Origin: Dyella subtropica | GTDB lineage: Bacteria; Pseudomonadota; Gammaproteobacteria; Xanthomonadales; Rhodanobacteraceae | DNA: 64,000 nucleotides | Direction: 5' to 3' | Assembly: GCF_026283965.1 (NCBI RefSeq) | Contig: NZ_JAPDPD010000007.1 | Span: 62,001-126,000 of the forward strand | Part shown: in pieces, positions 1 through 64,000 of the stretch | Layout: each line of letters starts with the position of its first letter | Numbering within the stretch: position 1 is the first letter of the stretch | Notes under the pieces: model-generated | What the model saw: the letters and a program-made list of their open reading frames with translations, nothing else | Told to the model about the DNA's origin: nothing | Databases searched by the model: none | Program-made: the position numbers and the translations under genes

Positions 1-1
1 C

Positions 2-442
2 CGTCCGACCCAGAAGACCACCGTGACCGGTGTGGAAATGTTCCGCAAGCTGCTCGACCAGGGTCAGGCAGGCGACAACGCCGGTCTGCTGCTGCGTGGT
101 CTGAAGCGTGACGACGTGGAGCGTGGTCAGGTGCTGGCCAAGCCGGGTTCGATCACCCCGCACACCGACTTCGAGGGCGAGATCTACGTGCTGTCGAAGG
201 ACGAAGGCGGCCGTCACACCCCGTTCTTCAGCAACTACCGTCCGCAGTTCTACTTCCGTACGACGGACGTGACCGGCGCGATCAAGCTGCCGGAAGGCAC
301 CGAAATGGTGATGCCGGGCGACAACGTGAAGATCACGGTGACGTTGATCCACCCGATCGCGATGGACGAAGGTCTGCGCTTCGCGATCCGCGAAGGCGGC
401 CGCACCGTCGGCGCCGGTGTCGTCTCCAAAATCATCAAGTAA
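2..442 (+). CDS. tufB: Elongation factor Tu, C-terminal part (cut by window edge)
   Basis: EF-Tu delivers aminoacyl-tRNA to the ribosomal A site as a GTP complex. Only the last 146 codons are in the window: the end of domain II and all of domain III, ending [10 protein letters not shown]. The 5' part with the GTPase domain lies outside. The visible protein is identical to the same part of the full-length EF-Tu at 16417-17610, and the DNA differs at only 11 third-codon positions. This is the tuf copy upstream of tRNA-Trp and secE, the usual tufB position. The identity between copies stops just after the stop codon. Confidence 0.97.
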
Positions 443-460
443 GCTGTACTATGGGAAGTC

Positions 461-541
461 GCCCGCAGCGCGGGCTGTGAGGGTAGGGAGTGAAAAGGGC
501 AAGTTTATTGCCTTCTTTACTCCTTACAGCGCCAAGGGCGC
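461..541 (+). terminator. Hairpin cluster after tufB
   Basis: Three hairpins follow the tufB stop: a 6-bp GC stem (461-466 with 470-475), a long stem of about 20 bp with one mismatch and a few G-U pairs (483-502 with 508-527, loop GTTTA), and a short GCGCC/GGCGC stem (529-533 with 537-541). No good T tract follows. The middle one is the likely tufB terminator or processing site ahead of the tRNA. Confidence 0.5.
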
Positions 542-586
542 ACCTTCGCAGCGAGCGAAGCGAGCGACTTCACTGATTTCAAACGT

Positions 587-662
<76 letters not shown>

Positions 663-744
663 CCTTCCTGAGGATCGATGACGGGTGGTAGGTGGTATCG
701 AGGGCGTTGAGTCCTGGGTGCCGACTCACATCCGATCGCTGCGC

Positions 745-1155
745 ATGAATACCAAGGCAGAACAGCCCAAGGGCGCGAACGTCAAAGAGGCGGGCGCCGC
801 CGACATCGGTAAGCTGGTGCTAGCGGTGCTGGTGCTGGTTGCCGGTGTCTTTGCCTATTCCTGGTTCAGCAGTGACGCCAGTATTCCGTCAGCAGTTCGC
901 CTGGCAGGTGTGCTGGTGGCGCTGGTGGTGGCGCTGGCCATTGCTGCCACCACGGCGCTGGGGCGTCGGGTGCGCAACTTTTTGGCCGAATCCCAGTTCG
1001 AAATGCGCAAGGTCGTTTGGCCGGCGCGTGACGAAACTCTCAAAACCACCGGTATCATCATTGTCGTCGTGATCGTTCTCTCGCTGCTGTTGGGCCTGAT
1101 CGATCTCATTCTCAAGTCGGTCGTGCTCGACTGGCTGCTCAAGCTGGGTTCGTGA
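745..1155 (+). CDS. secE: Preprotein translocase subunit SecE
   Basis: SecE is the small essential subunit of the SecYEG channel that clamps SecY in the inner membrane. The 136-aa product has three hydrophobic segments (about residues 21-42, 50-73 and 100-128), as in the longer enterobacterial form. The conserved amphipathic stretch [16 protein letters not shown] lies before the last helix. ATG 745 (MNTKAEQPK) is preferred over the in-frame GTG at 685 because it gives the family's normal N terminus, though its Shine-Dalgarno is weak. nusG follows after 10 bp, the classic secE-nusG operon. Confidence 0.93.
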
Positions 1156-1165
1156 GGTAAAGGGC

Positions 1166-1726
1166 ATGAGCAAGCGTTGGTATGTGGTGCACGCCTATTC
1201 AGGCTTCGAAAACCAGGTTCGGAAATCGCTCGTCGAGCGTATTCAGCGCGCTGGCATGGAAGAGCGTTTCGGCGAAGTGTTGGTTCCCACTGAAGAAGTG
1301 ATTGAGATGCGCGGCGGCCAGAAGCGCCGCAGTGATCGCAAGTTCTTTCCCGGTTACGTGCTGGTGCAGATCGAAACCGACACCGAGGGCAAGGCACCTC
1401 GCATCGATGACGAGTGCTGGCATTTGGTGAAGGAAACCCCGAAGGTCATGGGTTTCATTGGTGGTACCGCCGATCGCCCGCTGCCGATCCGCGATAGCGA
1501 GGCAGATGCCATCCTGAGTCGCGTCCGCGAGGGCGTTGAGAAGCCCAAGCCCAAGGTGTTGTTTGAGCCGGGCGAGATGGTGCGCGTCACCGAGGGCCCG
1601 TTCAACGACTTCAATGGCGTGGTTGAGGAAGTCAATTACGAGAAGAGTCGCCTGCGCGTCGCAGTGTTGATCTTTGGTCGTTCGACACCGGTTGAGCTGG
1701 AATTCGGTCAGGTCGAAAAGGCCTGA
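1166..1726 (+). CDS. nusG: Transcription termination/antitermination factor NusG
   Basis: NusG binds the RNA polymerase clamp and links it to Rho or to ribosomal protein S10. The 186-aa protein begins [16 protein letters not shown], the NGN-domain signature. It ends with a KOW domain ([21 protein letters not shown], about residues 130-150). A GAGG Shine-Dalgarno lies just upstream of ATG 1166. It is co-transcribed with secE and followed by a hairpin and a putative rplK promoter. Confidence 0.97.
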
Positions 1727-1728
1727 TC

Positions 1729-1749
1729 CGGGCCCCGGCACGGGGCTTG
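1729..1749 (+). terminator. Weak hairpin between nusG and rplK
   Basis: GCCCCG (1732-1737) pairs with CGGGGC (1741-1746) around GCA, and flanking wobble pairs extend it to 9 bp. There is no T run, so it is a partial terminator or processing site at best. It overlaps the -35 box of the promoter below. Confidence 0.35.
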
Positions 1750-1775
1750 CTTAAAAACTGGTCAATCTTTACACT
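1747..1775 (+). promoter_or_regulatory. Putative rplK promoter
   Basis: TTGCTT (1747-1752), a 17-bp spacer and TACACT (1770-1775) form a reasonable sigma-70 promoter. It would give a leader of about 130 nt ahead of the L11 operon, matching the known position of the L11-operon promoter in enterobacteria. Confidence 0.5.
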
Positions 1776-1868
1776 ATGCGGTTCACGCCGGGGCATTTCG
1801 CTCGGCGTGCCCGTGTTTCCGGAGCCCGCTGGAGTGCGGGTTCCCCTCCATCCAGGGAACGATGTCAT

Positions 1869-1903
1869 GCGAGGAGCCGCAAGGCGCTTGAACTCGCGAG
1901 GAA
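1869..1903 (+). promoter_or_regulatory. Putative L1-binding translational operator of the L11 operon
   Basis: An outer stem GCGAG/CTCGC (1869-1873 with 1893-1897) and an inner stem GCC/GGC (1876-1878 with 1883-1885), capped by a GCAA loop, are separated by an asymmetric internal loop containing GCTTGAA. This resembles the L1 site of 23S rRNA helices 76-78, whose mRNA copy lets L1 repress L11-L1 translation in other bacteria. It abuts the rplK Shine-Dalgarno GAGGAA (1898-1903). Confidence 0.5.
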
Positions 1904-1909
1904 CTACAA

Positions 1910-2338
1910 ATGGCAAAGAAAGTCGTCGGTTATATCAAGCTGCAGGTCAAGGCCGGTCAGGCCAACCCGTCGCCGCCGGTGGGTCCTGCCCTCGGTCAGC
2001 GCGGTCTGAACATCATGGAGTTCTGCAAGGCGTTCAATGCCGCCACGCAGAAGATGGAGCCGGGTCTGCCGATTCCGGTGATCATCACCGCGTATTCGGA
2101 CCGCAGCTTCACCTTTATCACCAAGACCCCGCCCGCCACGGTCCTCATCAAGAAGGCCACCGGCGTCGCCAAGGGTTCGTCCAAGCCGAATACCGACAAG
2201 GTCGGCAAGATCACCCGCAAGCAGCTGGAAGACGTTGCGAAGCAGAAGGAGCCGGATCTCACGGCTGCTGATCTGGACGCTGCAGTGCGCACCATTGCCG
2301 GTAGCGCGCGCAGCATGGGCTTGGTGGTGGAGGGCTAA
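1910..2338 (+). CDS. rplK: 50S ribosomal protein L11
   Basis: L11 binds the GTPase-associated centre of 23S rRNA with L10 and L7/L12, and is also needed for RelA activation. The 142-aa length and the N terminus [20 protein letters not shown] are diagnostic, as is the proline-rich [19 protein letters not shown] segment linked to thiostrepton-type antibiotics. GAGGAA precedes the ATG by 6 nt. rplA follows after 3 bp, so the two are translationally coupled. Confidence 0.98.
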
Positions 2339-2341
2339 GAC

Positions 2342-3049
2342 ATGGCAAAGCTCACAAAGCGTATGAAGGCGGCCCAGGCCGCAGTGCAGCCGGGCAAGTT
2401 CTATGGCCTGGAAGAAGCCCTGAATATCGTCAAGAACAACGCCAAGGCGAAGTTCTCGGAGTCCGTGGACGTGGCCGTGCGCCTCGGCATCGACGCCAAG
2501 AAGTCGGACCAGGGTGTGCGTGGTTCCTCGCTGCTGCCGCACGGCACCGGCAAGACCGTCAAGGTCGCCGTGTTCGTGCCGGCCGGTGAGAAGGCCGAGG
2601 CCGCCAAGGCCGCCGGTGCCGACGCCGTCGGCATGGACGACCTGGCCGAGCGCATGCAGGCTGGCGATCTCGACTTCGGTCGCGTGATTGCCACTCCGGA
2701 CGCGATGCGCGTGGTCGGTAAGCTCGGTCAGTTGCTCGGTCCGCGTGGCCTGATGCCGAACCCGAAGGATGGCTCGGTCACCGCCGACGTCGTCACGGCC
2801 GTCAAGAACGCCAAGGCCGGTCAGGTGAAGTTCCGCAATGACAAGGCGGGCATCATCCACGCCACCATCGGCAAGGCCAGCTTCGAGGCTGCGCAGCTTG
2901 CCGACAACCTGAACGCGTTGGTCGCTGACCTGCTCAAGGCCAAGCCGGCTACCGCCAAGGGCCAGTACCTGCAGAAGGTCGCCTTGTCCAGCACCATGGG
3001 CGTGGGCGTCCCGGTCGATACCTCGTCCCTGACGCTCTCGACCAAGTAA
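2342..3049 (+). CDS. rplA: 50S ribosomal protein L1
   Basis: L1 forms the mobile L1 stalk that helps move deacylated tRNA to the E site, and it represses its own operon. The 235-aa protein has the hallmark [19 protein letters not shown] near residues 125-143 and the usual [12 protein letters not shown] segment. It is the last gene of the L11 operon and is followed directly by an attenuator-type hairpin. Confidence 0.98.
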
Positions 3050-3059
3050 GACATGAAGT

Positions 3060-3095
3060 CCTGCGCCGGCCCAAGCCGGCGCAGGCAAGTTTTTG
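3060..3095 (+). terminator. rplA-rplJ attenuator hairpin
   Basis: A perfect 11-bp stem (3060-3070 with 3075-3085) with loop CCAA is followed by CAAGTTTTT. This is the best intrinsic terminator shape in the L11-L10 spacer. It is likely partial, separating L11-L1 from L10-L7/L12 expression. Confidence 0.6.
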
Positions 3096-3394
3096 AGGGT
3101 AGCTCCGGCCGCACGCCGAAGCCGCCGTCAAAGACCGCAGGCGCGATCAGCGCGCGACGACGACGAGCAGGGAGCTCGTGATTGGCAAGGAATCGCCGTC
3201 GCCGCCAACGGGGTCGCTTAATCGGTTTTTTTACGAATCCGGCCTGCGCAGATGGTGATGCCCCTTCTGGAAGTGTTCGATTTGTTCTGGAAAGGCCACC
3301 ACCCGGGACACTCCGTGTCCCCGACGTCACGGAAGGCGTCGCCCAGGACCGCAAGCGGCAGGAGCCGTAAGCGGAGTTCATTTGGAGGAGTGCA
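3096..3394 (+). promoter_or_regulatory. Long rplJ leader (no gene)
   Basis: These 299 bp hold no convincing gene. There is a compact hairpin GGGACAC/GTGTCCC (3305-3311 with 3315-3321), and TTTGGAGGAG just before the rplJ start. In enterobacteria the equivalent leader binds the L10-(L7/L12) complex and represses translation. The position and length fit, but I could not draw the kink-turn with confidence. Confidence 0.4.
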
Positions 3395-3928
3395 ATGGCT
3401 CTCAATCTGTCCCAGAAGCAAGAAGTAGTCGCCGAGCTGGCAGAAGTCGCTGCGAAGGCTCACTCCTTGGTCGCAGCCGAGTATGCGGGCACCACGGTCG
3501 AACAGATGACCGCGATGCGCAAGAAGGCCCGTGAATCTGGTGTGTTCTTGAAAGTTGTCAAGAACACGCTCGCTTCGCGCGCCGTGGTCGGTACCGAGTT
3601 CGAGGTCGTCAAGGACGTCCTGGTCGGTCCGCTGCTGTACGCATTCTCGACTGAGGAACCCGGTGCTGCCGGGCGCCTGATCAAGGAATTCGCCAAGAGC
3701 AACGACAAGCTGAAGGCGAAAGTCGTTTCCGTGGAAGGCAAGTTGCTGCCGGCTGAGCACGTCGAAGTGCTGGCGTCGCTGCCGACTCGCGAACAGGCAC
3801 TGTCCATGTTGGCCCGTGTGCTGGCCGAGCCCGCTTCGATGTTCGCCCGCGTCATCAAGGCTGTGGCCGACAAGCAGGGTGGCGGCGAAGTCGCTGCCGA
3901 AGCCCAGGCTGAAGCCGAGCCCGCCTAA
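3395..3928 (+). CDS. rplJ: 50S ribosomal protein L10
   Basis: L10 anchors the L7/L12 dimers to 23S rRNA at the stalk base and acts as autogenous repressor of its operon. The 177-aa protein starts [15 protein letters not shown] and contains the usual [16 protein letters not shown] and [14 protein letters not shown] segments. The C terminus is an Ala/Glu-rich tail ahead of rplL. A very strong Shine-Dalgarno (GGAGGAG) precedes ATG 3395. Confidence 0.98.
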
Positions 3929-3973
3929 GTTCGCCGACTATTCAAACCGAATCAATTTCCAGAGGTAAATCAA

Positions 3974-4345
3974 ATGTCCCTGACCAACGAACAGATCGTT
4001 GAAGCCGTCGCCGCCAAGTCGCTGATGGAAGTGATGGACCTGGTGAAGGCCATCGAAGAGAAGTTTGGCGTGACCGCCGCCGCCCCTGTCATGGTGGCTG
4101 CGGGCCCGGCCGCTGCCGGCCCGGCTGCTGAAGAGCAGACCGAGTTCGACGTCATCCTGAAGAGCGCCGGCGAGAAGAAGGTCGACGTGATCAAGGCTGT
4201 GCGCGCGATCACCGGCCTCGGCTTGAAGGAAGCGAAGGACCTGACCGAAGCCGGTGGCGTCGTGAAGGAAGCCGCTTCGAAGGAAGACGCTGCGAAGTTC
4301 AAGAAGGACCTCGAAGCTGCCGGCGCCACGGTCGAACTGAAGTAA
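3974..4345 (+). CDS. rplL: 50S ribosomal protein L7/L12
   Basis: L7/L12 is the multi-copy stalk protein that recruits translational GTPases. The 123-aa product has the dimerising N-terminal domain ([20 protein letters not shown]), an Ala/Pro hinge rich in [18 protein letters not shown] (about residues 36-54), and the C-terminal domain with [12 protein letters not shown]. It follows rplJ by 45 bp. Confidence 0.98.
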
Positions 4346-4679
4346 TCGGCGCTCTTGCGCGCCGTCAGTTTGATCTAGCGTCAAGCAAGCCTGGGGACGT
4401 AAGTCCCCGGGCTTTGCCTGTTGCAGGGTTTCGCATGAGGCTATGTGGCATGAAGCCGTGCGGCCTGCAACGACAAGGCGTCATCTTTAGGTTCGTGTTT
4501 TACGTGTCAGGAAGGCAGCACTGAAAGGCCAGCAGACCATCGCCGACCTTTGACTTATGTCTTTTTGACGTATCGACGGGCAGGGCAGCACACCCTGGTC
4601 GTCGACCGCAGACACAGCTTTCACAATTCAGCCGGTGTGTGCACCACCGGCGTCACTGCGAACCGAGGCGGTACCCACC
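4346..4679 (+). terminator. rplL-rpoB spacer with attenuator hairpin
   Basis: This gene-free stretch of 334 bp contains a strong hairpin: a 12-bp stem (4387-4398 with 4403-4414, one G-U pair) capped by GTAA. Only a short T run follows. In enterobacteria this spacer holds a partial terminator and an RNase III site that set the lower expression of rpoBC relative to rplJL, and the same role is inferred here. I see no gene and no clear promoter in the rest. Confidence 0.55.
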
Positions 4680-8840
<4,161 letters not shown>

Positions 8841-8865
8841 CCAGCGGGTTACAGGAGCTTATGCA

Positions 8866-13080
<4,215 letters not shown>

Positions 13081-13109
13081 ACCCGTTCCGGGATTTGCTC
13101 GCTGACATA

Positions 13110-13136
13110 CGAAATGAGGCGCATGGATTGCGCCTC
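13110..13136 (+). promoter_or_regulatory. Conserved upstream hairpin A of the str operon
   Basis: GAGGCGCA (13116-13123) pairs perfectly with TGCGCCTC (13129-13136). The 18-nt string CGAAATGAGGCGCATGGA starting at 13110 recurs exactly at 17821, upstream of rpsJ. No T run follows. It may mark the end of the rpoC transcript or be a protein-binding site. Confidence 0.45.
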
Positions 13137-13163
13137 GTGTTCGAGTCAAGGAGGGCAGGGCGT

Positions 13164-13236
13164 CAGCTTGTCTGTGACAAGCTGCCCATGTTAAATTCCC
13201 GCTTCTTGGCAGACCGAGCTGATTCGGTCTGCCTTT
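13164..13236 (+). promoter_or_regulatory. Putative rpsL promoter and 5'-terminal hairpin B
   Basis: TTGTCT (13168-13173), 17 bp, then TTAAAT (13191-13196) form a promoter whose -35 box lies inside a 9-bp inverted repeat (13164-13172 with 13176-13184). Right at the predicted transcript start is a 10-bp hairpin, GGCAGACCGA/TCGGTCTGCC (13208-13217 with 13224-13233), followed by TTTATGTTT. The same hairpin arms occur upstream of rpsJ. Confidence 0.5.
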
Positions 13237-13259
13237 ATGTTTCTCAGGAAAAGTTCCGC

Positions 13260-13634
13260 ATGTCGACTATCAACCAGTTGGTGCGCAAGTCCCGCAGCCC
13301 GAAGAGCTACAAGAGCGCTTCTCCGGCTCTGCAGAACAGCCCGCAGCGTCGCGGCGTCTGTACGCGCGTCTATACGACCACCCCGAAGAAGCCGAACTCG
13401 GCCCTGCGTAAGGTTGCCAAAGTGCGCCTGACCAATGGTTACGAGGTCATTAGCTACATCGGTGGCGAAGGTCACAACCTGCAGGAGCACTCGGTGGTGC
13501 TGATCCGTGGCGGTCGCGTCAAGGATCTGCCGGGTGTGCGTTACCACACGGTGCGCGGCAGTCTCGACTGCGCTGGCGTCACCAAGCGCCGTCAGTCGCG
13601 CTCGAAGTACGGCGCCAAGCGCCCGAAGAGCTAA
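13260..13634 (+). CDS. rpsL: 30S ribosomal protein S12
   Basis: S12 monitors codon-anticodon pairing in the decoding centre. The 124-aa protein starts [10 protein letters not shown]; the longer in-frame extension upstream is not part of the gene. Lys43 ([11 protein letters not shown]) and Lys88 ([12 protein letters not shown]), the classic streptomycin-resistance positions, are both the sensitive form. It is the first gene of the str operon, and rpsG follows after only 19 bp. Confidence 0.98.
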
Positions 13635-13653
13635 GAGCTAAAGGACACGAAAC

Positions 13654-14121
13654 ATGTCGCGTAAAGGTTCACATCCCGCCCGTCTGGTTCTGCCGGACCC
13701 CAAGCATGGCAGCCAGCTGATTGCCCGCTTCATCAACATGGTGATGAAGAGCGGCAAGAAGTCCGTCGCCGAGAGCATCGTCTACGGTGCCCTGAATCAC
13801 CTCGGTGAGAAGCATGCCGAGCCGGTATCTCTGGTCGAGAAGGCGCTGAGTAACATCGCTCCGGCCGTCGAGGTGAAGTCCCGTCGAGTCGGCGGCGCCA
13901 CCTATCAGGTGCCGGTCGAAGTGCGTCCGGGTCGCCGCATGGCGCTGGCCATGCGCTGGGCCATCGATGCCGCCCGCAAGCGGGGCGAGACCTCGATGCC
14001 GCGCAAGCTGGCAGCCGAGCTGCTCGAGGCTTCCGAGAATCGCGGTGGCGCGATCAAGAAGCGCGAAGAGACGCACCGTATGGCAGAGGCCAACAAGGCC
14101 TTCTCGCATTACCGCTGGTAA
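13654..14121 (+). CDS. rpsG: 30S ribosomal protein S7
   Basis: S7 nucleates assembly of the 30S head and lies near the E site. The 155-aa product has the S7 signature [26 protein letters not shown] near the N terminus and [16 protein letters not shown] in the middle. A short hairpin CGAGCTC/GAGCTCG (14130-14136 with 14146-14152) lies between it and fusA. Confidence 0.98.
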
Positions 14122-14181
14122 GCAAAGTACGAGCTCGACTCCGTTGAGCTCGGAACGGCATTTCATTTAGAGGTTAGTACC

Positions 14182-16311
<2,130 letters not shown>

Positions 16312-16324
16312 TAAGGTCTTCTGC

Positions 16325-16389
16325 TTAATTAGTGCGATCATTAGTGATCGCGTGAATCAAGAAGCGGCCGTCATGGCCGCACTAATTAA
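16325..16389 (+). promoter_or_regulatory. fusA-tufA intercistronic three-arm inverted repeat
   Basis: A perfect 12-bp outer inverted repeat, TTAATTAGTGCG (16325-16336) with its complement at 16378-16389, encloses two further hairpins. These are GCGATCA/TGATCGC (16334-16340 with 16345-16351) and GCGGCC/GGCCGC (16364-16369 with 16375-16380). The outer and inner stems share bases, so they are partly exclusive. It may be a processing site or a switch between read-through and separate tufA expression. Confidence 0.5.
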
Positions 16390-16416
16390 TCCGTTCTTTT
16401 CTAGAGGTTTTGAGTC

Positions 16417-17610
16417 ATGGCAAAGGGTAAATTCGAACGCACGAAGCCGCACGTCAACGTCGGCACGATTGGTCACGTGGATCACGGCAAGACGACGCTG
16501 ACGGCCGCGCTGACGAAGATCGGTGCCGAGCGTTTCGGTGGTGAATTCAAGGCTTACGACGCGATCGACGCGGCGCCGGAAGAGAAGGCGCGCGGTATCA
16601 CGATCTCGACGGCGCACGTGGAATACGAATCGCCGGTTCGCCACTACGCCCACGTGGACTGCCCGGGCCACGCCGACTACGTGAAGAACATGATCACGGG
16701 TGCGGCGCAGATGGACGGCGCGATCCTGGTGTGCTCGGCCGCCGACGGCCCGATGCCGCAGACCCGCGAACACATCCTGCTGTCACGCCAGGTGGGCGTG
16801 CCGTACATCGTCGTGTTCCTGAACAAGGCCGACCTGGTGGACGACGCCGAGCTGCTCGAGCTGGTCGAGATGGAAGTGCGCGAGCTGCTGAGCAAGTACG
16901 ACTTCCCGGGCGATGACACTCCGATCATCACCGGTTCGGCCCGTAAGGCGCTCGAGGGGGACAAGGACAGCGAGTACGGCGAGAAGGCGATCATCAAGCT
17001 GGTCGATGCGCTGGACAGCTACATTCCGGAGCCGGTGCGCGCGATCGACAAGCCGTTCCTGATGCCGGTGGAAGACGTGTTCTCGATCTCGGGCCGCGGC
17101 ACCGTGGTGACCGGTCGTATTGAGCGCGGCGTGATCAAGGTCGGTGACGAAATCGAAGTGGTCGGCATCCGTCCGACCCAGAAGACCACCGTGACCGGTG
17201 TGGAAATGTTCCGCAAGCTGCTCGACCAGGGTCAGGCAGGCGACAACGCCGGTCTGCTGCTGCGTGGCCTGAAGCGCGACGACGTGGAGCGTGGCCAGGT
17301 GCTGGCCAAGCCGGGTTCGATCACCCCGCATACCGACTTCGAGGGCGAGATCTACGTGCTGTCGAAGGACGAAGGCGGTCGTCACACCCCGTTCTTCAGC
17401 AACTACCGCCCGCAGTTCTACTTCCGTACGACGGACGTGACTGGTGCGATCAAGCTGCCGGAAGGCACCGAGATGGTGATGCCGGGCGACAACGTGAAGA
17501 TCACGGTGACGTTGATCCACCCGATCGCTATGGACGAAGGTCTGCGCTTCGCGATCCGCGAAGGCGGCCGTACCGTCGGCGCCGGTGTCGTCTCCAAAAT
17601 CATCAAGTAA
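16417..17610 (+). CDS. tufA: Elongation factor Tu
   Basis: This is the full-length EF-Tu of 397 aa. It has the P loop [11 protein letters not shown] (about residues 19-29), [20 protein letters not shown] and the C-terminal domains ending VSKIIK. AGAGG precedes ATG 16417. The last 146 codons match tufB exactly in protein and to about 97% in DNA, which suggests recent gene conversion. It is the last gene of the str operon, followed by a strong terminator. Confidence 0.99.
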
Positions 17611-17649
17611 GTAGCTGCCCATTCGCGGGAGCGAAAGCTCGATAAAGAC

Positions 17650-17684
17650 AAGGGCGGGAGCGAGAGCTTCCGCCCTTTGTTTTG
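17650..17684 (+). terminator. Intrinsic terminator of the str operon
   Basis: AAGGGCGGGAGC (17650-17661) pairs with 17666-17677 around a GAGA tetraloop and is followed by TGTTTT. The 12-bp GC-rich stem with a GNRA loop and T run is a good rho-independent terminator after tufA. Confidence 0.8.
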
Positions 17685-17820
17685 GAGCGCCGAGCAGTGG
17701 CAGCCGGACGATATGGACTTGATGAATATTGTTTGAAATATTGCTTTCTTTTCCGTAACAGGCTGGATATACTTGACAAGTTATCCCTGTTGCCTGACTT
17801 GAGTGCCAGGTGACCTACAG

Positions 17821-17847
17821 CGAAATGAGGCGCATGGAATGTGCTTC
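17821..17847 (+). promoter_or_regulatory. Conserved upstream hairpin A of the S10 operon
   Basis: This is the second copy of CGAAATGAGGCGCATGGA. The arm GAGGCGCA (17827-17834) pairs with TGTGCTTC (17840-17847) using two G-U pairs, so the stem is kept although the 3' arm has drifted from the rpsL copy. It lies in a gene-free stretch (17611-18111) that also holds the tufA terminator and the S10 promoter. Confidence 0.45.
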
Positions 17848-17901
17848 GAGTTCGCATACATGGATGTTGCGGGAATGCTTGGAGACGGGGCGTAAGCTCT
17901 G

Positions 17902-17975
17902 TTGATCTTTGTATTTGCGCACTTTATACTTTTTCGTCTGGGCAGACCGATACTCTCGGTCTGCCCGGTCTTTTA
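17902..17975 (+). promoter_or_regulatory. S10 operon promoter and 5'-terminal hairpin B
   Basis: TTGATC (17902-17907), exactly 17 bp and TATACT (17925-17930) make a good sigma-70 promoter. The transcript would begin at an 11-bp hairpin GGGCAGACCGA/TCGGTCTGCCC (17940-17950 with 17956-17966), followed by GGTCTTTT. This has the same arms as the rpsL leader. The remaining 136 nt to rpsJ form a leader; whether L4 acts there, as in E. coli, cannot be told. Confidence 0.6.
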
Positions 17976-18111
17976 GGGTTTGGTTCCGGCGACGAGTCAT
18001 CGTCAGTCATGAGCCGCTCCCGCATGGTGCAAGTAGTTGAAATGGGTTGTGCGAAGCGGTGAGAAGCCACTTCGATTCACAGTTTTGTTCTTTAGATAAC
18101 AGGACACGGTT

Positions 18112-18423
18112 ATGGCGAACCAAAAGATTCGCATTCGGCTCAAGGCGTTCGATCATCGTTTGATCGACCGTTCGGCCAGCGAAATCGTCGAGACGGCCAA
18201 GCGCACTGGCGCTACGGTTCTCGGTCCGATTCCGCTTCCGACCAAAATCGAGCGCTACACCATTCTGGTGTCGCCGCACGTCGACAAAGATGCCCGCGAT
18301 CAGTACGAGACCCGTACGCACAAGCGAGTGCTCGATATCGTTGACCCCAACGACAAGACCGTGGACGCGCTCATGAAGCTTGATCTCGCCGCTGGCGTAG
18401 ATGTTCAGATCAAGCTCGGCTGA
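18112..18423 (+). CDS. rpsJ: 30S ribosomal protein S10
   Basis: S10 is a 30S head protein that doubles as NusE, the NusB/NusG partner in antitermination. The 103-aa sequence [17 protein letters not shown] with the S10 signature [15 protein letters not shown] is complete. It opens the S10 operon; rplC follows after 20 bp. Confidence 0.98.
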
Positions 18424-18443
18424 GCGATAGATAGGATACGAAG

Positions 18444-19085
18444 ATGAGTATCGGACTGGTTGGCCGCAAGTGCGGCATGAGCCGACTCTTCACTGAAGAT
18501 GGACGCTCGATTCCGGTGACGCTGATTGAAGCCACCCCGAATCGCGTCACCCAGCTGAAGACGGAAGATAATGATGGTTACAGCGCTGTGCAGGTTGCGG
18601 CGGGCGTCAAGCGCGCCAGTCTGCTGACCCAGCCGCTGAAGGGCCACTACGCCAAAGCCAAGGTTGAGCCGGGTCGTGGTCTGTGGGAGTTCCGGGTGTC
18701 CGCCGATGATCTCGGCAAATACGCCGTGGGTTCGGAGATCAAGGCTGACGACGTGTTCCAGGTCGGTCAGATCGTCGACGTCGCTGGCGTGTCGAAGGGC
18801 AAGGGCTTCCAGGGCACGATCAAGCGCCACAACTTCACCATGGGCGACGCTACCCACGGTAACTCGCTGTCGCATCGCTCGCCGGGTTCTATCGGTCAGC
18901 GTCAGACGCCGGGTCGCGTGTTCCCGGGCAAGAAGATGTCCGGCCACATGGGTGCGGTGAATCGTACGCAGCAGGGTCTGGAAGTGGTCAAGGTCGACGC
19001 CGAGCGTCACCTGATTGCGGTGAAGGGCGCTGTGCCGGGTGCTCCCGGTGGCGACGTCATCATTCGCCCGACGACTAAGGGTTGA
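18444..19085 (+). CDS. rplC: 50S ribosomal protein L3
   Basis: L3 is an early assembly protein whose loop reaches the peptidyl-transferase centre. The 213-aa product starts [16 protein letters not shown] and contains the family core [15 protein letters not shown], including the glutamine methylated by PrmB in enterobacteria. It lies between rpsJ and rplD in the standard order. Confidence 0.98.
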
Positions 19086-19096
19086 GGAGAGACGCC

Positions 19097-19699
19097 ATGG
19101 AACTTAATGTTATTGGCGCCAAGCCGCTCAGCGTGTCGGACGAAGTGTTCGGCGGCGAGTTCAAGCAGGCCCTGATTCATCAGGTCGTCACCGCCTACCA
19201 GGCGGGCGGCCGTGCCGGCACCCAGTCGCAGCTTTCGCGCGGCGAGATGTCGGGTACCACCAAGAAATTCAAGAAGCAGAAGGGCGGCGGCGCCCGTCAC
19301 GGTGATTACCGTGCACCGATTTTTGTTGGTGGTGGCCGCACATTCGCAGCCAAGCCACGCAGCTACGAGCAGAAGGTCAACCGCAAGGCGTATCGTGTTG
19401 CCATCCGCTCTATCCTGTCTGAGCTTATCCGCCAGGATCGTTTGAAGATCGTCGATAACTTCGGTGTCGATACTCCGAAGACCAAGGCGATGGTGGCGAA
19501 GCTAGCCGAGCTGCAGGTGTCCGGTCGCGTGCTGTTGGTGTCGGAAGATGCCACCGAGTCCGTGTTTCTGGCCGCGCGCAACATCCCGTACGTCCACGTG
19601 CTGGACGTGATGGCGCTGAACCCGGTCAGCCTGGTCGGTTCCGACCATGTGGTGATGACCGTTGAGGCGGTGAAGAAGGTTGAGGAGTGGCTGGCATGA
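19097..19699 (+). CDS. rplD: 50S ribosomal protein L4
   Basis: L4 lines the exit tunnel with an extended loop and in E. coli represses the S10 operon. ATG 19097 ([22 protein letters not shown]), preceded by GAGGAGA, gives 200 aa; the upstream TTG at 19082 is not used. The loop region [24 protein letters not shown] is intact. Its stop overlaps the rplW start (ATGA). Confidence 0.97.
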
Positions 19700-19989
19700 G
19701 CAACGAACGCATTCTGAATACGCTGCGCGCGCCGCACATTTCCGAAAAGGCGGCTCGGCTCGCCGAAAGCAACCAGTACGTATTCGTGGTCGCCCCCGAG
19801 GCAACCAAGGCCGATGTCCGCGCTGCGGTGGAACAGATGTTCGACGTCAAGGTCGAGCAGGTGAACCTCGTCAATGCCAAGGGCAAGGTCAAGTCCTTCC
19901 GTTTCCGCGCTGGCAATCGTCAGGGCAAGCGCAAGGCCTATGTGCGACTTGCCGATGGTCAGACCATCGACGTGTCGTCCAAGGCCTGA
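19696..19989 (+). CDS. rplW: 50S ribosomal protein L23
   Basis: L23 sits at the tunnel exit and docks trigger factor and SRP. The 97-aa protein is [24 protein letters not shown]..., with the [15 protein letters not shown] segment. It overlaps rplD by the ATGA tetranucleotide and is therefore translationally coupled. A GTG at 19687 is an unlikely alternative start. Confidence 0.97.
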
Positions 19990-20007
19990 GCCAGGAGTTG
20001 AATTGAG

Positions 20008-20829
20008 ATGGCACTGATCACTCACAAGCCGACCTCCCCCGGACGCCGCGACGCTGTAAGCGTGCGGACCCCGGGTCTGCACAAGGGCGCGCCGTACGCG
20101 GCGTTGACCGAGGCAAAGACCAAGACGGGCGGTCGTAACCACTACGGTCGCATCACTGTTCGCCACCAGGGTGGTGGTCACAAACAGCGTTACCGCATCA
20201 TCGACTTCAAGCGTGACAAGGAAGGCATCGCCGCCCGCGTCGAACGTATCGAATACGATCCGAACCGCACCGCGCACATCGCGTTGCTGTGCTACGCCGA
20301 TGGCGAACGTCGTTACATCATCGCGCCGAAGGGTGTGCAGGCTGGCGATCGTCTGGTCTCGGGTACCGATGCACCGATCAAGGCCGGTAACAGCCTTCCG
20401 TTGCGCAGCATTCCGGTCGGCTCCACCGTGCATTGCATCGAGATGAAGCCCGGCAAGGGCGCGCAGATCGCTCGCAGCGCGGGCGCCTCGGTTCAGTTGG
20501 TAGCTCGCGAATCGGGCTACGCCACGTTGCGTTTGCGCTCCGGTGAAATGCGTCGCGTACCTATCGATTGCCGCGCCACCATCGGTGAAGTGGGCAATAG
20601 CGAACACAGTCTGAAGAAGCTCGGCAAGGCAGGCGCCAAGCGTTGGCAGGGTATTCGTCCGACCGTTCGCGGTGTGGCGATGAACCCGGTCGACCATCCG
20701 CACGGCGGTGGTGAAGGCAAGACCTCCGGCGGCCGTCATCCGGTCAGCCCGTGGGGCACGCCGGCCAAGGGCTACAAGACTCGTAACAACAAGCGCACGC
20801 AGCAGTTCATCGTGCGTCGTCGCAAGTAA
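20008..20829 (+). CDS. rplB: 50S ribosomal protein L2
   Basis: L2 is a core 50S protein needed for subunit joining and peptidyl-transferase assembly. The 273-aa sequence starts [18 protein letters not shown] and carries the invariant [18 protein letters not shown] with the conserved histidine near residue 230. It is in the usual place between rplW and rpsS. Confidence 0.98.
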
Positions 20830-20841
20830 CAGGAAGCCGTC

Positions 20842-21114
20842 ATGCCGCGTTCTCTGAAGAAAGGTCCTTTCGTTGACCTTCACCTCGTAAAGAAGGTGGA
20901 AGCTGCGGTTTCCACTAACAACAAGCGTCCGATCAAAACCTGGTCGCGTCGCTCCATGATCCTGCCGGAAATGGTGGGATTGACCATCGCCATCCATAAC
21001 GGTCGCCAGCACGTGCCGGTGCTCGTCAACGAGAACATGGTCGGGCACAAGCTCGGCGAGTTCGCGGTGACCCGCACCTTCAAGGGCCATGGCGGCGATA
21101 AGAAGGGCAAGTGA
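20842..21114 (+). CDS. rpsS: 30S ribosomal protein S19
   Basis: S19 is a 30S head protein that contacts S13 and the A-site finger. The 90-aa product [19 protein letters not shown] ends in the basic tail GGDKKGK. The C-terminal [16 protein letters not shown] is the family signature. Its stop overlaps the rplV start by one base. Confidence 0.98.
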
Positions 21115-21449
21115 TGAGCACTGAAGCCAAAGCGATCCTGCGCAGCGCCCGCATTTCGGCGCAGAAGGCACGCCTGGTGGCTGACCTGGTCCGCGGTATG
21201 CCCGTGGGCCGAGCCAGCGACGTGCTCCAGTTCACCAACAAGAAGGCCGCAACCCTTGTTCGCAAGGTGCTGCTGTCAGCCGTTGCCAATGCCGAGAACA
21301 ATCTTGGCGCCGACGTCGACGAGCTGAAGGTCTCCCGTATCTTCGTGGACGAAGGTCCGGCGATGAAGCGTATGTATGCCCGCGCCAAAGGCCGCGGTTC
21401 GCGCATCCTGAAGCGCACCAGCCACATCACTGTGGTCGTTGGCAACTGA
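21114..21449 (+). CDS. rplV: 50S ribosomal protein L22
   Basis: L22 lines the exit tunnel next to L4. ATG 21114 gives 111 aa ([28 protein letters not shown]); a GTG one codon earlier is not needed. The beta-hairpin that reaches into the tunnel ([16 protein letters not shown]) is intact, without the deletions that confer macrolide resistance. Confidence 0.97.
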
Positions 21450-21464
21450 CTGGGGATATAGACG

Positions 21465-22220
21465 ATGGGTCATAAAGTTCATCCCACCGGTATCCGCCTC
21501 GGCATTGCCAAGGACTGGAACTCGAAGTGGTACGCCAATAAGGGCGAGTACGCCCAGTACCTCGCGGCCGATCTGAAGGTCCGTGAGATGCTGCGCAAGA
21601 AGCTGGCCGCTGCCGGCATCTCGAAGATCCTGATCGAGCGCCCGGCCAAGACCGCGCGCGTGACGATTCACACCGCCCGCCCGGGCGTGGTGATCGGCAA
21701 GAAGGGCGAGGATATCGAGAAGCTGCGTAAGGAAGTCAGCCAGTTGATGGGCGTTCCGGCGCACATCAATGTCAGCGAGGTGCGCAAGCCGGAGCTCGAC
21801 GCTCAGCTGGTGGCCGAGTCGATCGCGCAGCAGCTCGAGCGCCGCATCATGTTCCGCCGCGCGATGAAGCGCTCGGTGGGCAATGCGATGCGTCTTGGCG
21901 CCCTGGGTATCAAGATCAACGTCTCCGGTCGTTTGAACGGTGCTGAGATTGCTCGTTCCGAGTGGAGCCGCGAAGGTCGCGTGCCGCTGCATACGCTGCG
22001 TGCCGACATCGATTACGGTTTCGCCGAGGCGAAAACCACCTACGGCATCATCGGCATCAAAGTTTGGGTCTACAAGGGCGAAATCTTCGACCTGTCCCAG
22101 ATCGGCCAGGAGTCGAAGGAAGAGCAGTCGTCGCAGCCGCGCCGCGAAGGTGGCGAGGGCCGTCGTGATCGTGAATCGCGTCGTGATGGCGAAGGCCGTC
22201 GCGAGCGGACGGCGAAGTAA
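21465..22220 (+). CDS. rpsC: 30S ribosomal protein S3
   Basis: S3 lies at the mRNA entry channel and contributes to helicase activity. The 251-aa protein has the KH domain with [18 protein letters not shown] and the C-terminal S3 domain [13 protein letters not shown]. It ends in a tail of about 35 residues, rich in Arg, Glu and Ser ([20 protein letters not shown]), longer than the E. coli protein (233 aa). Confidence 0.98.
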
Positions 22221-22231
22221 GGAGAGTTGCC

Positions 22232-22645
22232 ATGTTGCAACCCAAGCGAACCAAATACCGTAAGCAGTTCAAGGGCCGTAATGACGGCTTGGCGTTCAGC
22301 TCCAATCTCGTGAGCTTCGGTGAGTACGGCCTCAAAGCCACCACTCACGGCGCACTGACCGCGCGCCAGATTGAAGCGGCACGTCGTTGCATCACCCGCT
22401 TCGTGAAGCGCGGCGGCAAGCTGTGGATCCGAGTGTTCCCGGACAAGCCGATCACCAAAAAGCCGATCGAAGTCCGAATGGGCGCCGGCAAGGGTGGCGT
22501 CGAGTTCTGGGTCGCTCCGATCCAGCCCGGCCGCATGCTCTATGAAATTGAGGGCGTCGACGAGGCAACGGCACGCGAGGCATTCCGCCTGGCCGCTGCC
22601 AAACTGTCGGTGCAGACCCAGTTCGTTTCCCGAGCGGTGATGTGA
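22232..22645 (+). CDS. rplP: 50S ribosomal protein L16
   Basis: L16 helps position A-site tRNA in the 50S subunit. The 137-aa sequence [19 protein letters not shown] is standard. It carries [13 protein letters not shown]-type residues and [14 protein letters not shown]. Its stop overlaps the rpmC start by one base. Confidence 0.98.
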
Positions 22646-22830
22646 TGGCTACCAATGATCTGATCAACAAGTCGGCCGACGAGCTGAAGCAGCATTTGCT
22701 GGACCTGCGCAAGGAGCAGTTCAACCTGCGCATGCAGAAAGGCACCGGCCAGCTCAACCAGCCGCACCAGCTGCGCCGCGTTCGGCGCGACATCGCCCGC
22801 ACGAAATTCGTGCTCGGCGGCAAGAAGTAA
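22645..22830 (+). CDS. rpmC: 50S ribosomal protein L29
   Basis: L29 is a small helical protein near the tunnel exit, next to L23. ATG 22645 gives 61 aa ([31 protein letters not shown]). The signature [13 protein letters not shown] and the basic C-terminal end are present. It sits between rplP and rpsQ. Confidence 0.97.
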
Positions 22831-22841
22831 GGACGGCGGAC

Positions 22842-23102
22842 ATGAGCGACAACCAAAAGCAGACGCGCACCCTCGAGGGTCGTGTCATCAGTAACAAGAT
22901 GGACAAGACGGTCACCGTCCTGATCGAGCGCCAGGTGCAGCACGGCCTGCTGGGCAAGATTATTCGTCGGTCGACCAAGCTGCACGCGCAGAACGACGTG
23001 GGTGCTAACGAGGGTGACCTCGTGCGTATCGCGGAGTGCCGCCCGCTGTCCAAGACCAAACATCACCGCGTGGTCGAAATCGTCACGCGCGCCAACGGCT
23101 AA
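22842..23102 (+). CDS. rpsQ: 30S ribosomal protein S17
   Basis: S17 is an early-binding OB-fold protein of the 30S body. The 86-aa product has [19 protein letters not shown] and the signature [21 protein letters not shown]. It is the last gene of the S10 operon; rplN follows after 14 bp with no terminator, so S10 and spc may be one transcription unit here. Confidence 0.98.
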
Positions 23103-23116
23103 GGGAGGGTGCAGCC

Positions 23117-23485
23117 ATGATTCAGATGCAAAGCACGCTTTCCGCAGCGGACAACAGCGGCGCGAAAGAACTGATGTGCATCAAGGTGCTCGGCGGCTCC
23201 AAGCGTCGTTACGCCGCGATCGGTGACGTGATCAAAGTCACTGTGAAGGATGCCATTCCGCGTGGCAAGGTGAAGAAGGGCGAGGTTTACAATGCCGTGG
23301 TGGTGCGTACCGCCAAGGGCGTGCGTCGTCCCGATGGCTCGCTGATCCGTTTCGACGGCAATGCAGCGGTGCTCCTCAATAACAAGCTCGAGCCGATCGG
23401 CACCCGTATTTTCGGGCCGGTTACCCGCGAGCTGCGCAGCGAGAAGTTCATGAAGATCGTCTCCCTCGCGCCCGAAGTGCTCTGA
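23117..23485 (+). CDS. rplN: 50S ribosomal protein L14
   Basis: L14 sits at the subunit interface in bridge B8 and binds the silencing factor RsfS. ATG 23117 gives 122 aa ([27 protein letters not shown]), with GGGTGCA-type spacing upstream; a longer frame starting at 23036 inside rpsQ is not real. It opens the spc gene order. Confidence 0.98.
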
Positions 23486-23499
23486 GCGGAGTCCAGACC

Positions 23500-23814
23500 A
23501 TGAACCGTATCCGCAAGGGTGATCAGGTCCTCGTGATCACCGGCAAAAACAAAGGTCAGCGCGGCGACGTGCTGCGCGTTGATGGCGATCGCGTGTTCGT
23601 CTCCAACGTGAACCTGGTGAAGCGCCACACCAAGCCGAATCCGCAGGCCAACCAGGCCGGCGGCATCGTCGAGCGTGAGGCTTCGATCCATATCTCTAAT
23701 GTGCAGCTGTTCAACCCCGCCACGAACAAGGGTGAGCGCGTTGGTACCAAGTCCCTGGAAGATGGGCGCAAGGTCCGCGTGTTCCGTTCGTCTGGCGAGG
23801 TCGTGGACGCGTAA
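23500..23814 (+). CDS. rplX: 50S ribosomal protein L24
   Basis: L24 is one of the two assembly-initiator proteins of the 50S subunit. The 104-aa protein has a KOW motif ([20 protein letters not shown]) at its N terminus and [21 protein letters not shown] downstream. It lies between rplN and rplE as usual. Confidence 0.98.
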
Positions 23815-23826
23815 GGAACACAAGTC

Positions 23827-24366
23827 ATGACGCGCCTTGAAACGTTTTACAAAGAGCAGGTCATCCAAAAGCTCACCGAGCGTTTTGGTTACCAGAACGT
23901 GATGCAGGTTCCCCGCATCACCAAGATCACGCTGAACATGGGCGTGGGCGAAGCTGCGGGCAACAAGAAAGTGCTCGAGAACGCCGTGGCCGATATGGCC
24001 AAGATCGCCGGCCAGAAGCCGATTCAGACCAAGGCGCGCGTGTCCGTTGCCTCGTTCAAGATCCGTGACGGCTGGCCGATCGGTTGCAAGGTCACCTTGC
24101 GCCGAGCCCAGATGTGGGAATTCCTGGACCGCCTGATCAACATCTCGCTGCCGCGTACGCGCGACTTCCGCGGTGTGTCGGGCCGTGCCTTCGATGGCCG
24201 TGGTAACTACAACTTCGGCATCAAGGAACAGATCATCTTCCCGGAAATCGATTTTGACGCGATCGATGCGATGCGCGGCATGGATATCTCCATCGCCACT
24301 ACCGCCAAGACCGACGAAGAAGCCAAAGCACTGCTGGAAGCTTTCAGCTTTCCGTTCCGTAACTGA
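23827..24366 (+). CDS. rplE: 50S ribosomal protein L5
   Basis: L5 binds 5S rRNA with L18 and L25. The 179-aa product contains the L5 signature [15 protein letters not shown] and the C-terminal [18 protein letters not shown]. In E. coli the start of this gene carries the S8 translational operator; I could not confirm such a site here. Confidence 0.98.
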
Positions 24367-24381
24367 TACGCGAGAGAACCC

Positions 24382-24687
24382 ATGGCTAAGACCTCAATGG
24401 TTAACCGCGATATCAAGCGGACCAAGCTCGTCAAGAAGTACGCCGCCAAGCGCGCCGAACTGAAGGCGATCGTGCTGAGCCCCAACTCCTCCTACGAGGA
24501 AAAGATGGAAGCCCAGACCAAGCTGCAGAAGCTGCCGCGCGACGCGAGCCCGTCTCGCCAGCGTACCCGCTGCGCACTGACTGGCCGTCCGCGCGCCGTG
24601 TACCAAAAGTTCGGTCTCGGTCGCAACAAGCTGCGTGAAGCCACTATGCGTGGTGACGTGCCGGGTTTGCGTAAGGCCAGCTGGTAA
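24382..24687 (+). CDS. rpsN: 30S ribosomal protein S14 (zinc-independent type)
   Basis: S14 is a late-assembly protein of the 30S head. The 101-aa protein is the longer form without the CxxC zinc ribbon; the C-terminal signature [20 protein letters not shown] is intact. It is followed by an unusually long 224-bp spacer before rpsH. Confidence 0.97.
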
Positions 24688-24703
24688 CAAGTACCAAGGC
24701 AAT

Positions 24704-24729
24704 CGCCAGGCTCATAGGTCTGGCGGTTT
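24704..24729 (+). terminator. Hairpin after rpsN
   Basis: CGCCAG (24704-24709) pairs with CTGGCG (24720-24725) around a 10-nt loop and is followed by GTTTG. It could act as a partial terminator inside the spc operon, upstream of the internal promoter. Confidence 0.45.
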
Positions 24730-24784
24730 GTCCGTCCCGGGGGCAGGGCAACCTGCTGCCGCTGATGCGAAATACGCATCGATA

Positions 24785-24813
24785 TTCGCAAAGCTGGAAA
24801 AAGCTGCTATAGT
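24785..24813 (+). promoter_or_regulatory. Putative internal promoter upstream of rpsH
   Basis: TTCGCA (24785-24790), 17 bp and TATAGT (24808-24813) form a promoter-like element about 100 bp before rpsH. The -10 box is good and the -35 box is weak. With the hairpin upstream it suggests that rpsH and later genes can be transcribed separately. Confidence 0.45.
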
Positions 24814-24911
24814 CGGCGGTCTGCGCAAGGCAGGCCGGTGATTATGCCGGCTCACAATCTAAATTGATTTCCGGTTTTATCGGATATCGGTGCACTCTGA
24901 AGGATGTTTTC

Positions 24912-25307
24912 ATGAGCATGACTGATCCCATCGCCGATCTGTTTACGCGCGTCCGCAATGCCCAGCTCACGGGCAAGCAGGCCGTAAGCATGCCGTCGTC
25001 GAAGCTGAAGGTGGCGATCGCCAACCTTCTCAAGAACGAGGGCTACATCCTCGACGCCAAGACCTCCAGTCAGGAGGGCAAACCGGTGCTCGAGATCAAG
25101 CTCAAGTATTTCGAAGGCCGTCCGGCCATCGAGACCATTTCCCGTGTCAGCCGCTCTGGCCTCCGCGTCTATCGCGGCAAGGACGAGCTGCCGAAGGTCC
25201 TGGGTGGCCTGGGTATCTCGATCATTTCGACTTCTGCCGGTCTGCTGACCGACGCGCAGGCCCGTAAGCAGGGTCTGGGCGGCGAAGTCATCGGTCAAGT
25301 GGCATAA
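24912..25307 (+). CDS. rpsH: 30S ribosomal protein S8
   Basis: S8 organises the central domain of 16S rRNA and represses the spc operon in E. coli. ATG 24912 gives 131 aa ([22 protein letters not shown]), matching the family start; an upstream in-frame start at 24864 is rejected. The C-terminal signature [21 protein letters not shown] is present. Confidence 0.97.
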
Positions 25308-25317
25308 GGAGTCGACG

Positions 25318-25845
25318 ATGTCCCGTGTTGCCAAGAAACCGATTGCCCTGCCGAAGGGTGTGGAGCTGAAGGCTGCCGCTGACGGCATCTCTGTCAAGGG
25401 GCCGAAGGGCTCGCTGTCGACTCACGTCTTGCCGGGCGTGTCCGTGGTCGTGGACAACGGCACCGTGAATATCCAGCTCGCCGAGGGCGCGGATCACAAG
25501 TTCGGCGGTACCGCTCGCGCGTTGCTGGCCAATATGGTCAAGGGCGTGTCCGATGGTTACGAGCGTAAGCTGGAGCTGGTCGGCGTGGGTTACCGCGCGT
25601 CCATGGCTGGCAAGGCGCTGAACCTGAGCCTGGGCTTCTCCCATCCGGTGGTTTTCAATGCTCCGGAAGGGATCAGCATCGAAACCCCGACGCAGACCGA
25701 GATCCTTGTAAAGGGTTCGGACAAGCAGCTCGTGGGTGAGGTGGCCGCCAAGATCCGTGGCTATCGTCCGCCGGAACCCTACAAGGGTAAGGGTGTGCGT
25801 TACGCTGGCGAAAAGATCACGCTGAAGGAAGCCAAGAAGGCTTAA
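25318..25845 (+). CDS. rplF: 50S ribosomal protein L6
   Basis: L6 stabilises the sarcin-ricin region of the 50S subunit. The 175-aa protein has two similar alpha/beta domains and the C-terminal signature [16 protein letters not shown]. It follows rpsH by 10 bp, then comes a 95-bp spacer before rplR. Confidence 0.98.
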
Positions 25846-25868
25846 GTACGCTGTCCCTGTGTGTGAAA

Positions 25869-25886
25869 GCGGCCCTCCATGGCCGC
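25869..25886 (+). repeat. GGCCGC hairpin upstream of rplR
   Basis: GCGGCC (25869-25874) pairs with GGCCGC (25881-25886) around CTCCAT, followed by ACTA. The string CATGGCCGCACTA is shared with the fusA-tufA spacer, and a looser relative lies in the rpoA-rplQ spacer. It looks like a dispersed short intergenic hairpin. Confidence 0.5.
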
Positions 25887-25940
25887 ACTACTCACTAAGA
25901 GCCGCAACTACTTGCCGATCCGTTTCCAGGAATTATGACG

Positions 25941-26294
25941 ATGAACAAGAACGAATCCCGTCTGCGCCGTGCCAAGTCCACTCGCGCCCACATCCGCAAG
26001 CTGGCTGTGGCCCGTTTGTCGGTGCATCGCACGGGGCAGCATTTGTACGCCCAGGTGTTCGACGCTTCCGGCCTGAACGTGGTGGCTGCGGCCTCCACCG
26101 TTCAGAAGTCGGTCGCCGAAGGTCTGAAGGGCACCAAGAACCTCGAGGCAGCTGCGGCTGTCGGCAAGGCGGTCGCCGAGCGTGCCATGGCTGCGGGCAT
26201 CGAGTCGGTTGCGTTCGACCGCTCCGGCTTCCGCTACCACGGTCGCATCAAGGCGCTGGCCGATGCGGCCCGCGAAGCTGGCCTGAAGTTCTAA
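25941..26294 (+). CDS. rplR: 50S ribosomal protein L18
   Basis: L18 binds 5S rRNA and joins it to the 50S. ATG 25941 ([20 protein letters not shown], 117 aa) matches the family N terminus and lies 9 nt after AGGA. ATG 25935, two codons earlier, is possible but too close to the ribosome-binding site. The C-terminal [24 protein letters not shown] is typical. Confidence 0.96.
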
Positions 26295-26302
26295 GACACC
26301 CC

Positions 26303-26395
26303 GAATCAGGTGCCGGTGCAACTGGCACTTGATTCACATGCTGCACCTACAACTCCAAGCGGCTCAGCCGCAAGCAAAGCCCCGGATAGTCCGGG
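26303..26395 (+). promoter_or_regulatory. Two hairpins in the rplR-rpsE spacer
   Basis: A 12-bp stem (26303-26314 with 26324-26335, one G-U pair) and a short CCCGGA/TCCGGG stem (26381-26386 with 26390-26395) fill most of the 116-bp gap. Neither has a T run. They may be processing or regulatory structures. Confidence 0.45.
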
Positions 26396-26410
26396 CATAC
26401 GGAAAAGAAC

Positions 26411-26920
26411 ATGTCTTCTACCGATCGCGAAAATTCAGACGGCTTGCTCGAAAAGCTGATCGCCGTCAACCGCGTGGCCAAGACCGTCAAGGGTGGCCGC
26501 CAGATGAGCTTCACCGCACTGACCGTGGTTGGTGACGGTGAAGGCCGTGTAGGTTTTGGTTACGGCAAGGCGCGTGAAGTGCCGGTTGCCATTTCCAAAG
26601 CCATGGACCGTGCCCGCCGTCAGATGGTGAGCATCGATCTGAACAATGGCACCTTGTGGTACGCCATCAAGGCTAATCACGGTGCGGCTCGTGTCTACAT
26701 GCAGCCCGCTTCCGAAGGTACCGGCGTGATTGCCGGTGGCGCCATGCGCGCTGTGCTGGAAGTGGTCGGCGTCAAGAACGTCCTGGCCAAGGCTGTGGGT
26801 TCGCGCAACCCGATCAACCTGGTTCGCGCCACCATCAAGGGTCTACAGGCCGTCGCGTCGCCGAAGCAGATCGCTGCCAAGCGTGGCAAGACCGTGGAAG
26901 AGGTGCTGGGCAATGGCTAA
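26411..26920 (+). CDS. rpsE: 30S ribosomal protein S5
   Basis: S5 lines the mRNA entry channel and affects decoding accuracy. The 169-aa product has the double-stranded RNA-binding-like domain with [18 protein letters not shown] and [14 protein letters not shown]. The loop around KGGR, where spectinomycin-resistance changes occur, is unaltered. Its end overlaps the rpmD start by 8 bp. Confidence 0.97.
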
Positions 26921-27101
26921 CAACGAAAAGACTGTCCGCGTCCGCCTGGTCAAGGGCCTGCGCGGTGTGCAGAGCCGTCATCGTCTGAGCGTCAAGGCGC
27001 TCGGCCTGGGCAAGCTCAACGACGTCCGTGAATTGAAGGACAGCCCGCAGGTGCGTGGCCTGATCAACACGGTCTATTACCTCGTGCGGGTTGAGGAGTA
27101 A
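26913..27101 (+). CDS. rpmD: 50S ribosomal protein L30
   Basis: L30 is a small 50S protein present in most but not all bacteria. The true gene is 62 aa ([32 protein letters not shown]...), starting at ATG 26913 inside the end of rpsE; a longer same-frame reading from 26730 is not real. The overlap implies coupling to rpsE. Confidence 0.96.
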
Positions 27102-27106
27102 GCATC

Positions 27107-27538
27107 ATGCGTCTTAACGACATCAAGCCGGCTGCCGGCTCGCGCAAGACGCGTCTTCGCGTCGGTCGCGGTATCGGTTCGGGCCTGGGCAAGACGGCCG
27201 GTCGCGGTCACAAGGGCCAGCACGCTCGCGCGGGTGGTACCCATAAGTACGGTTTCGAGGGCGGCCAGATGCCGCTGCAGCGTCGCCTGCCGAAGGTTGG
27301 CTTCCGTTCGTTGAAGAAAGCCGAGAGCCAGGAAGTGTTCCTGTACCAGCTGGCCAGCCTGAAAGTAGACGTGATCGATCCGATCGCGCTGCATCAGGCC
27401 GGGCTGATCGACAGTCGCGCCAAGAAGGTCAAGGTCGTCGCCAAGGGCGAGATCGGCCGTGCGGTGAAGCTGTCGGGCGTGCTGGCTACGGCCGGTGCCA
27501 AGGCGGCTATCGAAGCCGCCGGCGGCAGCGTGGAGTAA
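27107..27538 (+). CDS. rplO: 50S ribosomal protein L15
   Basis: L15 is a late-assembly 50S protein with a long Gly-rich N-terminal extension. The 143-aa sequence has [33 protein letters not shown] and [15 protein letters not shown]. secY begins 4 bp after its stop, so export and ribosome genes are coupled. Confidence 0.98.
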
Positions 27539-27542
27539 TCAC

Positions 27543-28868
27543 GTGGCGTCAGCCAAAGGCCCATCGCTCGGATCGCTCGGCAAGCTGACGGAACTGCGTC
27601 AGCGCATCTTCTTCGTGATTGGTGCGCTGATCGTTTTTCGTCTCGGTTCCTTCATTCCGGTTCCGGGCGTCAACCCGGAAGCGATGACCAGCCTGATCGA
27701 GCAGGGTGGCGGCCTGATGAACATGTTCAACATGTTCTCGGGTGGTGCGCTGGCTCGACTCTCGGTATTCGCGCTCGGTGTGGTGCCTTACATCTCGGCC
27801 TCGATCGTGGTGCAGATGATGGGCTCGGTCATCCCGAGTTTGCAGCAGTTGCGCAAGGAAGGTGAGGCGGGGCGTCGCAAGATGACCACCTACACCCGCT
27901 TTGGTACGGTCGGTCTGGCGGCATTCCAGGCGTTCGGTATCGCCGTGGCTCTGCAGAAGCAGGTCGCCGCGGGCGGTGCACCGGTGGTCTATACGCCGGG
28001 TATGGGCTTCATCATGGCTTCGATCGTCGGCCTCACCGCCGGCACGATGTTCCTGATGTGGCTGGGCGAGCAGATCACCGAGCGTGGCATTGGCAACGGT
28101 ATTTCGCTGCTGATCTTCGCGGGTATCGTGGCCGGCTTGCCGGGCGCGGTGGCCCACACGCTGACCATGGCCAGCAATGGCGAACTCAGTGTGATCATGA
28201 TGATCATGGTGGTGGGTCTGATCCTGGCGGTGACGGCGTTCGTGGTGTTCATGGAGCGCGCCCAGCGGCGCATTACGGTGAATTACGCACGGCGCTCCGG
28301 TGGACAGCGGGCCTACATGAATCAGACCTCGCATCTGCCGCTGAAGATCAATATGTCGGGTGTGATTCCGCCGATCTTCGCGACCAGTCTGCTGATGTTT
28401 CCGGCGACGGCCGCGACCTGGTTCAGTGCCGGGAGCCAGTCGCGCTGGCTGCAGGAGCTGACCCAGGCATTGACGCCCGGCGAGCCCCTGTACGACATCG
28501 TGTTCACGGTGCTGGTGATTACCTTCGCCTTTTTCTACACCGCGATTGTGTTCAATTCGCAAGAAACCGCGGACAACCTCAAGCGGTCGGGTGCCCTGAT
28601 TCCGGGTATTCGTCCGGGCCGTTCGACGGCTGACTACATCGACAACGTAATGACCCGTTTGACTGGTGTCGGCGCGCTGTACCTCGTGTTGGTCTGTCTC
28701 GTGCCCTCGTTCATGCAAAAAGCTTGGCATGTACCGTTCTACTTCGGCGGCACCTCTCTGCTGATCGTGGTGGTCGTGGTGATGGACTTCACTGCTCAGG
28801 TGCAGGCGCACTTGGTCAGTCACCAATATGAAAGTCTGCTCAAGAAGGCCAATCTCCGCCGCAACTGA
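27543..28868 (+). CDS. secY: Preprotein translocase subunit SecY
   Basis: SecY is the channel of the Sec translocon, with ten membrane helices. GTG 27543 gives 441 aa ([24 protein letters not shown]), with GGAG upstream; the ORF extension back to 27495 overlaps rplO and is rejected. The plug region [18 protein letters not shown] and the cytosolic loop [15 protein letters not shown], which contacts the ribosome and SecA, are intact. It closes the spc operon. Confidence 0.97.
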
Positions 28869-28911
28869 TGGCTGCTGGGGCGCTGGAGACGGGTCTTTAG
28901 ATCGGGGAGCG

Positions 28912-28979
28912 GCGGCACAAGGTGCCGCAGGGCTTTCCTGTTGGGATAATTCAGGTTAAAATTGCGCGTTTACCGCGCA
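28912..28979 (+). promoter_or_regulatory. secY-rpsM spacer: hairpin and putative alpha-operon promoter
   Basis: A perfect GCGGCAC/GTGCCGC hairpin (28912-28918 with 28922-28928) is followed by TTTCCT (28934-28939), 17 bp and TAAAAT (28957-28962). A 6-bp hairpin TGCGCG/CGCGCA (28963-28968 with 28974-28979) lies at the expected transcript start. The spacer contains no rpmJ. Confidence 0.45.
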
Positions 28980-29004
28980 CGAAACGCATCGGAGAAAGTA
29001 CATC

Positions 29005-29361
29005 ATGGCGCGCATCGCGGGTGTCAATTTGCCGGTCCAGAAGCATGTCTGGGTTGGCCTGCAAAGCATTTTCGGTATCGGTCGCAGCCGGGCCAAGAAG
29101 GTCTGTGCGGACGCTGGCGTGGTTCCCACCACCCAGATCAAATCCCTCAGTGAGGGCGAGGTGGAGAAGCTCCGCCACGAAATCGGTAAGTACGTCGTCG
29201 AAGGCGACCTGCGCCGTGAAGTCGGTATCGCCATCAAGCGTCTGATGGATCTGGGTTGCTACCGCGGTCTGCGCCACCGCCGTGGCCTGCCGGTGCGCGG
29301 CCAGCGCACGCGTACCAACGCACGCACCCGCAAGGGTCCTCGTCGCGCGATCAAGAAGTAA
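29005..29361 (+). CDS. rpsM: 30S ribosomal protein S13
   Basis: S13 forms head-to-50S bridges and contacts P-site tRNA. The 118-aa protein starts [26 protein letters not shown] and ends in the basic tail [17 protein letters not shown]. The signature [19 protein letters not shown] is complete. It is the first gene of the alpha operon. Confidence 0.98.
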
Positions 29362-29373
29362 CGGATTCCAACT

Positions 29374-29760
29374 ATGGCTAAGCCGGTTAAGACCAAGAAG
29401 AAGATCAAGCGCGTTGTCACGGATGCCGTGGCCCACGTGCAGGCCTCCTTCAACAACACCATCGTCACCATCACCGATCGCCAGGGCAACGCACTGTCGT
29501 GGGCGACTGCAGGCGGCGCGGGTTTCCGCGGCTCGCGCAAGTCCACGCCGTTCGCCGCCCAGGTGGCTGCCGAGAAGGCGGGTCGCGCTGCAGGCGACTA
29601 CGGTGTGAAGACCGTGGAAGTGCGCATCAAGGGCCCGGGCCCGGGCCGTGAGTCGGCCGTGCGTTCGCTGAACGCGTTGGGCTACAAGGTGCTCAACATC
29701 ATCGACGTCACGCCGATTCCGCATAACGGCTGCCGTCCCCCCAAGAAGCGTCGAGTCTAA
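29374..29760 (+). CDS. rpsK: 30S ribosomal protein S11
   Basis: S11 lies on the 30S platform near the E-site codon. The 128-aa product contains the signature [21 protein letters not shown]-like stretch and ends [18 protein letters not shown]. It is preceded by a Lys-rich N terminus and lies in the rpsM-rpsK-rpsD-rpoA-rplQ order. Confidence 0.98.
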
Positions 29761-29771
29761 GGAGCATACCC

Positions 29772-30398
29772 ATGGCCCGTTATCGTGGAGCTACCTGCAA
29801 ACTCGCCCGTCGTGAGGGTGCAGATCTCAGCCTGAAGAGTCCGGCTCGCGCCATCGACTCCAAGTGCAAGCTGGAAAACAAGCCCGGCCAGCATGGCGCC
29901 AACAAGCGCATGCGCATGTCCGATTACGCCAACCAGCTGCGTGAAAAGCAGAAGGTGAAGCGCATCTACGGCGTGCTCGAGCGTCAGTTCAGCAATTACT
30001 ACGCCAAGGCGTCGACCCTCAAGGGCAACACCGGCGAGAACCTGCTGCGTCTGCTCGAAAGCCGTCTGGACAACGTCGTCTATCGCATGGGTTTTGCGGT
30101 CACCCGCGCCCAGGCCCGTCAGTTGGTCAGCCACAAGGCTGTGCTGGTCAACGGCAAGAAAGTGAACATTCCGTCGTACCAGGTTCGCCCGGGCGATGCG
30201 ATCGCTCTGACCGAGCGCGCCCGCACTCAGCTGCGCGTGCAGGAAGCGGCGACCGTGTTCGACACCATGGACCTTCGCCCGCAGTGGGTGGAAGTCGATG
30301 CCAAGAAGTTCGAGGGTACGTTCAAGTCGGTGCCGGATCGCGGTGATCTGCCGTCCGATATCAACGAGAGCCTGATCGTCGAGCTTTACTCGAAGTAA
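29772..30398 (+). CDS. rpsD: 30S ribosomal protein S4
   Basis: S4 nucleates 30S body assembly and in E. coli represses the alpha operon. The 208-aa protein starts [19 protein letters not shown] and has the S4 RNA-binding domain with [26 protein letters not shown] near residues 95-120. The ends are complete. Confidence 0.98.
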
Positions 30399-30414
30399 TC
30401 TACCGGAGCCCTGC

Positions 30415-31413
30415 ATGGCAGTTTCGTCAACTAGCGTGCTGCGGCCTCGCGGCCTCAGCGTCGAGCAGCTCGGATCCAACCGCGCCAAAGTGGTGGTGGA
30501 GCCGCTCGAGCGTGGTTTCGGCCACACCCTGGGCAACGCGCTGCGCCGCGTGCTGCTCTCTTCGATCCCCGGCAGCGCCATTGTCGAGGTCGAGATCGAT
30601 GGCGTGCTTCACGAGTACACCACTCTCGAAGGTCTGCAGGAGGACGTGATCGAAGTCCTGCTGAACCTCAAGGATGTGGCGATTCGTCAGCATACGGGTG
30701 ATGAAGTCACTCTGACCTTGTCCAAGAAGGGCAAGGGTGTGGTCACCGCCGGCGACATCGCCGTCGATCACTCGGTGGAAATCATCAACCCCGAGCACGT
30801 GATCTGTCACCTGACCAAGGACATCGCGCTCAACATGCGCCTGAAGGTGCGTCGTGGCGTCGGCTATCAGCCGGCAAGCTCGCGTCAGCATCCGGACGAG
30901 GAAGCTCGTCCGATCGGTCGCCTGCAGCTCGATGCCTCGTTCGCACCGGTGCTGCGCGTGGCTTACGAAGTGGACGCGGCTCGTGTTGAGCAGCGCACCA
31001 ACCTTGATAAGCTCGTGCTCGACATCGAGACCAACGGCACCATCGGTGCGGAAGACGCGGTCCGCAAGGCCGCCGAGATCCTCAACGACCAGCTGTCGGT
31101 GTTCGGTGATTTCTCGCGCCGCGAGAGCGCGACCGACAAGGCGGAGAAGGGCGGTTTTGACCCGTTGCTGCTGCGTCCGATCGACGATCTGGAACTCACC
31201 GTGCGTTCGGCAAACTGCCTGAAGGCCGAGAGCATCTACTACATCGGCGATCTGGTGCAGAAGACCGAAGTCGAGCTGCTCAAGACCCCGAACCTGGGCA
31301 AGAAGTCGCTGACCGAAATCAAGGATGTCCTGGGCGGACGTGGTCTCGCACTCGGCATGAAGCTCGAAAACTGGCCGCCGCCGGGCTTGTCGCACGGCAT
31401 GCAGCTGGGTTGA
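30415..31413 (+). CDS. rpoA: DNA-directed RNA polymerase subunit alpha
   Basis: Alpha dimerises to nucleate RNA polymerase assembly, and its C-terminal domain contacts UP elements and activators. The 332-aa protein has the N-terminal domain with [20 protein letters not shown] and the C-terminal helix-hairpin-helix domain with [22 protein letters not shown] and [13 protein letters not shown]. It lies upstream of rplQ with an unusually long 204-bp gap. Confidence 0.99.
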
Positions 31414-31420
31414 TGTACCC

Positions 31421-31589
31421 GAGGGCGATCGGCTTCGATCGCCCTCAACATTGAATAACCTGGCGGAAATGCTGCGCGTTTCCTCCAGTTTGCAGAAGCG
31501 GCACGTAGAGGCCGCACTCTTATAACAGGGCGTTCTCAGAGCCTTGAATAGCGGGTAACCGCGGGAAGCCGGATCAATGACCGGCTTTT
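31421..31589 (+). terminator. Hairpins in the rpoA-rplQ spacer
   Basis: A perfect 11-bp stem (31421-31431 with 31436-31446, loop GCTT) directly follows rpoA. A short GCGGC/GCCGC hairpin (31498-31502 with 31511-31515) follows. Last comes AAGCCGG/CCGGCTT (31566-31572 with 31581-31587), followed by TTC. The last looks like a weak intrinsic terminator only 30 bp before rplQ, which may attenuate rplQ expression. Confidence 0.5.
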
Positions 31590-31617
31590 CATAACAACAG
31601 ACTAGAGAGTAATTACC

Positions 31618-32001
31618 ATGCGCCACCAGAAATCCGGTCGCAAGCTCAACCGCACGAGCAGCCATCGCGAAGCGATGTTCAAGAACATGGCTGCGTCGCT
31701 GATCAAGCATGAGCTGATCCGTACCACGTTGCCCAAGGCGAAGGAACTCCGTCGCGTGGCTGAGCCGCTGATCACGCTCGCCAAGACTGACGGCGTTGCC
31801 AATCGCCGTCTTGCTTTCTCGCGTCTGCGCGACAAGCAGGCTGTGGGCAAGCTGTTCGTCGAGCTGGGCCCGCGTTACCGCGAGCGTCCCGGCGGCTACC
31901 TGCGCATCCTCAAGTGCGGCTTCCGCCCGGGCGATAACGCTCCGATGGCCTACGTCGAGTTGGTGGATCGCCCGCGCGTCGAGGCTGTCGACGCCGAGTA
32001 A
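31618..32001 (+). CDS. rplQ: 50S ribosomal protein L17
   Basis: L17 lies near the tunnel exit. The 127-aa product starts [32 protein letters not shown], the family signature, and has the C-terminal [25 protein letters not shown]. It ends the ribosomal superlocus. Confidence 0.98.
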
Positions 32002-32022
32002 GCGTCTATAGCGTTGAAACAC

Positions 32023-32060
32023 AAAACCCCGGCCGGGCAACCTGCCGGGGTTTTGCTTTT
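32023..32060 (+). terminator. Intrinsic terminator of the alpha operon
   Basis: AAAACCCCGGC (32023-32033) pairs perfectly with GCCGGGGTTTT (32044-32054), followed by GCTTTTTT. This is a textbook rho-independent terminator closing the ribosomal gene block. Confidence 0.9.
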
Positions 32061-32140
32061 TTGGACGTGCGACATACCGTGTGCTGACAGCGTCGCGGCG
32101 AGCGGTTAATGTCTTTGTTCCGCAACGCAGCACTCGAACC

Positions 32141-32638
32141 ATGAATCCTTTCCGCTGGTCGTACCGCGTCACCTATCTCGTCGGCTTCCTGATCTGCGCA
32201 GCCTTGCTCGGCTTCGCGTTGTATGCCCAGTACGCACTGCACATGATTCCGTGTCCGCTGTGCATCTTTCAGCGCATTGCTTTCTTGGTCATGGCGGTGT
32301 TTTTCCTCGCGGGCGCTGTGCACGGGCCACGAGGGAAGGGGCGCTGGATCTACACAACAGGTGCGCTGTTGGGTGCGCTCGGCGGCATCGCGACGGCGGC
32401 ACGCCATCTCTGGCTGCAGACGCTGCCGGCCGATCAGGTACCGTCCTGTGGCCCCAACCTCGGTTACATGATGGACGCCTTCCCGTTGGCCAAGGTGCTC
32501 AAGATGGTCTTCACCGGCTCCGGTGAATGCGCGAAGATCGAGCCGATCCTGGGCTTGCCGATGCCGGCCTGGACCCTGCTGTGGTTCGTGCTGCTGGCGG
32601 CGCTGGCTGTCTTTGCCGCTGCGCGTCGACGGAGCTGA
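32141..32638 (+). CDS. dsbB: Disulfide bond formation protein DsbB
   Basis: DsbB reoxidises DsbA and passes electrons to quinones in the inner membrane. ATG 32141 gives 165 aa with four hydrophobic segments. Both cysteine pairs are present: CPLC in the first periplasmic loop (Cys38, Cys41) and Cys103 with Cys130 in the second. The conserved Arg after CPLC (IFQR) needed for quinone binding is also there. An in-frame start at 32081 is less likely. It is transcribed alone or with the next gene. Confidence 0.93.
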   Translation: MNPFRWSYRVTYLVGFLICAALLGFALYAQYALHMIPCPLCIFQRIAFLVMAVFFLAGAVHGPRGKGRWIYTTGALLGALGGIATAARHLWLQTLPADQVPSCGPNLGYMMDAFPLAKVLKMVFTGSGECAKIEPILGLPMPAWTLLWFVLLAALAVFAAARRRS

Positions 32639-32685
32639 GCCGAATGTCCACGGGATCACTTTCGGCCCGATGGGGTGCCGTCACC

Positions 32686-34056
32686 ATGAATGCCAACGCT
32701 TCCATGTTTACCGAGTCCACCGGCTGGACACCTGATTCCTGGCAACAGCGCGTGGCCTTGCAGCAGCCGCTGTACGAGAACGCCGAGGAGCTGACCCAGG
32801 CCACCACACACCTCTCTAACTTGCCGCCGCTGGTCACCTCCTGGGAAGTGCTCGCGCTGAAGCAGGCGCTGGGAGAAGCGCAAGAGGGGCAGCGTTTTCT
32901 GCTGCAGGGTGGCGATTGCGCCGAGAGCTTTGCCGACTGCACCAGCCCGGTCATTTCCAACCGGCTCAAGGTGCTGCTGCAGATGAGTCTGGTGCTGGTG
33001 CACGGCCTGAAGAAGCCAGTGCTGCGCGTGGGCCGTTTTGCCGGGCAGTACGCCAAGCCGCGTTCGACGGATACCGAGACGCGCGACGGCGTGACCTTGC
33101 CCAGCTTCCGCGGTGACGTGGTCAACGGCCCGGAATTTACGCCGGCAGCGCGCCGCGCCGATCCCCAGCGGCTGATCCAGGCACACGCACATTCCGCGCT
33201 GACGATGAATTTCGTGCGCGCGCTGATCGACGGCGGTTTCGCCGACCTGCACCATCCGGAGTACTGGGACCTGGCCTGGGTGGAACACTCGCCGTTGGCT
33301 GCCGAGTATCGGCGCATGGTCGCCGGCATCGGCGACTCGCTGCGTTTCATGGAGACTTTGGCGGGCCCGATCGCAGGCTTCACTCGTGTGGATTTCTTCA
33401 CCTCGCACGAAGCGCTGCTGCTCCACTACGAGCAAGCGCTGACCCGCAAAGTGCCACGCCATCGTGGCTGGTTCAACCTGTCCACGCACTTCCCGTGGAT
33501 CGGTATGCGCACTGCCGCGCTGGATGGTGCTCACGTGGAGTATTTCCGCGGCATCCGCAATCCCATTGCGGTAAAGGTGGGGCCGTCGGTGAAACCAGAC
33601 CAGCTGCTGCCGTTGATCGAGGCTTTGAATCCGCAGGATGAGCCGGGTCGTCTCACCCTGATCCACCGCATGGGCAACGCTCAAGTCGCCCAAGCGCTGC
33701 CGCCGCTGCTCGATGCTGTGAAGCGCGAGGGTCGCCGCGTGCTGTGGGTGGCCGACCCCATGCACGGTAATACCGAAACCACTTCCAACGGCTACAAGAC
33801 GCGGCGGTTTGACAATATCCGTGGCGAGCTCGATCAGGCCTTCGACATCCACGCCGCCGCGGGTACGCGGCTGGGTGGCGTGCATCTGGAGTTGACCGGT
33901 GAGGACGTGACGGAGTGCATGGGCGGCGCCCGTGACCTCAGCGAGGCCGACCTCGATCGCGCCTACAAGTCGATGGTCGATCCGCGCCTCAACTACGAGC
34001 AATCGCTGGAACTGGCGATGTTGATCGTGCGCAAGTCGGTGGGCGGCTTGGGCTGA
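32686..34056 (+). CDS. aroG: 3-deoxy-7-phosphoheptulonate (DAHP) synthase, class II
   Basis: The enzyme condenses phosphoenolpyruvate and erythrose 4-phosphate in the first step of the shikimate pathway. The sequence is the plant/mycobacterial class II type: QGGDCAESFADC with metal-ligand Cys78, GRFAGQYAKPRS, and VLWVADPMHGNTE near the C-terminal third. ATG 32686 gives 456 aa, normal for the class. ATG 32644 (14 codons earlier, with GGAG upstream) is a real alternative. It is convergent with the amidase gene. Confidence 0.92.
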   Translation: MNANASMFTESTGWTPDSWQQRVALQQPLYENAEELTQATTHLSNLPPLVTSWEVLALKQALGEAQEGQRFLLQGGDCAESFADCTSPVISNRLKVLLQMSLVLVHGLKKPVLRVGRFAGQYAKPRSTDTETRDGVTLPSFRGDVVNGPEFTPAARRADPQRLIQAHAHSALTMNFVRALIDGGFADLHHPEYWDLAWVEHSPLAAEYRRMVAGIGDSLRFMETLAGPIAGFTRVDFFTSHEALLLHYEQALTRKVPRHRGWFNLSTHFPWIGMRTAALDGAHVEYFRGIRNPIAVKVGPSVKPDQLLPLIEALNPQDEPGRLTLIHRMGNAQVAQALPPLLDAVKREGRRVLWVADPMHGNTETTSNGYKTRRFDNIRGELDQAFDIHAAAGTRLGGVHLELTGEDVTECMGGARDLSEADLDRAYKSMVDPRLNYEQSLELAMLIVRKSVGGLG

Positions 34057-34065
34057 TGACGTTCG

Positions 34066-34104
34066 GTTGCATTGGGGGCTCGTCTTGCTCACCCCCAACG
34101 CAAC
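34066..34104. terminator. Bidirectional hairpin between aroG and the amidase gene
   Basis: GTTGC (34066-34070) and TTGGGGG (34072-34078) pair with CCCCCAA (34092-34098) and GCAAC (34100-34104), with one A-C mismatch and a 13-nt loop. It lies between convergent genes. There is no T run on either side. Confidence 0.45.
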
Positions 34105-34134
34105 CCATCGCCACGGCTACAAGTACGGCCTCGC

Positions 34135-35757
34135 TCAAGGCGAAGCGGCAGGCACAGCCTTTCCACCCACTGTGTCCAGAAACTTAGGCGGCTGCCACAC
34201 ATGGGCGTGCTGCTCGAAACCATAAGCGATCGAAATCAGCGTCGGCTCGCTCCACTTCGCGCCGAACAACACGATGCCGACTGGCAGGTCGTGCGCAAAC
34301 CCTGCCGGTACGGTGATGGACGGATAGCCGGCCACCGCCGCTGGCTGCGAGGCGCCACCCACGGTCGGGTCGCCGCTGACCACGTGGTCGCCAAGTACCA
34401 GATCGGTGACGAAGGTGGGCCCCCACGAAGGGGCAAGCAAGGCGTCGAGGTGGTCCTTCGTTAGCGCGGCATCGATGCCTTCGGGGCCGGACAGGCGCTT
34501 AGTCTTGGCCAGCGCATCGACATAGGCTTTGTCGGTCAACGGCCCCTTGGCTTGGGCTTGCTCGAACAGTTCTTGCCCGAACCATGGCATCTCTCGCTCC
34601 GCCTCGCGCTGATTGAAGGCGATCAGGTCGGCCAGCGTTTTGATCTTCGACTTCGGGCGCGTGGCGAGGTAGGCATTTAAATCGTGCTTGAGGTCGTACA
34701 GCAGTACGATCAGCTCCGCATCACCCAGTTCCTTCAAGTGTGGGATTTCCACCGGGTCCACGATGATCGCGCCTTGCGCTTTCATCAATGCAATCGATTG
34801 CTCCAGTACGCGGTCGGCATTCGGTTCGGCGCCGGCCAACTGGCGCACCACGCCGATGCGCTTACCCTCGAGTCCGTTCGGATCGAGGAAGCGGGTGTAG
34901 TCGGTAGCATGCCGATCGGCCTCGGCGGTGGCCGGGTCACGCGGATCGCTGCCGGCGATCACGCTGAGCACGGTAGCCGCGTCGGCCACGTTGCGCGCCA
35001 TCGGTCCGGCCGTGTCCTGGTTGTGGCTGATCGGCACGATGCCGCTGCGGCTGACCAGTCCCAACGTAGGTTTGATGCCAACGATGCCGTTGGCGGCTGC
35101 AGGGCAGATGATGGAGCCGTCGGTTTCCGAGCCAATCGCCACGGTAGCCAGGCCCGCGGCAACAGCAGCACCGGAACCGGCGCTGGAACCGCAGGGGTTG
35201 CGGTCCAGCACATAGGGATTGCGGGTCTGCCCGCCGCGCGCGCTCCAGCCGCTGCTGGCGTGGTTGGAGCGCATGTTGGCCCACTCGCTGAGGTTGGTCT
35301 TGCCGAGGATCAACGCGCCGCTCTTGCGCAGGCGCGTTACCAATCCAGCATCGCGCGGCGCAGGCGCTTCGGTCAGCGCCAGCGAGCCAGCGGTGGTGAG
35401 CATGCGATCGCCGGTATCGATGTTGTCTTTCAGCAACACAGGAATACCGTGGAGCGCACCGTGCGCATGCCGGTGATCCAGTTCTGTGGCGAGCTTCAGT
35501 GCATCGGGATTGGTTTCGAGCACGGCACGCAAGGCGGGGCCCGATTGATCGATCTGCTGGATGCGTTCGAGGAATTGGCGAGCCAGGGATTCGCTGTTGA
35601 GCTGGCCGGCATCCATGCGCTGGTGCAGATCCTTGATCGACGACCAGGCGAAGCTCGGGTCGGCCGATTGGGCTAGCAGAGAGCTGCTAGTAAACAGGGC
35701 GCTGGCGAGCAGGGAAAGCGAGAGCTGCAGTCGGGTCACGTTAGTCTCCGGAAGCAT
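34135..35757 (-). CDS. Secreted amidase-signature family hydrolase
   Basis: This is an amidase-signature enzyme that hydrolyses carboxylic amides; its substrate is unknown. ATG 35757 gives 540 aa with a signal peptide (hydrophobic about residues 10-28, likely cut after AQSA). The Ser-cis-Ser-Lys triad is visible: Lys110 in GIPVLLKDNID, Ser191/192 in CGSSAGSG and the nucleophile Ser215 in GSETDGSI. It is therefore not the cytoplasmic GatA, which has no signal peptide. It stands alone, divergent from the cytochrome genes. Confidence 0.9.
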   Translation of the reverse strand: MLPETNVTRLQLSLSLLASALFTSSSLLAQSADPSFAWSSIKDLHQRMDAGQLNSESLARQFLERIQQIDQSGPALRAVLETNPDALKLATELDHRHAHGALHGIPVLLKDNIDTGDRMLTTAGSLALTEAPAPRDAGLVTRLRKSGALILGKTNLSEWANMRSNHASSGWSARGGQTRNPYVLDRNPCGSSAGSGAAVAAGLATVAIGSETDGSIICPAAANGIVGIKPTLGLVSRSGIVPISHNQDTAGPMARNVADAATVLSVIAGSDPRDPATAEADRHATDYTRFLDPNGLEGKRIGVVRQLAGAEPNADRVLEQSIALMKAQGAIIVDPVEIPHLKELGDAELIVLLYDLKHDLNAYLATRPKSKIKTLADLIAFNQREAEREMPWFGQELFEQAQAKGPLTDKAYVDALAKTKRLSGPEGIDAALTKDHLDALLAPSWGPTFVTDLVLGDHVVSGDPTVGGASQPAAVAGYPSITVPAGFAHDLPVGIVLFGAKWSEPTLISIAYGFEQHAHVWQPPKFLDTVGGKAVPAASP

Positions 35758-35821
35758 GCGGCATGGTGTCGCGAAGTAGCAGCTTAGCCGTAACCGCATC
35801 AGTGGAATGAAGGTGCGGGCC

Positions 35822-35827
35822 TATAAT
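35822..35827 (+). promoter_or_regulatory. Perfect -10 box just before the diheme cytochrome gene
   Basis: TATAAT sits only 6 bp before ATG 35834. No good -35 box is seen. If used, transcription would start at or next to the ATG, giving a leaderless mRNA. Confidence 0.35.
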
Positions 35828-35833
35828 CGTCGG

Positions 35834-36589
35834 ATGGATACGATAGCCAAGCTGTGCCGGGTCAGGCGTGTGTTTTCCGCTGTCCTGTTATTCGCCGCCG
35901 CCAGTGTCGCTGGTGCAGCCCGCGCTGAGGAAGGCCACCCGTTGACGGTGCCGGACACCCTCCAGCAACGCATCGCTTCCTGCACGGCCTGTCATGGCGT
36001 ACATGGCGAGGGCACGCCCGAAAGTGGCTTCTTTCCGCGTCTGGCCGGCAAACCGGCCGGTTACCTTGCACGTCAGTTGAAGGACTTCCAGGACGGCCTG
36101 CGCAAGTACGGCCCCATGGAATACACCGTGCGCCATCTCAGCCCGGAGTACATGCAGGAGATCGCCGAATACTTCTCCGCACAGGAAGTACCCTACGCCC
36201 GCTCGCCGTTGCCGCGCGTCTCGCCCGAGGCGCTCAAGCGCGGCGAGGAACTGGCCACCAAGGGTGATCCGTCGCACCAGATTCCGGCTTGCGCCGCCTG
36301 TCATGGCACCCAGCTGACCGGCGTGCAGCCGAACATCCCCGGCCTGGTCGGCTTGCCGTACGACTACCTCAGCTCGCAGCTCGGTTCCTGGCGCACCAAA
36401 ACGCGCGCCACGGTAGCGCCGGACTGCATGGCCGAGATCGCCAATCGGCTCAGCGCGTCCGATATCGGAGCGGTGTCCGCATGGCTGGCCGGGCGCGAAT
36501 TGCCGTCGGACATGCACGCGCAACCGGCTGGTTCCATCAGTCCGCCACTGCACTGCGGTGTGCTCGGTGCCACGGGAGATGGCGCATGA
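35834..36589 (+). CDS. Diheme cytochrome c, c4-like
   Basis: This is a periplasmic electron carrier. The 251-aa protein has a signal peptide (residues 1 to about 31, ending AGAARA) and two similar cytochrome domains, each with one haem site: CTACH at 50-54 and CAACH at 153-157. The repeat GYLARQLKDFQDG / DYLSSQLGSWRTK supports an internal duplication, as in cytochrome c4. It overlaps the next cytochrome gene by ATGA, so both work together. The start at ATG 35834 is chosen over 35807 to keep a normal signal peptide. Confidence 0.88.
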   Translation: MDTIAKLCRVRRVFSAVLLFAAASVAGAARAEEGHPLTVPDTLQQRIASCTACHGVHGEGTPESGFFPRLAGKPAGYLARQLKDFQDGLRKYGPMEYTVRHLSPEYMQEIAEYFSAQEVPYARSPLPRVSPEALKRGEELATKGDPSHQIPACAACHGTQLTGVQPNIPGLVGLPYDYLSSQLGSWRTKTRATVAPDCMAEIANRLSASDIGAVSAWLAGRELPSDMHAQPAGSISPPLHCGVLGATGDGA

Positions 36590-37878
36590 AGATGCTGCGT
36601 TGGGTGTTGATCTCGATCGCGCTGCTTGGCATCGCATTGGTCGGCTGGGTGTTTCTGCGTAGCGGTGGGCATGCGCCGGTGTCGCGCGAGGCGAGCAAGG
36701 TCGATGTCGCCACGCTGAAAGATCCTGTGCTGATCGCCAAGGGCCAGTACCTGACCACGGTGGGTGACTGCGCCGCCTGCCATACCTCGCAGGGCGGTCA
36801 GCGCCTTGCGGGCGGTCGCGTCGTGGGTACGCCGTTCGGCGACATTCCGGCGCCCAATCTCACGCCGGATCGCGAGACCGGTCTCGGCGACTGGAGTTTC
36901 GAAGCGTTCTGGCAGGCCTTGCACTCCGGCGTGGGCCGTAAAGGCGAGCTGCTCTATCCGGCGTTCTCCTATACCTCGTACACCAAGGTCAGTCGCGACG
37001 ACGCGCTAGCGATCTTCGCTCACCTGCAATCGCTGGCGCCGGTGCATCAGCCATCCAAGCCGCTGGGGCTGGAGTTTCCCTATAACGTGCGCAACAGCCT
37101 GAAGGCTTGGCGCGCGCTGTACTTCAAGGAGGGCGAGTACCAGCCGGACCCAGCCAAGTCGGCGGCATGGAACCGTGGCGCCTATCTGGTGCAGGGCCTG
37201 GGTCATTGCAATGAATGCCATATAGCGCGCGACTCCTTCGGCGGCATGCGCAGCGACCAGGCGCTGTCCGGCGGGCAGATTCCGGTGCAGAACTGGTATG
37301 CGCCGGATCTAAGCACGCAGACCAACGGCGGTTTGGAGGGATGGGGTGAAAAGGACATCGTGGACCTGCTCAAAACCGGGCACTCGGCCAAAGGCACGGC
37401 TTTCGGACCGATGGCCGAAGTGGTAGCGCAGAGCACGCAGCACATGACCGATGACGATCTGCAAGCCATCGCCATCTATCTGCGATCGCTGCCGGCGCGC
37501 CCGCAGATGCAGTTCGAGAAATCGCCGCTCGATACCACCACCATGGTCAACCAGGGCACCAAGATCTACGGCGAACGCTGTGCCGGCTGCCATGGCAAGG
37601 ACGGCAACGGCGTGGCCGGTGTGTATCCACCGCTCAACGGCAATTCCTCGGTGAACGAGCCAACCGGTATCAATGCCATCCGCGTGGTGTTGCTGGGCGG
37701 TTTCCCGCCGGCGACCAAGGGCAATCCGCGTCCGTATTCCATGCCGCCGTTCGCGCAGCAGCTGAAGGACAGTGATGTCGCCGCGGTGGTCACTTATATC
37801 CGGCAGGCCTGGGACAACAAAGCGCCGCTGGTGCAGGAGCGCGACGTCATCAAGTACCGGCATACGCCAATCGATTGA
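36586..37878 (+). CDS. Triheme, membrane-anchored cytochrome c
   Basis: The 430-aa protein has one N-terminal membrane helix (about residues 5-23) and three haem motifs: CAACH (62-66), CNECH (208-212) and CAGCH (332-336). The arrangement and length match the cytochrome subunits of membrane-bound alcohol, gluconate or sorbitol dehydrogenases, which pass electrons to ubiquinone or an oxidase. No dehydrogenase gene is adjacent, so the electron donor is unknown. It overlaps the preceding gene by 4 bp. Confidence 0.88.
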   Translation: MKMLRWVLISIALLGIALVGWVFLRSGGHAPVSREASKVDVATLKDPVLIAKGQYLTTVGDCAACHTSQGGQRLAGGRVVGTPFGDIPAPNLTPDRETGLGDWSFEAFWQALHSGVGRKGELLYPAFSYTSYTKVSRDDALAIFAHLQSLAPVHQPSKPLGLEFPYNVRNSLKAWRALYFKEGEYQPDPAKSAAWNRGAYLVQGLGHCNECHIARDSFGGMRSDQALSGGQIPVQNWYAPDLSTQTNGGLEGWGEKDIVDLLKTGHSAKGTAFGPMAEVVAQSTQHMTDDDLQAIAIYLRSLPARPQMQFEKSPLDTTTMVNQGTKIYGERCAGCHGKDGNGVAGVYPPLNGNSSVNEPTGINAIRVVLLGGFPPATKGNPRPYSMPPFAQQLKDSDVAAVVTYIRQAWDNKAPLVQERDVIKYRHTPID

Positions 37879-37895
37879 TCGGCATAGGCCCGTCT

Positions 37896-39005
37896 CTACG
37901 GATTTAAGGCGCCGAAGATCACGTCACGCTTTTGCGCGGCGGGCGCCGCTTCTATAAGCAAGTTCATCGCCTCGACCTCCAGGTCGAGGCGATCTTGTTT
38001 GGACGTCCGTCCAAATAGGTCGATTCGAACCTCGGCGTTGTTGCTCTTCGCATCCAGTTTCCAAACACCAGCCACAAAACCGTCGATCAGCACGCTGGCG
38101 CGGATGATGCCGTTGTTGGTGTAGACCCGAGCGCGGTGTTCATCGGCGATGAAGCGCCGGCGGTCAGCATGGGCCAGCAACAGATTGTCGTATTCCGGCA
38201 GCAGGCGGACGGGGGCGGGTGTATCTGATGCCGGGCGTGGGGCTTCGCGCAGGTCGAATAGCTCCACTCCGTGTTCGTCGCGAAAGTGCAGCAGGGCGGA
38301 GTGCATCCGCTTCAGTGCGGGGCCGAGCCCGGTGAGGCCGGACCACACCGTGAGATCTTTGCTGCTGGCCGGGCCGAAGGCCGCCAGATAGCGGCGAATC
38401 AAGTCATCGGCTGACGCCGGTGTAGAGAGTGGACGGCTAAGCCAAGTCTCCGCCAGCGCAAGGGGTGCTGGGCGATGGGAGTCCCACGTGCCTGCAGGAG
38501 GCACGTGTATCAATGCAGCGTGCCCGCGCATGGCTTGAGCCATGGCCTGCGCATCGCGATCCGGCCAGTGTTCGCTTAGCCGTTTTCCCAGCTCGGCGCT
38601 GGTCATCGCTTGATCCCGCAGAAGCGTGCGGCCGGCGGCGATCAGTGCCGGCATGTCGAGGCCGGCAAGTTTGCGGCCGAAAGCAGCCTGGACGCCGCGT
38701 AGTTGCACGGGTTGCAGCAAGGGGCGAAAGGCGAGCAGATCGTCGGCGGACAAAAGGTGCAGGGTCGAACGCATCGCCGCGCAACGCACGACGCTGCGGT
38801 CATGCAGATGCTGCGTAAGCGCGTCGAAACGGAAGTCCTTCAATCGCGTCCATAGGCCGATGTACGGTGGGTTGGGGGCCTGGGCCTGTAGCCCTGCCAA
38901 GTGCTCGATCGCGCTCAGCACGGTGCGATCATGGCGACGCAGCAGCAGTTGACGCGACAAGGTGGCGCGATTCAGTGCTCTACTGTCTAGCCTCGGTATT
39001 GTCAT
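37896..39005 (-). CDS. AlkZ/YcaQ-like winged-helix DNA glycosylase (HTH_42 family)
   Basis: The 369-aa protein belongs to the winged-helix family that includes AlkZ and YcaQ, which unhook DNA interstrand crosslinks or remove bulky alkyl adducts. Near the N terminus it has HLAGLQAQAPNPPYIGLWTR. Gln40-Ala-Gln42 fits the catalytic QxQ motif of AlkZ-type members rather than the QxD/N of YcaQ types. DNA-repair activity is inferred from the family. It is the last gene of a tight minus-strand run, 4 bp after the gene at 39010-39522. Confidence 0.8.
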   Translation of the reverse strand: MTIPRLDSRALNRATLSRQLLLRRHDRTVLSAIEHLAGLQAQAPNPPYIGLWTRLKDFRFDALTQHLHDRSVVRCAAMRSTLHLLSADDLLAFRPLLQPVQLRGVQAAFGRKLAGLDMPALIAAGRTLLRDQAMTSAELGKRLSEHWPDRDAQAMAQAMRGHAALIHVPPAGTWDSHRPAPLALAETWLSRPLSTPASADDLIRRYLAAFGPASSKDLTVWSGLTGLGPALKRMHSALLHFRDEHGVELFDLREAPRPASDTPAPVRLLPEYDNLLLAHADRRRFIADEHRARVYTNNGIIRASVLIDGFVAGVWKLDAKSNNAEVRIDLFGRTSKQDRLDLEVEAMNLLIEAAPAAQKRDVIFGALNP

Positions 39006-39009
39006 TGCG

Positions 39010-39522
39010 TTACGAGATCAAATCGCAATGGATCTGAAGGCTTTCAGTCGGGTTGTTGTGGATATGAAAGCCCTCCTGAATGAGTGCGGCGCAGACTTTC
39101 GCCAGTGGGGATGCGAATTGCCGAGTGCGTCGTCGTTGCATGCTCGGCGGGGTGAACACCCCTAACGGCAGTAGCCGTACCCTGCGGCCGTTCCATTGGA
39201 AGGAGACGTCGACGTGTGAGCCATCGACGTCGTGCCCGTTGCTGCCGAATATGTCTGTGATTTCGCTCCGCCTGCCTGGGTACATCAACCGAAAAAGGCC
39301 GATGCCCAACGCTCGAAACTGTTTACGTGCGAAGCCGAGATGCGTTGCTGCCGGTTCAAAACCACGAGTGAGAATGAGCCCTATCTCGTCTGGCAGCCGT
39401 GCTTGAATCGTTTGCAGTTTCTTGAAGGCTGGAACGTCGAGGAGTACCCGTCGAGCAGGCCAGCGCGGCCGGACGTGTAGTCCGTCGTGAGTACCGCGAG
39501 GCAAAGTCATCAAGTTCAACAT
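39010..39522 (-). CDS. Uncharacterised protein, possibly M15-like metallopeptidase
   Basis: The 170-aa protein has no signal peptide. The segment GSNGHDVDGSHVDVSF (His97, Asp99, His103, Asp105) followed by a C-terminal E-x4-H (Glu160, His165) resembles the zinc and catalytic residues of D,D-peptidases of family M15. LTRGFEP upstream recalls the SGYRP strand of that fold. This is weak, motif-only evidence. ATG 39522 follows GGAGG and overlaps the end of the glycosylase gene by 7 bp. An alternative start is ATG 39510. Confidence 0.6.
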   Translation of the reverse strand: MLNLMTLPRGTHDGLHVRPRWPARRVLLDVPAFKKLQTIQARLPDEIGLILTRGFEPAATHLGFARKQFRALGIGLFRLMYPGRRSEITDIFGSNGHDVDGSHVDVSFQWNGRRVRLLPLGVFTPPSMQRRRTRQFASPLAKVCAALIQEGFHIHNNPTESLQIHCDLIS

Positions 39523-40031
39523 GACGCCTCCGGCGGCGTCAGATAGGTGCGTAGTACGGACCAAGCCTGCCGTTTCCGTTCAAACGCGAGCGTGTGCGCC
39601 GGGCTCGACGATGGAAGATCGATAAGCGCCAAGCGATGATTTTGCTGCTTGAGTTGACGGCGACCATGACGGGCCGCCGTGCCACCGTTGAAACCAATCG
39701 CACGCAGTTGCGGCAAACGGCTGAGCAGGTCCGAGAGTGCGTTGTGCGTTTCGTTACGAATCGACGCATCAAGACTGCCGCCGGGACGTTCCGCCTCGGC
39801 AATGACGTCCCATAGCCCGATGCTGTGTGCCAGCACGGTATCCAGTCGCGTGACATAGGGCAGGGGGCGAAGCTCGACATCGATGATCGAGCTGACCAAC
39901 TCCCAAAACTTGTTTTGCGGAAACGCGTAGTACTGACCCTGCGCCAGCGACATCTCTCCGGGCAGGCTACCCAGGATCAACACCCGTACATGTGGATCGA
40001 CCACGGGGGCGAAACTGCGCTTGCGTGTCAT
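39516..40031 (-). CDS. Hypoxanthine-DNA glycosylase (uracil-DNA glycosylase superfamily, HDG type)
   Basis: The predicted role is removal of deaminated adenine (hypoxanthine) from DNA. The 171-aa product has the superfamily motif 1 as VLILGSLPGEMSLAQGQYYAFPQNKFW and a C-terminal SSSPAH segment matching the minor-groove loop. ATG 40031 (MTRKRSFAPVVDPHVRV) is chosen; the 72-codon upstream extension lies in the kinase gene and is noise. It starts 25 bp after the kinase gene and overlaps the next gene. Confidence 0.82.
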   Translation of the reverse strand: MTRKRSFAPVVDPHVRVLILGSLPGEMSLAQGQYYAFPQNKFWELVSSIIDVELRPLPYVTRLDTVLAHSIGLWDVIAEAERPGGSLDASIRNETHNALSDLLSRLPQLRAIGFNGGTAARHGRRQLKQQNHRLALIDLPSSSPAHTLAFERKRQAWSVLRTYLTPPEASC

Positions 40032-40056
40032 GAATCTCGACGCTCCGCAGCTGCCT

Positions 40057-41451
40057 TCATGCGTCGGCTCGGTGTTTCGGCCATGACAGGCGTGCATGCA
40101 ATCGCCGTGATGCATCCAACCGGAATGCCAGCGCCAATCCCAGCGCGTGCGCGGCGGCGGCGGCGAGCGCCAGGCCGAGTCCGGCGTGGCCTGCATGGGG
40201 CGCCTGCTTGCGCCAGAAGCGCTGGCCGAAACGCTCCAGGTCATCGGCAGTGAGGTCGGGTGCGGCGTTGATGATGGTCAGGCCCGCGCCGTCCACATGC
40301 AGTTCGACGGTGTCGCCGGATGGCGCATAGGCGCAGGCGTTGCTGAGCAGATTGCCGACGATCACCTCCAGCAGCGCAGGGTCGCTGCGGATGCGCGCGG
40401 GTGGTTCGCCCGATAGTTGCAAGGTCGCGCCATGATCGGCGGCCAGGCCGCGATGGCGCTGCAGCTGACGCTCCAGCCAAGGGGCCGGCGATAGCTCCTG
40501 CAGCTGGGGCTGTTCCAGCCCGGATTGCAGTCGGGTGAGCAGCAGCAAGGCGGTCACGGTGGCTTCGAGCTCGGCGCCGATGCTGCCGACTTCGCCGAGG
40601 ATGTCCGGCAGCGTGCGTCCGCTGGGGTAGCGGGACTCCACTTCAGTCAGCGCGCGCAGTTCGGCCAATCGGGTGCGGCTCTCGTGAGCCAGGCCGCTGG
40701 CGAACTGGCGTTCGCGGGCGAGGCCTTCGTCCATGCGGTCCAGTACGCCGTTGAAGCGCCGGATCAGCGGGTCCAGCTCGCGCAAGCCGCTGGGATGCAA
40801 CCGCTCGCCAGGTGCATTGGGGCCAATGTCACCCATGCGGGCCACCAGCGCCCGGACGGGACGCAGGCCCCGCCTCACGATCAGCGGCACGGCCACCAGT
40901 GCGATACCCAGGGCAAGGATCGGACCCAGCGCCAGGATCCAGTCGATGGCGAGCAGGATCTGTTCGAACGGGCGCCGATCCTGCTGGAAGAACAGCGCGC
41001 ATCCCCTGCCTCCGCCCGTCAGATTCTGCGCTTCGCCTGCCGGTGCCCGGAACGCGAACATCACCGTGCCTAGCCGCTTGTCGTGGTGCTTCAGGCGGCT
41101 GAATTGCGGCTCCGAACTCGCCGCATCGGGCCAGCCCGGGGGTGTTGCCAGTGGGGGCGGATCGCTGCGCAGAGGCGGCAGGCCCTTGCAGCGCAGCTCG
41201 TAGAACACCGGCCCCTCGCCGCCGAATAGCCCGGCCTGCGGCCGCAGGTTGGTGCTGCCGTCGCCCGCGTCCTGCTCCAACTCGGTCATGGCCGCCACCG
41301 CATGAGCCTGGGTCAGCAGAGTCTCGCGATAGCGCGCTTCCATCTCGCGGTCGATACGCCAATCCATCGCCAGCGCGCCGCCGCCCAGCAGGGCCAGGCT
41401 GGTGACCAGCAACAGCAGGGTGATGCGAGAGGAGAGTGAAGCCGGCTTCAT
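40057..41451 (-). CDS. Sensor histidine kinase
   Basis: This is a 464-aa membrane kinase. It has TM helices at about 10-29 and 165-192, a periplasmic domain with two cysteines (Cys88, Cys151), a HAMP-like linker, and His256 in the H box HESRTRLAELRAL. The N box is VGNLLSNACAYAP (Asn371) and the G2 box GHAGLGLALA. The H box has Arg in place of the usual Pro, and the G1 box reads INAAPDL instead of DxGxG. It overlaps the regulator gene by ATGA. Related QseC/PmrB-type kinases sense metals or envelope stress; the signal here is unknown. Confidence 0.88.
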   Translation of the reverse strand: MKPASLSSRITLLLLVTSLALLGGGALAMDWRIDREMEARYRETLLTQAHAVAAMTELEQDAGDGSTNLRPQAGLFGGEGPVFYELRCKGLPPLRSDPPPLATPPGWPDAASSEPQFSRLKHHDKRLGTVMFAFRAPAGEAQNLTGGGRGCALFFQQDRRPFEQILLAIDWILALGPILALGIALVAVPLIVRRGLRPVRALVARMGDIGPNAPGERLHPSGLRELDPLIRRFNGVLDRMDEGLARERQFASGLAHESRTRLAELRALTEVESRYPSGRTLPDILGEVGSIGAELEATVTALLLLTRLQSGLEQPQLQELSPAPWLERQLQRHRGLAADHGATLQLSGEPPARIRSDPALLEVIVGNLLSNACAYAPSGDTVELHVDGAGLTIINAAPDLTADDLERFGQRFWRKQAPHAGHAGLGLALAAAAAHALGLALAFRLDASRRLHARLSWPKHRADA

Positions 41452-42113
41452 GGAATCAGGTAGCCAGCCCCGCGACGGGTTTCGATCAGCCCCGTCAGTC
41501 CCGCGGCATCGAGCTTGCGGCGCAGGCCGAAGACCAGCACTTCCACGCTGCGGTCAGAGACATCGCTATCGCTGCCGGCCGTGCGCTCCAGGATCTCAAG
41601 CCGGGTGAAAGCGCGGCCGCGGTGGCGCAGCAGCAAACCGAGTACGGCAAACTCGCGGGGGGTCAGGCCTAGCGGGTGGCCGTTGACGCTGGCGCTTTGG
41701 GACAGCGGGTCCCAGGACAGTGCGCCGTGGCTCAGCACCACTGGCTGCGCCTGTTGCGGCCGGCGCGACAGGGCATGCAGGCGAGCCACCAGCTCGTCGA
41801 AGGCGAAGGGTTTCACCAGGTAGTCGTCGGCGCCGGCGTTCAGCGCCTCGATGCGGTCACTCACTTGGTCGCGCGCGGATAGCACCAGCACCCTGGGCCG
41901 TCGGCCGCCGGATGGAAGGCCGCGCAGTACAGCAATGCCGTCCAGGCGAGGCAGCATCAGGTCCAGCACCACCAGCTCATAGTCATAACTGCCCAGGAAG
42001 CCCTTGGCTTCCATACCGTCCTGCGCGGCGTCCACGGTGAAACCTGCACCCTGCAGACCGTGTCTGAGGGTTTGCCGTAGACGCTCCGAGTCCTCCACCA
42101 GCAACAACTTCAT
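41448..42113 (-). CDS. OmpR/PhoB-family response regulator
   Basis: The 221-aa regulator has a complete receiver domain: acidic pair Glu7-Asp8, phospho-acceptor Asp51 in DLMLPRLDG, and Lys101 in YLVKPFAFDEL. It is followed by a winged-helix DNA-binding domain (LTPREFAVLGLLL ... SVEVLVFGLRRKLD ... RRGAGYLIP). It is the first gene of the five-gene minus-strand run and divergent from rng. Closest in style to QseB/TctD/PmrA. Confidence 0.93.
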   Translation of the reverse strand: MKLLLVEDSERLRQTLRHGLQGAGFTVDAAQDGMEAKGFLGSYDYELVVLDLMLPRLDGIAVLRGLPSGGRRPRVLVLSARDQVSDRIEALNAGADDYLVKPFAFDELVARLHALSRRPQQAQPVVLSHGALSWDPLSQSASVNGHPLGLTPREFAVLGLLLRHRGRAFTRLEILERTAGSDSDVSDRSVEVLVFGLRRKLDAAGLTGLIETRRGAGYLIP

Positions 42114-42200
42114 GGCACCCCCGTTGCAATGCTGGGCCAGCCTAAAGAGCGCAGCTTAACGGACGCCGCTGAGTCGTGGCTTGGGGTGTGTCATGGCGCA

Positions 42201-42229
42201 TCGACGCCTGCGCGCACAGCCGCTATAAA
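42201..42229 (+). promoter_or_regulatory. Putative rng promoter
   Basis: TCGACG (42201-42206), 17 bp and TATAAA (42224-42229) lie 25 bp before the GTG start of rng, in the divergent region shared with the response regulator. The -35 box is weak. Confidence 0.35.
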
Positions 42230-42253
42230 GAACGCTTGTAAGGGGAGTGTTCG

Positions 42254-43762
42254 GTGAGTGAAGAAATCCTGATCAACGTGACGCCGCGCGAAACCCGCGT
42301 CGGCGTGGTCGAGAACGGCATGTTGCAGGAGGTGCACGTCGAACGAGCCTCCAAGCGCGGCTACGTGGGCAATGTGTACAAAGGCCGCGTGCAGCGAGTG
42401 ATGCCGGGCATGCAGGCGGTGTTCGTCGAGATCGGGTTGGAGCGCGCGGCGTTCCTGCACGCGTCGGACATCGTGCGCCCGCCGCTGCCGGTGGCGGTGG
42501 AGGGCGTCGAGGTGGTGCCCAACGGCAACGGCAATGGCAACACGCCCTCGATCAGCGAGCTGGTGCACGAAGGCCAGGAGATCGTGGTGCAAGTGGTGAA
42601 GGACCCGATCGGCACCAAGGGCGCCCGCCTGTCCACCCATTTGTCGATCCCCTCGCGCTATCTGGTGCTGCTGCCGCACGCGAAAACCCTGGGCATCTCC
42701 GCGCGCATTGAGGACGAGGTTGAGCGCCAGCGCCTGAAAGAGGTCATGACCTCGCTGATCGGCGAGGACGCCACCGGCAATATCAGGCTCGGCTACATCG
42801 TGCGCACCAATGCCGAGGAGCAGACCGCCGAATCGCTGGCCTTCGACGTGACCTACCTGGGCAAGGTCTGGCGCGTAGTGCAGGAGAATATCGCCAAGGC
42901 CAAGGTTGGCGAGCGTGTATACGAAGAACTGTCGCTGCCGCTGCGCAGCCTGCGCGACATGCTCAACGACGACATCGAAAAGGTACGCGTGGATTCGCGC
43001 GAGACCTACGAGAAGGTCGCCAAGTTCGTGCACAAATTCATGCCCAGCCTGGACGACCGCATCGAGCATTACGCCGGCGAGCGGCCCATCTTCGACCTGT
43101 ACGGCGTGGAGGACGAAATCCAGCGCGCGTTGAAGAAGGAAGTGCCGTTGAAGTCCGGCGGCTACCTCATCGTCGACCAGACCGAGGCGATGACCACCAT
43201 CGACGTCAATACCGGTGGTTATCTCGGTACGCGCAATCTGGAGGAAACCGTTTACCGCACCAACCTGGAAGCCGCGCAGGCGGCGGCCCGGCAGCTGCGG
43301 CTACGCAACCTCGGCGGCATCATCATCATCGACTTCATCGACATGACCGATGAAGAACACAAGCGCCAGGTGCTGCGCATGCTCGAGAAGGGGCTGCTGC
43401 GCGATCACGCCAAGACCACGGTCTATCCGATGTCGGCGCTGGGTCTGGTGGAGATGACCCGCAAGCGCACTACCGAAAGCCTGGAGCGCCAACTGTGCGA
43501 ACCGTGCCCGGCCTGCAGTGGTCGCGGTGCGATGAAGACGGCCGAGACGGTGACCTATGAAATCTTCCGCGAGATCACCCGCGCCGTGCGCCAGTTCAAT
43601 GCCGAGAAGCTGCTGGTGATGGCCAGTCCCAAAGTGGTGGGGCGCATCCTGGAAGAGGAGTCCGTCGCCGTAGCGGAACTGGAAGAGTTCATTTCAAAAA
43701 GCATACGCTTTCAGGCTGAAGAGCATTATTCGCAGGAACAGTTCGATGTCGTTCTCTTGTGA
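42254..43762 (+). CDS. rng: Ribonuclease G
   Basis: RNase G is an endoribonuclease for 16S rRNA 5' maturation and some mRNAs. The 502-aa protein starts at GTG 42254 (MSEEILINVTPRETRVGVVENG) with GGGGAG upstream. It has an S1 domain (GNVYKGRVQRVMPGMQAVFVEIG), the catalytic DNase I-like region with Asp in DQTEAMTTIDVNTG and IIIIDFIDM, and the zinc-link CEPCPACSGRG. The non-catalytic RNase E tail is missing, which marks it as RNase G. The rng-yhdP order is conserved in proteobacteria. Confidence 0.95.
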   Translation: MSEEILINVTPRETRVGVVENGMLQEVHVERASKRGYVGNVYKGRVQRVMPGMQAVFVEIGLERAAFLHASDIVRPPLPVAVEGVEVVPNGNGNGNTPSISELVHEGQEIVVQVVKDPIGTKGARLSTHLSIPSRYLVLLPHAKTLGISARIEDEVERQRLKEVMTSLIGEDATGNIRLGYIVRTNAEEQTAESLAFDVTYLGKVWRVVQENIAKAKVGERVYEELSLPLRSLRDMLNDDIEKVRVDSRETYEKVAKFVHKFMPSLDDRIEHYAGERPIFDLYGVEDEIQRALKKEVPLKSGGYLIVDQTEAMTTIDVNTGGYLGTRNLEETVYRTNLEAAQAAARQLRLRNLGGIIIIDFIDMTDEEHKRQVLRMLEKGLLRDHAKTTVYPMSALGLVEMTRKRTTESLERQLCEPCPACSGRGAMKTAETVTYEIFREITRAVRQFNAEKLLVMASPKVVGRILEEESVAVAELEEFISKSIRFQAEEHYSQEQFDVVLL

Positions 43763-43786
43763 TTCGCTGCGCGGCGTAGGCCGCCG

Positions 43787-46700
43787 GTGAACATGGTCTG
43801 GCGCCAACGCATGCACCGTATCGCCCGTGCGATGGGCTGGGTTGCGGGCGTGTCCGTGATCGGCCTGGCCGTGCTGGCTGGCCTGATCCAGGTGTTGTTG
43901 CCGACGCTGGCGAACCATCCGCAATGGGTGGCGACTCAGCTCAGCCAGCAATTGCATCGGCCGGTGTCGTTCGCCTCGATGGAAGGGCGCTGGGAGGCGT
44001 CGGGTCCGCTGTTTGTCATGCGCGACGTCACCATCGGCGCGGGCGACGGCGGCAGCCCACTGCACATCCCTGAGACGCAGCTCAAGTTGGACCTGGGTGG
44101 CTGGCTGCTGCCTTCGCGCCACTTGCTCAACCTGCATGTGCGCGGCTTGCAACTGGATCTCGGTCGCGATGTCGACGGTGCCTGGCATATCAATGGCATC
44201 GGTATGGCCGGTGGCACCGATCGGCAAAGCGCTTCGTTCGGCGGTTTGTCGGTGGAGTTGTGGCTGAGCGACTTGCACCTGGATATCGCCGACGCGCGCG
44301 TCAACAAGCACTACGAGCTGATCGCAAAACAGCTGCGTGTGAGCCGGCAGGGTGGGCGTGTGCGTGTGGGGGCGATTCTGCATCGCTTTGGCGCCGCCGG
44401 TGAGCTGCGTGGCGCAGGCAGTTTTCGTGAGGACGGGGCCGATGGGCGCCTGTGGCTGTCCGGCACGGATATCGATCTGCATGCCTTGTCCGCCGATATC
44501 GATATGGGCGGCTATACAGCCGAAAGCGGTCACGGCAGCTTCGCCAGTTGGTTGGACTGGCGCGATGCGAAGGTGGTGCGCAATCTGACCCGTTTCGACC
44601 TGAGCGACGTGGTGCTGGCCAGTCCGGAAGGGGGCAAAGCGTATGTGCCATCGCTGCACGCCCTCGCCGAGCTGCGCATGGGCAACGACGGCTCCCAGTT
44701 GCGTTGGGTCGACGATGACGGCAGCGCTCTCGCTGCCGAGTTGCACCAGATGGATAGCGACCAGGCGCACGTCGACGTGGCCGCACGCGATCTACAACTC
44801 GGCCCGCTGTTGCCCTGGCTGGCGCTCAAGCCGCAGCTTTCGCCAGGGCTCGCGCAATGGGTAGGTGCTGGCAAGCCGCGCGGCAAACTAAGCCATGCGT
44901 CCCTGCGCTGGACACGGGCGCAGGGCTTGGCCTTCGTGGATGTCGGCTTCAGCGGGCTCGGTATCGATGCCGCCGGCAAACTGCCGGGTATCGACCATCT
45001 CAACGGCGAACTGCGCGGCGACCAGGAAGCGCTCGCGTTGGAGCTGCCTGCCCAGGCCACGGTGCTGAACTTTCCGCACACGTTCCGCAAGCCGCTCGTG
45101 ATGTCCAAGCTGTCCAGCCAGATCGCGTTCTGGCACGCGGATGGCGACTGGCATATCGGCATCGATGCGTTGGACTTCGAAGGCGCCGGCTACGGCGGCC
45201 AGGCGCGCGGCGACATCGCGCTGCACGATGGCGGTGGGCGTCCCTTCCTCGACTTGTACGTGGCGCTGAGCCATGCGGACATGGATGCAGCCAAGCTGTT
45301 CTGGCCCATCGATTCCATGTCGCCGTCGGCCGTCGACTGGCTGGATCGCGCGTTGGTCGCGGGCAAGATCGATGACGCTGCGGTGGTGGTGCGCGGCGAC
45401 CTGGCGGACTGGCCATTCCTGCACAACGAAGGTCGCTTCGAAGCGCGTGCGGCGATCAGCAACCTCACCCTGGATTACGGCAAGAACTGGCCGCGCGCCG
45501 AAGGCGTCAATGCCATCGCCAACTTCGTCAACAACGGCATGCTGGTGGAGACGAGCGCGGGACAGTCGCTGGGCGTCAAGGTCGAAAGCGCGGTCGCGCT
45601 GATTCCCGATTTCGCCAACACCACGCTCGATCTGAATGTGAAAGGTTCCGGCAACGGTGCCAACCTGATGGACTTCGTGCGCAGGAGTCCGATCGGCAGC
45701 CATCAGGCCGATGCGCTGGCCAAGATGAGCCTGGGCGGTACCGGCAATTTCGATTTCCACTTGGTGCTGCCGATGAAGGACGCCAAGAACTTCACGCTGG
45801 CAGGCAATGCCCAGCTCAAGGACGCCGACCTCAACGCGCCGGATTGGAACCTCAAGCTGGACAAGATCAGCGGTCCGGCCACCTTCGATGCGCACGGCTT
45901 CCATGCCGGTCCTCTCGATACCGGATTCCGCGGACAGCCGTCCAAGCTCGACATCGCCATTGCCGCCGCCACGGGGCGTCCCGATACGGCTTTTTCGGCC
46001 AGGCTCAATGGCCGCTATGGCATGGCCGAGCTGGTGCAGGGCTTTTCGTCGCTGGACTGGCTGAAAGAAGTCGCGAGCGGCCGTAGCGATTTCACGGTCG
46101 GCTTCGACATCGTGCATCCCGATACCGTGGCGAACGCGGCGCAGGTATTGACCCTCGATTCGACGCTTGCGGGCATGGCGTTGGACGTCCCCACGCCGTT
46201 GAAGAAATCGGCGGAGACCAGCCTGCCGTTGCACCTGACCATGAACTTGCCGGTGGCTGGCAGTGATCTGCAGATATCGCTGGGGCAGGTGGTGCGGCAG
46301 CGCTTTCGCCTTTCCGATGGCGACAAGCAGCCGCTCGGCGCCACCTTCGCCTTTGGCACGCGCATGCCCGATACGGTGCCGGATAAAGGCATTCGCGTGC
46401 GCGGCCACGCGTCAAAGCTCGATGTGACTGGCTGGGTGCAGCGCACCGTGGCAGGTAGCAGCATGGAGGGGCCGGGGCTGGAGAGCATCGATGTCACCGC
46501 CGACCAGGCCGATGTCTTCGGCCACACCTTTCCTTCGATGCACATCCAGGCCACGCCGAAGGCGGATGCGTTGAATGTCGATGTGGACAGCACCGAGATC
46601 GCCGGGCGCTTCACCGTGCCCTCGACCGACTTGAGCAAGCGCGGCGTTACGGCGCGCCTGCAACGGCTGTATTGGCCCAAGAGCAATACGCCCGACACCA

Positions 46701-47653
46701 AGGCCGGCGCGAACGTGCCGGTAGAGAATCCAGCCGGCAACCCGGCAAATACGGGCGTCACACCATCGGCGCTGCCACCGTTTCATCTATGGGTCGGCGA
46801 TCTACGTTTCGGCGAGTCGAAGCTGGGCGAGGCACGATTGGAAACCTGGCCGACCGATCGCGGCATGCACTTCGATCAATTGCGTGCCTTGTCGCGTAAC
46901 GTGCAGATCAACGCCACCGGCGATTGGGATGGCACCGCCACCAACAGCCATACGCACCTGCGTATCGACTTTGCCGCGGAAAACCTCGGCGACATGCTGG
47001 GCGCCTTCGGCTTCGCGGGATTGTTCAATGGCGGCAAGACACGCTCCCTGCTCGATGCGACCTGGCCCGGTGCGCCTTCGGCGATGGACCTGGCAAACAT
47101 GGATGGCAAGCTGAGCATTCATGTCACCGAGGGCAGCATTCCGGAAGTAGAGCCGAGTGTGGGGCGACTGTTCGGATTGATTTCGGTGATTGAGTTGCCG
47201 CGGCGGCTCAGTTTTGATTTCGGTGACGTCTTCGGCAAGGGCATGGCATTCGATGCGATTAGCGGCGACTTCCTGCTGGCCGGTGGCAACGCCACCTCCG
47301 ACAATCTGCAGATCCTCAGTCCCGCTGCCGAAATCAGCATCAAGGGGCGTACCGGCCTGCGCGTGAAGGACTACGACCAGCGAGTGATTGTTGTACCGCA
47401 CGTCGGCAACAGCTTGCCGGTGGTCGGCGCGGTCGTCGGCGGGCCGATTGGTGCCGCGGCCGGCTTCGTGGCGCAGGGGTTGCTCGGGCACGGACTGAAC
47501 CGTGCCGCCGTGATGCATTACCGCATCACCGGGCCGTGGGACAAACCGTTGATCGAGAAGACGGGAACCTTCGAAGTGCCGCCGGCGCTCGCAGTGCCCA
47601 TGCAGGCGCCACCAAGCAGTCCGGCACCCGCCGCCAGTGCCGGCGGGCGGTAA
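43787..47653 (+). CDS. yhdP: YhdP-family AsmA-like protein
   Basis: YhdP is a large envelope protein that, with TamB and YdbH, carries phospholipids to the outer membrane. The 1288-aa product has an N-terminal membrane anchor (about residues 14-36), then a long beta-rich periplasmic body (LEGRWE-type start FASMEGRWEASGPLF). The C-terminal AsmA-type domain contains GRLFGLISVIELPRRLSFDFGDVFGKG, followed by a Pro/Ala-rich tail. GTG 43787 is 7 nt after AGG; ATG 43793 is possible. The gene's stop codon lies at the edge of the inverted-repeat element that follows. Confidence 0.92.
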   Translation: MNMVWRQRMHRIARAMGWVAGVSVIGLAVLAGLIQVLLPTLANHPQWVATQLSQQLHRPVSFASMEGRWEASGPLFVMRDVTIGAGDGGSPLHIPETQLKLDLGGWLLPSRHLLNLHVRGLQLDLGRDVDGAWHINGIGMAGGTDRQSASFGGLSVELWLSDLHLDIADARVNKHYELIAKQLRVSRQGGRVRVGAILHRFGAAGELRGAGSFREDGADGRLWLSGTDIDLHALSADIDMGGYTAESGHGSFASWLDWRDAKVVRNLTRFDLSDVVLASPEGGKAYVPSLHALAELRMGNDGSQLRWVDDDGSALAAELHQMDSDQAHVDVAARDLQLGPLLPWLALKPQLSPGLAQWVGAGKPRGKLSHASLRWTRAQGLAFVDVGFSGLGIDAAGKLPGIDHLNGELRGDQEALALELPAQATVLNFPHTFRKPLVMSKLSSQIAFWHADGDWHIGIDALDFEGAGYGGQARGDIALHDGGGRPFLDLYVALSHADMDAAKLFWPIDSMSPSAVDWLDRALVAGKIDDAAVVVRGDLADWPFLHNEGRFEARAAISNLTLDYGKNWPRAEGVNAIANFVNNGMLVETSAGQSLGVKVESAVALIPDFANTTLDLNVKGSGNGANLMDFVRRSPIGSHQADALAKMSLGGTGNFDFHLVLPMKDAKNFTLAGNAQLKDADLNAPDWNLKLDKISGPATFDAHGFHAGPLDTGFRGQPSKLDIAIAAATGRPDTAFSARLNGRYGMAELVQGFSSLDWLKEVASGRSDFTVGFDIVHPDTVANAAQVLTLDSTLAGMALDVPTPLKKSAETSLPLHLTMNLPVAGSDLQISLGQVVRQRFRLSDGDKQPLGATFAFGTRMPDTVPDKGIRVRGHASKLDVTGWVQRTVAGSSMEGPGLESIDVTADQADVFGHTFPSMHIQATPKADALNVDVDSTEIAGRFTVPSTDLSKRGVTARLQRLYWPKSNTPDTKAGANVPVENPAGNPANTGVTPSALPPFHLWVGDLRFGESKLGEARLETWPTDRGMHFDQLRALSRNVQINATGDWDGTATNSHTHLRIDFAAENLGDMLGAFGFAGLFNGGKTRSLLDATWPGAPSAMDLANMDGKLSIHVTEGSIPEVEPSVGRLFGLISVIELPRRLSFDFGDVFGKGMAFDAISGDFLLAGGNATSDNLQILSPAAEISIKGRTGLRVKDYDQRVIVVPHVGNSLPVVGAVVGGPIGAAAGFVAQGLLGHGLNRAAVMHYRITGPWDKPLIEKTGTFEVPPALAVPMQAPPSSPAPAASAGGR

Positions 47654-47920
47654 GAGCCTGTTCAATGTCTCTGCATAGCCCGCGTTGAACCGCTGAGGGC
47701 GCCAGGTGGTGGGGCGTGGCGCAGCGCCTGACTGGCTGTCAGGCCAAGCCGCGCGCCGCCGCATGGCGCCCTCAGCGGTTCAACCCTTCGGGCCGAGTCT
47801 GTTTGCCCACAGTACGGCGTCATCACTCGGTTGTGTACGGACGTACACGCCCTCGTTCTTCCTTGTCCTGCGCGCAAACAGATCCCGGCGCGGGCCATGC
47901 AGAGATATTGAACAGGCTCT
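47653..47920. repeat. Nested inverted-repeat element between convergent genes
   Basis: Outer 32-bp arms (47653-47684 and 47889-47920) match at 30 of 32 positions and begin AGAGCCTGTTCAAT. Inside, a perfect 21-bp inverted repeat (47684-47704 with 47764-47784) encloses GCCTGAC/GTCAGGC (47726-47732 with 47738-47744). A third hairpin GTGTACG/CGTACAC (47833-47839 with 47842-47848) sits in the right half. It has no coding capacity. It fits a MITE-like element or a composite bidirectional terminator. Confidence 0.75.
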
Positions 47921-47928
47921 ACGCGAGT

Positions 47929-49125
47929 TCACTCCGCCGGCTTGGTGCTGCCGCGGAATGGGAACAGCTGCTGCCGGACGAAACCGTCCGGCATGTAGTC
48001 GCCGACCACGCCGTATTTCTCCGGGAATTTCTTCGTCGACTTCACCGCAGTGCCGAACACGTAGTCGAGGAAGGCGTAGTGCGCGGCGTAGTTCTTGTCG
48101 ATCGCTTCGTCGTCGGAGGCGTGATGCCAGTGATGGAAGTTCGGCGTCACGATCAGGTACTTCAGCGGCCCCCACGGCAGGTGCACGTTGGCGTGGTTGA
48201 ACACGGCCTGGAAGCCGACCACGATGATGTACGCATTCATCGCCGCCTCGCTGAAGCCGAGGATATACAGCGGCGCCAGCACGCACACGCGCGTCACGAT
48301 CAGCTCCAGCATGTGCTGGCGCGAGCCGGCCAGCCAGTCCATGGTTTTTACGCTGTGATGCACGGCGTGGAAGCGCCACAGGAACGGCACTTCGTGATAC
48401 GCGCGGTGCGTCCAATACTGCGCCAGGTCGGCGACCAGAATGCACAGCAGCAGCTGCGGTACGAAGGCGATGTGCTGCACCGCCTGCTGGAAATCACTGC
48501 GCACCAACCAGCCGAACAGGTGGTGCAGCAGGAAATTCACCACCAGCAGCGCCAGGCCCACGATGAAGTGGTTCACCGCGAAATGCTTGAGGTCGGTCTG
48601 CCATTCCTTGCGGAACAGCGTCTGCCCCTTGTACAGCGGGAACAGCTTTTCGATCACCACGAAAATCAGCGTGGAGCCGAGCAGGTCGAGGATGAACCAG
48701 TCCAGGCCGACGTACGGTGTGTGCTCCGGAAAATTGCCTACCGGCACGCGCGAGCCGCCCAGCGCCGTCGCGGCGATCACCAGCGCGAACGCCACGATGT
48801 TGAGGTTGCGCATGCGGCCAAGGATCAAGTTGCCCAGCGACATGCCGCCTGAGACCAGCAAGGCCAGCAACAGCAGTTGGCGCAACACGTCGACCGAATA
48901 CTTGTGGCGCAGGTCGGGCGTGGTCAGGTACTGCGGAAAATGGAACGCCAGCACGCCGAGCAGGCTCAGAAAGCCCAGCGACAAGGCGAGCACGCCCGTG
49001 ACCTTGCCCAACCCCGGTTTCAGCTCGCCATCACGATGAAGAAGTTCGCGGGTTTCTTCGACCGGTGCCTTGAGGGTGCGGTCGATGACCTTGTGGGCCA
49101 GCTCGCGTTTGGAGAAGTCGCTCAT
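47929..49125 (-). CDS. Sterol desaturase/fatty acid hydroxylase family membrane protein
   Basis: This is a di-iron membrane oxygenase of unknown substrate. The 398-aa protein has several hydrophobic helices and the expected histidine clusters: HRAYH, HAVHHSV, HANVH and NFHHWHHASD. The N-terminal 50 residues are hydrophilic. It lies between yhdP and tldD, which are neighbours in enterobacteria, so it (with the inverted-repeat element) appears inserted into that pair. It is divergent from tldD. Confidence 0.9.
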   Translation of the reverse strand: MSDFSKRELAHKVIDRTLKAPVEETRELLHRDGELKPGLGKVTGVLALSLGFLSLLGVLAFHFPQYLTTPDLRHKYSVDVLRQLLLLALLVSGGMSLGNLILGRMRNLNIVAFALVIAATALGGSRVPVGNFPEHTPYVGLDWFILDLLGSTLIFVVIEKLFPLYKGQTLFRKEWQTDLKHFAVNHFIVGLALLVVNFLLHHLFGWLVRSDFQQAVQHIAFVPQLLLCILVADLAQYWTHRAYHEVPFLWRFHAVHHSVKTMDWLAGSRQHMLELIVTRVCVLAPLYILGFSEAAMNAYIIVVGFQAVFNHANVHLPWGPLKYLIVTPNFHHWHHASDDEAIDKNYAAHYAFLDYVFGTAVKSTKKFPEKYGVVGDYMPDGFVRQQLFPFRGSTKPAE

Positions 49126-49264
49126 CGGTGGTCCTTCACGTCGTCATTCCGGTCTTGCCGGGGCAACGCATGGTAGCGGTACGGCCGCCTATTGGAAGCT
49201 TTAAACCGGTGCCGGCCGGCCCCACTTGCTACAGTCTGTCCCCTGTTCACTAAGCGATGACCTC

Positions 49265-50704
49265 ATGGATTCCCTGATCGCACAGGCCGAGCGCCGATTG
49301 CTGGCGCCGGGTGGCCTGGCTTCCACCGACCTCGACCGCGTCTTCACCCAGCTGATGGGGCCGTCCATCGATGCCGCCGACCTGTATTTCCAGCATTCGC
49401 GCAGCGAGTCGTGGGTGCTGGAAGAGGGCATCGTCAAGGACGGCAGCCATTCGATCGAGCAGGGCGTGGGCGTGCGTGCCATCTCCGGCGAGAAGACCGG
49501 CTTTGCCTATTCCGACGAGATCGTGTTGCCGCAATTGCTGGACGCCTCCAAGGCCGCGCGTGCGATCGCGCAGGGGGGTAACGGCGCGGGCAAGCCGCTG
49601 GCCATGCATAGCGCGAAGTCGCTGTATCCAGCTATCGATCCGGTGGAAAGCCTGCCCAACCCGGACAAGATCGCTCTACTGCGCGAAGTGGACGCCTATG
49701 CGCGCTCACGCGACCCGCGCGTGAAGCAGGTCATCGTGAGCCTCGCCGCCACGATGGACACCGTACTGGTGGCCGCTTCCGATGGCACCCTGGCTGCCGA
49801 CGTGCGCCCGCTGGTGCGCCTGAACGTGCAGGTGATCGCCGAGCAGGCTGGGCGCCGCGAACAAGGCCACAGTGGCGGTGGTGGCCGTTATGGCTACCGC
49901 GAGCTGCTGGAGAACGGTCGCGCGCTGGCCTTCGCCGATGAAGCCGTACGCCAGGCGCTGGTGAATCTCGATGCGGTGGATGCGCCGGCCGGCAGCATGA
50001 CGGTCGTGCTCGGTCCCGGCTGGCCCGGCGTACTTCTGCACGAGGCCATCGGCCACGGCCTGGAAGGCGACTTCAACCGTAAGGGCAGCTCCGCCTTCGC
50101 CGGCCGCATCGGCCAGCGCGTGGCAGCACCGGGCGTCACCGTGGTGGACGACGGCACGCTGCCAGGGCGTCGCGGTTCGCTCAGCATCGACGACGAAGGC
50201 ACGCCGACCGAGTGCACCACACTGATCGAGGACGGCATCCTCAAGGGTTACATGCAGGACAAGCTCAACGCGCGCCTGATGGGCATGGCGCCCACCGGCA
50301 ACGGCCGTCGCGAATCCTTCGCCCAGCTGCCGATGCCGCGCATGACTAATACCTACATGCTGGCCGGCCAGCACGATCCGCAGGAGATCATCCGCTCGGT
50401 GAAGCGCGGTCTGTATGCAGTGAACTTCGGTGGTGGCCAAGTCGACATCACCAACGGCAAGTTCGTGTTCTCTGCCAGCGAGGCCTATTTGATCGAGGAC
50501 GGCAAAATCACCACGCCAGTGAAGGGCGCCACCTTGATCGGCTCCGGGCCGGAAGTGCTGACGCGCGTGTCGATGATCGGCAATGACTTGGCGCTGGATG
50601 AAGGCGTCGGCGTGTGCGGCAAGGATGGGCAAAGCGTGCCGGTCGGTGTGGGTCAGCCGACGCTGAAGGTGGATGGCATGACGGTGGGTGGCACCGCGTC
50701 CTAA
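49265..50704 (+). CDS. tldD: Metalloprotease TldD
   Basis: TldD is the catalytic half of the TldD-TldE (PmbA) protease, which degrades unfolded peptides and matures microcins. ATG 49265 gives 479 aa. The zinc motif [11 protein letters not shown] is at 259-269, with the downstream Cys-containing [25 protein letters not shown]. The partner gene pmbA lies 1 kb away on the same strand. The start at 49226 seen in frame is upstream of the natural one. Confidence 0.96.
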
Positions 50705-50711
50705 CCATCAT

Positions 50712-50755
50712 GTTGGAGCGCCCCCTCGGATCGAGTCCGGGGGGGGCGCTCCAAC
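50712..50755. terminator. Long hairpin between tldD and darP
   Basis: A perfect 14-bp stem (50712-50725 with 50742-50755) with an inner CGGA/TCCG stem (50727-50730 with 50736-50739) lies between the convergent genes. It probably ends both transcripts. Confidence 0.65.
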
Positions 50756-50768
50756 AAAACCGTACGAC

Positions 50769-51299
50769 TCAGTCTTCGCTAGCCGCCAGATCTTTCAGCA
50801 GCTGGAAAATTTCCCGGTAGGCACGCGGCGGCTTGTTCGCGTCGCGCTCGGTACGCGCCTGACGGATCAGTGAGCGCAGATGCTGGCGGTCGATCTGCGG
50901 GTGTTTGGCAATGAGTTCCGAGAGTGCGCTGTCGTCGCTGTCGGCGAGCAAGCGATCACGCATAGCTTCGAGGCGATGCATCGCCGCCGTTTCCTGGCGC
51001 TGGCGTTCGCGGTTCTCGCCCAGCGCGGCACGCACGCCGTCGAAGACCTCGGTTTCGTGACGACGCATCACCTTGGCGAGAAAGCCGAGCTGGCGCTTGC
51101 GTGCGATATGCGCAGTGATCTTGCGCGTGTTGTCGATTTCGCGCCGCACGTCATCGGGCAAATCCAGTTTGGCCAGGCGGCTCGCCGGCAACTCCACCAG
51201 CTGGCTGGCGAGCTCGAGCACAGCCAGCGCGTCGCGTCGCTGCTGGGTGCGGGTCGGGCCGTAGTCGTGGTCGGGTGTGTCGGTGTAGGTGCGGTTCAC
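50769..51299 (-). CDS. darP: Ribosome-associated protein DarP/YjgA (DUF615)
   Basis: DarP binds late 50S precursors and helps peptidyl-transferase centre maturation. GTG 51299 gives 176 aa (MNRTYTDTPDHDYGPTRTQQRRDA), with AAGGGA 8 nt upstream. The frame extension to 51416 is basic noise. The family core ALAVLELASQLVELPASRLAKLDLPDDVRREI and the C-terminal YREIFQLLKDL are present. In E. coli the gene is also next to pmbA in divergent orientation. Confidence 0.9.
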   Translation of the reverse strand: MNRTYTDTPDHDYGPTRTQQRRDALAVLELASQLVELPASRLAKLDLPDDVRREIDNTRKITAHIARKRQLGFLAKVMRRHETEVFDGVRAALGENRERQRQETAAMHRLEAMRDRLLADSDDSALSELIAKHPQIDRQHLRSLIRQARTERDANKPPRAYREIFQLLKDLAASED

Positions 51300-51330
51300 G
51301 AGGGTTATCCCTTCAGGTCGTTCGTCGTGC

Positions 51331-51609
51331 TCAGCGCGTCGTTTTAGAGCGCGTCGTCTTAGAGCTGGTTGCTTCCGGGCCGGTGTCCAGGCCGGGTTCG
51401 GCGCATTCCAGCGCAAAACGGGGGACGGTTTGGCCGTCCACTTCCACGGTTTCGCAGAACATGGCGGCAGGGCGAACCCATAGACCTTGCTCGCCGTACA
51501 GTGCCTGGTAGATCACTAGCGGCTCCAGCGTTTCGCTGTGGCGGGCGATGCCCAGCACGCGATAGCGCTGTCCCTTGTAGTGACGATAAAAGCCGGTCTC
51601 CGGCAACAT
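51331..51609 (-). CDS. DUF1653 protein
   Basis: This is a small protein of unknown function. The domain covers most of the 92 aa: GFYRHYKGQRYRVLGIARHSETLEPLVIY, LWVRPAAMF and an acidic stretch, ending in a Ser/Thr/Arg/Lys tail with the repeat SKTTR. ATG 51609 begins right at the domain. An in-frame ATG five codons earlier (51624) sits in a 15-bp imperfect direct repeat and is an alternative. The gene lies between darP and pmbA. Confidence 0.8.
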   Translation of the reverse strand: MLPETGFYRHYKGQRYRVLGIARHSETLEPLVIYQALYGEQGLWVRPAAMFCETVEVDGQTVPRFALECAEPGLDTGPEATSSKTTRSKTTR

Positions 51610-51745
51610 GGCCTGATCCAACATAGCCTGATTCAACCTAGCCCGATCTCCGCCGGACGCTTTGCATTGGGCCGCGGCGCCCCCATCTGGGGACATTGCG
51701 CGGTTCGGACCGCGTATTCTACCTGCCAGCCTTCAGGAAGCCCAC

Positions 51746-53113
51746 GTGAGCCTAACCTCCCTTTCCTCCGACCGTAGCCAGCAGGATCTGGACCGTCTGG
51801 CCGAGCTGGCTGAAGACGTGATTCGCAGGGCCCGAGCGGCCGGTGCCAGCCAGGCCGAAGTGGCGGCCAGTATCGATACCGGTCTAAACGTGAACGTGCG
51901 TCTGGGCGAGGTGGAGACGGTGGAACACACCCGCGACCGCGGCTTCGGTCTCACCGTGTATTTCGGTCAGCGCAAGGGCTCGGCCAGTACCGCCGACCTG
52001 AACCCGGATTCGCTCCAGGCCACGCTGGACCAAGCCTGCGCGATTGCCCGCTTTACCGAGGAAGATCCCGCTGCCGGGCTGGCCGATGCCTCGCGCATGG
52101 CGACCGCGTTTCCTGATCTTGACCTATGGCATCCCTGGGTCGTCGATACCGCACAGGCGATCACGCTGGGGCAGCAGATCGAGGACGCGGGTCGTGCGCA
52201 TGCGGGCATCAGCAATTCCGACGGCGCCAGCGTGCAGATGGGCGAGAGCCTGTCGGTTTACGCGAACTCGCATGGCTTTATCGGTCGCGAGCGCGGTACC
52301 CGTCACTCCCTGTCGTTGTCGCTGATTGCCGGCGATGAGGACGGCATGCAGCGCGACTACTGGTACGACAGCGTGCGCAGCGCCGGCGATTTCATGAGCG
52401 CGAAGGCGCTGGGCGACAAGGCGGCGCAACGCACGTTGGCCCGCATGGGCGCGCGGCGCTTGTCGACGCAGCAAAGCCCGGTGCTGTTTGCGCCAGAGAT
52501 CGCACGCGGTTTGATCGGTCATCTGATCAGCGCGATCAGCGGCGGCGCGCTGTATCGCCGCGCCAGCTTCTTGTTAGATCACGCCGGCAAGGCAGTGATG
52601 CCGGCATGGATGCAGATCGTGGAGCGGCCGCATCTCATGCGCGGGCAGGGTTCCGGCGTATTCGACGCGGAAGGCGTCGCTACCGTCGACAGTGCCCTGA
52701 TCGAGAGCGGCGTGCTGGCGCGTTATGTTTTGGGTAGCTATTCCGCGCGCAAGCTCGGCCTGCAGTCCACCGGCAACGCCGGCGGCATCCACAACCTGAT
52801 GGTGGATGCGGGCGCCGCCGACCAGGGGCGCGACGATTTCGAAGGTATGTTGCGCCGCCTCGGCACCGGTTTGCTGGTGACCGAGGTGATGGGGCAGGGC
52901 GTGAATACCATCACCGGCGACTACTCGCGCGGCGCGGCAGGCTTCTGGGTGGAGAACGGCCAGATCGCCTACCCGGTGGAGGAAATCACCATCGCGGCCA
53001 ACTTGCGCGACATGTACGCCGGCATCGTGGCGGTAGGGACGGACGTGGATCCGCGCTCGCACATCCTCACCGGTTCGATCCTGGTCGACCGGATGACCAT
53101 CGCGGGCGAATGA
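51746..53113 (+). CDS. pmbA: Metalloprotease PmbA (TldE)
   Basis: PmbA is the non-catalytic partner of TldD. GTG 51746, 8 nt after AGGA, gives 455 aa, the usual size; the longer frame from 51662 is not needed. Family segments are LGEVETVEHTRDRGFGLTVYFGQRKGSAST, GTRHSLSLSLIAGDEDGMQRDYWYD and YSRGAAGFWVENGQIAYPVEEITIA at the C terminus. It lacks the HExxxH zinc motif, as expected. Confidence 0.95.
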   Translation: MSLTSLSSDRSQQDLDRLAELAEDVIRRARAAGASQAEVAASIDTGLNVNVRLGEVETVEHTRDRGFGLTVYFGQRKGSASTADLNPDSLQATLDQACAIARFTEEDPAAGLADASRMATAFPDLDLWHPWVVDTAQAITLGQQIEDAGRAHAGISNSDGASVQMGESLSVYANSHGFIGRERGTRHSLSLSLIAGDEDGMQRDYWYDSVRSAGDFMSAKALGDKAAQRTLARMGARRLSTQQSPVLFAPEIARGLIGHLISAISGGALYRRASFLLDHAGKAVMPAWMQIVERPHLMRGQGSGVFDAEGVATVDSALIESGVLARYVLGSYSARKLGLQSTGNAGGIHNLMVDAGAADQGRDDFEGMLRRLGTGLLVTEVMGQGVNTITGDYSRGAAGFWVENGQIAYPVEEITIAANLRDMYAGIVAVGTDVDPRSHILTGSILVDRMTIAGE

Positions 53114-53218
53114 GGCGGGGGCGGATAGGTCGTCAGCTTACTCGGCAAACGCCCGCCACCCTTGCTAGCATCGGCGCCACCGGCGCGTGGCCGGCGTCTG
53201 CACGACCAGGAGACACGC

Positions 53219-53656
53219 ATGAGCGTTCCACCCGAGTCCGTACCGCCTTCGTCGAGCGAAGCTACCCCACCGCCCTCGGATATGCCGAGTCCCGAGCAGC
53301 GGCAATGGGCCATGCTCGCCCACATTTCCGCCTTGCTGGGTTGCCTGCTGACCGGCGTCTGGTTTGGCCTGGGTTGCTTCGTAGGCCCGCTGATCATCTG
53401 GCTGATGAAGAAAGACACCATGCCTTTCGTGGATGACCAGGCGAAGGAAGCGCTGAACTTCAACATCACCATGGCCATCATTGGCGTGGTGCTGCTGCTG
53501 ATTACCATACTGACCCTTGGCATCGGCGCGATCCTGGCGATTCCTGCTGGCATCGTGATCGGCATTGCCTGGCTGATCCTGGTGATCATGGCGACGATCA
53601 AGTCCAACGAGGGCGAGCGTTATCGCTACCCGTTCTGCCTGCGCCTGATCAAATAA
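53219..53656 (+). CDS. DUF4870 (Tic20-like) small membrane protein
   Basis: The 145-aa protein has a Pro/Ser-rich N terminus of about 25 residues. QRQWAMLAHISALLG follows, then three hydrophobic helices around KEALNFNITMAI, the DUF4870 pattern. Its function is unknown. ATG 53219 follows CCAGGAG. A perfect 12-bp terminator follows it. Confidence 0.85.
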   Translation: MSVPPESVPPSSSEATPPPSDMPSPEQRQWAMLAHISALLGCLLTGVWFGLGCFVGPLIIWLMKKDTMPFVDDQAKEALNFNITMAIIGVVLLLITILTLGIGAILAIPAGIVIGIAWLILVIMATIKSNEGERYRYPFCLRLIK

Positions 53657-53678
53657 GGTTCGACCGTAGTCATCGCTT

Positions 53679-53709
53679 AGAGAGGCAGCCTTTGGGCTGC
53701 CTCTCTTTA
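53679..53709. terminator. Intrinsic terminator between the DUF4870 gene and ispA
   Basis: AGAGAGGCAGCC (53679-53690) pairs perfectly with 53695-53706 around TTTG, followed by TTATG. The T run is short but the stem is strong. It lies between convergent genes. Confidence 0.75.
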
Positions 53710-53721
53710 TGCGGACTTTAC

Positions 53722-54588
53722 TCAGTGATGGCGCTTGGCTGCGTATCGAGCCAGCTCTTCCAGCAGCACGCCGCGTTCACCTAATGGAGCGATCGCATCC
53801 AGCGCGGTGGCGGTGAGTTCGGCCAGGTGAGTGCGAGAAGCGTCGAGGCCGATGATCGAGGGGAAGGTGGGTTTATCGGCCGCCGCGTCTTTGCCGGCGG
53901 TCTTGCCGATGACGGCGGATTCACCTTCTACATCGAGGATGTCGTCGCGCACCTGGAAGGCCAGGCCGACAGCGTGTGCGTAGCGATCCAGTGCGTCGAG
54001 CGTGCGTTCGTCCGCACCGGCGGCCAGCGCGCCGAGGCGCACCGAGGCGCGAATCAGGGCGCCGGTCTTGCAGGCGTGCATATGTTCGAGTTCAGCCAGG
54101 CTGAGTTTACGACCGACGGCGGCGAGATCGAGCGCTTGTCCGCCAGCCATGCCTTCCGCGCCGCAGGCGCGTCCAAGCACGCGCAGCATGTTCATGCCGT
54201 TGGCGGCATGCACGTCATGGGCGAGCAGCTCAAAGGCCAATGCCTGCAGCGCGTCACCCGCCAGGATCGCCATGGCCTCGCCAAACACGATGTGGCAGGT
54301 GGGGCGGCCGCGGCGCATATCGTCATCGTCCATCGCCGGCAGGTCGTCGTGCACCAGCGAATAGGCGTGGATCAGTTCGACCGCGCAGGCGGGGGCATCG
54401 AGCTGCGGGCCGTCTTCGCCCAGCGCATGCCCGGCGGCGTAGACCAGCAGCGGACGCAGGCGCTTGCCGCCACCCAGCACGGCATAGCGCATCGCGCGGT
54501 GCAGCTCGGCGGGGGATTGCTCTTCGGGAGGTAGGGCCTGCGACAGCGCCTGGTCAGCGCGGGCAATCAGCGACTGCAGGGAGGGCAC
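53722..54588 (-). CDS. ispA: Farnesyl diphosphate synthase
   Basis: IspA condenses isopentenyl and dimethylallyl/geranyl diphosphate to farnesyl diphosphate for quinones, undecaprenyl lipids and terpenoids. GTG 54588, 4 bp after the xseB stop, gives 288 aa. The first Asp-rich motif DDLPAMDDDDMRRG (from Asp81) and the second, DDILD, are both present, with GKRLRPLLVYAAG upstream. The xseB-ispA order is conserved; dxs, often next, is absent. Confidence 0.94.
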   Translation of the reverse strand: MPSLQSLIARADQALSQALPPEEQSPAELHRAMRYAVLGGGKRLRPLLVYAAGHALGEDGPQLDAPACAVELIHAYSLVHDDLPAMDDDDMRRGRPTCHIVFGEAMAILAGDALQALAFELLAHDVHAANGMNMLRVLGRACGAEGMAGGQALDLAAVGRKLSLAELEHMHACKTGALIRASVRLGALAAGADERTLDALDRYAHAVGLAFQVRDDILDVEGESAVIGKTAGKDAAADKPTFPSIIGLDASRTHLAELTATALDAIAPLGERGVLLEELARYAAKRHH

Positions 54589-54592
54589 AAGT

Positions 54593-54850
54593 TCAAAGTT
54601 CGGGTTCAAACGGTTCTGCGCTGTCGGGGGCTTCGGGATCCAGCAGCAGCCTGACGCGCAGTTCGGCCTGTTCCAGGGCTTGCTGGCAATGGCGGTAGAG
54701 GCCGATGCCGCGCTCGAACGAGGCGAGGGATTCGTCAAGGCTCAGCTCACCGCCTTCCATACGTGCCACCAGCTGCTCGAGTTCGTCCAGCGAGTGTTCG
54801 AAATCGGCGGCGGGAGCGGGTTCTGCAGGGGCGGGAGCGGGCTTGGCCAT
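54593..54850 (-). CDS. xseB: Exodeoxyribonuclease VII small subunit
   Basis: XseB binds XseA in the single-strand exonuclease. ATG 54850 gives 85 aa. An Ala/Pro N terminus is followed by the family core [35 protein letters not shown] and a C-terminal helix. A TTG at 54859 is an unlikely earlier start. It is the first gene of the xseB-ispA pair. Confidence 0.92.
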
Positions 54851-54869
54851 GACCGGCAAAGCTAACTCA

Positions 54870-54900
54870 GCACCCGCGCGGAATCAATCCGCGCGGGTGC
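54870..54900 (-). terminator. Hairpin after the His/Asp-rich protein gene
   Basis: GCACCCGCGCGG (54870-54881) pairs perfectly with 54889-54900 around a 7-nt loop. On the minus strand it follows the gene ending at 54911. The T run after it is poor. Confidence 0.6.
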
Positions 54901-54910
54901 CTTACGCATC

Positions 54911-55372
54911 TCAATCACGGTCGTCATGCTTGTCGTGATCACGCCCGTGACCACGTCCATGGTCATCATCGTGCTTGTCGTGGCCACGCTCATGGTCGCG
55001 GTCACGATCACGATCCCAGTCGTCGCGGTCATGGTGTGGAGGACGGCCGCCATAATGCTCAATCACGTAGGTGTGTTGCACATACGGCCGGTCCTCATCC
55101 AGATCGATGCTGACGCCGCCGGTGCGGACATAGCCCTGGAACTCCATCGGCAGACTGATGCCGCTGCGCCAGTTGCCGCCGTCCAGCCAGAACCACACGC
55201 GAGTGTCGGGGGCGTAGTAGACCTCGCCTTCCGGGTAGTAGGTGTAATGGTGCTTGGCGCGCCAGCCATGCGCAGGCGCCCAAGGGGGTGGGCCGCCGGC
55301 CCAGACCGGGGCGGCACAGGCGGTGCCGAGAACCAGCAGGGCGGCGCTGAGTAATAGGGTTTTGTGAGACAT
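54911..55372 (-). CDS. Periplasmic protein with His/Asp-rich tail
   Basis: The function is unknown. The 153-aa protein has a signal peptide (hydrophobic residues about 5-21, likely cut after PVWA). It then has a small domain rich in Tyr, Trp and Gly (HHYTYYPEGEVYYAPD ... FWLDGGNWRSGISLP), and a tail from about residue 107 made almost only of His, Asp, Arg, Lys and Gly, with DHDKHDD-type repeats. The tail could bind divalent metals such as Zn, Ni or Cu. It stands between xseB and tilS. Confidence 0.75.
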   Translation of the reverse strand: MSHKTLLLSAALLVLGTACAAPVWAGGPPPWAPAHGWRAKHHYTYYPEGEVYYAPDTRVWFWLDGGNWRSGISLPMEFQGYVRTGGVSIDLDEDRPYVQHTYVIEHYGGRPPHHDRDDWDRDRDRDHERGHDKHDDDHGRGHGRDHDKHDDRD

Positions 55373-55441
55373 CGGATGACTCCGCGTGGTGGCAATGCGA
55401 ACGCTAGGACGTGCCTGGGAAATTCTGGCTGAATGTTCTTA

Positions 55442-55468
55442 GGCCAGCTGTGACTCAGTCAGCTGGCC
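55442..55468 (-). terminator. Hairpin at the tilS end
   Basis: GGCCAGC (55442-55448) pairs with GCTGGCC (55462-55468), overlapping the tilS stop codon. No T run follows on the minus strand. It may be a weak terminator. Confidence 0.35.
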
Positions 55469-56759
55469 GCCAGCATGGCTCGCCTCCGGCCTGTCGAAAC
55501 CAGGTGTCTCCCGGGTCGCTGCGCCAGCGATCCGCCACGGCGATCAGTTCCCCATCCGCATAGATCAGCGGGCAAGCGGCGCGTTGCCAGGGTGGCATCG
55601 TGGCCTTCTGGAATAGATCGCGCAGCTCGCGGGTGTGGCGGTCACCGGCGGGGCGGATACGTTCGCCGCCACGGCGGAGACGCACGATCAGTGGCACGGA
55701 CAGTGGCGGCCCGGACCATTCCAGCATGCCGCCGTCAGGCAAGGCCAAAGCTTCCCCCTGCCACCTGGCCTGCCAGTCCTCAGGGATCGGCGGACGCGGT
55801 GGCAGCGCCCATAGTCGATCCTTCCACACGTGCAGATCGGTGCCCGGCCAGTGAATGCAGGGCAGGCGGCCTGCGCGTGCCTCGCCCACCTGTCGCTCGA
55901 TCTGGCGGCGCTGAGCGAAGGTGGGTGCCGTGAGGCCACGGGCATGCAGCCAGTGGTCAAGCAGCGGTTCGCGCATTGCGGCCGGCAGGGCCAGCCAGGC
56001 TTTGGCGTCCAGGCTGTCGGTGGCTGGATCGCGCAGATGCTCCAACTCGGCCATCCATTGCACGCGCAAGGCATCAGCCGCTGCTCGGCTGTGGGTAGCG
56101 CTATGCAGGATCGAATCCACTGCGTGTGGCCAATGTTGCGCAAGGCGCGGCAGGATCTCGTTGCGCAGATAGTTGCGTGACAGCCGGATATCGGCGTTGG
56201 ACGGATCGTCGATGACGGGCAGATGGTGTCGCTCGACGTAGCCGCGCAACACTGCGCGAGGCGTCGTCAACAGTGGCCGCCAAAGCTGCCCTTGGCCGAG
56301 AGAGCGGATTTCGCGCATGCCGCCCAACCCTTCCGGCCCGCCGCCGCGCAATAACTTGAGCAGCACGGTTTCCGCCTGGTCTTCGCGGTGGTGGCCGAGC
56401 ATCAGCCATTCGCCAGCGCGCAGCGCATCGGCCATCGCCGCATAGCGCGCGTGCCGTGCCGCGGCCTCCAATCCTTCGCCGCTGTGGACGTCCACATTCA
56501 CGCGCAAGACTGTGCAGTCCAATTCCAGTACCGAGCAGTAGCGCCTTGCCTGTTCGGCCCAGCGGCCGCTATCCGGATGCAAGCCATGATCAACATGGAC
56601 CGCGCGCAGCTGGCGCACGCGTGCTTCCCGCAGTTGAGCCAGCGCGTGCAGTAATGCGGTGGAGTCCGGTCCGCCGCTGAAGGCGACGCACAGCGGGCCG
56701 TCGGGCCGGTCGCGAAGGGCTTGCCGCAAACGATCGGCGAGGGGATCCGGCTTACTCAC
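55455..56759 (-). CDS. tilS: tRNA(Ile)-lysidine synthase
   Basis: TilS converts C34 of the CAU-anticodon tRNA-Ile to lysidine, so that it reads AUA. The 434-aa protein has the PP-loop ATPase motif SGGPDS (28-33), LRAVHVDHGLHPDSG and LGHHREDQAETVLLKLLRGGG. The central and C-terminal TilS domains (RELRDLFQKATMPPWQRAACPLIY) follow. Its start overlaps the end of the NYN gene by 8 bp, so both are co-translated. Confidence 0.95.
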   Translation of the reverse strand: MSKPDPLADRLRQALRDRPDGPLCVAFSGGPDSTALLHALAQLREARVRQLRAVHVDHGLHPDSGRWAEQARRYCSVLELDCTVLRVNVDVHSGEGLEAAARHARYAAMADALRAGEWLMLGHHREDQAETVLLKLLRGGGPEGLGGMREIRSLGQGQLWRPLLTTPRAVLRGYVERHHLPVIDDPSNADIRLSRNYLRNEILPRLAQHWPHAVDSILHSATHSRAAADALRVQWMAELEHLRDPATDSLDAKAWLALPAAMREPLLDHWLHARGLTAPTFAQRRQIERQVGEARAGRLPCIHWPGTDLHVWKDRLWALPPRPPIPEDWQARWQGEALALPDGGMLEWSGPPLSVPLIVRLRRGGERIRPAGDRHTRELRDLFQKATMPPWQRAACPLIYADGELIAVADRWRSDPGDTWFRQAGGEPCWRPAD

Positions 56760-57507
56760 GAGGCTCCGGCTTCTTCGACTTGTTGCGGATGTAGATCACC
56801 TTGGGTCGGCCTTCGCCGGGACTGCGTCGATCCATCTCGAACAGCGTCGTCGCGGAGATCAATTCGCTGAGCTTGCCGTAGCCGTAGCTGCGCGCGTCGA
56901 AGTTGGGCCGTTGCTTGGTGATGATCGAACCGACGCCACCGAGCCCAGCCCAGCCATCGTCGTCGGAGGCGGCATCCACCGCATTGCGCAACAGGTTCAC
57001 CAATCCGCCGTCCTGCTTCAGTTGAGCCGCGGTGCGCGGTTTCAGCGGCTGTTCTTCGTCGGGTTTGGCGACCAGGATGTCGGTGTAAATGAACTTGTCG
57101 CAGGCAGCAACGAAAGGATCTGGCGTCTTGCGCTCGCCGAAGCCGTACACGATCAGGCCCGATTCGCGAATGCGCGCTGCAAGACGCGTGAAGTCGCTAT
57201 CGCTGGAGACGATGCAGAAGCCGTCGAAGCGCCCCGAGTAAAGCAAGTCCATCGCGTCGATGATCATCGCCGAGTCCGTGGCGTTCTTGCCGCTGGTGTA
57301 GCCGAACTGCTGGATCGGCTGGATCGACTGCGTGAGCAGTTGCTCCTTCCAGCCTTTCAGGTGGTTGCTGGTCCAATCGCCATAGGCGCGCTTCACGTGC
57401 GCGGTGCCGTATTTGGCCACCTCGGCAAGCAGCGCTTCGGCAATCGCCGGCTGCGCGTTGTCGGCATCGATCAGGACGGCAAGCTTGGTGGCGGGCTCGT
57501 TGGCCAT
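56752..57507 (-). CDS. NYN-domain protein with LOTUS/OST-HTH domain
   Basis: The 251-aa protein resembles LabA/MARF1-type proteins. It has a PIN-like NYN nuclease domain with acidic residues in LAVLIDADNAQP (Asp14, Asp16) and FCIVSSDSDFTRLA. A C-terminal OST-HTH RNA-binding domain holds ITKQRPNFDARSYGYGKLSELI. It probably binds or cleaves RNA; the target is unknown. It shares a transcript with tilS. Confidence 0.85.
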   Translation of the reverse strand: MANEPATKLAVLIDADNAQPAIAEALLAEVAKYGTAHVKRAYGDWTSNHLKGWKEQLLTQSIQPIQQFGYTSGKNATDSAMIIDAMDLLYSGRFDGFCIVSSDSDFTRLAARIRESGLIVYGFGERKTPDPFVAACDKFIYTDILVAKPDEEQPLKPRTAAQLKQDGGLVNLLRNAVDAASDDDGWAGLGGVGSIITKQRPNFDARSYGYGKLSELISATTLFEMDRRSPGEGRPKVIYIRNKSKKPEPRE

Positions 57508-57568
57508 GGCGCGGTTCGCAGTGATGGACTGCGCCGATGGTACAGCGGCCCTTGCGCGCCGCGCGTCG

Positions 57569-57605
57569 AAAAAACGACAAGGCCCCGGTGCGTGGCCGGG
57601 GCCTT
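57569..57605 (-). terminator. Intrinsic terminator of the beta-propeller gene
   Basis: Read on the minus strand, a perfect 10-bp AAGGCCCCGG/CCGGGGCCTT stem (57579-57588 with 57596-57605) is followed by GTCG and six T. A clear rho-independent terminator. Confidence 0.85.
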
Positions 57606-57645
57606 GGATGGATGTACAAGCTTGCCGATGCCGGGGCGAGCGGTA

Positions 57646-58731
57646 TCAGAAGCCGAACGGTGGTGTCAGGCCGGTGAAGTCGCCGATGACTTTGGCGTCG
57701 TACGGGCCGTTGAGTTGATTGAAGCTGCTACCGGGTGCGTTGAGGCTTCCCTGGGTAAATACGATGCCGCCGGCGGGAGTGACTTCGATCACGCGGTCGT
57801 TGAATTGGTCGCTGATCAGCGTGTCGCCGTTGCGCAGGCGTATCGCACGGGTAGGGAGCGGTGCCGGGTTGCTTCCCGGGTCAAGGTTAGTGATGTATTG
57901 CCATACGAAGCCATCGTTGGCATCGACCTCCACGGCGCGGCTGTTGTTGGAATCCGTGAGCAGCGTGTCGCCGTTGTCGAGTCGGCTTGCGAAGGCCACG
58001 CCACTTGTCGTGCGACCATCGCTGAACGTCTTGAGGACGTGTTTGCTCACGCTCACCTCGATCGCCCGGTTGTTGTTCTCGTCGGCGATTAGGATGTGGC
58101 CGTTCTCGAGCACCTCGGCACTGTTGGGATTGTTGAGGAAATTGTCGGTGCTGCCGGTGACGCCGGTGGTGCCGTACTGCCAGACGATCTTGTGCGCAAG
58201 GTTGACCAGGATGATGCGTTCGTTGACCTGGTCGGTGATCAGCACGTGCGCTCCGGGATGGCCCGGAAAATTAGTGACGAACAGCGAGTGCACCGGCGTG
58301 TTCAGTTCATTCGGGCCGGAGCCGCCCACACCGGCCTTGCCGTATTGCCAGAGGATCTCTCCGCCGGGGGAGACGATGATCACCCGGTTGTCCGGGCAGC
58401 CGTTGACGAGGTCGCTGCAGCCGGGGAAGCCCGGTGGCGTGCCGGTGCCCGACATCAGCGTAAGCGGGCCGATACGTTCGGCATCGTTAACGCCGATGAT
58501 GGTGTGCGGACCTGGAATGTCCGAGCCGGTGCCGAAACTCCACACGATGCCGTGGGTGGAGCGGTTGACTTCGATCACGCGGTTGTTGAACTGGTCGGCG
58601 ATCAGCACGTTGCCGTTGTCGGGCCGCGCCGCTGCCGGCGGAGACCAGGCGGCGCCAAGGCCGAGGCCGATGGTTATCGCCGCAGTCAGGGTGCGGCGAA
58701 GCATGGGTTGTTGAAACCATCTGCGTGTCAT
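57646..58731 (-). CDS. Secreted NHL-like beta-propeller protein
   Basis: The 361-aa protein has a signal peptide (cut near PPAAA, residue 35) and at least five repeats of the type NGxxLIADxxNNRxIEV (about residues 39-54, 160-176, 210-226, 253-269 and 301-317), with IVWQYG after several. This suggests a six-bladed propeller. NHL and arylsulfotransferase-like propellers look like this; no catalytic residues are recognised. ATG 58731 follows GGAGGGG by 6 nt; longer frames upstream are noise. Confidence 0.85.
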   Translation of the reverse strand: MTRRWFQQPMLRRTLTAAITIGLGLGAAWSPPAAARPDNGNVLIADQFNNRVIEVNRSTHGIVWSFGTGSDIPGPHTIIGVNDAERIGPLTLMSGTGTPPGFPGCSDLVNGCPDNRVIIVSPGGEILWQYGKAGVGGSGPNELNTPVHSLFVTNFPGHPGAHVLITDQVNERIILVNLAHKIVWQYGTTGVTGSTDNFLNNPNSAEVLENGHILIADENNNRAIEVSVSKHVLKTFSDGRTTSGVAFASRLDNGDTLLTDSNNSRAVEVDANDGFVWQYITNLDPGSNPAPLPTRAIRLRNGDTLISDQFNDRVIEVTPAGGIVFTQGSLNAPGSSFNQLNGPYDAKVIGDFTGLTPPFGF

Positions 58732-59170
58732 CTGGAACCCCTCCATACGAGTCAGGTCAGCACAAACGCAGGCGCAGGTGCACTTGCCGCACGTCGGCGC
58801 CCAACTACGGGCGCGGCACGTCGCGGGTCTCGCCTCGAAGTGTGTGCCGCCGCCGCGAGGCGAGACCCGAGACGTCCTTCTGCCATGAGCGTCGAAGATC
58901 CCTGAATCTGCCGGCGCGGCTAGGGCTTCCATGCCTTGCCAGAGTCAATACTCGTGCGTGGGGATACGGTTCAATCAGCCGTTGGAGATAGGCAGGGCGT
59001 TGCGGAAATGGATTCCAGCCCGATGCCGGCCGGATCGGCGAGGAGCAGCGGCGTAGGCGGTGTCACGCGGCGGGCATGGCCGTCGCCGCGACAGTCACGC
59101 GCAGGCGCCCGATCAGCTCGGTGGGGCGCGTACGTTAACGCGGCCGACGCCGCGCACGCTCAAGGGCGGT
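58732..59170. other. Gene-free stretch with inverted repeats
   Basis: These 439 bp between the propeller gene start and the accA end hold no believable gene. They contain GCGCCC/GGGCGC (58797-58802 with 58809-58814) and a perfect 14-bp inverted repeat CGGGTCTCGCCTCG (58824-58837) with its complement at 58856-58869 around an 18-nt loop. The latter may mark regulation of the propeller gene. Confidence 0.5.
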
Positions 59171-60127
59171 TTATTCCTGGTAGGCGCCGTAGCTTCGCAG
59201 GCGGCGGTAGCGCTGTTCGAGCAAGGCGTCGACGGGCATGGATTCCAGCTCGTCCAGCTGGTTGAGCAACACGGCCTTCAGGCGCACGGCCATGGAGTGC
59301 GGGCTGCGATGCGCGCCGCCTAGCGGCTCGCGCACTACCTTGTCGACCAGGCCCAGTTCCAGCAAGCGCGGCGCGGTAAGGCCCAGGGCCTCGGCGGCGT
59401 CCTTGGCCTTGTCCGCACTCTTCCACAGGATGGAGGCGCAGCCTTCTGGCGAGATCACCGAATAGGTCGAGTACTGCAGCATCACGGTGCGGTCGCCCAC
59501 GCCAATGGCCAGCGCGCCACCGGAGCCGCCTTCGCCGATCACGGTGCAGATGATCGGTACGCGCAGATCGGCCATTTCGAGCAGGTTGCGGGCGATAGCT
59601 TCGCTCTGGCCTCGCTCCTCGGCACCGACGCCAGGGTAGGCGCCTGGGGTGTCGATGAGGGTGAGCAGCGGCAGCTTGAAACGCTCGGCCATCTTCATCA
59701 GGCGCAGCGCCTTGCGATAACCCTCGGGGCGCGGCATGCCGAAGTTGCGGCGTACCTTGCCCTTGGTGTCGCGTGCCTTCTGGTGACCAATGATCACCAC
59801 CGAGCGGCCGTTGATGCGACCGATGCCACCCACGATGGCCGCGTCGTCCGCATAGGCGCGGTCGCCGGCCAGCTCGTGGAATTCCTCGCACATCACGCCG
59901 ATGTAATCGAGCGTGTAGGGGCGGCCCGGATGGCGCGACAGCTGGGTGACCTGCCAGGAGGTGAGGTTGCGGAAGATCTCGGCGGTCTTGACCTTGAGCT
60001 TCTCGCGCAGCCGGTCGACCTCGTCCTCGATGTTGAACGCCTGCCCATGGCTGGCGTGGCGAAGCTCTTCAATCTTCGCTTCCAGCTCGGCAATCGGTTG
60101 TTCGAAATCGAGGAAGTTAGAGTTCAT
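59171..60127 (-). CDS. accA: Acetyl-CoA carboxylase carboxyltransferase subunit alpha
   Basis: With AccD it transfers the carboxyl group from biotin to acetyl-CoA in fatty acid synthesis. ATG 60127 gives 318 aa ([23 protein letters not shown]). The family core [24 protein letters not shown] and [15 protein letters not shown] is intact. It lies directly downstream of dnaE, a conserved proteobacterial pairing, separated by the REP pair. Confidence 0.97.
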
Positions 60128-60207
60128 TCGGTGCAATTCATGACACGGAAGCGGCGCAGTATACCGGGCTGGGAAAAATCCGGAGAACGGAACCGTATGG
60201 GTTGCCC

Positions 60208-60318
60208 GTAGGAGCGCACCTTGTGCGCGACAAACCGGCAGGACTGCTGGTTTGCACGGCGCGAGCCGCCCGGAGCGCGGCCCTCGCGGGCCGGGTCGCC
60301 CACAGAGTGGGCTCCTAC
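60208..60318. repeat. Inverted pair of GTAG-type REP sequences
   Basis: Two 24-nt palindromic units in inverted orientation (60208-60231 and 60295-60318) begin with GTAGGAGC at their outer ends and flank a GC-rich core of about 63 bp. They differ at four positions. Two of these are a compensating G-C to C-G swap in the stem (GCAC/GTGC versus CCAC/GTGG). The other two lie in the loop. The GTAG head is that of the REP/SMAG elements of Xanthomonadales. Confidence 0.8.
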
Positions 60319-60323
60319 AAGGG

Positions 60324-63300
60324 TCAGTCGGATTGCTTCACGATACGCAGCCGCGCCGCCTGCACCCCGGGTAACGCGCGCACGGCACGCAGCAGCTCTG
60401 GAATGGCCTCGACGCGCCATTCCTCGCCCAGTTCCAGATCAGCCTGGCCGATTTGATTGTGATAGCCGTGCAACACCACCGTGGCACGGCCATTGCGGTA
60501 GCCGGCCAGCGCATGGCGCAGCTGTTCGACGAAAGCAGGGCTGACCCCATTCAGTTTCAGATGCAGCACGCGCGCGAAGCGGCGACAGGCGTCGCCCAGG
60601 GTATAGGCGCTGCGGGCACGCAAGGCAAAGCCACCGCCGGAGAAGTCGTCGATGCGCAGGCCGCCTTCGACCACCAGCATTTCGTCGCGGGTGAGCAGCG
60701 GGGCGACTTGCTGATATAGCTCGCCGAAGAAGCTCACCTCGATGATGCCGGTGCCATCTTCCAGCCGAACGAAGGCATCGCTCTCGCCACGTTTGCGGAT
60801 GGCGGTGACCATACCGGCCACGGTCCACGGCGTATCCGGGCCGCGGCGGAAACGGTTGCCGTCGTCGTTGTCGTTCTTGCGCGGCTTGGGCGGCTGGTAA
60901 CGGTCGGCGATTTCGCCCAGCGGGCAGGTGGACAGCTGCGCCAGTTCTTCGCGCCATGGATCGGTGGGGTGGCCGGAGAGGTAGTGGCCGAGCGTGTCGC
61001 GCTCGCCTTGCAGCTTCCGTTCGAGCGGCCATTCTGGCGCGGTCGGCAGGTCAATCTGCACGACCGGTGCCGTCATCCCCATCGCTGCGCCGAACATGTC
61101 GTTCTGGCCGGACTGCTTGTCGCGAAGGTGCTGCTCCGCCGCCTTGATAGCGTCGGGCAACTGCAGCATCAGGCTGGCGCGCGTGGGCGCCAGCGCATCG
61201 AGCGAGCCAGAGAGGATCAGCGCTTCCAGCACACGGCGATTGAGCTTGGTGGGATCGACTCGGCGACAGAAGTCGGCCAAGTCGGTGTATTTGCCGTTCG
61301 CGCGCGCGGCGACGATGGCTTCGCAAGCGCCTTGGCCCACACCCTTGATTGCGCCCAGGCCGTAGCGAATCGTCCGGGCGCCTTGGCGCCGGGACGAAGA
61401 AGGCTCGGCGCGTTCGACCGCGACGAACATGAAGTCCGAGGCGTTCACGTCCGGCGGCAACACGGTCAGGCCGATGGCCCGCGATTCGTCGAGGAAGGTC
61501 ACCGCCTTGTCGGTGTTGTCCATGTCCGACGAGATCGTCGCGGCCATGAACTCGGCGGGGTAGTGCGCCTTCAGCCATGCCGTTTGATACGACACCAGCG
61601 CATACGCGGCAGCATGCGATTTGTTGAAGCCGTAGCCGGCGAACTTCTCCATCAGGTCGAAGATCGAGTCGGACTTGTCGGAGGTCAGCCCGTCCTTGGC
61701 GGCACCCTCGCGGAACTTGGCGCGTTCCTTCGCCATTTCCTCGACTTTCTTCTTGCCCATCGCGCGGCGCAGCAGGTCGGCGCCGCCGAGCGAGTAACCG
61801 CCGACGATCTGCGCCATCTGCATCACCTGCTCCTGATAGACCATGATGCCGTAGGTCTCTTTCAGGATCGGCTCGACGCGCGGGTCGGGATACTCCACTT
61901 CCTCGCGGCCATGCTTACGCGCGACGAAGCTGGGAATCAGGTCCATCGGGCCGGGGCGGTACAGCGCCACCAGCGCGATGATGTCCTCGAAGCGGTCGGG
62001 CTTGGCATCCTTGAGCATGCGCTGCATGCCGGTGGATTCGAGCTGGAACACCGCCACCGTCTGCGCTTTCTTCAGCAGGTCGTACGGCGCTGGGTCGTCC
62101 AGTGGCAGCGTCTCGATGTTCAGCGGTTCTTCGCCGGACGTCGCGCGACGCGCGTTGATGGCTTTTACCGCCCAGTCGATGATGGTCAGCGTACGCAGGC
62201 CGAGAAAGTCGAACTTCACCAGGCCGACCGCTTCGACGTCGTCCTTGTCGTACTGAGTGACTACGCCGCCGCCGCCCGCTTCACAGTACAGCGGGGCGAA
62301 ATCGGTGAGCGGTGTCGGCGCGATCACCACACCACCGGCGTGCTTGCCGGCGTTGCGGGTAAGGTTTTCCAGCTTCAGCGCAAGATCGATGAGCGACTTG
62401 GCTTCTTCGTCCTGCTCGTAAAGCTCGCAGAATTCCTTGACGACGCGATCGGTCTCTTTCTTCGACTTCTCCGAACGGCCGAGCGCGTCCGATAGCGTGA
62501 GATCGAGCGGACGCGGCGGAATCAGCTTCGCGATGCGATCGACCTGGTTGTAACCCATGCCGAGTACGCGGCCGGAGTCGCGCAGCACAGCCTTCGCGGC
62601 CATCGAACCATAGGTGATGATCTGGCTGACGTGGTCGCGGCCGTATTTGCGCGCGACATAGTCGATCACCTCGTCACGGCGATCCATGCAGAAGTCGATG
62701 TCGAAGTCGGGCATCGACACGCGTTCGGGGTTGAGGAAGCGCTCGAACAGCAGGTTGAACTGCAGCGGATCGAGGTCGGTGATCTTCAACACCCAGGCCA
62801 CCAGCGAGCCCGCGCCTGAACCACGTCCCGGACCCACCGGAATACCGTTCTGCTTACCCCAGTTGATGAAGTCCGCCACGATCAGGAAGTAGCCGGGGAA
62901 GCCCATCTCGATGATGACGTCCAGCTCGCGTTCGAGACGCGCTTCGTAGTCGGCCAGCGTGTGTCCTGCCGCCAACGGCGCGTCGGCAAGGCGCTCCTTC
63001 AAGCCTTCGCGGGAAATCTCGCGGATATAGCTGGCCAGGTCGTGGCCTTCCGGTACCGGGAAGTCGGGCAAGTAGTAGGTGCCGAACGACAGTTCCAGCG
63101 TGCAGCGCTTCGCCAGCTCGACGGTGTTCTCGATCGCTTCGGGAAGGTCCGCGAAGAGCGCGGCCATGTCGTCGGGCGTTTTCAGGTATTGCTGGTTGCT
63201 GTAGTCGCGCGGGCGCTTCGGGTCGGCCAGCACGCGACCCTGGTTGATACACACGCGCGCTTCATGCGCCTCGAAGTCGTCCTGCTTGATGAAGCGCACG

Positions 63301-63896
63301 TCGTTGCTGGCGATGACCGGCAGATCCAGCTCGGCGGCCAGCGCGAGCGCGGCGGCGTTCCAGTTTTCCTCGCCTTCGCGACCGCAGCGGGTGAGTTCGA
63401 GATAGAGACGGTCGGTGAATTGCCGGGCGAACGAACGCAATCGCACAGCCGCCGCACCTGCGCCCTGGTTCACCGCCACACGGCCGGCTTCGCTGTCGCG
63501 GCCAAGCAAGGCGATCAAGCCATTCGTCGCATCGGGCGTGAGCCAGCTGGCATCGACCAAGGGGCGGCCGCTGTGCTGGCCATCGCGCCAGGCACGGGAG
63601 ACCAAGCGCGAGAGATTGAGGTAGCCCTCGCGGTTCTGGCACAGCAAGGTCAGGCGCGAGGGGCGCGGATCGTCCGGCAGGCTCACCCACAGGTCGCAGC
63701 CGCCGATCGGCTTGATGCCGGCGGCGCTGCAGGCCTTGTAGAACTTCACCAGCGCAAACATGTTCGTTTCGTCGGTGAGCGCGACCGCTGGTATGCCATC
63801 GCGCACGCAGGCTTCGACCAGCGCCTTGATGCGGATGGTCGAATCGACCAGCGAGTATTCGCTGTGCAGATGGAGGTGGGCGAAGCGGACGGTCAT
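60324..63896 (-). CDS. dnaE: DNA polymerase III subunit alpha
   Basis: DnaE is the replicative polymerase. The 1190-aa protein is complete. The PHP domain starts [33 protein letters not shown] lies at 355-368 and the catalytic aspartates are in [13 protein letters not shown] (397-401). The tau-binding and beta-binding C-terminal regions include an OB fold ([16 protein letters not shown]). The gene ends just before the REP pair. The 104 bp left upstream (63897-64000) show nothing clear; rnhB is often there in relatives but is not visible. Confidence 0.98.
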
Positions 63897-64000
63897 GCAG
63901 ACTCACGCGGTGAGTAGGAGAAGGCTAACCGCCGCCTCTGTGGCCGGCAAGATTGACATAAGTGGCTTTTGACGGTTGCGGGCATCCACGCGGGCTGGCA

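Follow-up and report, generated by a model that had tools for sequence, protein, structure and literature searches.

A structured palindrome beside yhdP in Dyella subtropica is one copy of a mobile element with IS1031-type ends

The window, a 64,000-nt stretch of Dyella subtropica DNA, contains a yhdP-like ORF and a convergent ORF of the sterol desaturase family, between which lies a long palindrome (Table 1). A first-pass annotation had described it as a gene-free nest of inverted repeats, with outer arms that carry two mismatches, a perfect 21-bp inner repeat and two further hairpins, and with a left arm that begins inside the yhdP stop codon. This description holds: the outer arms are 32 nt long and 94% complementary, with two mismatches; the perfect 21-bp base lies within an inner repeat whose full arms measure 37 nt (86%); further hairpin structure is present as a third pair of arms (47798-47815 / 47865-47882), with the short palindrome GTGTACGGACGTACAC within it; no gene is seen between 47653 and 47920 in the ORF list; and the yhdP ORF ends at 47653. 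The element proper is best taken as the segment GAGCC...GGCTC, to which the limits 47653-47920 add one A/T pair.

The stretch 47653-47920 is predicted to fold as a four-helix structure, with a minimum free energy (MFE) of -187.1 kcal/mol on the plus strand and -187.5 on the minus strand. Dinucleotide-shuffled sequences have means of -110.3 (sd 5.3) and -108.7 (sd 5.5), respectively, which correspond to z-scores of -14.46 and -14.41, and 0 of 200 shuffles was as stable on either strand. At the gathering threshold, the Rfam search of the window returned only a tRNA, located far from the element; a permissive search of the element returned only models that score well under threshold, four of microRNAs and one of an sRNA.

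Table 1. Features of the window copy and its neighbours.
Feature	Position	Strand	Basis
yhdP-like ORF; its TAA stop is the left TNA target	43787..47653	+	ORF list, homologues in relatives
Left target trinucleotide TAA, the yhdP stop codon	47651..47653	+	sequence; TNA pattern of the family
Element proper, GAGCC...GGCTC, 266 bp	47654..47919	.	sequence, family boundaries
Left terminal inverted repeat, IS1031-type, GAGCCTGTTCAATGTCT	47654..47670	+	comparison with IS end GAGCCTGTTCAAAGTCT
Right terminal inverted repeat, GAGCCTGTTCAATATCT on minus strand	47903..47919	-	sequence, comparison with IS end
Outer stem, left arm (outer half is the terminal repeat, inner half conserved)	47653..47684	.	covariation
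Outer stem, right arm	47889..47920	.	pairing with left arm; covariation
Hairpin 1, weak in the window copy; interpreted as hairpin 2 inverted (plus strand) and degenerate	47682..47786	+	R2 score
Mini hairpin CCC-TTC-GGG at the junction of the hairpins	47784..47792	.	sequence, fold, alignment
Hairpin 2, conserved core; folded strand is the minus strand	47790..47891	-	R2 102.5 bits; R1 E 7.6e-22
Hairpin 2, internal part: three tandem G.A/A.G pairs and GTGTAC-GTAC stem	47818..47865 (approximate limits)	-	pair counts
Right target trinucleotide TAC (TNA, one change)	47920..47922	+	sequence
Sterol desaturase family ORF, convergent, outside the element	47929..49125	-	ORF list, homologues

Copies of the element and the empty site

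The palindrome is one copy of a mobile element and not a terminator. In the host genome (46 contigs), at least 18 places agree with the element at 230 nt or more out of 268, in addition to partial ones, a count that is a lower bound because 40 of 131 candidates were scored. Several contigs end inside copies (the ends of C2, C24, C29 and C44 fall within them), so the true number is likely higher. Matches were found in 23 of 61 genomes, the host included, and the multi-copy nature that the first-pass annotation had proposed to check is thereby established. The exact core pattern occurs in 64 stretches of named genomes, mostly of Dyella and Rhodanobacter, but it extends to Frateuria defendens, an unclassified Rhodanobacteraceae and Luteimonas mephitis. 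After the removal of 15 element ends that had no matching arm and of 3 reverse duplicates, 88 distinct elements with both arms were collected, with lengths of 161-358 nt, mostly 267-268. Just 7 pairs with similar flanks are listed among these 88 elements; insertion positions therefore seem to turn over quickly, with the proviso that distant orthologues could be missed. Two Dyella genomes have an element at the same insertion site (L101 2878 / L117 6625) with oppositely oriented interiors, the result of either an inversion or an independent insertion.

The order yhdP - desaturase - tldD recurs in 11 of 15 relative loci (desaturase 72-94% identical), and in the remaining four the fetched flank lacks both yhdP and tldD. 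The element is missing from all 15, including 11/11 with the conserved order, the best other match being 31 nt long with an E-value of 0.97. The insertion site is thus vacant in relatives of the same gene order, and a single copy conserved at this locus in all relatives, the outcome named beforehand as favouring a composite terminator, is not what was observed. The same comparison contradicts the earlier suggestion that the element and the desaturase gene entered together: the desaturase is present where the element is absent and is therefore older than the insertion.

Terminal repeats, target and stop codons

The ends of the element (GAGCCTGTTCAA..., with TNA flanks) equal those of an 849-bp IS in a related genome, G021. 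This IS has the ends GAGCCTGTTCAAAGTCTC / AGACTTTGAACAGGTTC, both present in 9 of 11 loci, 7 of which are flanked by identical TNA trinucleotides, and two overlapping ORFs that match DUF4096 and DDE_Tnp_1; the NCBIfam IS5 transposase model gives 160.7 bits for ORF 2 and 92 for ORF 1 (cut-off 110). Judged by its sequence, it is an IS5-family, IS1031-type insertion sequence, and it supplies the autonomous relative with a transposase for which a search had been proposed. The terminal repeat GAGCCTGTTCAA..TCT is common to the element and the IS1031-type IS, and the arm of another copy (L002) equals the IS end over 18/18 bases. ISLrh of the IS1031 subgroup is reported to have 17-bp inverted repeats, two overlapping ORFs and 3-bp TNA repeats (PMC12016507). 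Features in common with this subgroup are 17-bp ends of the GARCCTGT...TCT type and the TNA repeat and, for the G021 IS, the size (~850 bp) and the two overlapping ORFs; the window element differs from it in having no transposase and a structured, unrelated interior.

A plain target duplication of 2-11 bp was rejected, as flank comparison gave nothing until the ends were read as TNA followed by GAGCC. T and A are in position in both flanks of 39 elements; in 24 of these the two middle bases agree, where 17.5 are expected (permutation p 0.009). Of the earlier hint at a TA duplication, the presence of a duplication near the ends stands, but its unit is TNA, three bases, and not TA itself. Family-wide, the evidence for TNA is moderate; in the window, TAA (47651-47653) and TAC (47920-47922) are best read as an imperfect TNA duplication with one mismatch.

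No PF13340 protein was found in the host genome, the G021 transposase protein has no match there at E 1e-15, and the IS5-model search gave one weak match only (3.2e-6), with no intact matching transposase seen. G021, the bearer of the IS, is itself without any copy of the element. In G007, which has many copies, a transposase remnant lies beside the same end; transposase fragments occur in G014, and in G027 a related end accompanies a transposase of 78% identity. The lack of an autonomous partner in the host genome itself is treated as loss of the partner and not as a defining failure. A PF13340 protein is present in just 6 of the 20 genomes tested, namely 19 that bear the element and G297, which is not among these 19. 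The end of the local element was not found at 10 IS5 (PF13340) loci of G334, G227 and G080, and the PF13340 loci of G011, G012, G016 and G022, considered as partner IS, did not show the element ends. Two host spans bounded by element-like ends, of 2.2 kb and 3.5 kb, which hold a dehydrogenase/regulator region and an adhesin gene, were likewise rejected as autonomous elements on reading their ORFs; the adhesin gene lies between two repeats of another family.

Several related small repeats were observed alongside. A second host family (91 to ~650 nt; L147 948-1548 plus a copy that ends at 4480, L148 3922-4077, L151 1359-1728, L164) shares the AGAGCCTGTTCAAA ends and has long palindromes in which CTTTCTCTTTGGGTC occurs, and two of its copies flank an adhesin-like gene. 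Tiny elements of 53-55 bp, flanked by CTNAG, are made of nothing but the outer stem (L149 1300-1355, L160 993, L165 1012). The pattern CAGGCTCTNAG matches the host genome 58 times and its reversed control twice; many of the 58 matches lie away from known copies.

At 27 of 166 element sides, the stop codon of a coding ORF is completed by the first bases of the element (one base in 19 cases, two in 8); elsewhere, 32 stops fall over 81 positions outside the junction taken together, and 1 at positions 3-30 inside. Coding ORFs were called by codon usage, with the window as the training set for the score, and L018 (near-identical to L017) and sides with less than 400 nt of flank were excluded from the 166. 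In the set with one redundant copy, the junction stops, 28 of 171, are 13 TAA, 5 TGA and 10 TAG. Because TAA and TGA are both forms of TNA when either strand is read, an insertion at one of these stops would copy it and spare the gene, a duplication that would explain the frequent position of the element exactly on stop codons. The counts fit target choice and survival alike, two causes that are not separable here. The same element end is involved in 20 of the 27 junction stops (a related count gives 19 vs 7, p 0.03), a bias that may be due to selection on orientation.

Conserved core, distant relatives and arms

The core reaches well beyond the host and its nearest relatives. Covariance model R1, of hairpin 2, has matches in 93 of 197 genomes of the family and in 22 of 369 genomes of the class (21 of these in 16 other families), and the broader model R2 in 71 of 398 genomes of the phylum, 42 of the 71 outside the class; the arms were left out of the models, and their E-values are rough. 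Closing arms are present at 18 of 23 distant loci, five of the 23 (L279, L281, L284, L289, L291) having been misplaced by the script in the arm search. With L288 (contig end), L294 (289 nt), L300 and L301 set aside from those 18, 12 of the 14 hand-bounded copies measure 266-269 nt, and the other two 229 and 286. In a further set of 19 loci, closing arms are present at 18, and at 11 of these they are of the (A)GGGYCTGTT kind; palindromic flank is included in several of the raw lengths of this set. Over 21 sequences from distant loci and the family, 73 of 83 pairs show double changes. An Rfam search of 11 distant loci gave no element match above threshold: a t44 RNA in L290 lies outside the element, and mir-4650 in L295 scores well under its threshold.

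The distant copies examined are bounded by other IS5-like ends, and most have a length close to 267 nt. The resident IS5 of G181 has the ends GGGCGTGTTAACACTAATGC, with YTA/TAR flanks in 5/5 loci, and its ends agree with those of the local element in 15 of the first 16 bases. In G009, the core occurs between GGGCGTGTCATCAATCC ends in twelve copies, 11 of which are flanked left and right by CTAG. The core is found with at least four other end types, and the interior of the element is not IS-derived in the way that is expected of a MITE. Partial blastn matches to a distant element (15-37% of the query) were seen on plasmids of Methylophaga frappieri, Azotobacter chroococcum (2 records) and Halomonas sp. 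PA16-9; the Methylophaga match falls in a stretch with no annotated gene, on a plasmid typed as conjugative. The core pattern has 0 matches in viral_contigs, and four IMG/VR contigs (L302-L305) carry the GGGCCTGTTAACA end, given also as CTAGGGCCTGTTAACACT.

Matches to R2 are frequently found side by side on opposite strands, with a few bases between them. An opposite-strand partner is present at 29 of 41 loci searched (22/31 and 7/10 new ones), a tally in which the two L331 hairpins form a second element next to the listed one and the L291 partner is partial, and for which the hairpins of L279, L281, L284, L288, L289, L291 and L294 were re-examined; twelve of these loci contributed hairpin 2, and not hairpin 1, to R2. 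These partners show hairpin 1 to be a second, inverted version of hairpin 2. In the window copy (L001), hairpin 1 scores 32.8 bits against R2 on the plus strand and 17.0 on the minus, the wrong strand; in nine other family copies the opposite-strand match is 19.6-41.6 bits, and the complement of hairpin 2 itself scores 15-30. For the lineage of the window copy, a degenerate inverted copy is thus suggestive only. This head-to-head design would expose the same structured 5' hairpin on a transcript of either strand.

The pairs of the structure covary, with double compensating changes in 60 of 99 predicted pairs among 33 aligned copies. In hairpin 2, read on the minus strand, three tandem G.A/A.G pairs are kept in 57-59 of the 60 standard-length copies. 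The arms diverge faster than the core: the mean distance is 0.028 for the core versus 0.215 for the outer arms and 0.281 for the hairpin-1 base. Nevertheless, variable outer-arm positions match in 96% of cases within a copy and in 56% between copies. An insert of ~45 nt with a variable self-complementary stem (CACGCGGGGAG...GAGGAGCGAGG) was also observed inside L088, L100, L128, L131 and L136.

What keeps the arms complementary can be considered in two ways. One is homogenisation at the DNA level, possibly through template switching during replication, which has been reported to copy one arm onto the other (PMC8794818, PMC8604942). The other, a serious contender that we hold somewhat less probable than its opposite, is that for the arms complementarity reflects selection for a folded strand. 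Mismatch counts bear on both, and they and their p-values are indicative only, the cells from related copies not being independent: G.T outnumbers A.C by 63 to 19 in hairpin 2 (minus strand), and the reverse holds in hairpin 1 (12 vs 58), which fits the inverted-copy origin and argues that strand-specific selection exists. At pair 25-264 of the outer stem, 43 of 60 copies have G.T and 5 have A.C, so that the outer stem including it gives 66 vs 26, also in favour of selection; without this pair there is no preference (23 vs 21, p 0.88), and such a balance over the greater part of the outer stem is what arm-to-arm copying of DNA predicts. Two-sided differences dominate the terminal-repeat part (8018 vs 1240 sequence-pair comparisons), and hairpin 1 of L117 has become a perfect palindrome, both of which count against selection. 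Copies at the same site speak for it, since L089/L140 have uncompensated arm differences beside compensated ones and L017/L018 one uncompensated change; such pairs are too few to settle the mode of arm change. Taken together, arms that differ between copies and match within a copy, mostly with no G.U preference, suggest homogenisation at the DNA level.

Nature of the element and its significance

Dispersed copies, an empty site, IS ends, a TNA target, stop-codon junctions, a conserved structure and distant relatives with other IS5-like ends are all computed results, and the reading that we favour, with a probability of about 0.85, is that of a non-autonomous, MITE-like element moved in trans by IS5-family transposases. 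The terminal repeats being of the IS1031 type, the corresponding transposase would act on them in trans and generate the 3-bp TNA duplication. The interior is a conserved module not derived from the IS, made of two facing hairpins (one of them degenerate here) around the CCC-TTC-GGG mini hairpin. Like a MITE, the window element has ends equal to those of an IS, a TNA target and no transposase, and it is short and multi-copy; it is filed as MITE-like only because no partner is seen in the same genome and the interior is not IS-derived. Prokaryotic MITEs, as described in a review, are likewise short, non-coding and multi-copy, with IS-type ends and a stable predicted stem-loop transcript, and they are typically AT-rich and mainly IS-derived (PMC10969869). 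The element differs from them in its G+C-rich conserved core, which is common to many families and occurs with different IS5-like ends at a near-constant length.

An inverted dimer of hairpins with a conserved secondary structure also recalls REP/REPIN elements, which are extragenic and numerous and are moved by a RAYT (Y1) transposase via hairpins in single-stranded DNA; the strand-specific G.A pairs would fit such a folded single strand. This origin is nonetheless very unlikely, since the ends equal those of an IS5 DDE transposon, with TNA duplication, no GTAG/CGTC tag was seen by eye in the consensus, and the hairpin units, with their tandem G.A pairs, are of ~100 nt, against 20-40 bp for REPs (PMC3733652). 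A shade less probable is a conserved feature of the interval between yhdP and the desaturase gene, either a composite bidirectional terminator or a host 3'-UTR element. The position between convergent genes and the very stable fold on both strands speak for it, and it is opposed by the vacant site in 11/11 relative loci of the same order, by dispersal at unrelated loci (the 7 similar-flank pairs listed among 88), and by the TNA target and IS ends. By eye, the T run expected of an intrinsic terminator is missing, GGCTC being followed by TACGCG; a side role of the element as a terminator is possible. The least probable is a structured non-coding RNA spread by reverse transcription, to which the four-helix, RNA-like architecture, the mini hairpin and the strong covariation would be suited. 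Its difficulties are the DNA-transposon ends, the target duplication and an outer stem that, one fixed pair apart, has G.T and A.C in near-equal numbers. The bcr1 repeats of the Bacillus cereus group are likewise mobile repeats with a conserved RNA-like structure; their hosts belong to a different phylum.

Returning to the MITE-like element, its core could be an old selfish or functional module of Pseudomonadota whose ends have been repeatedly re-matched to the IS5-family transposase of the host, with a length kept near 267 nt and the same hairpin offered from either strand; we advance this tentatively, at rather less than even odds. An odd palindrome is in any case linked to a widespread element family that has no Rfam match, and no description of its core hairpin was found in the open-licence literature searched. 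The family offers test cases for three questions: whether stop codons become a safe harbour through the TNA specificity, whether template switching or selection keeps the arms of natural palindromes complementary, and why a transposon core would keep its structure while its ends change. If the proposed history is true, the core would be a hyperparasite defined by its structure, and not the deletion product of one IS.
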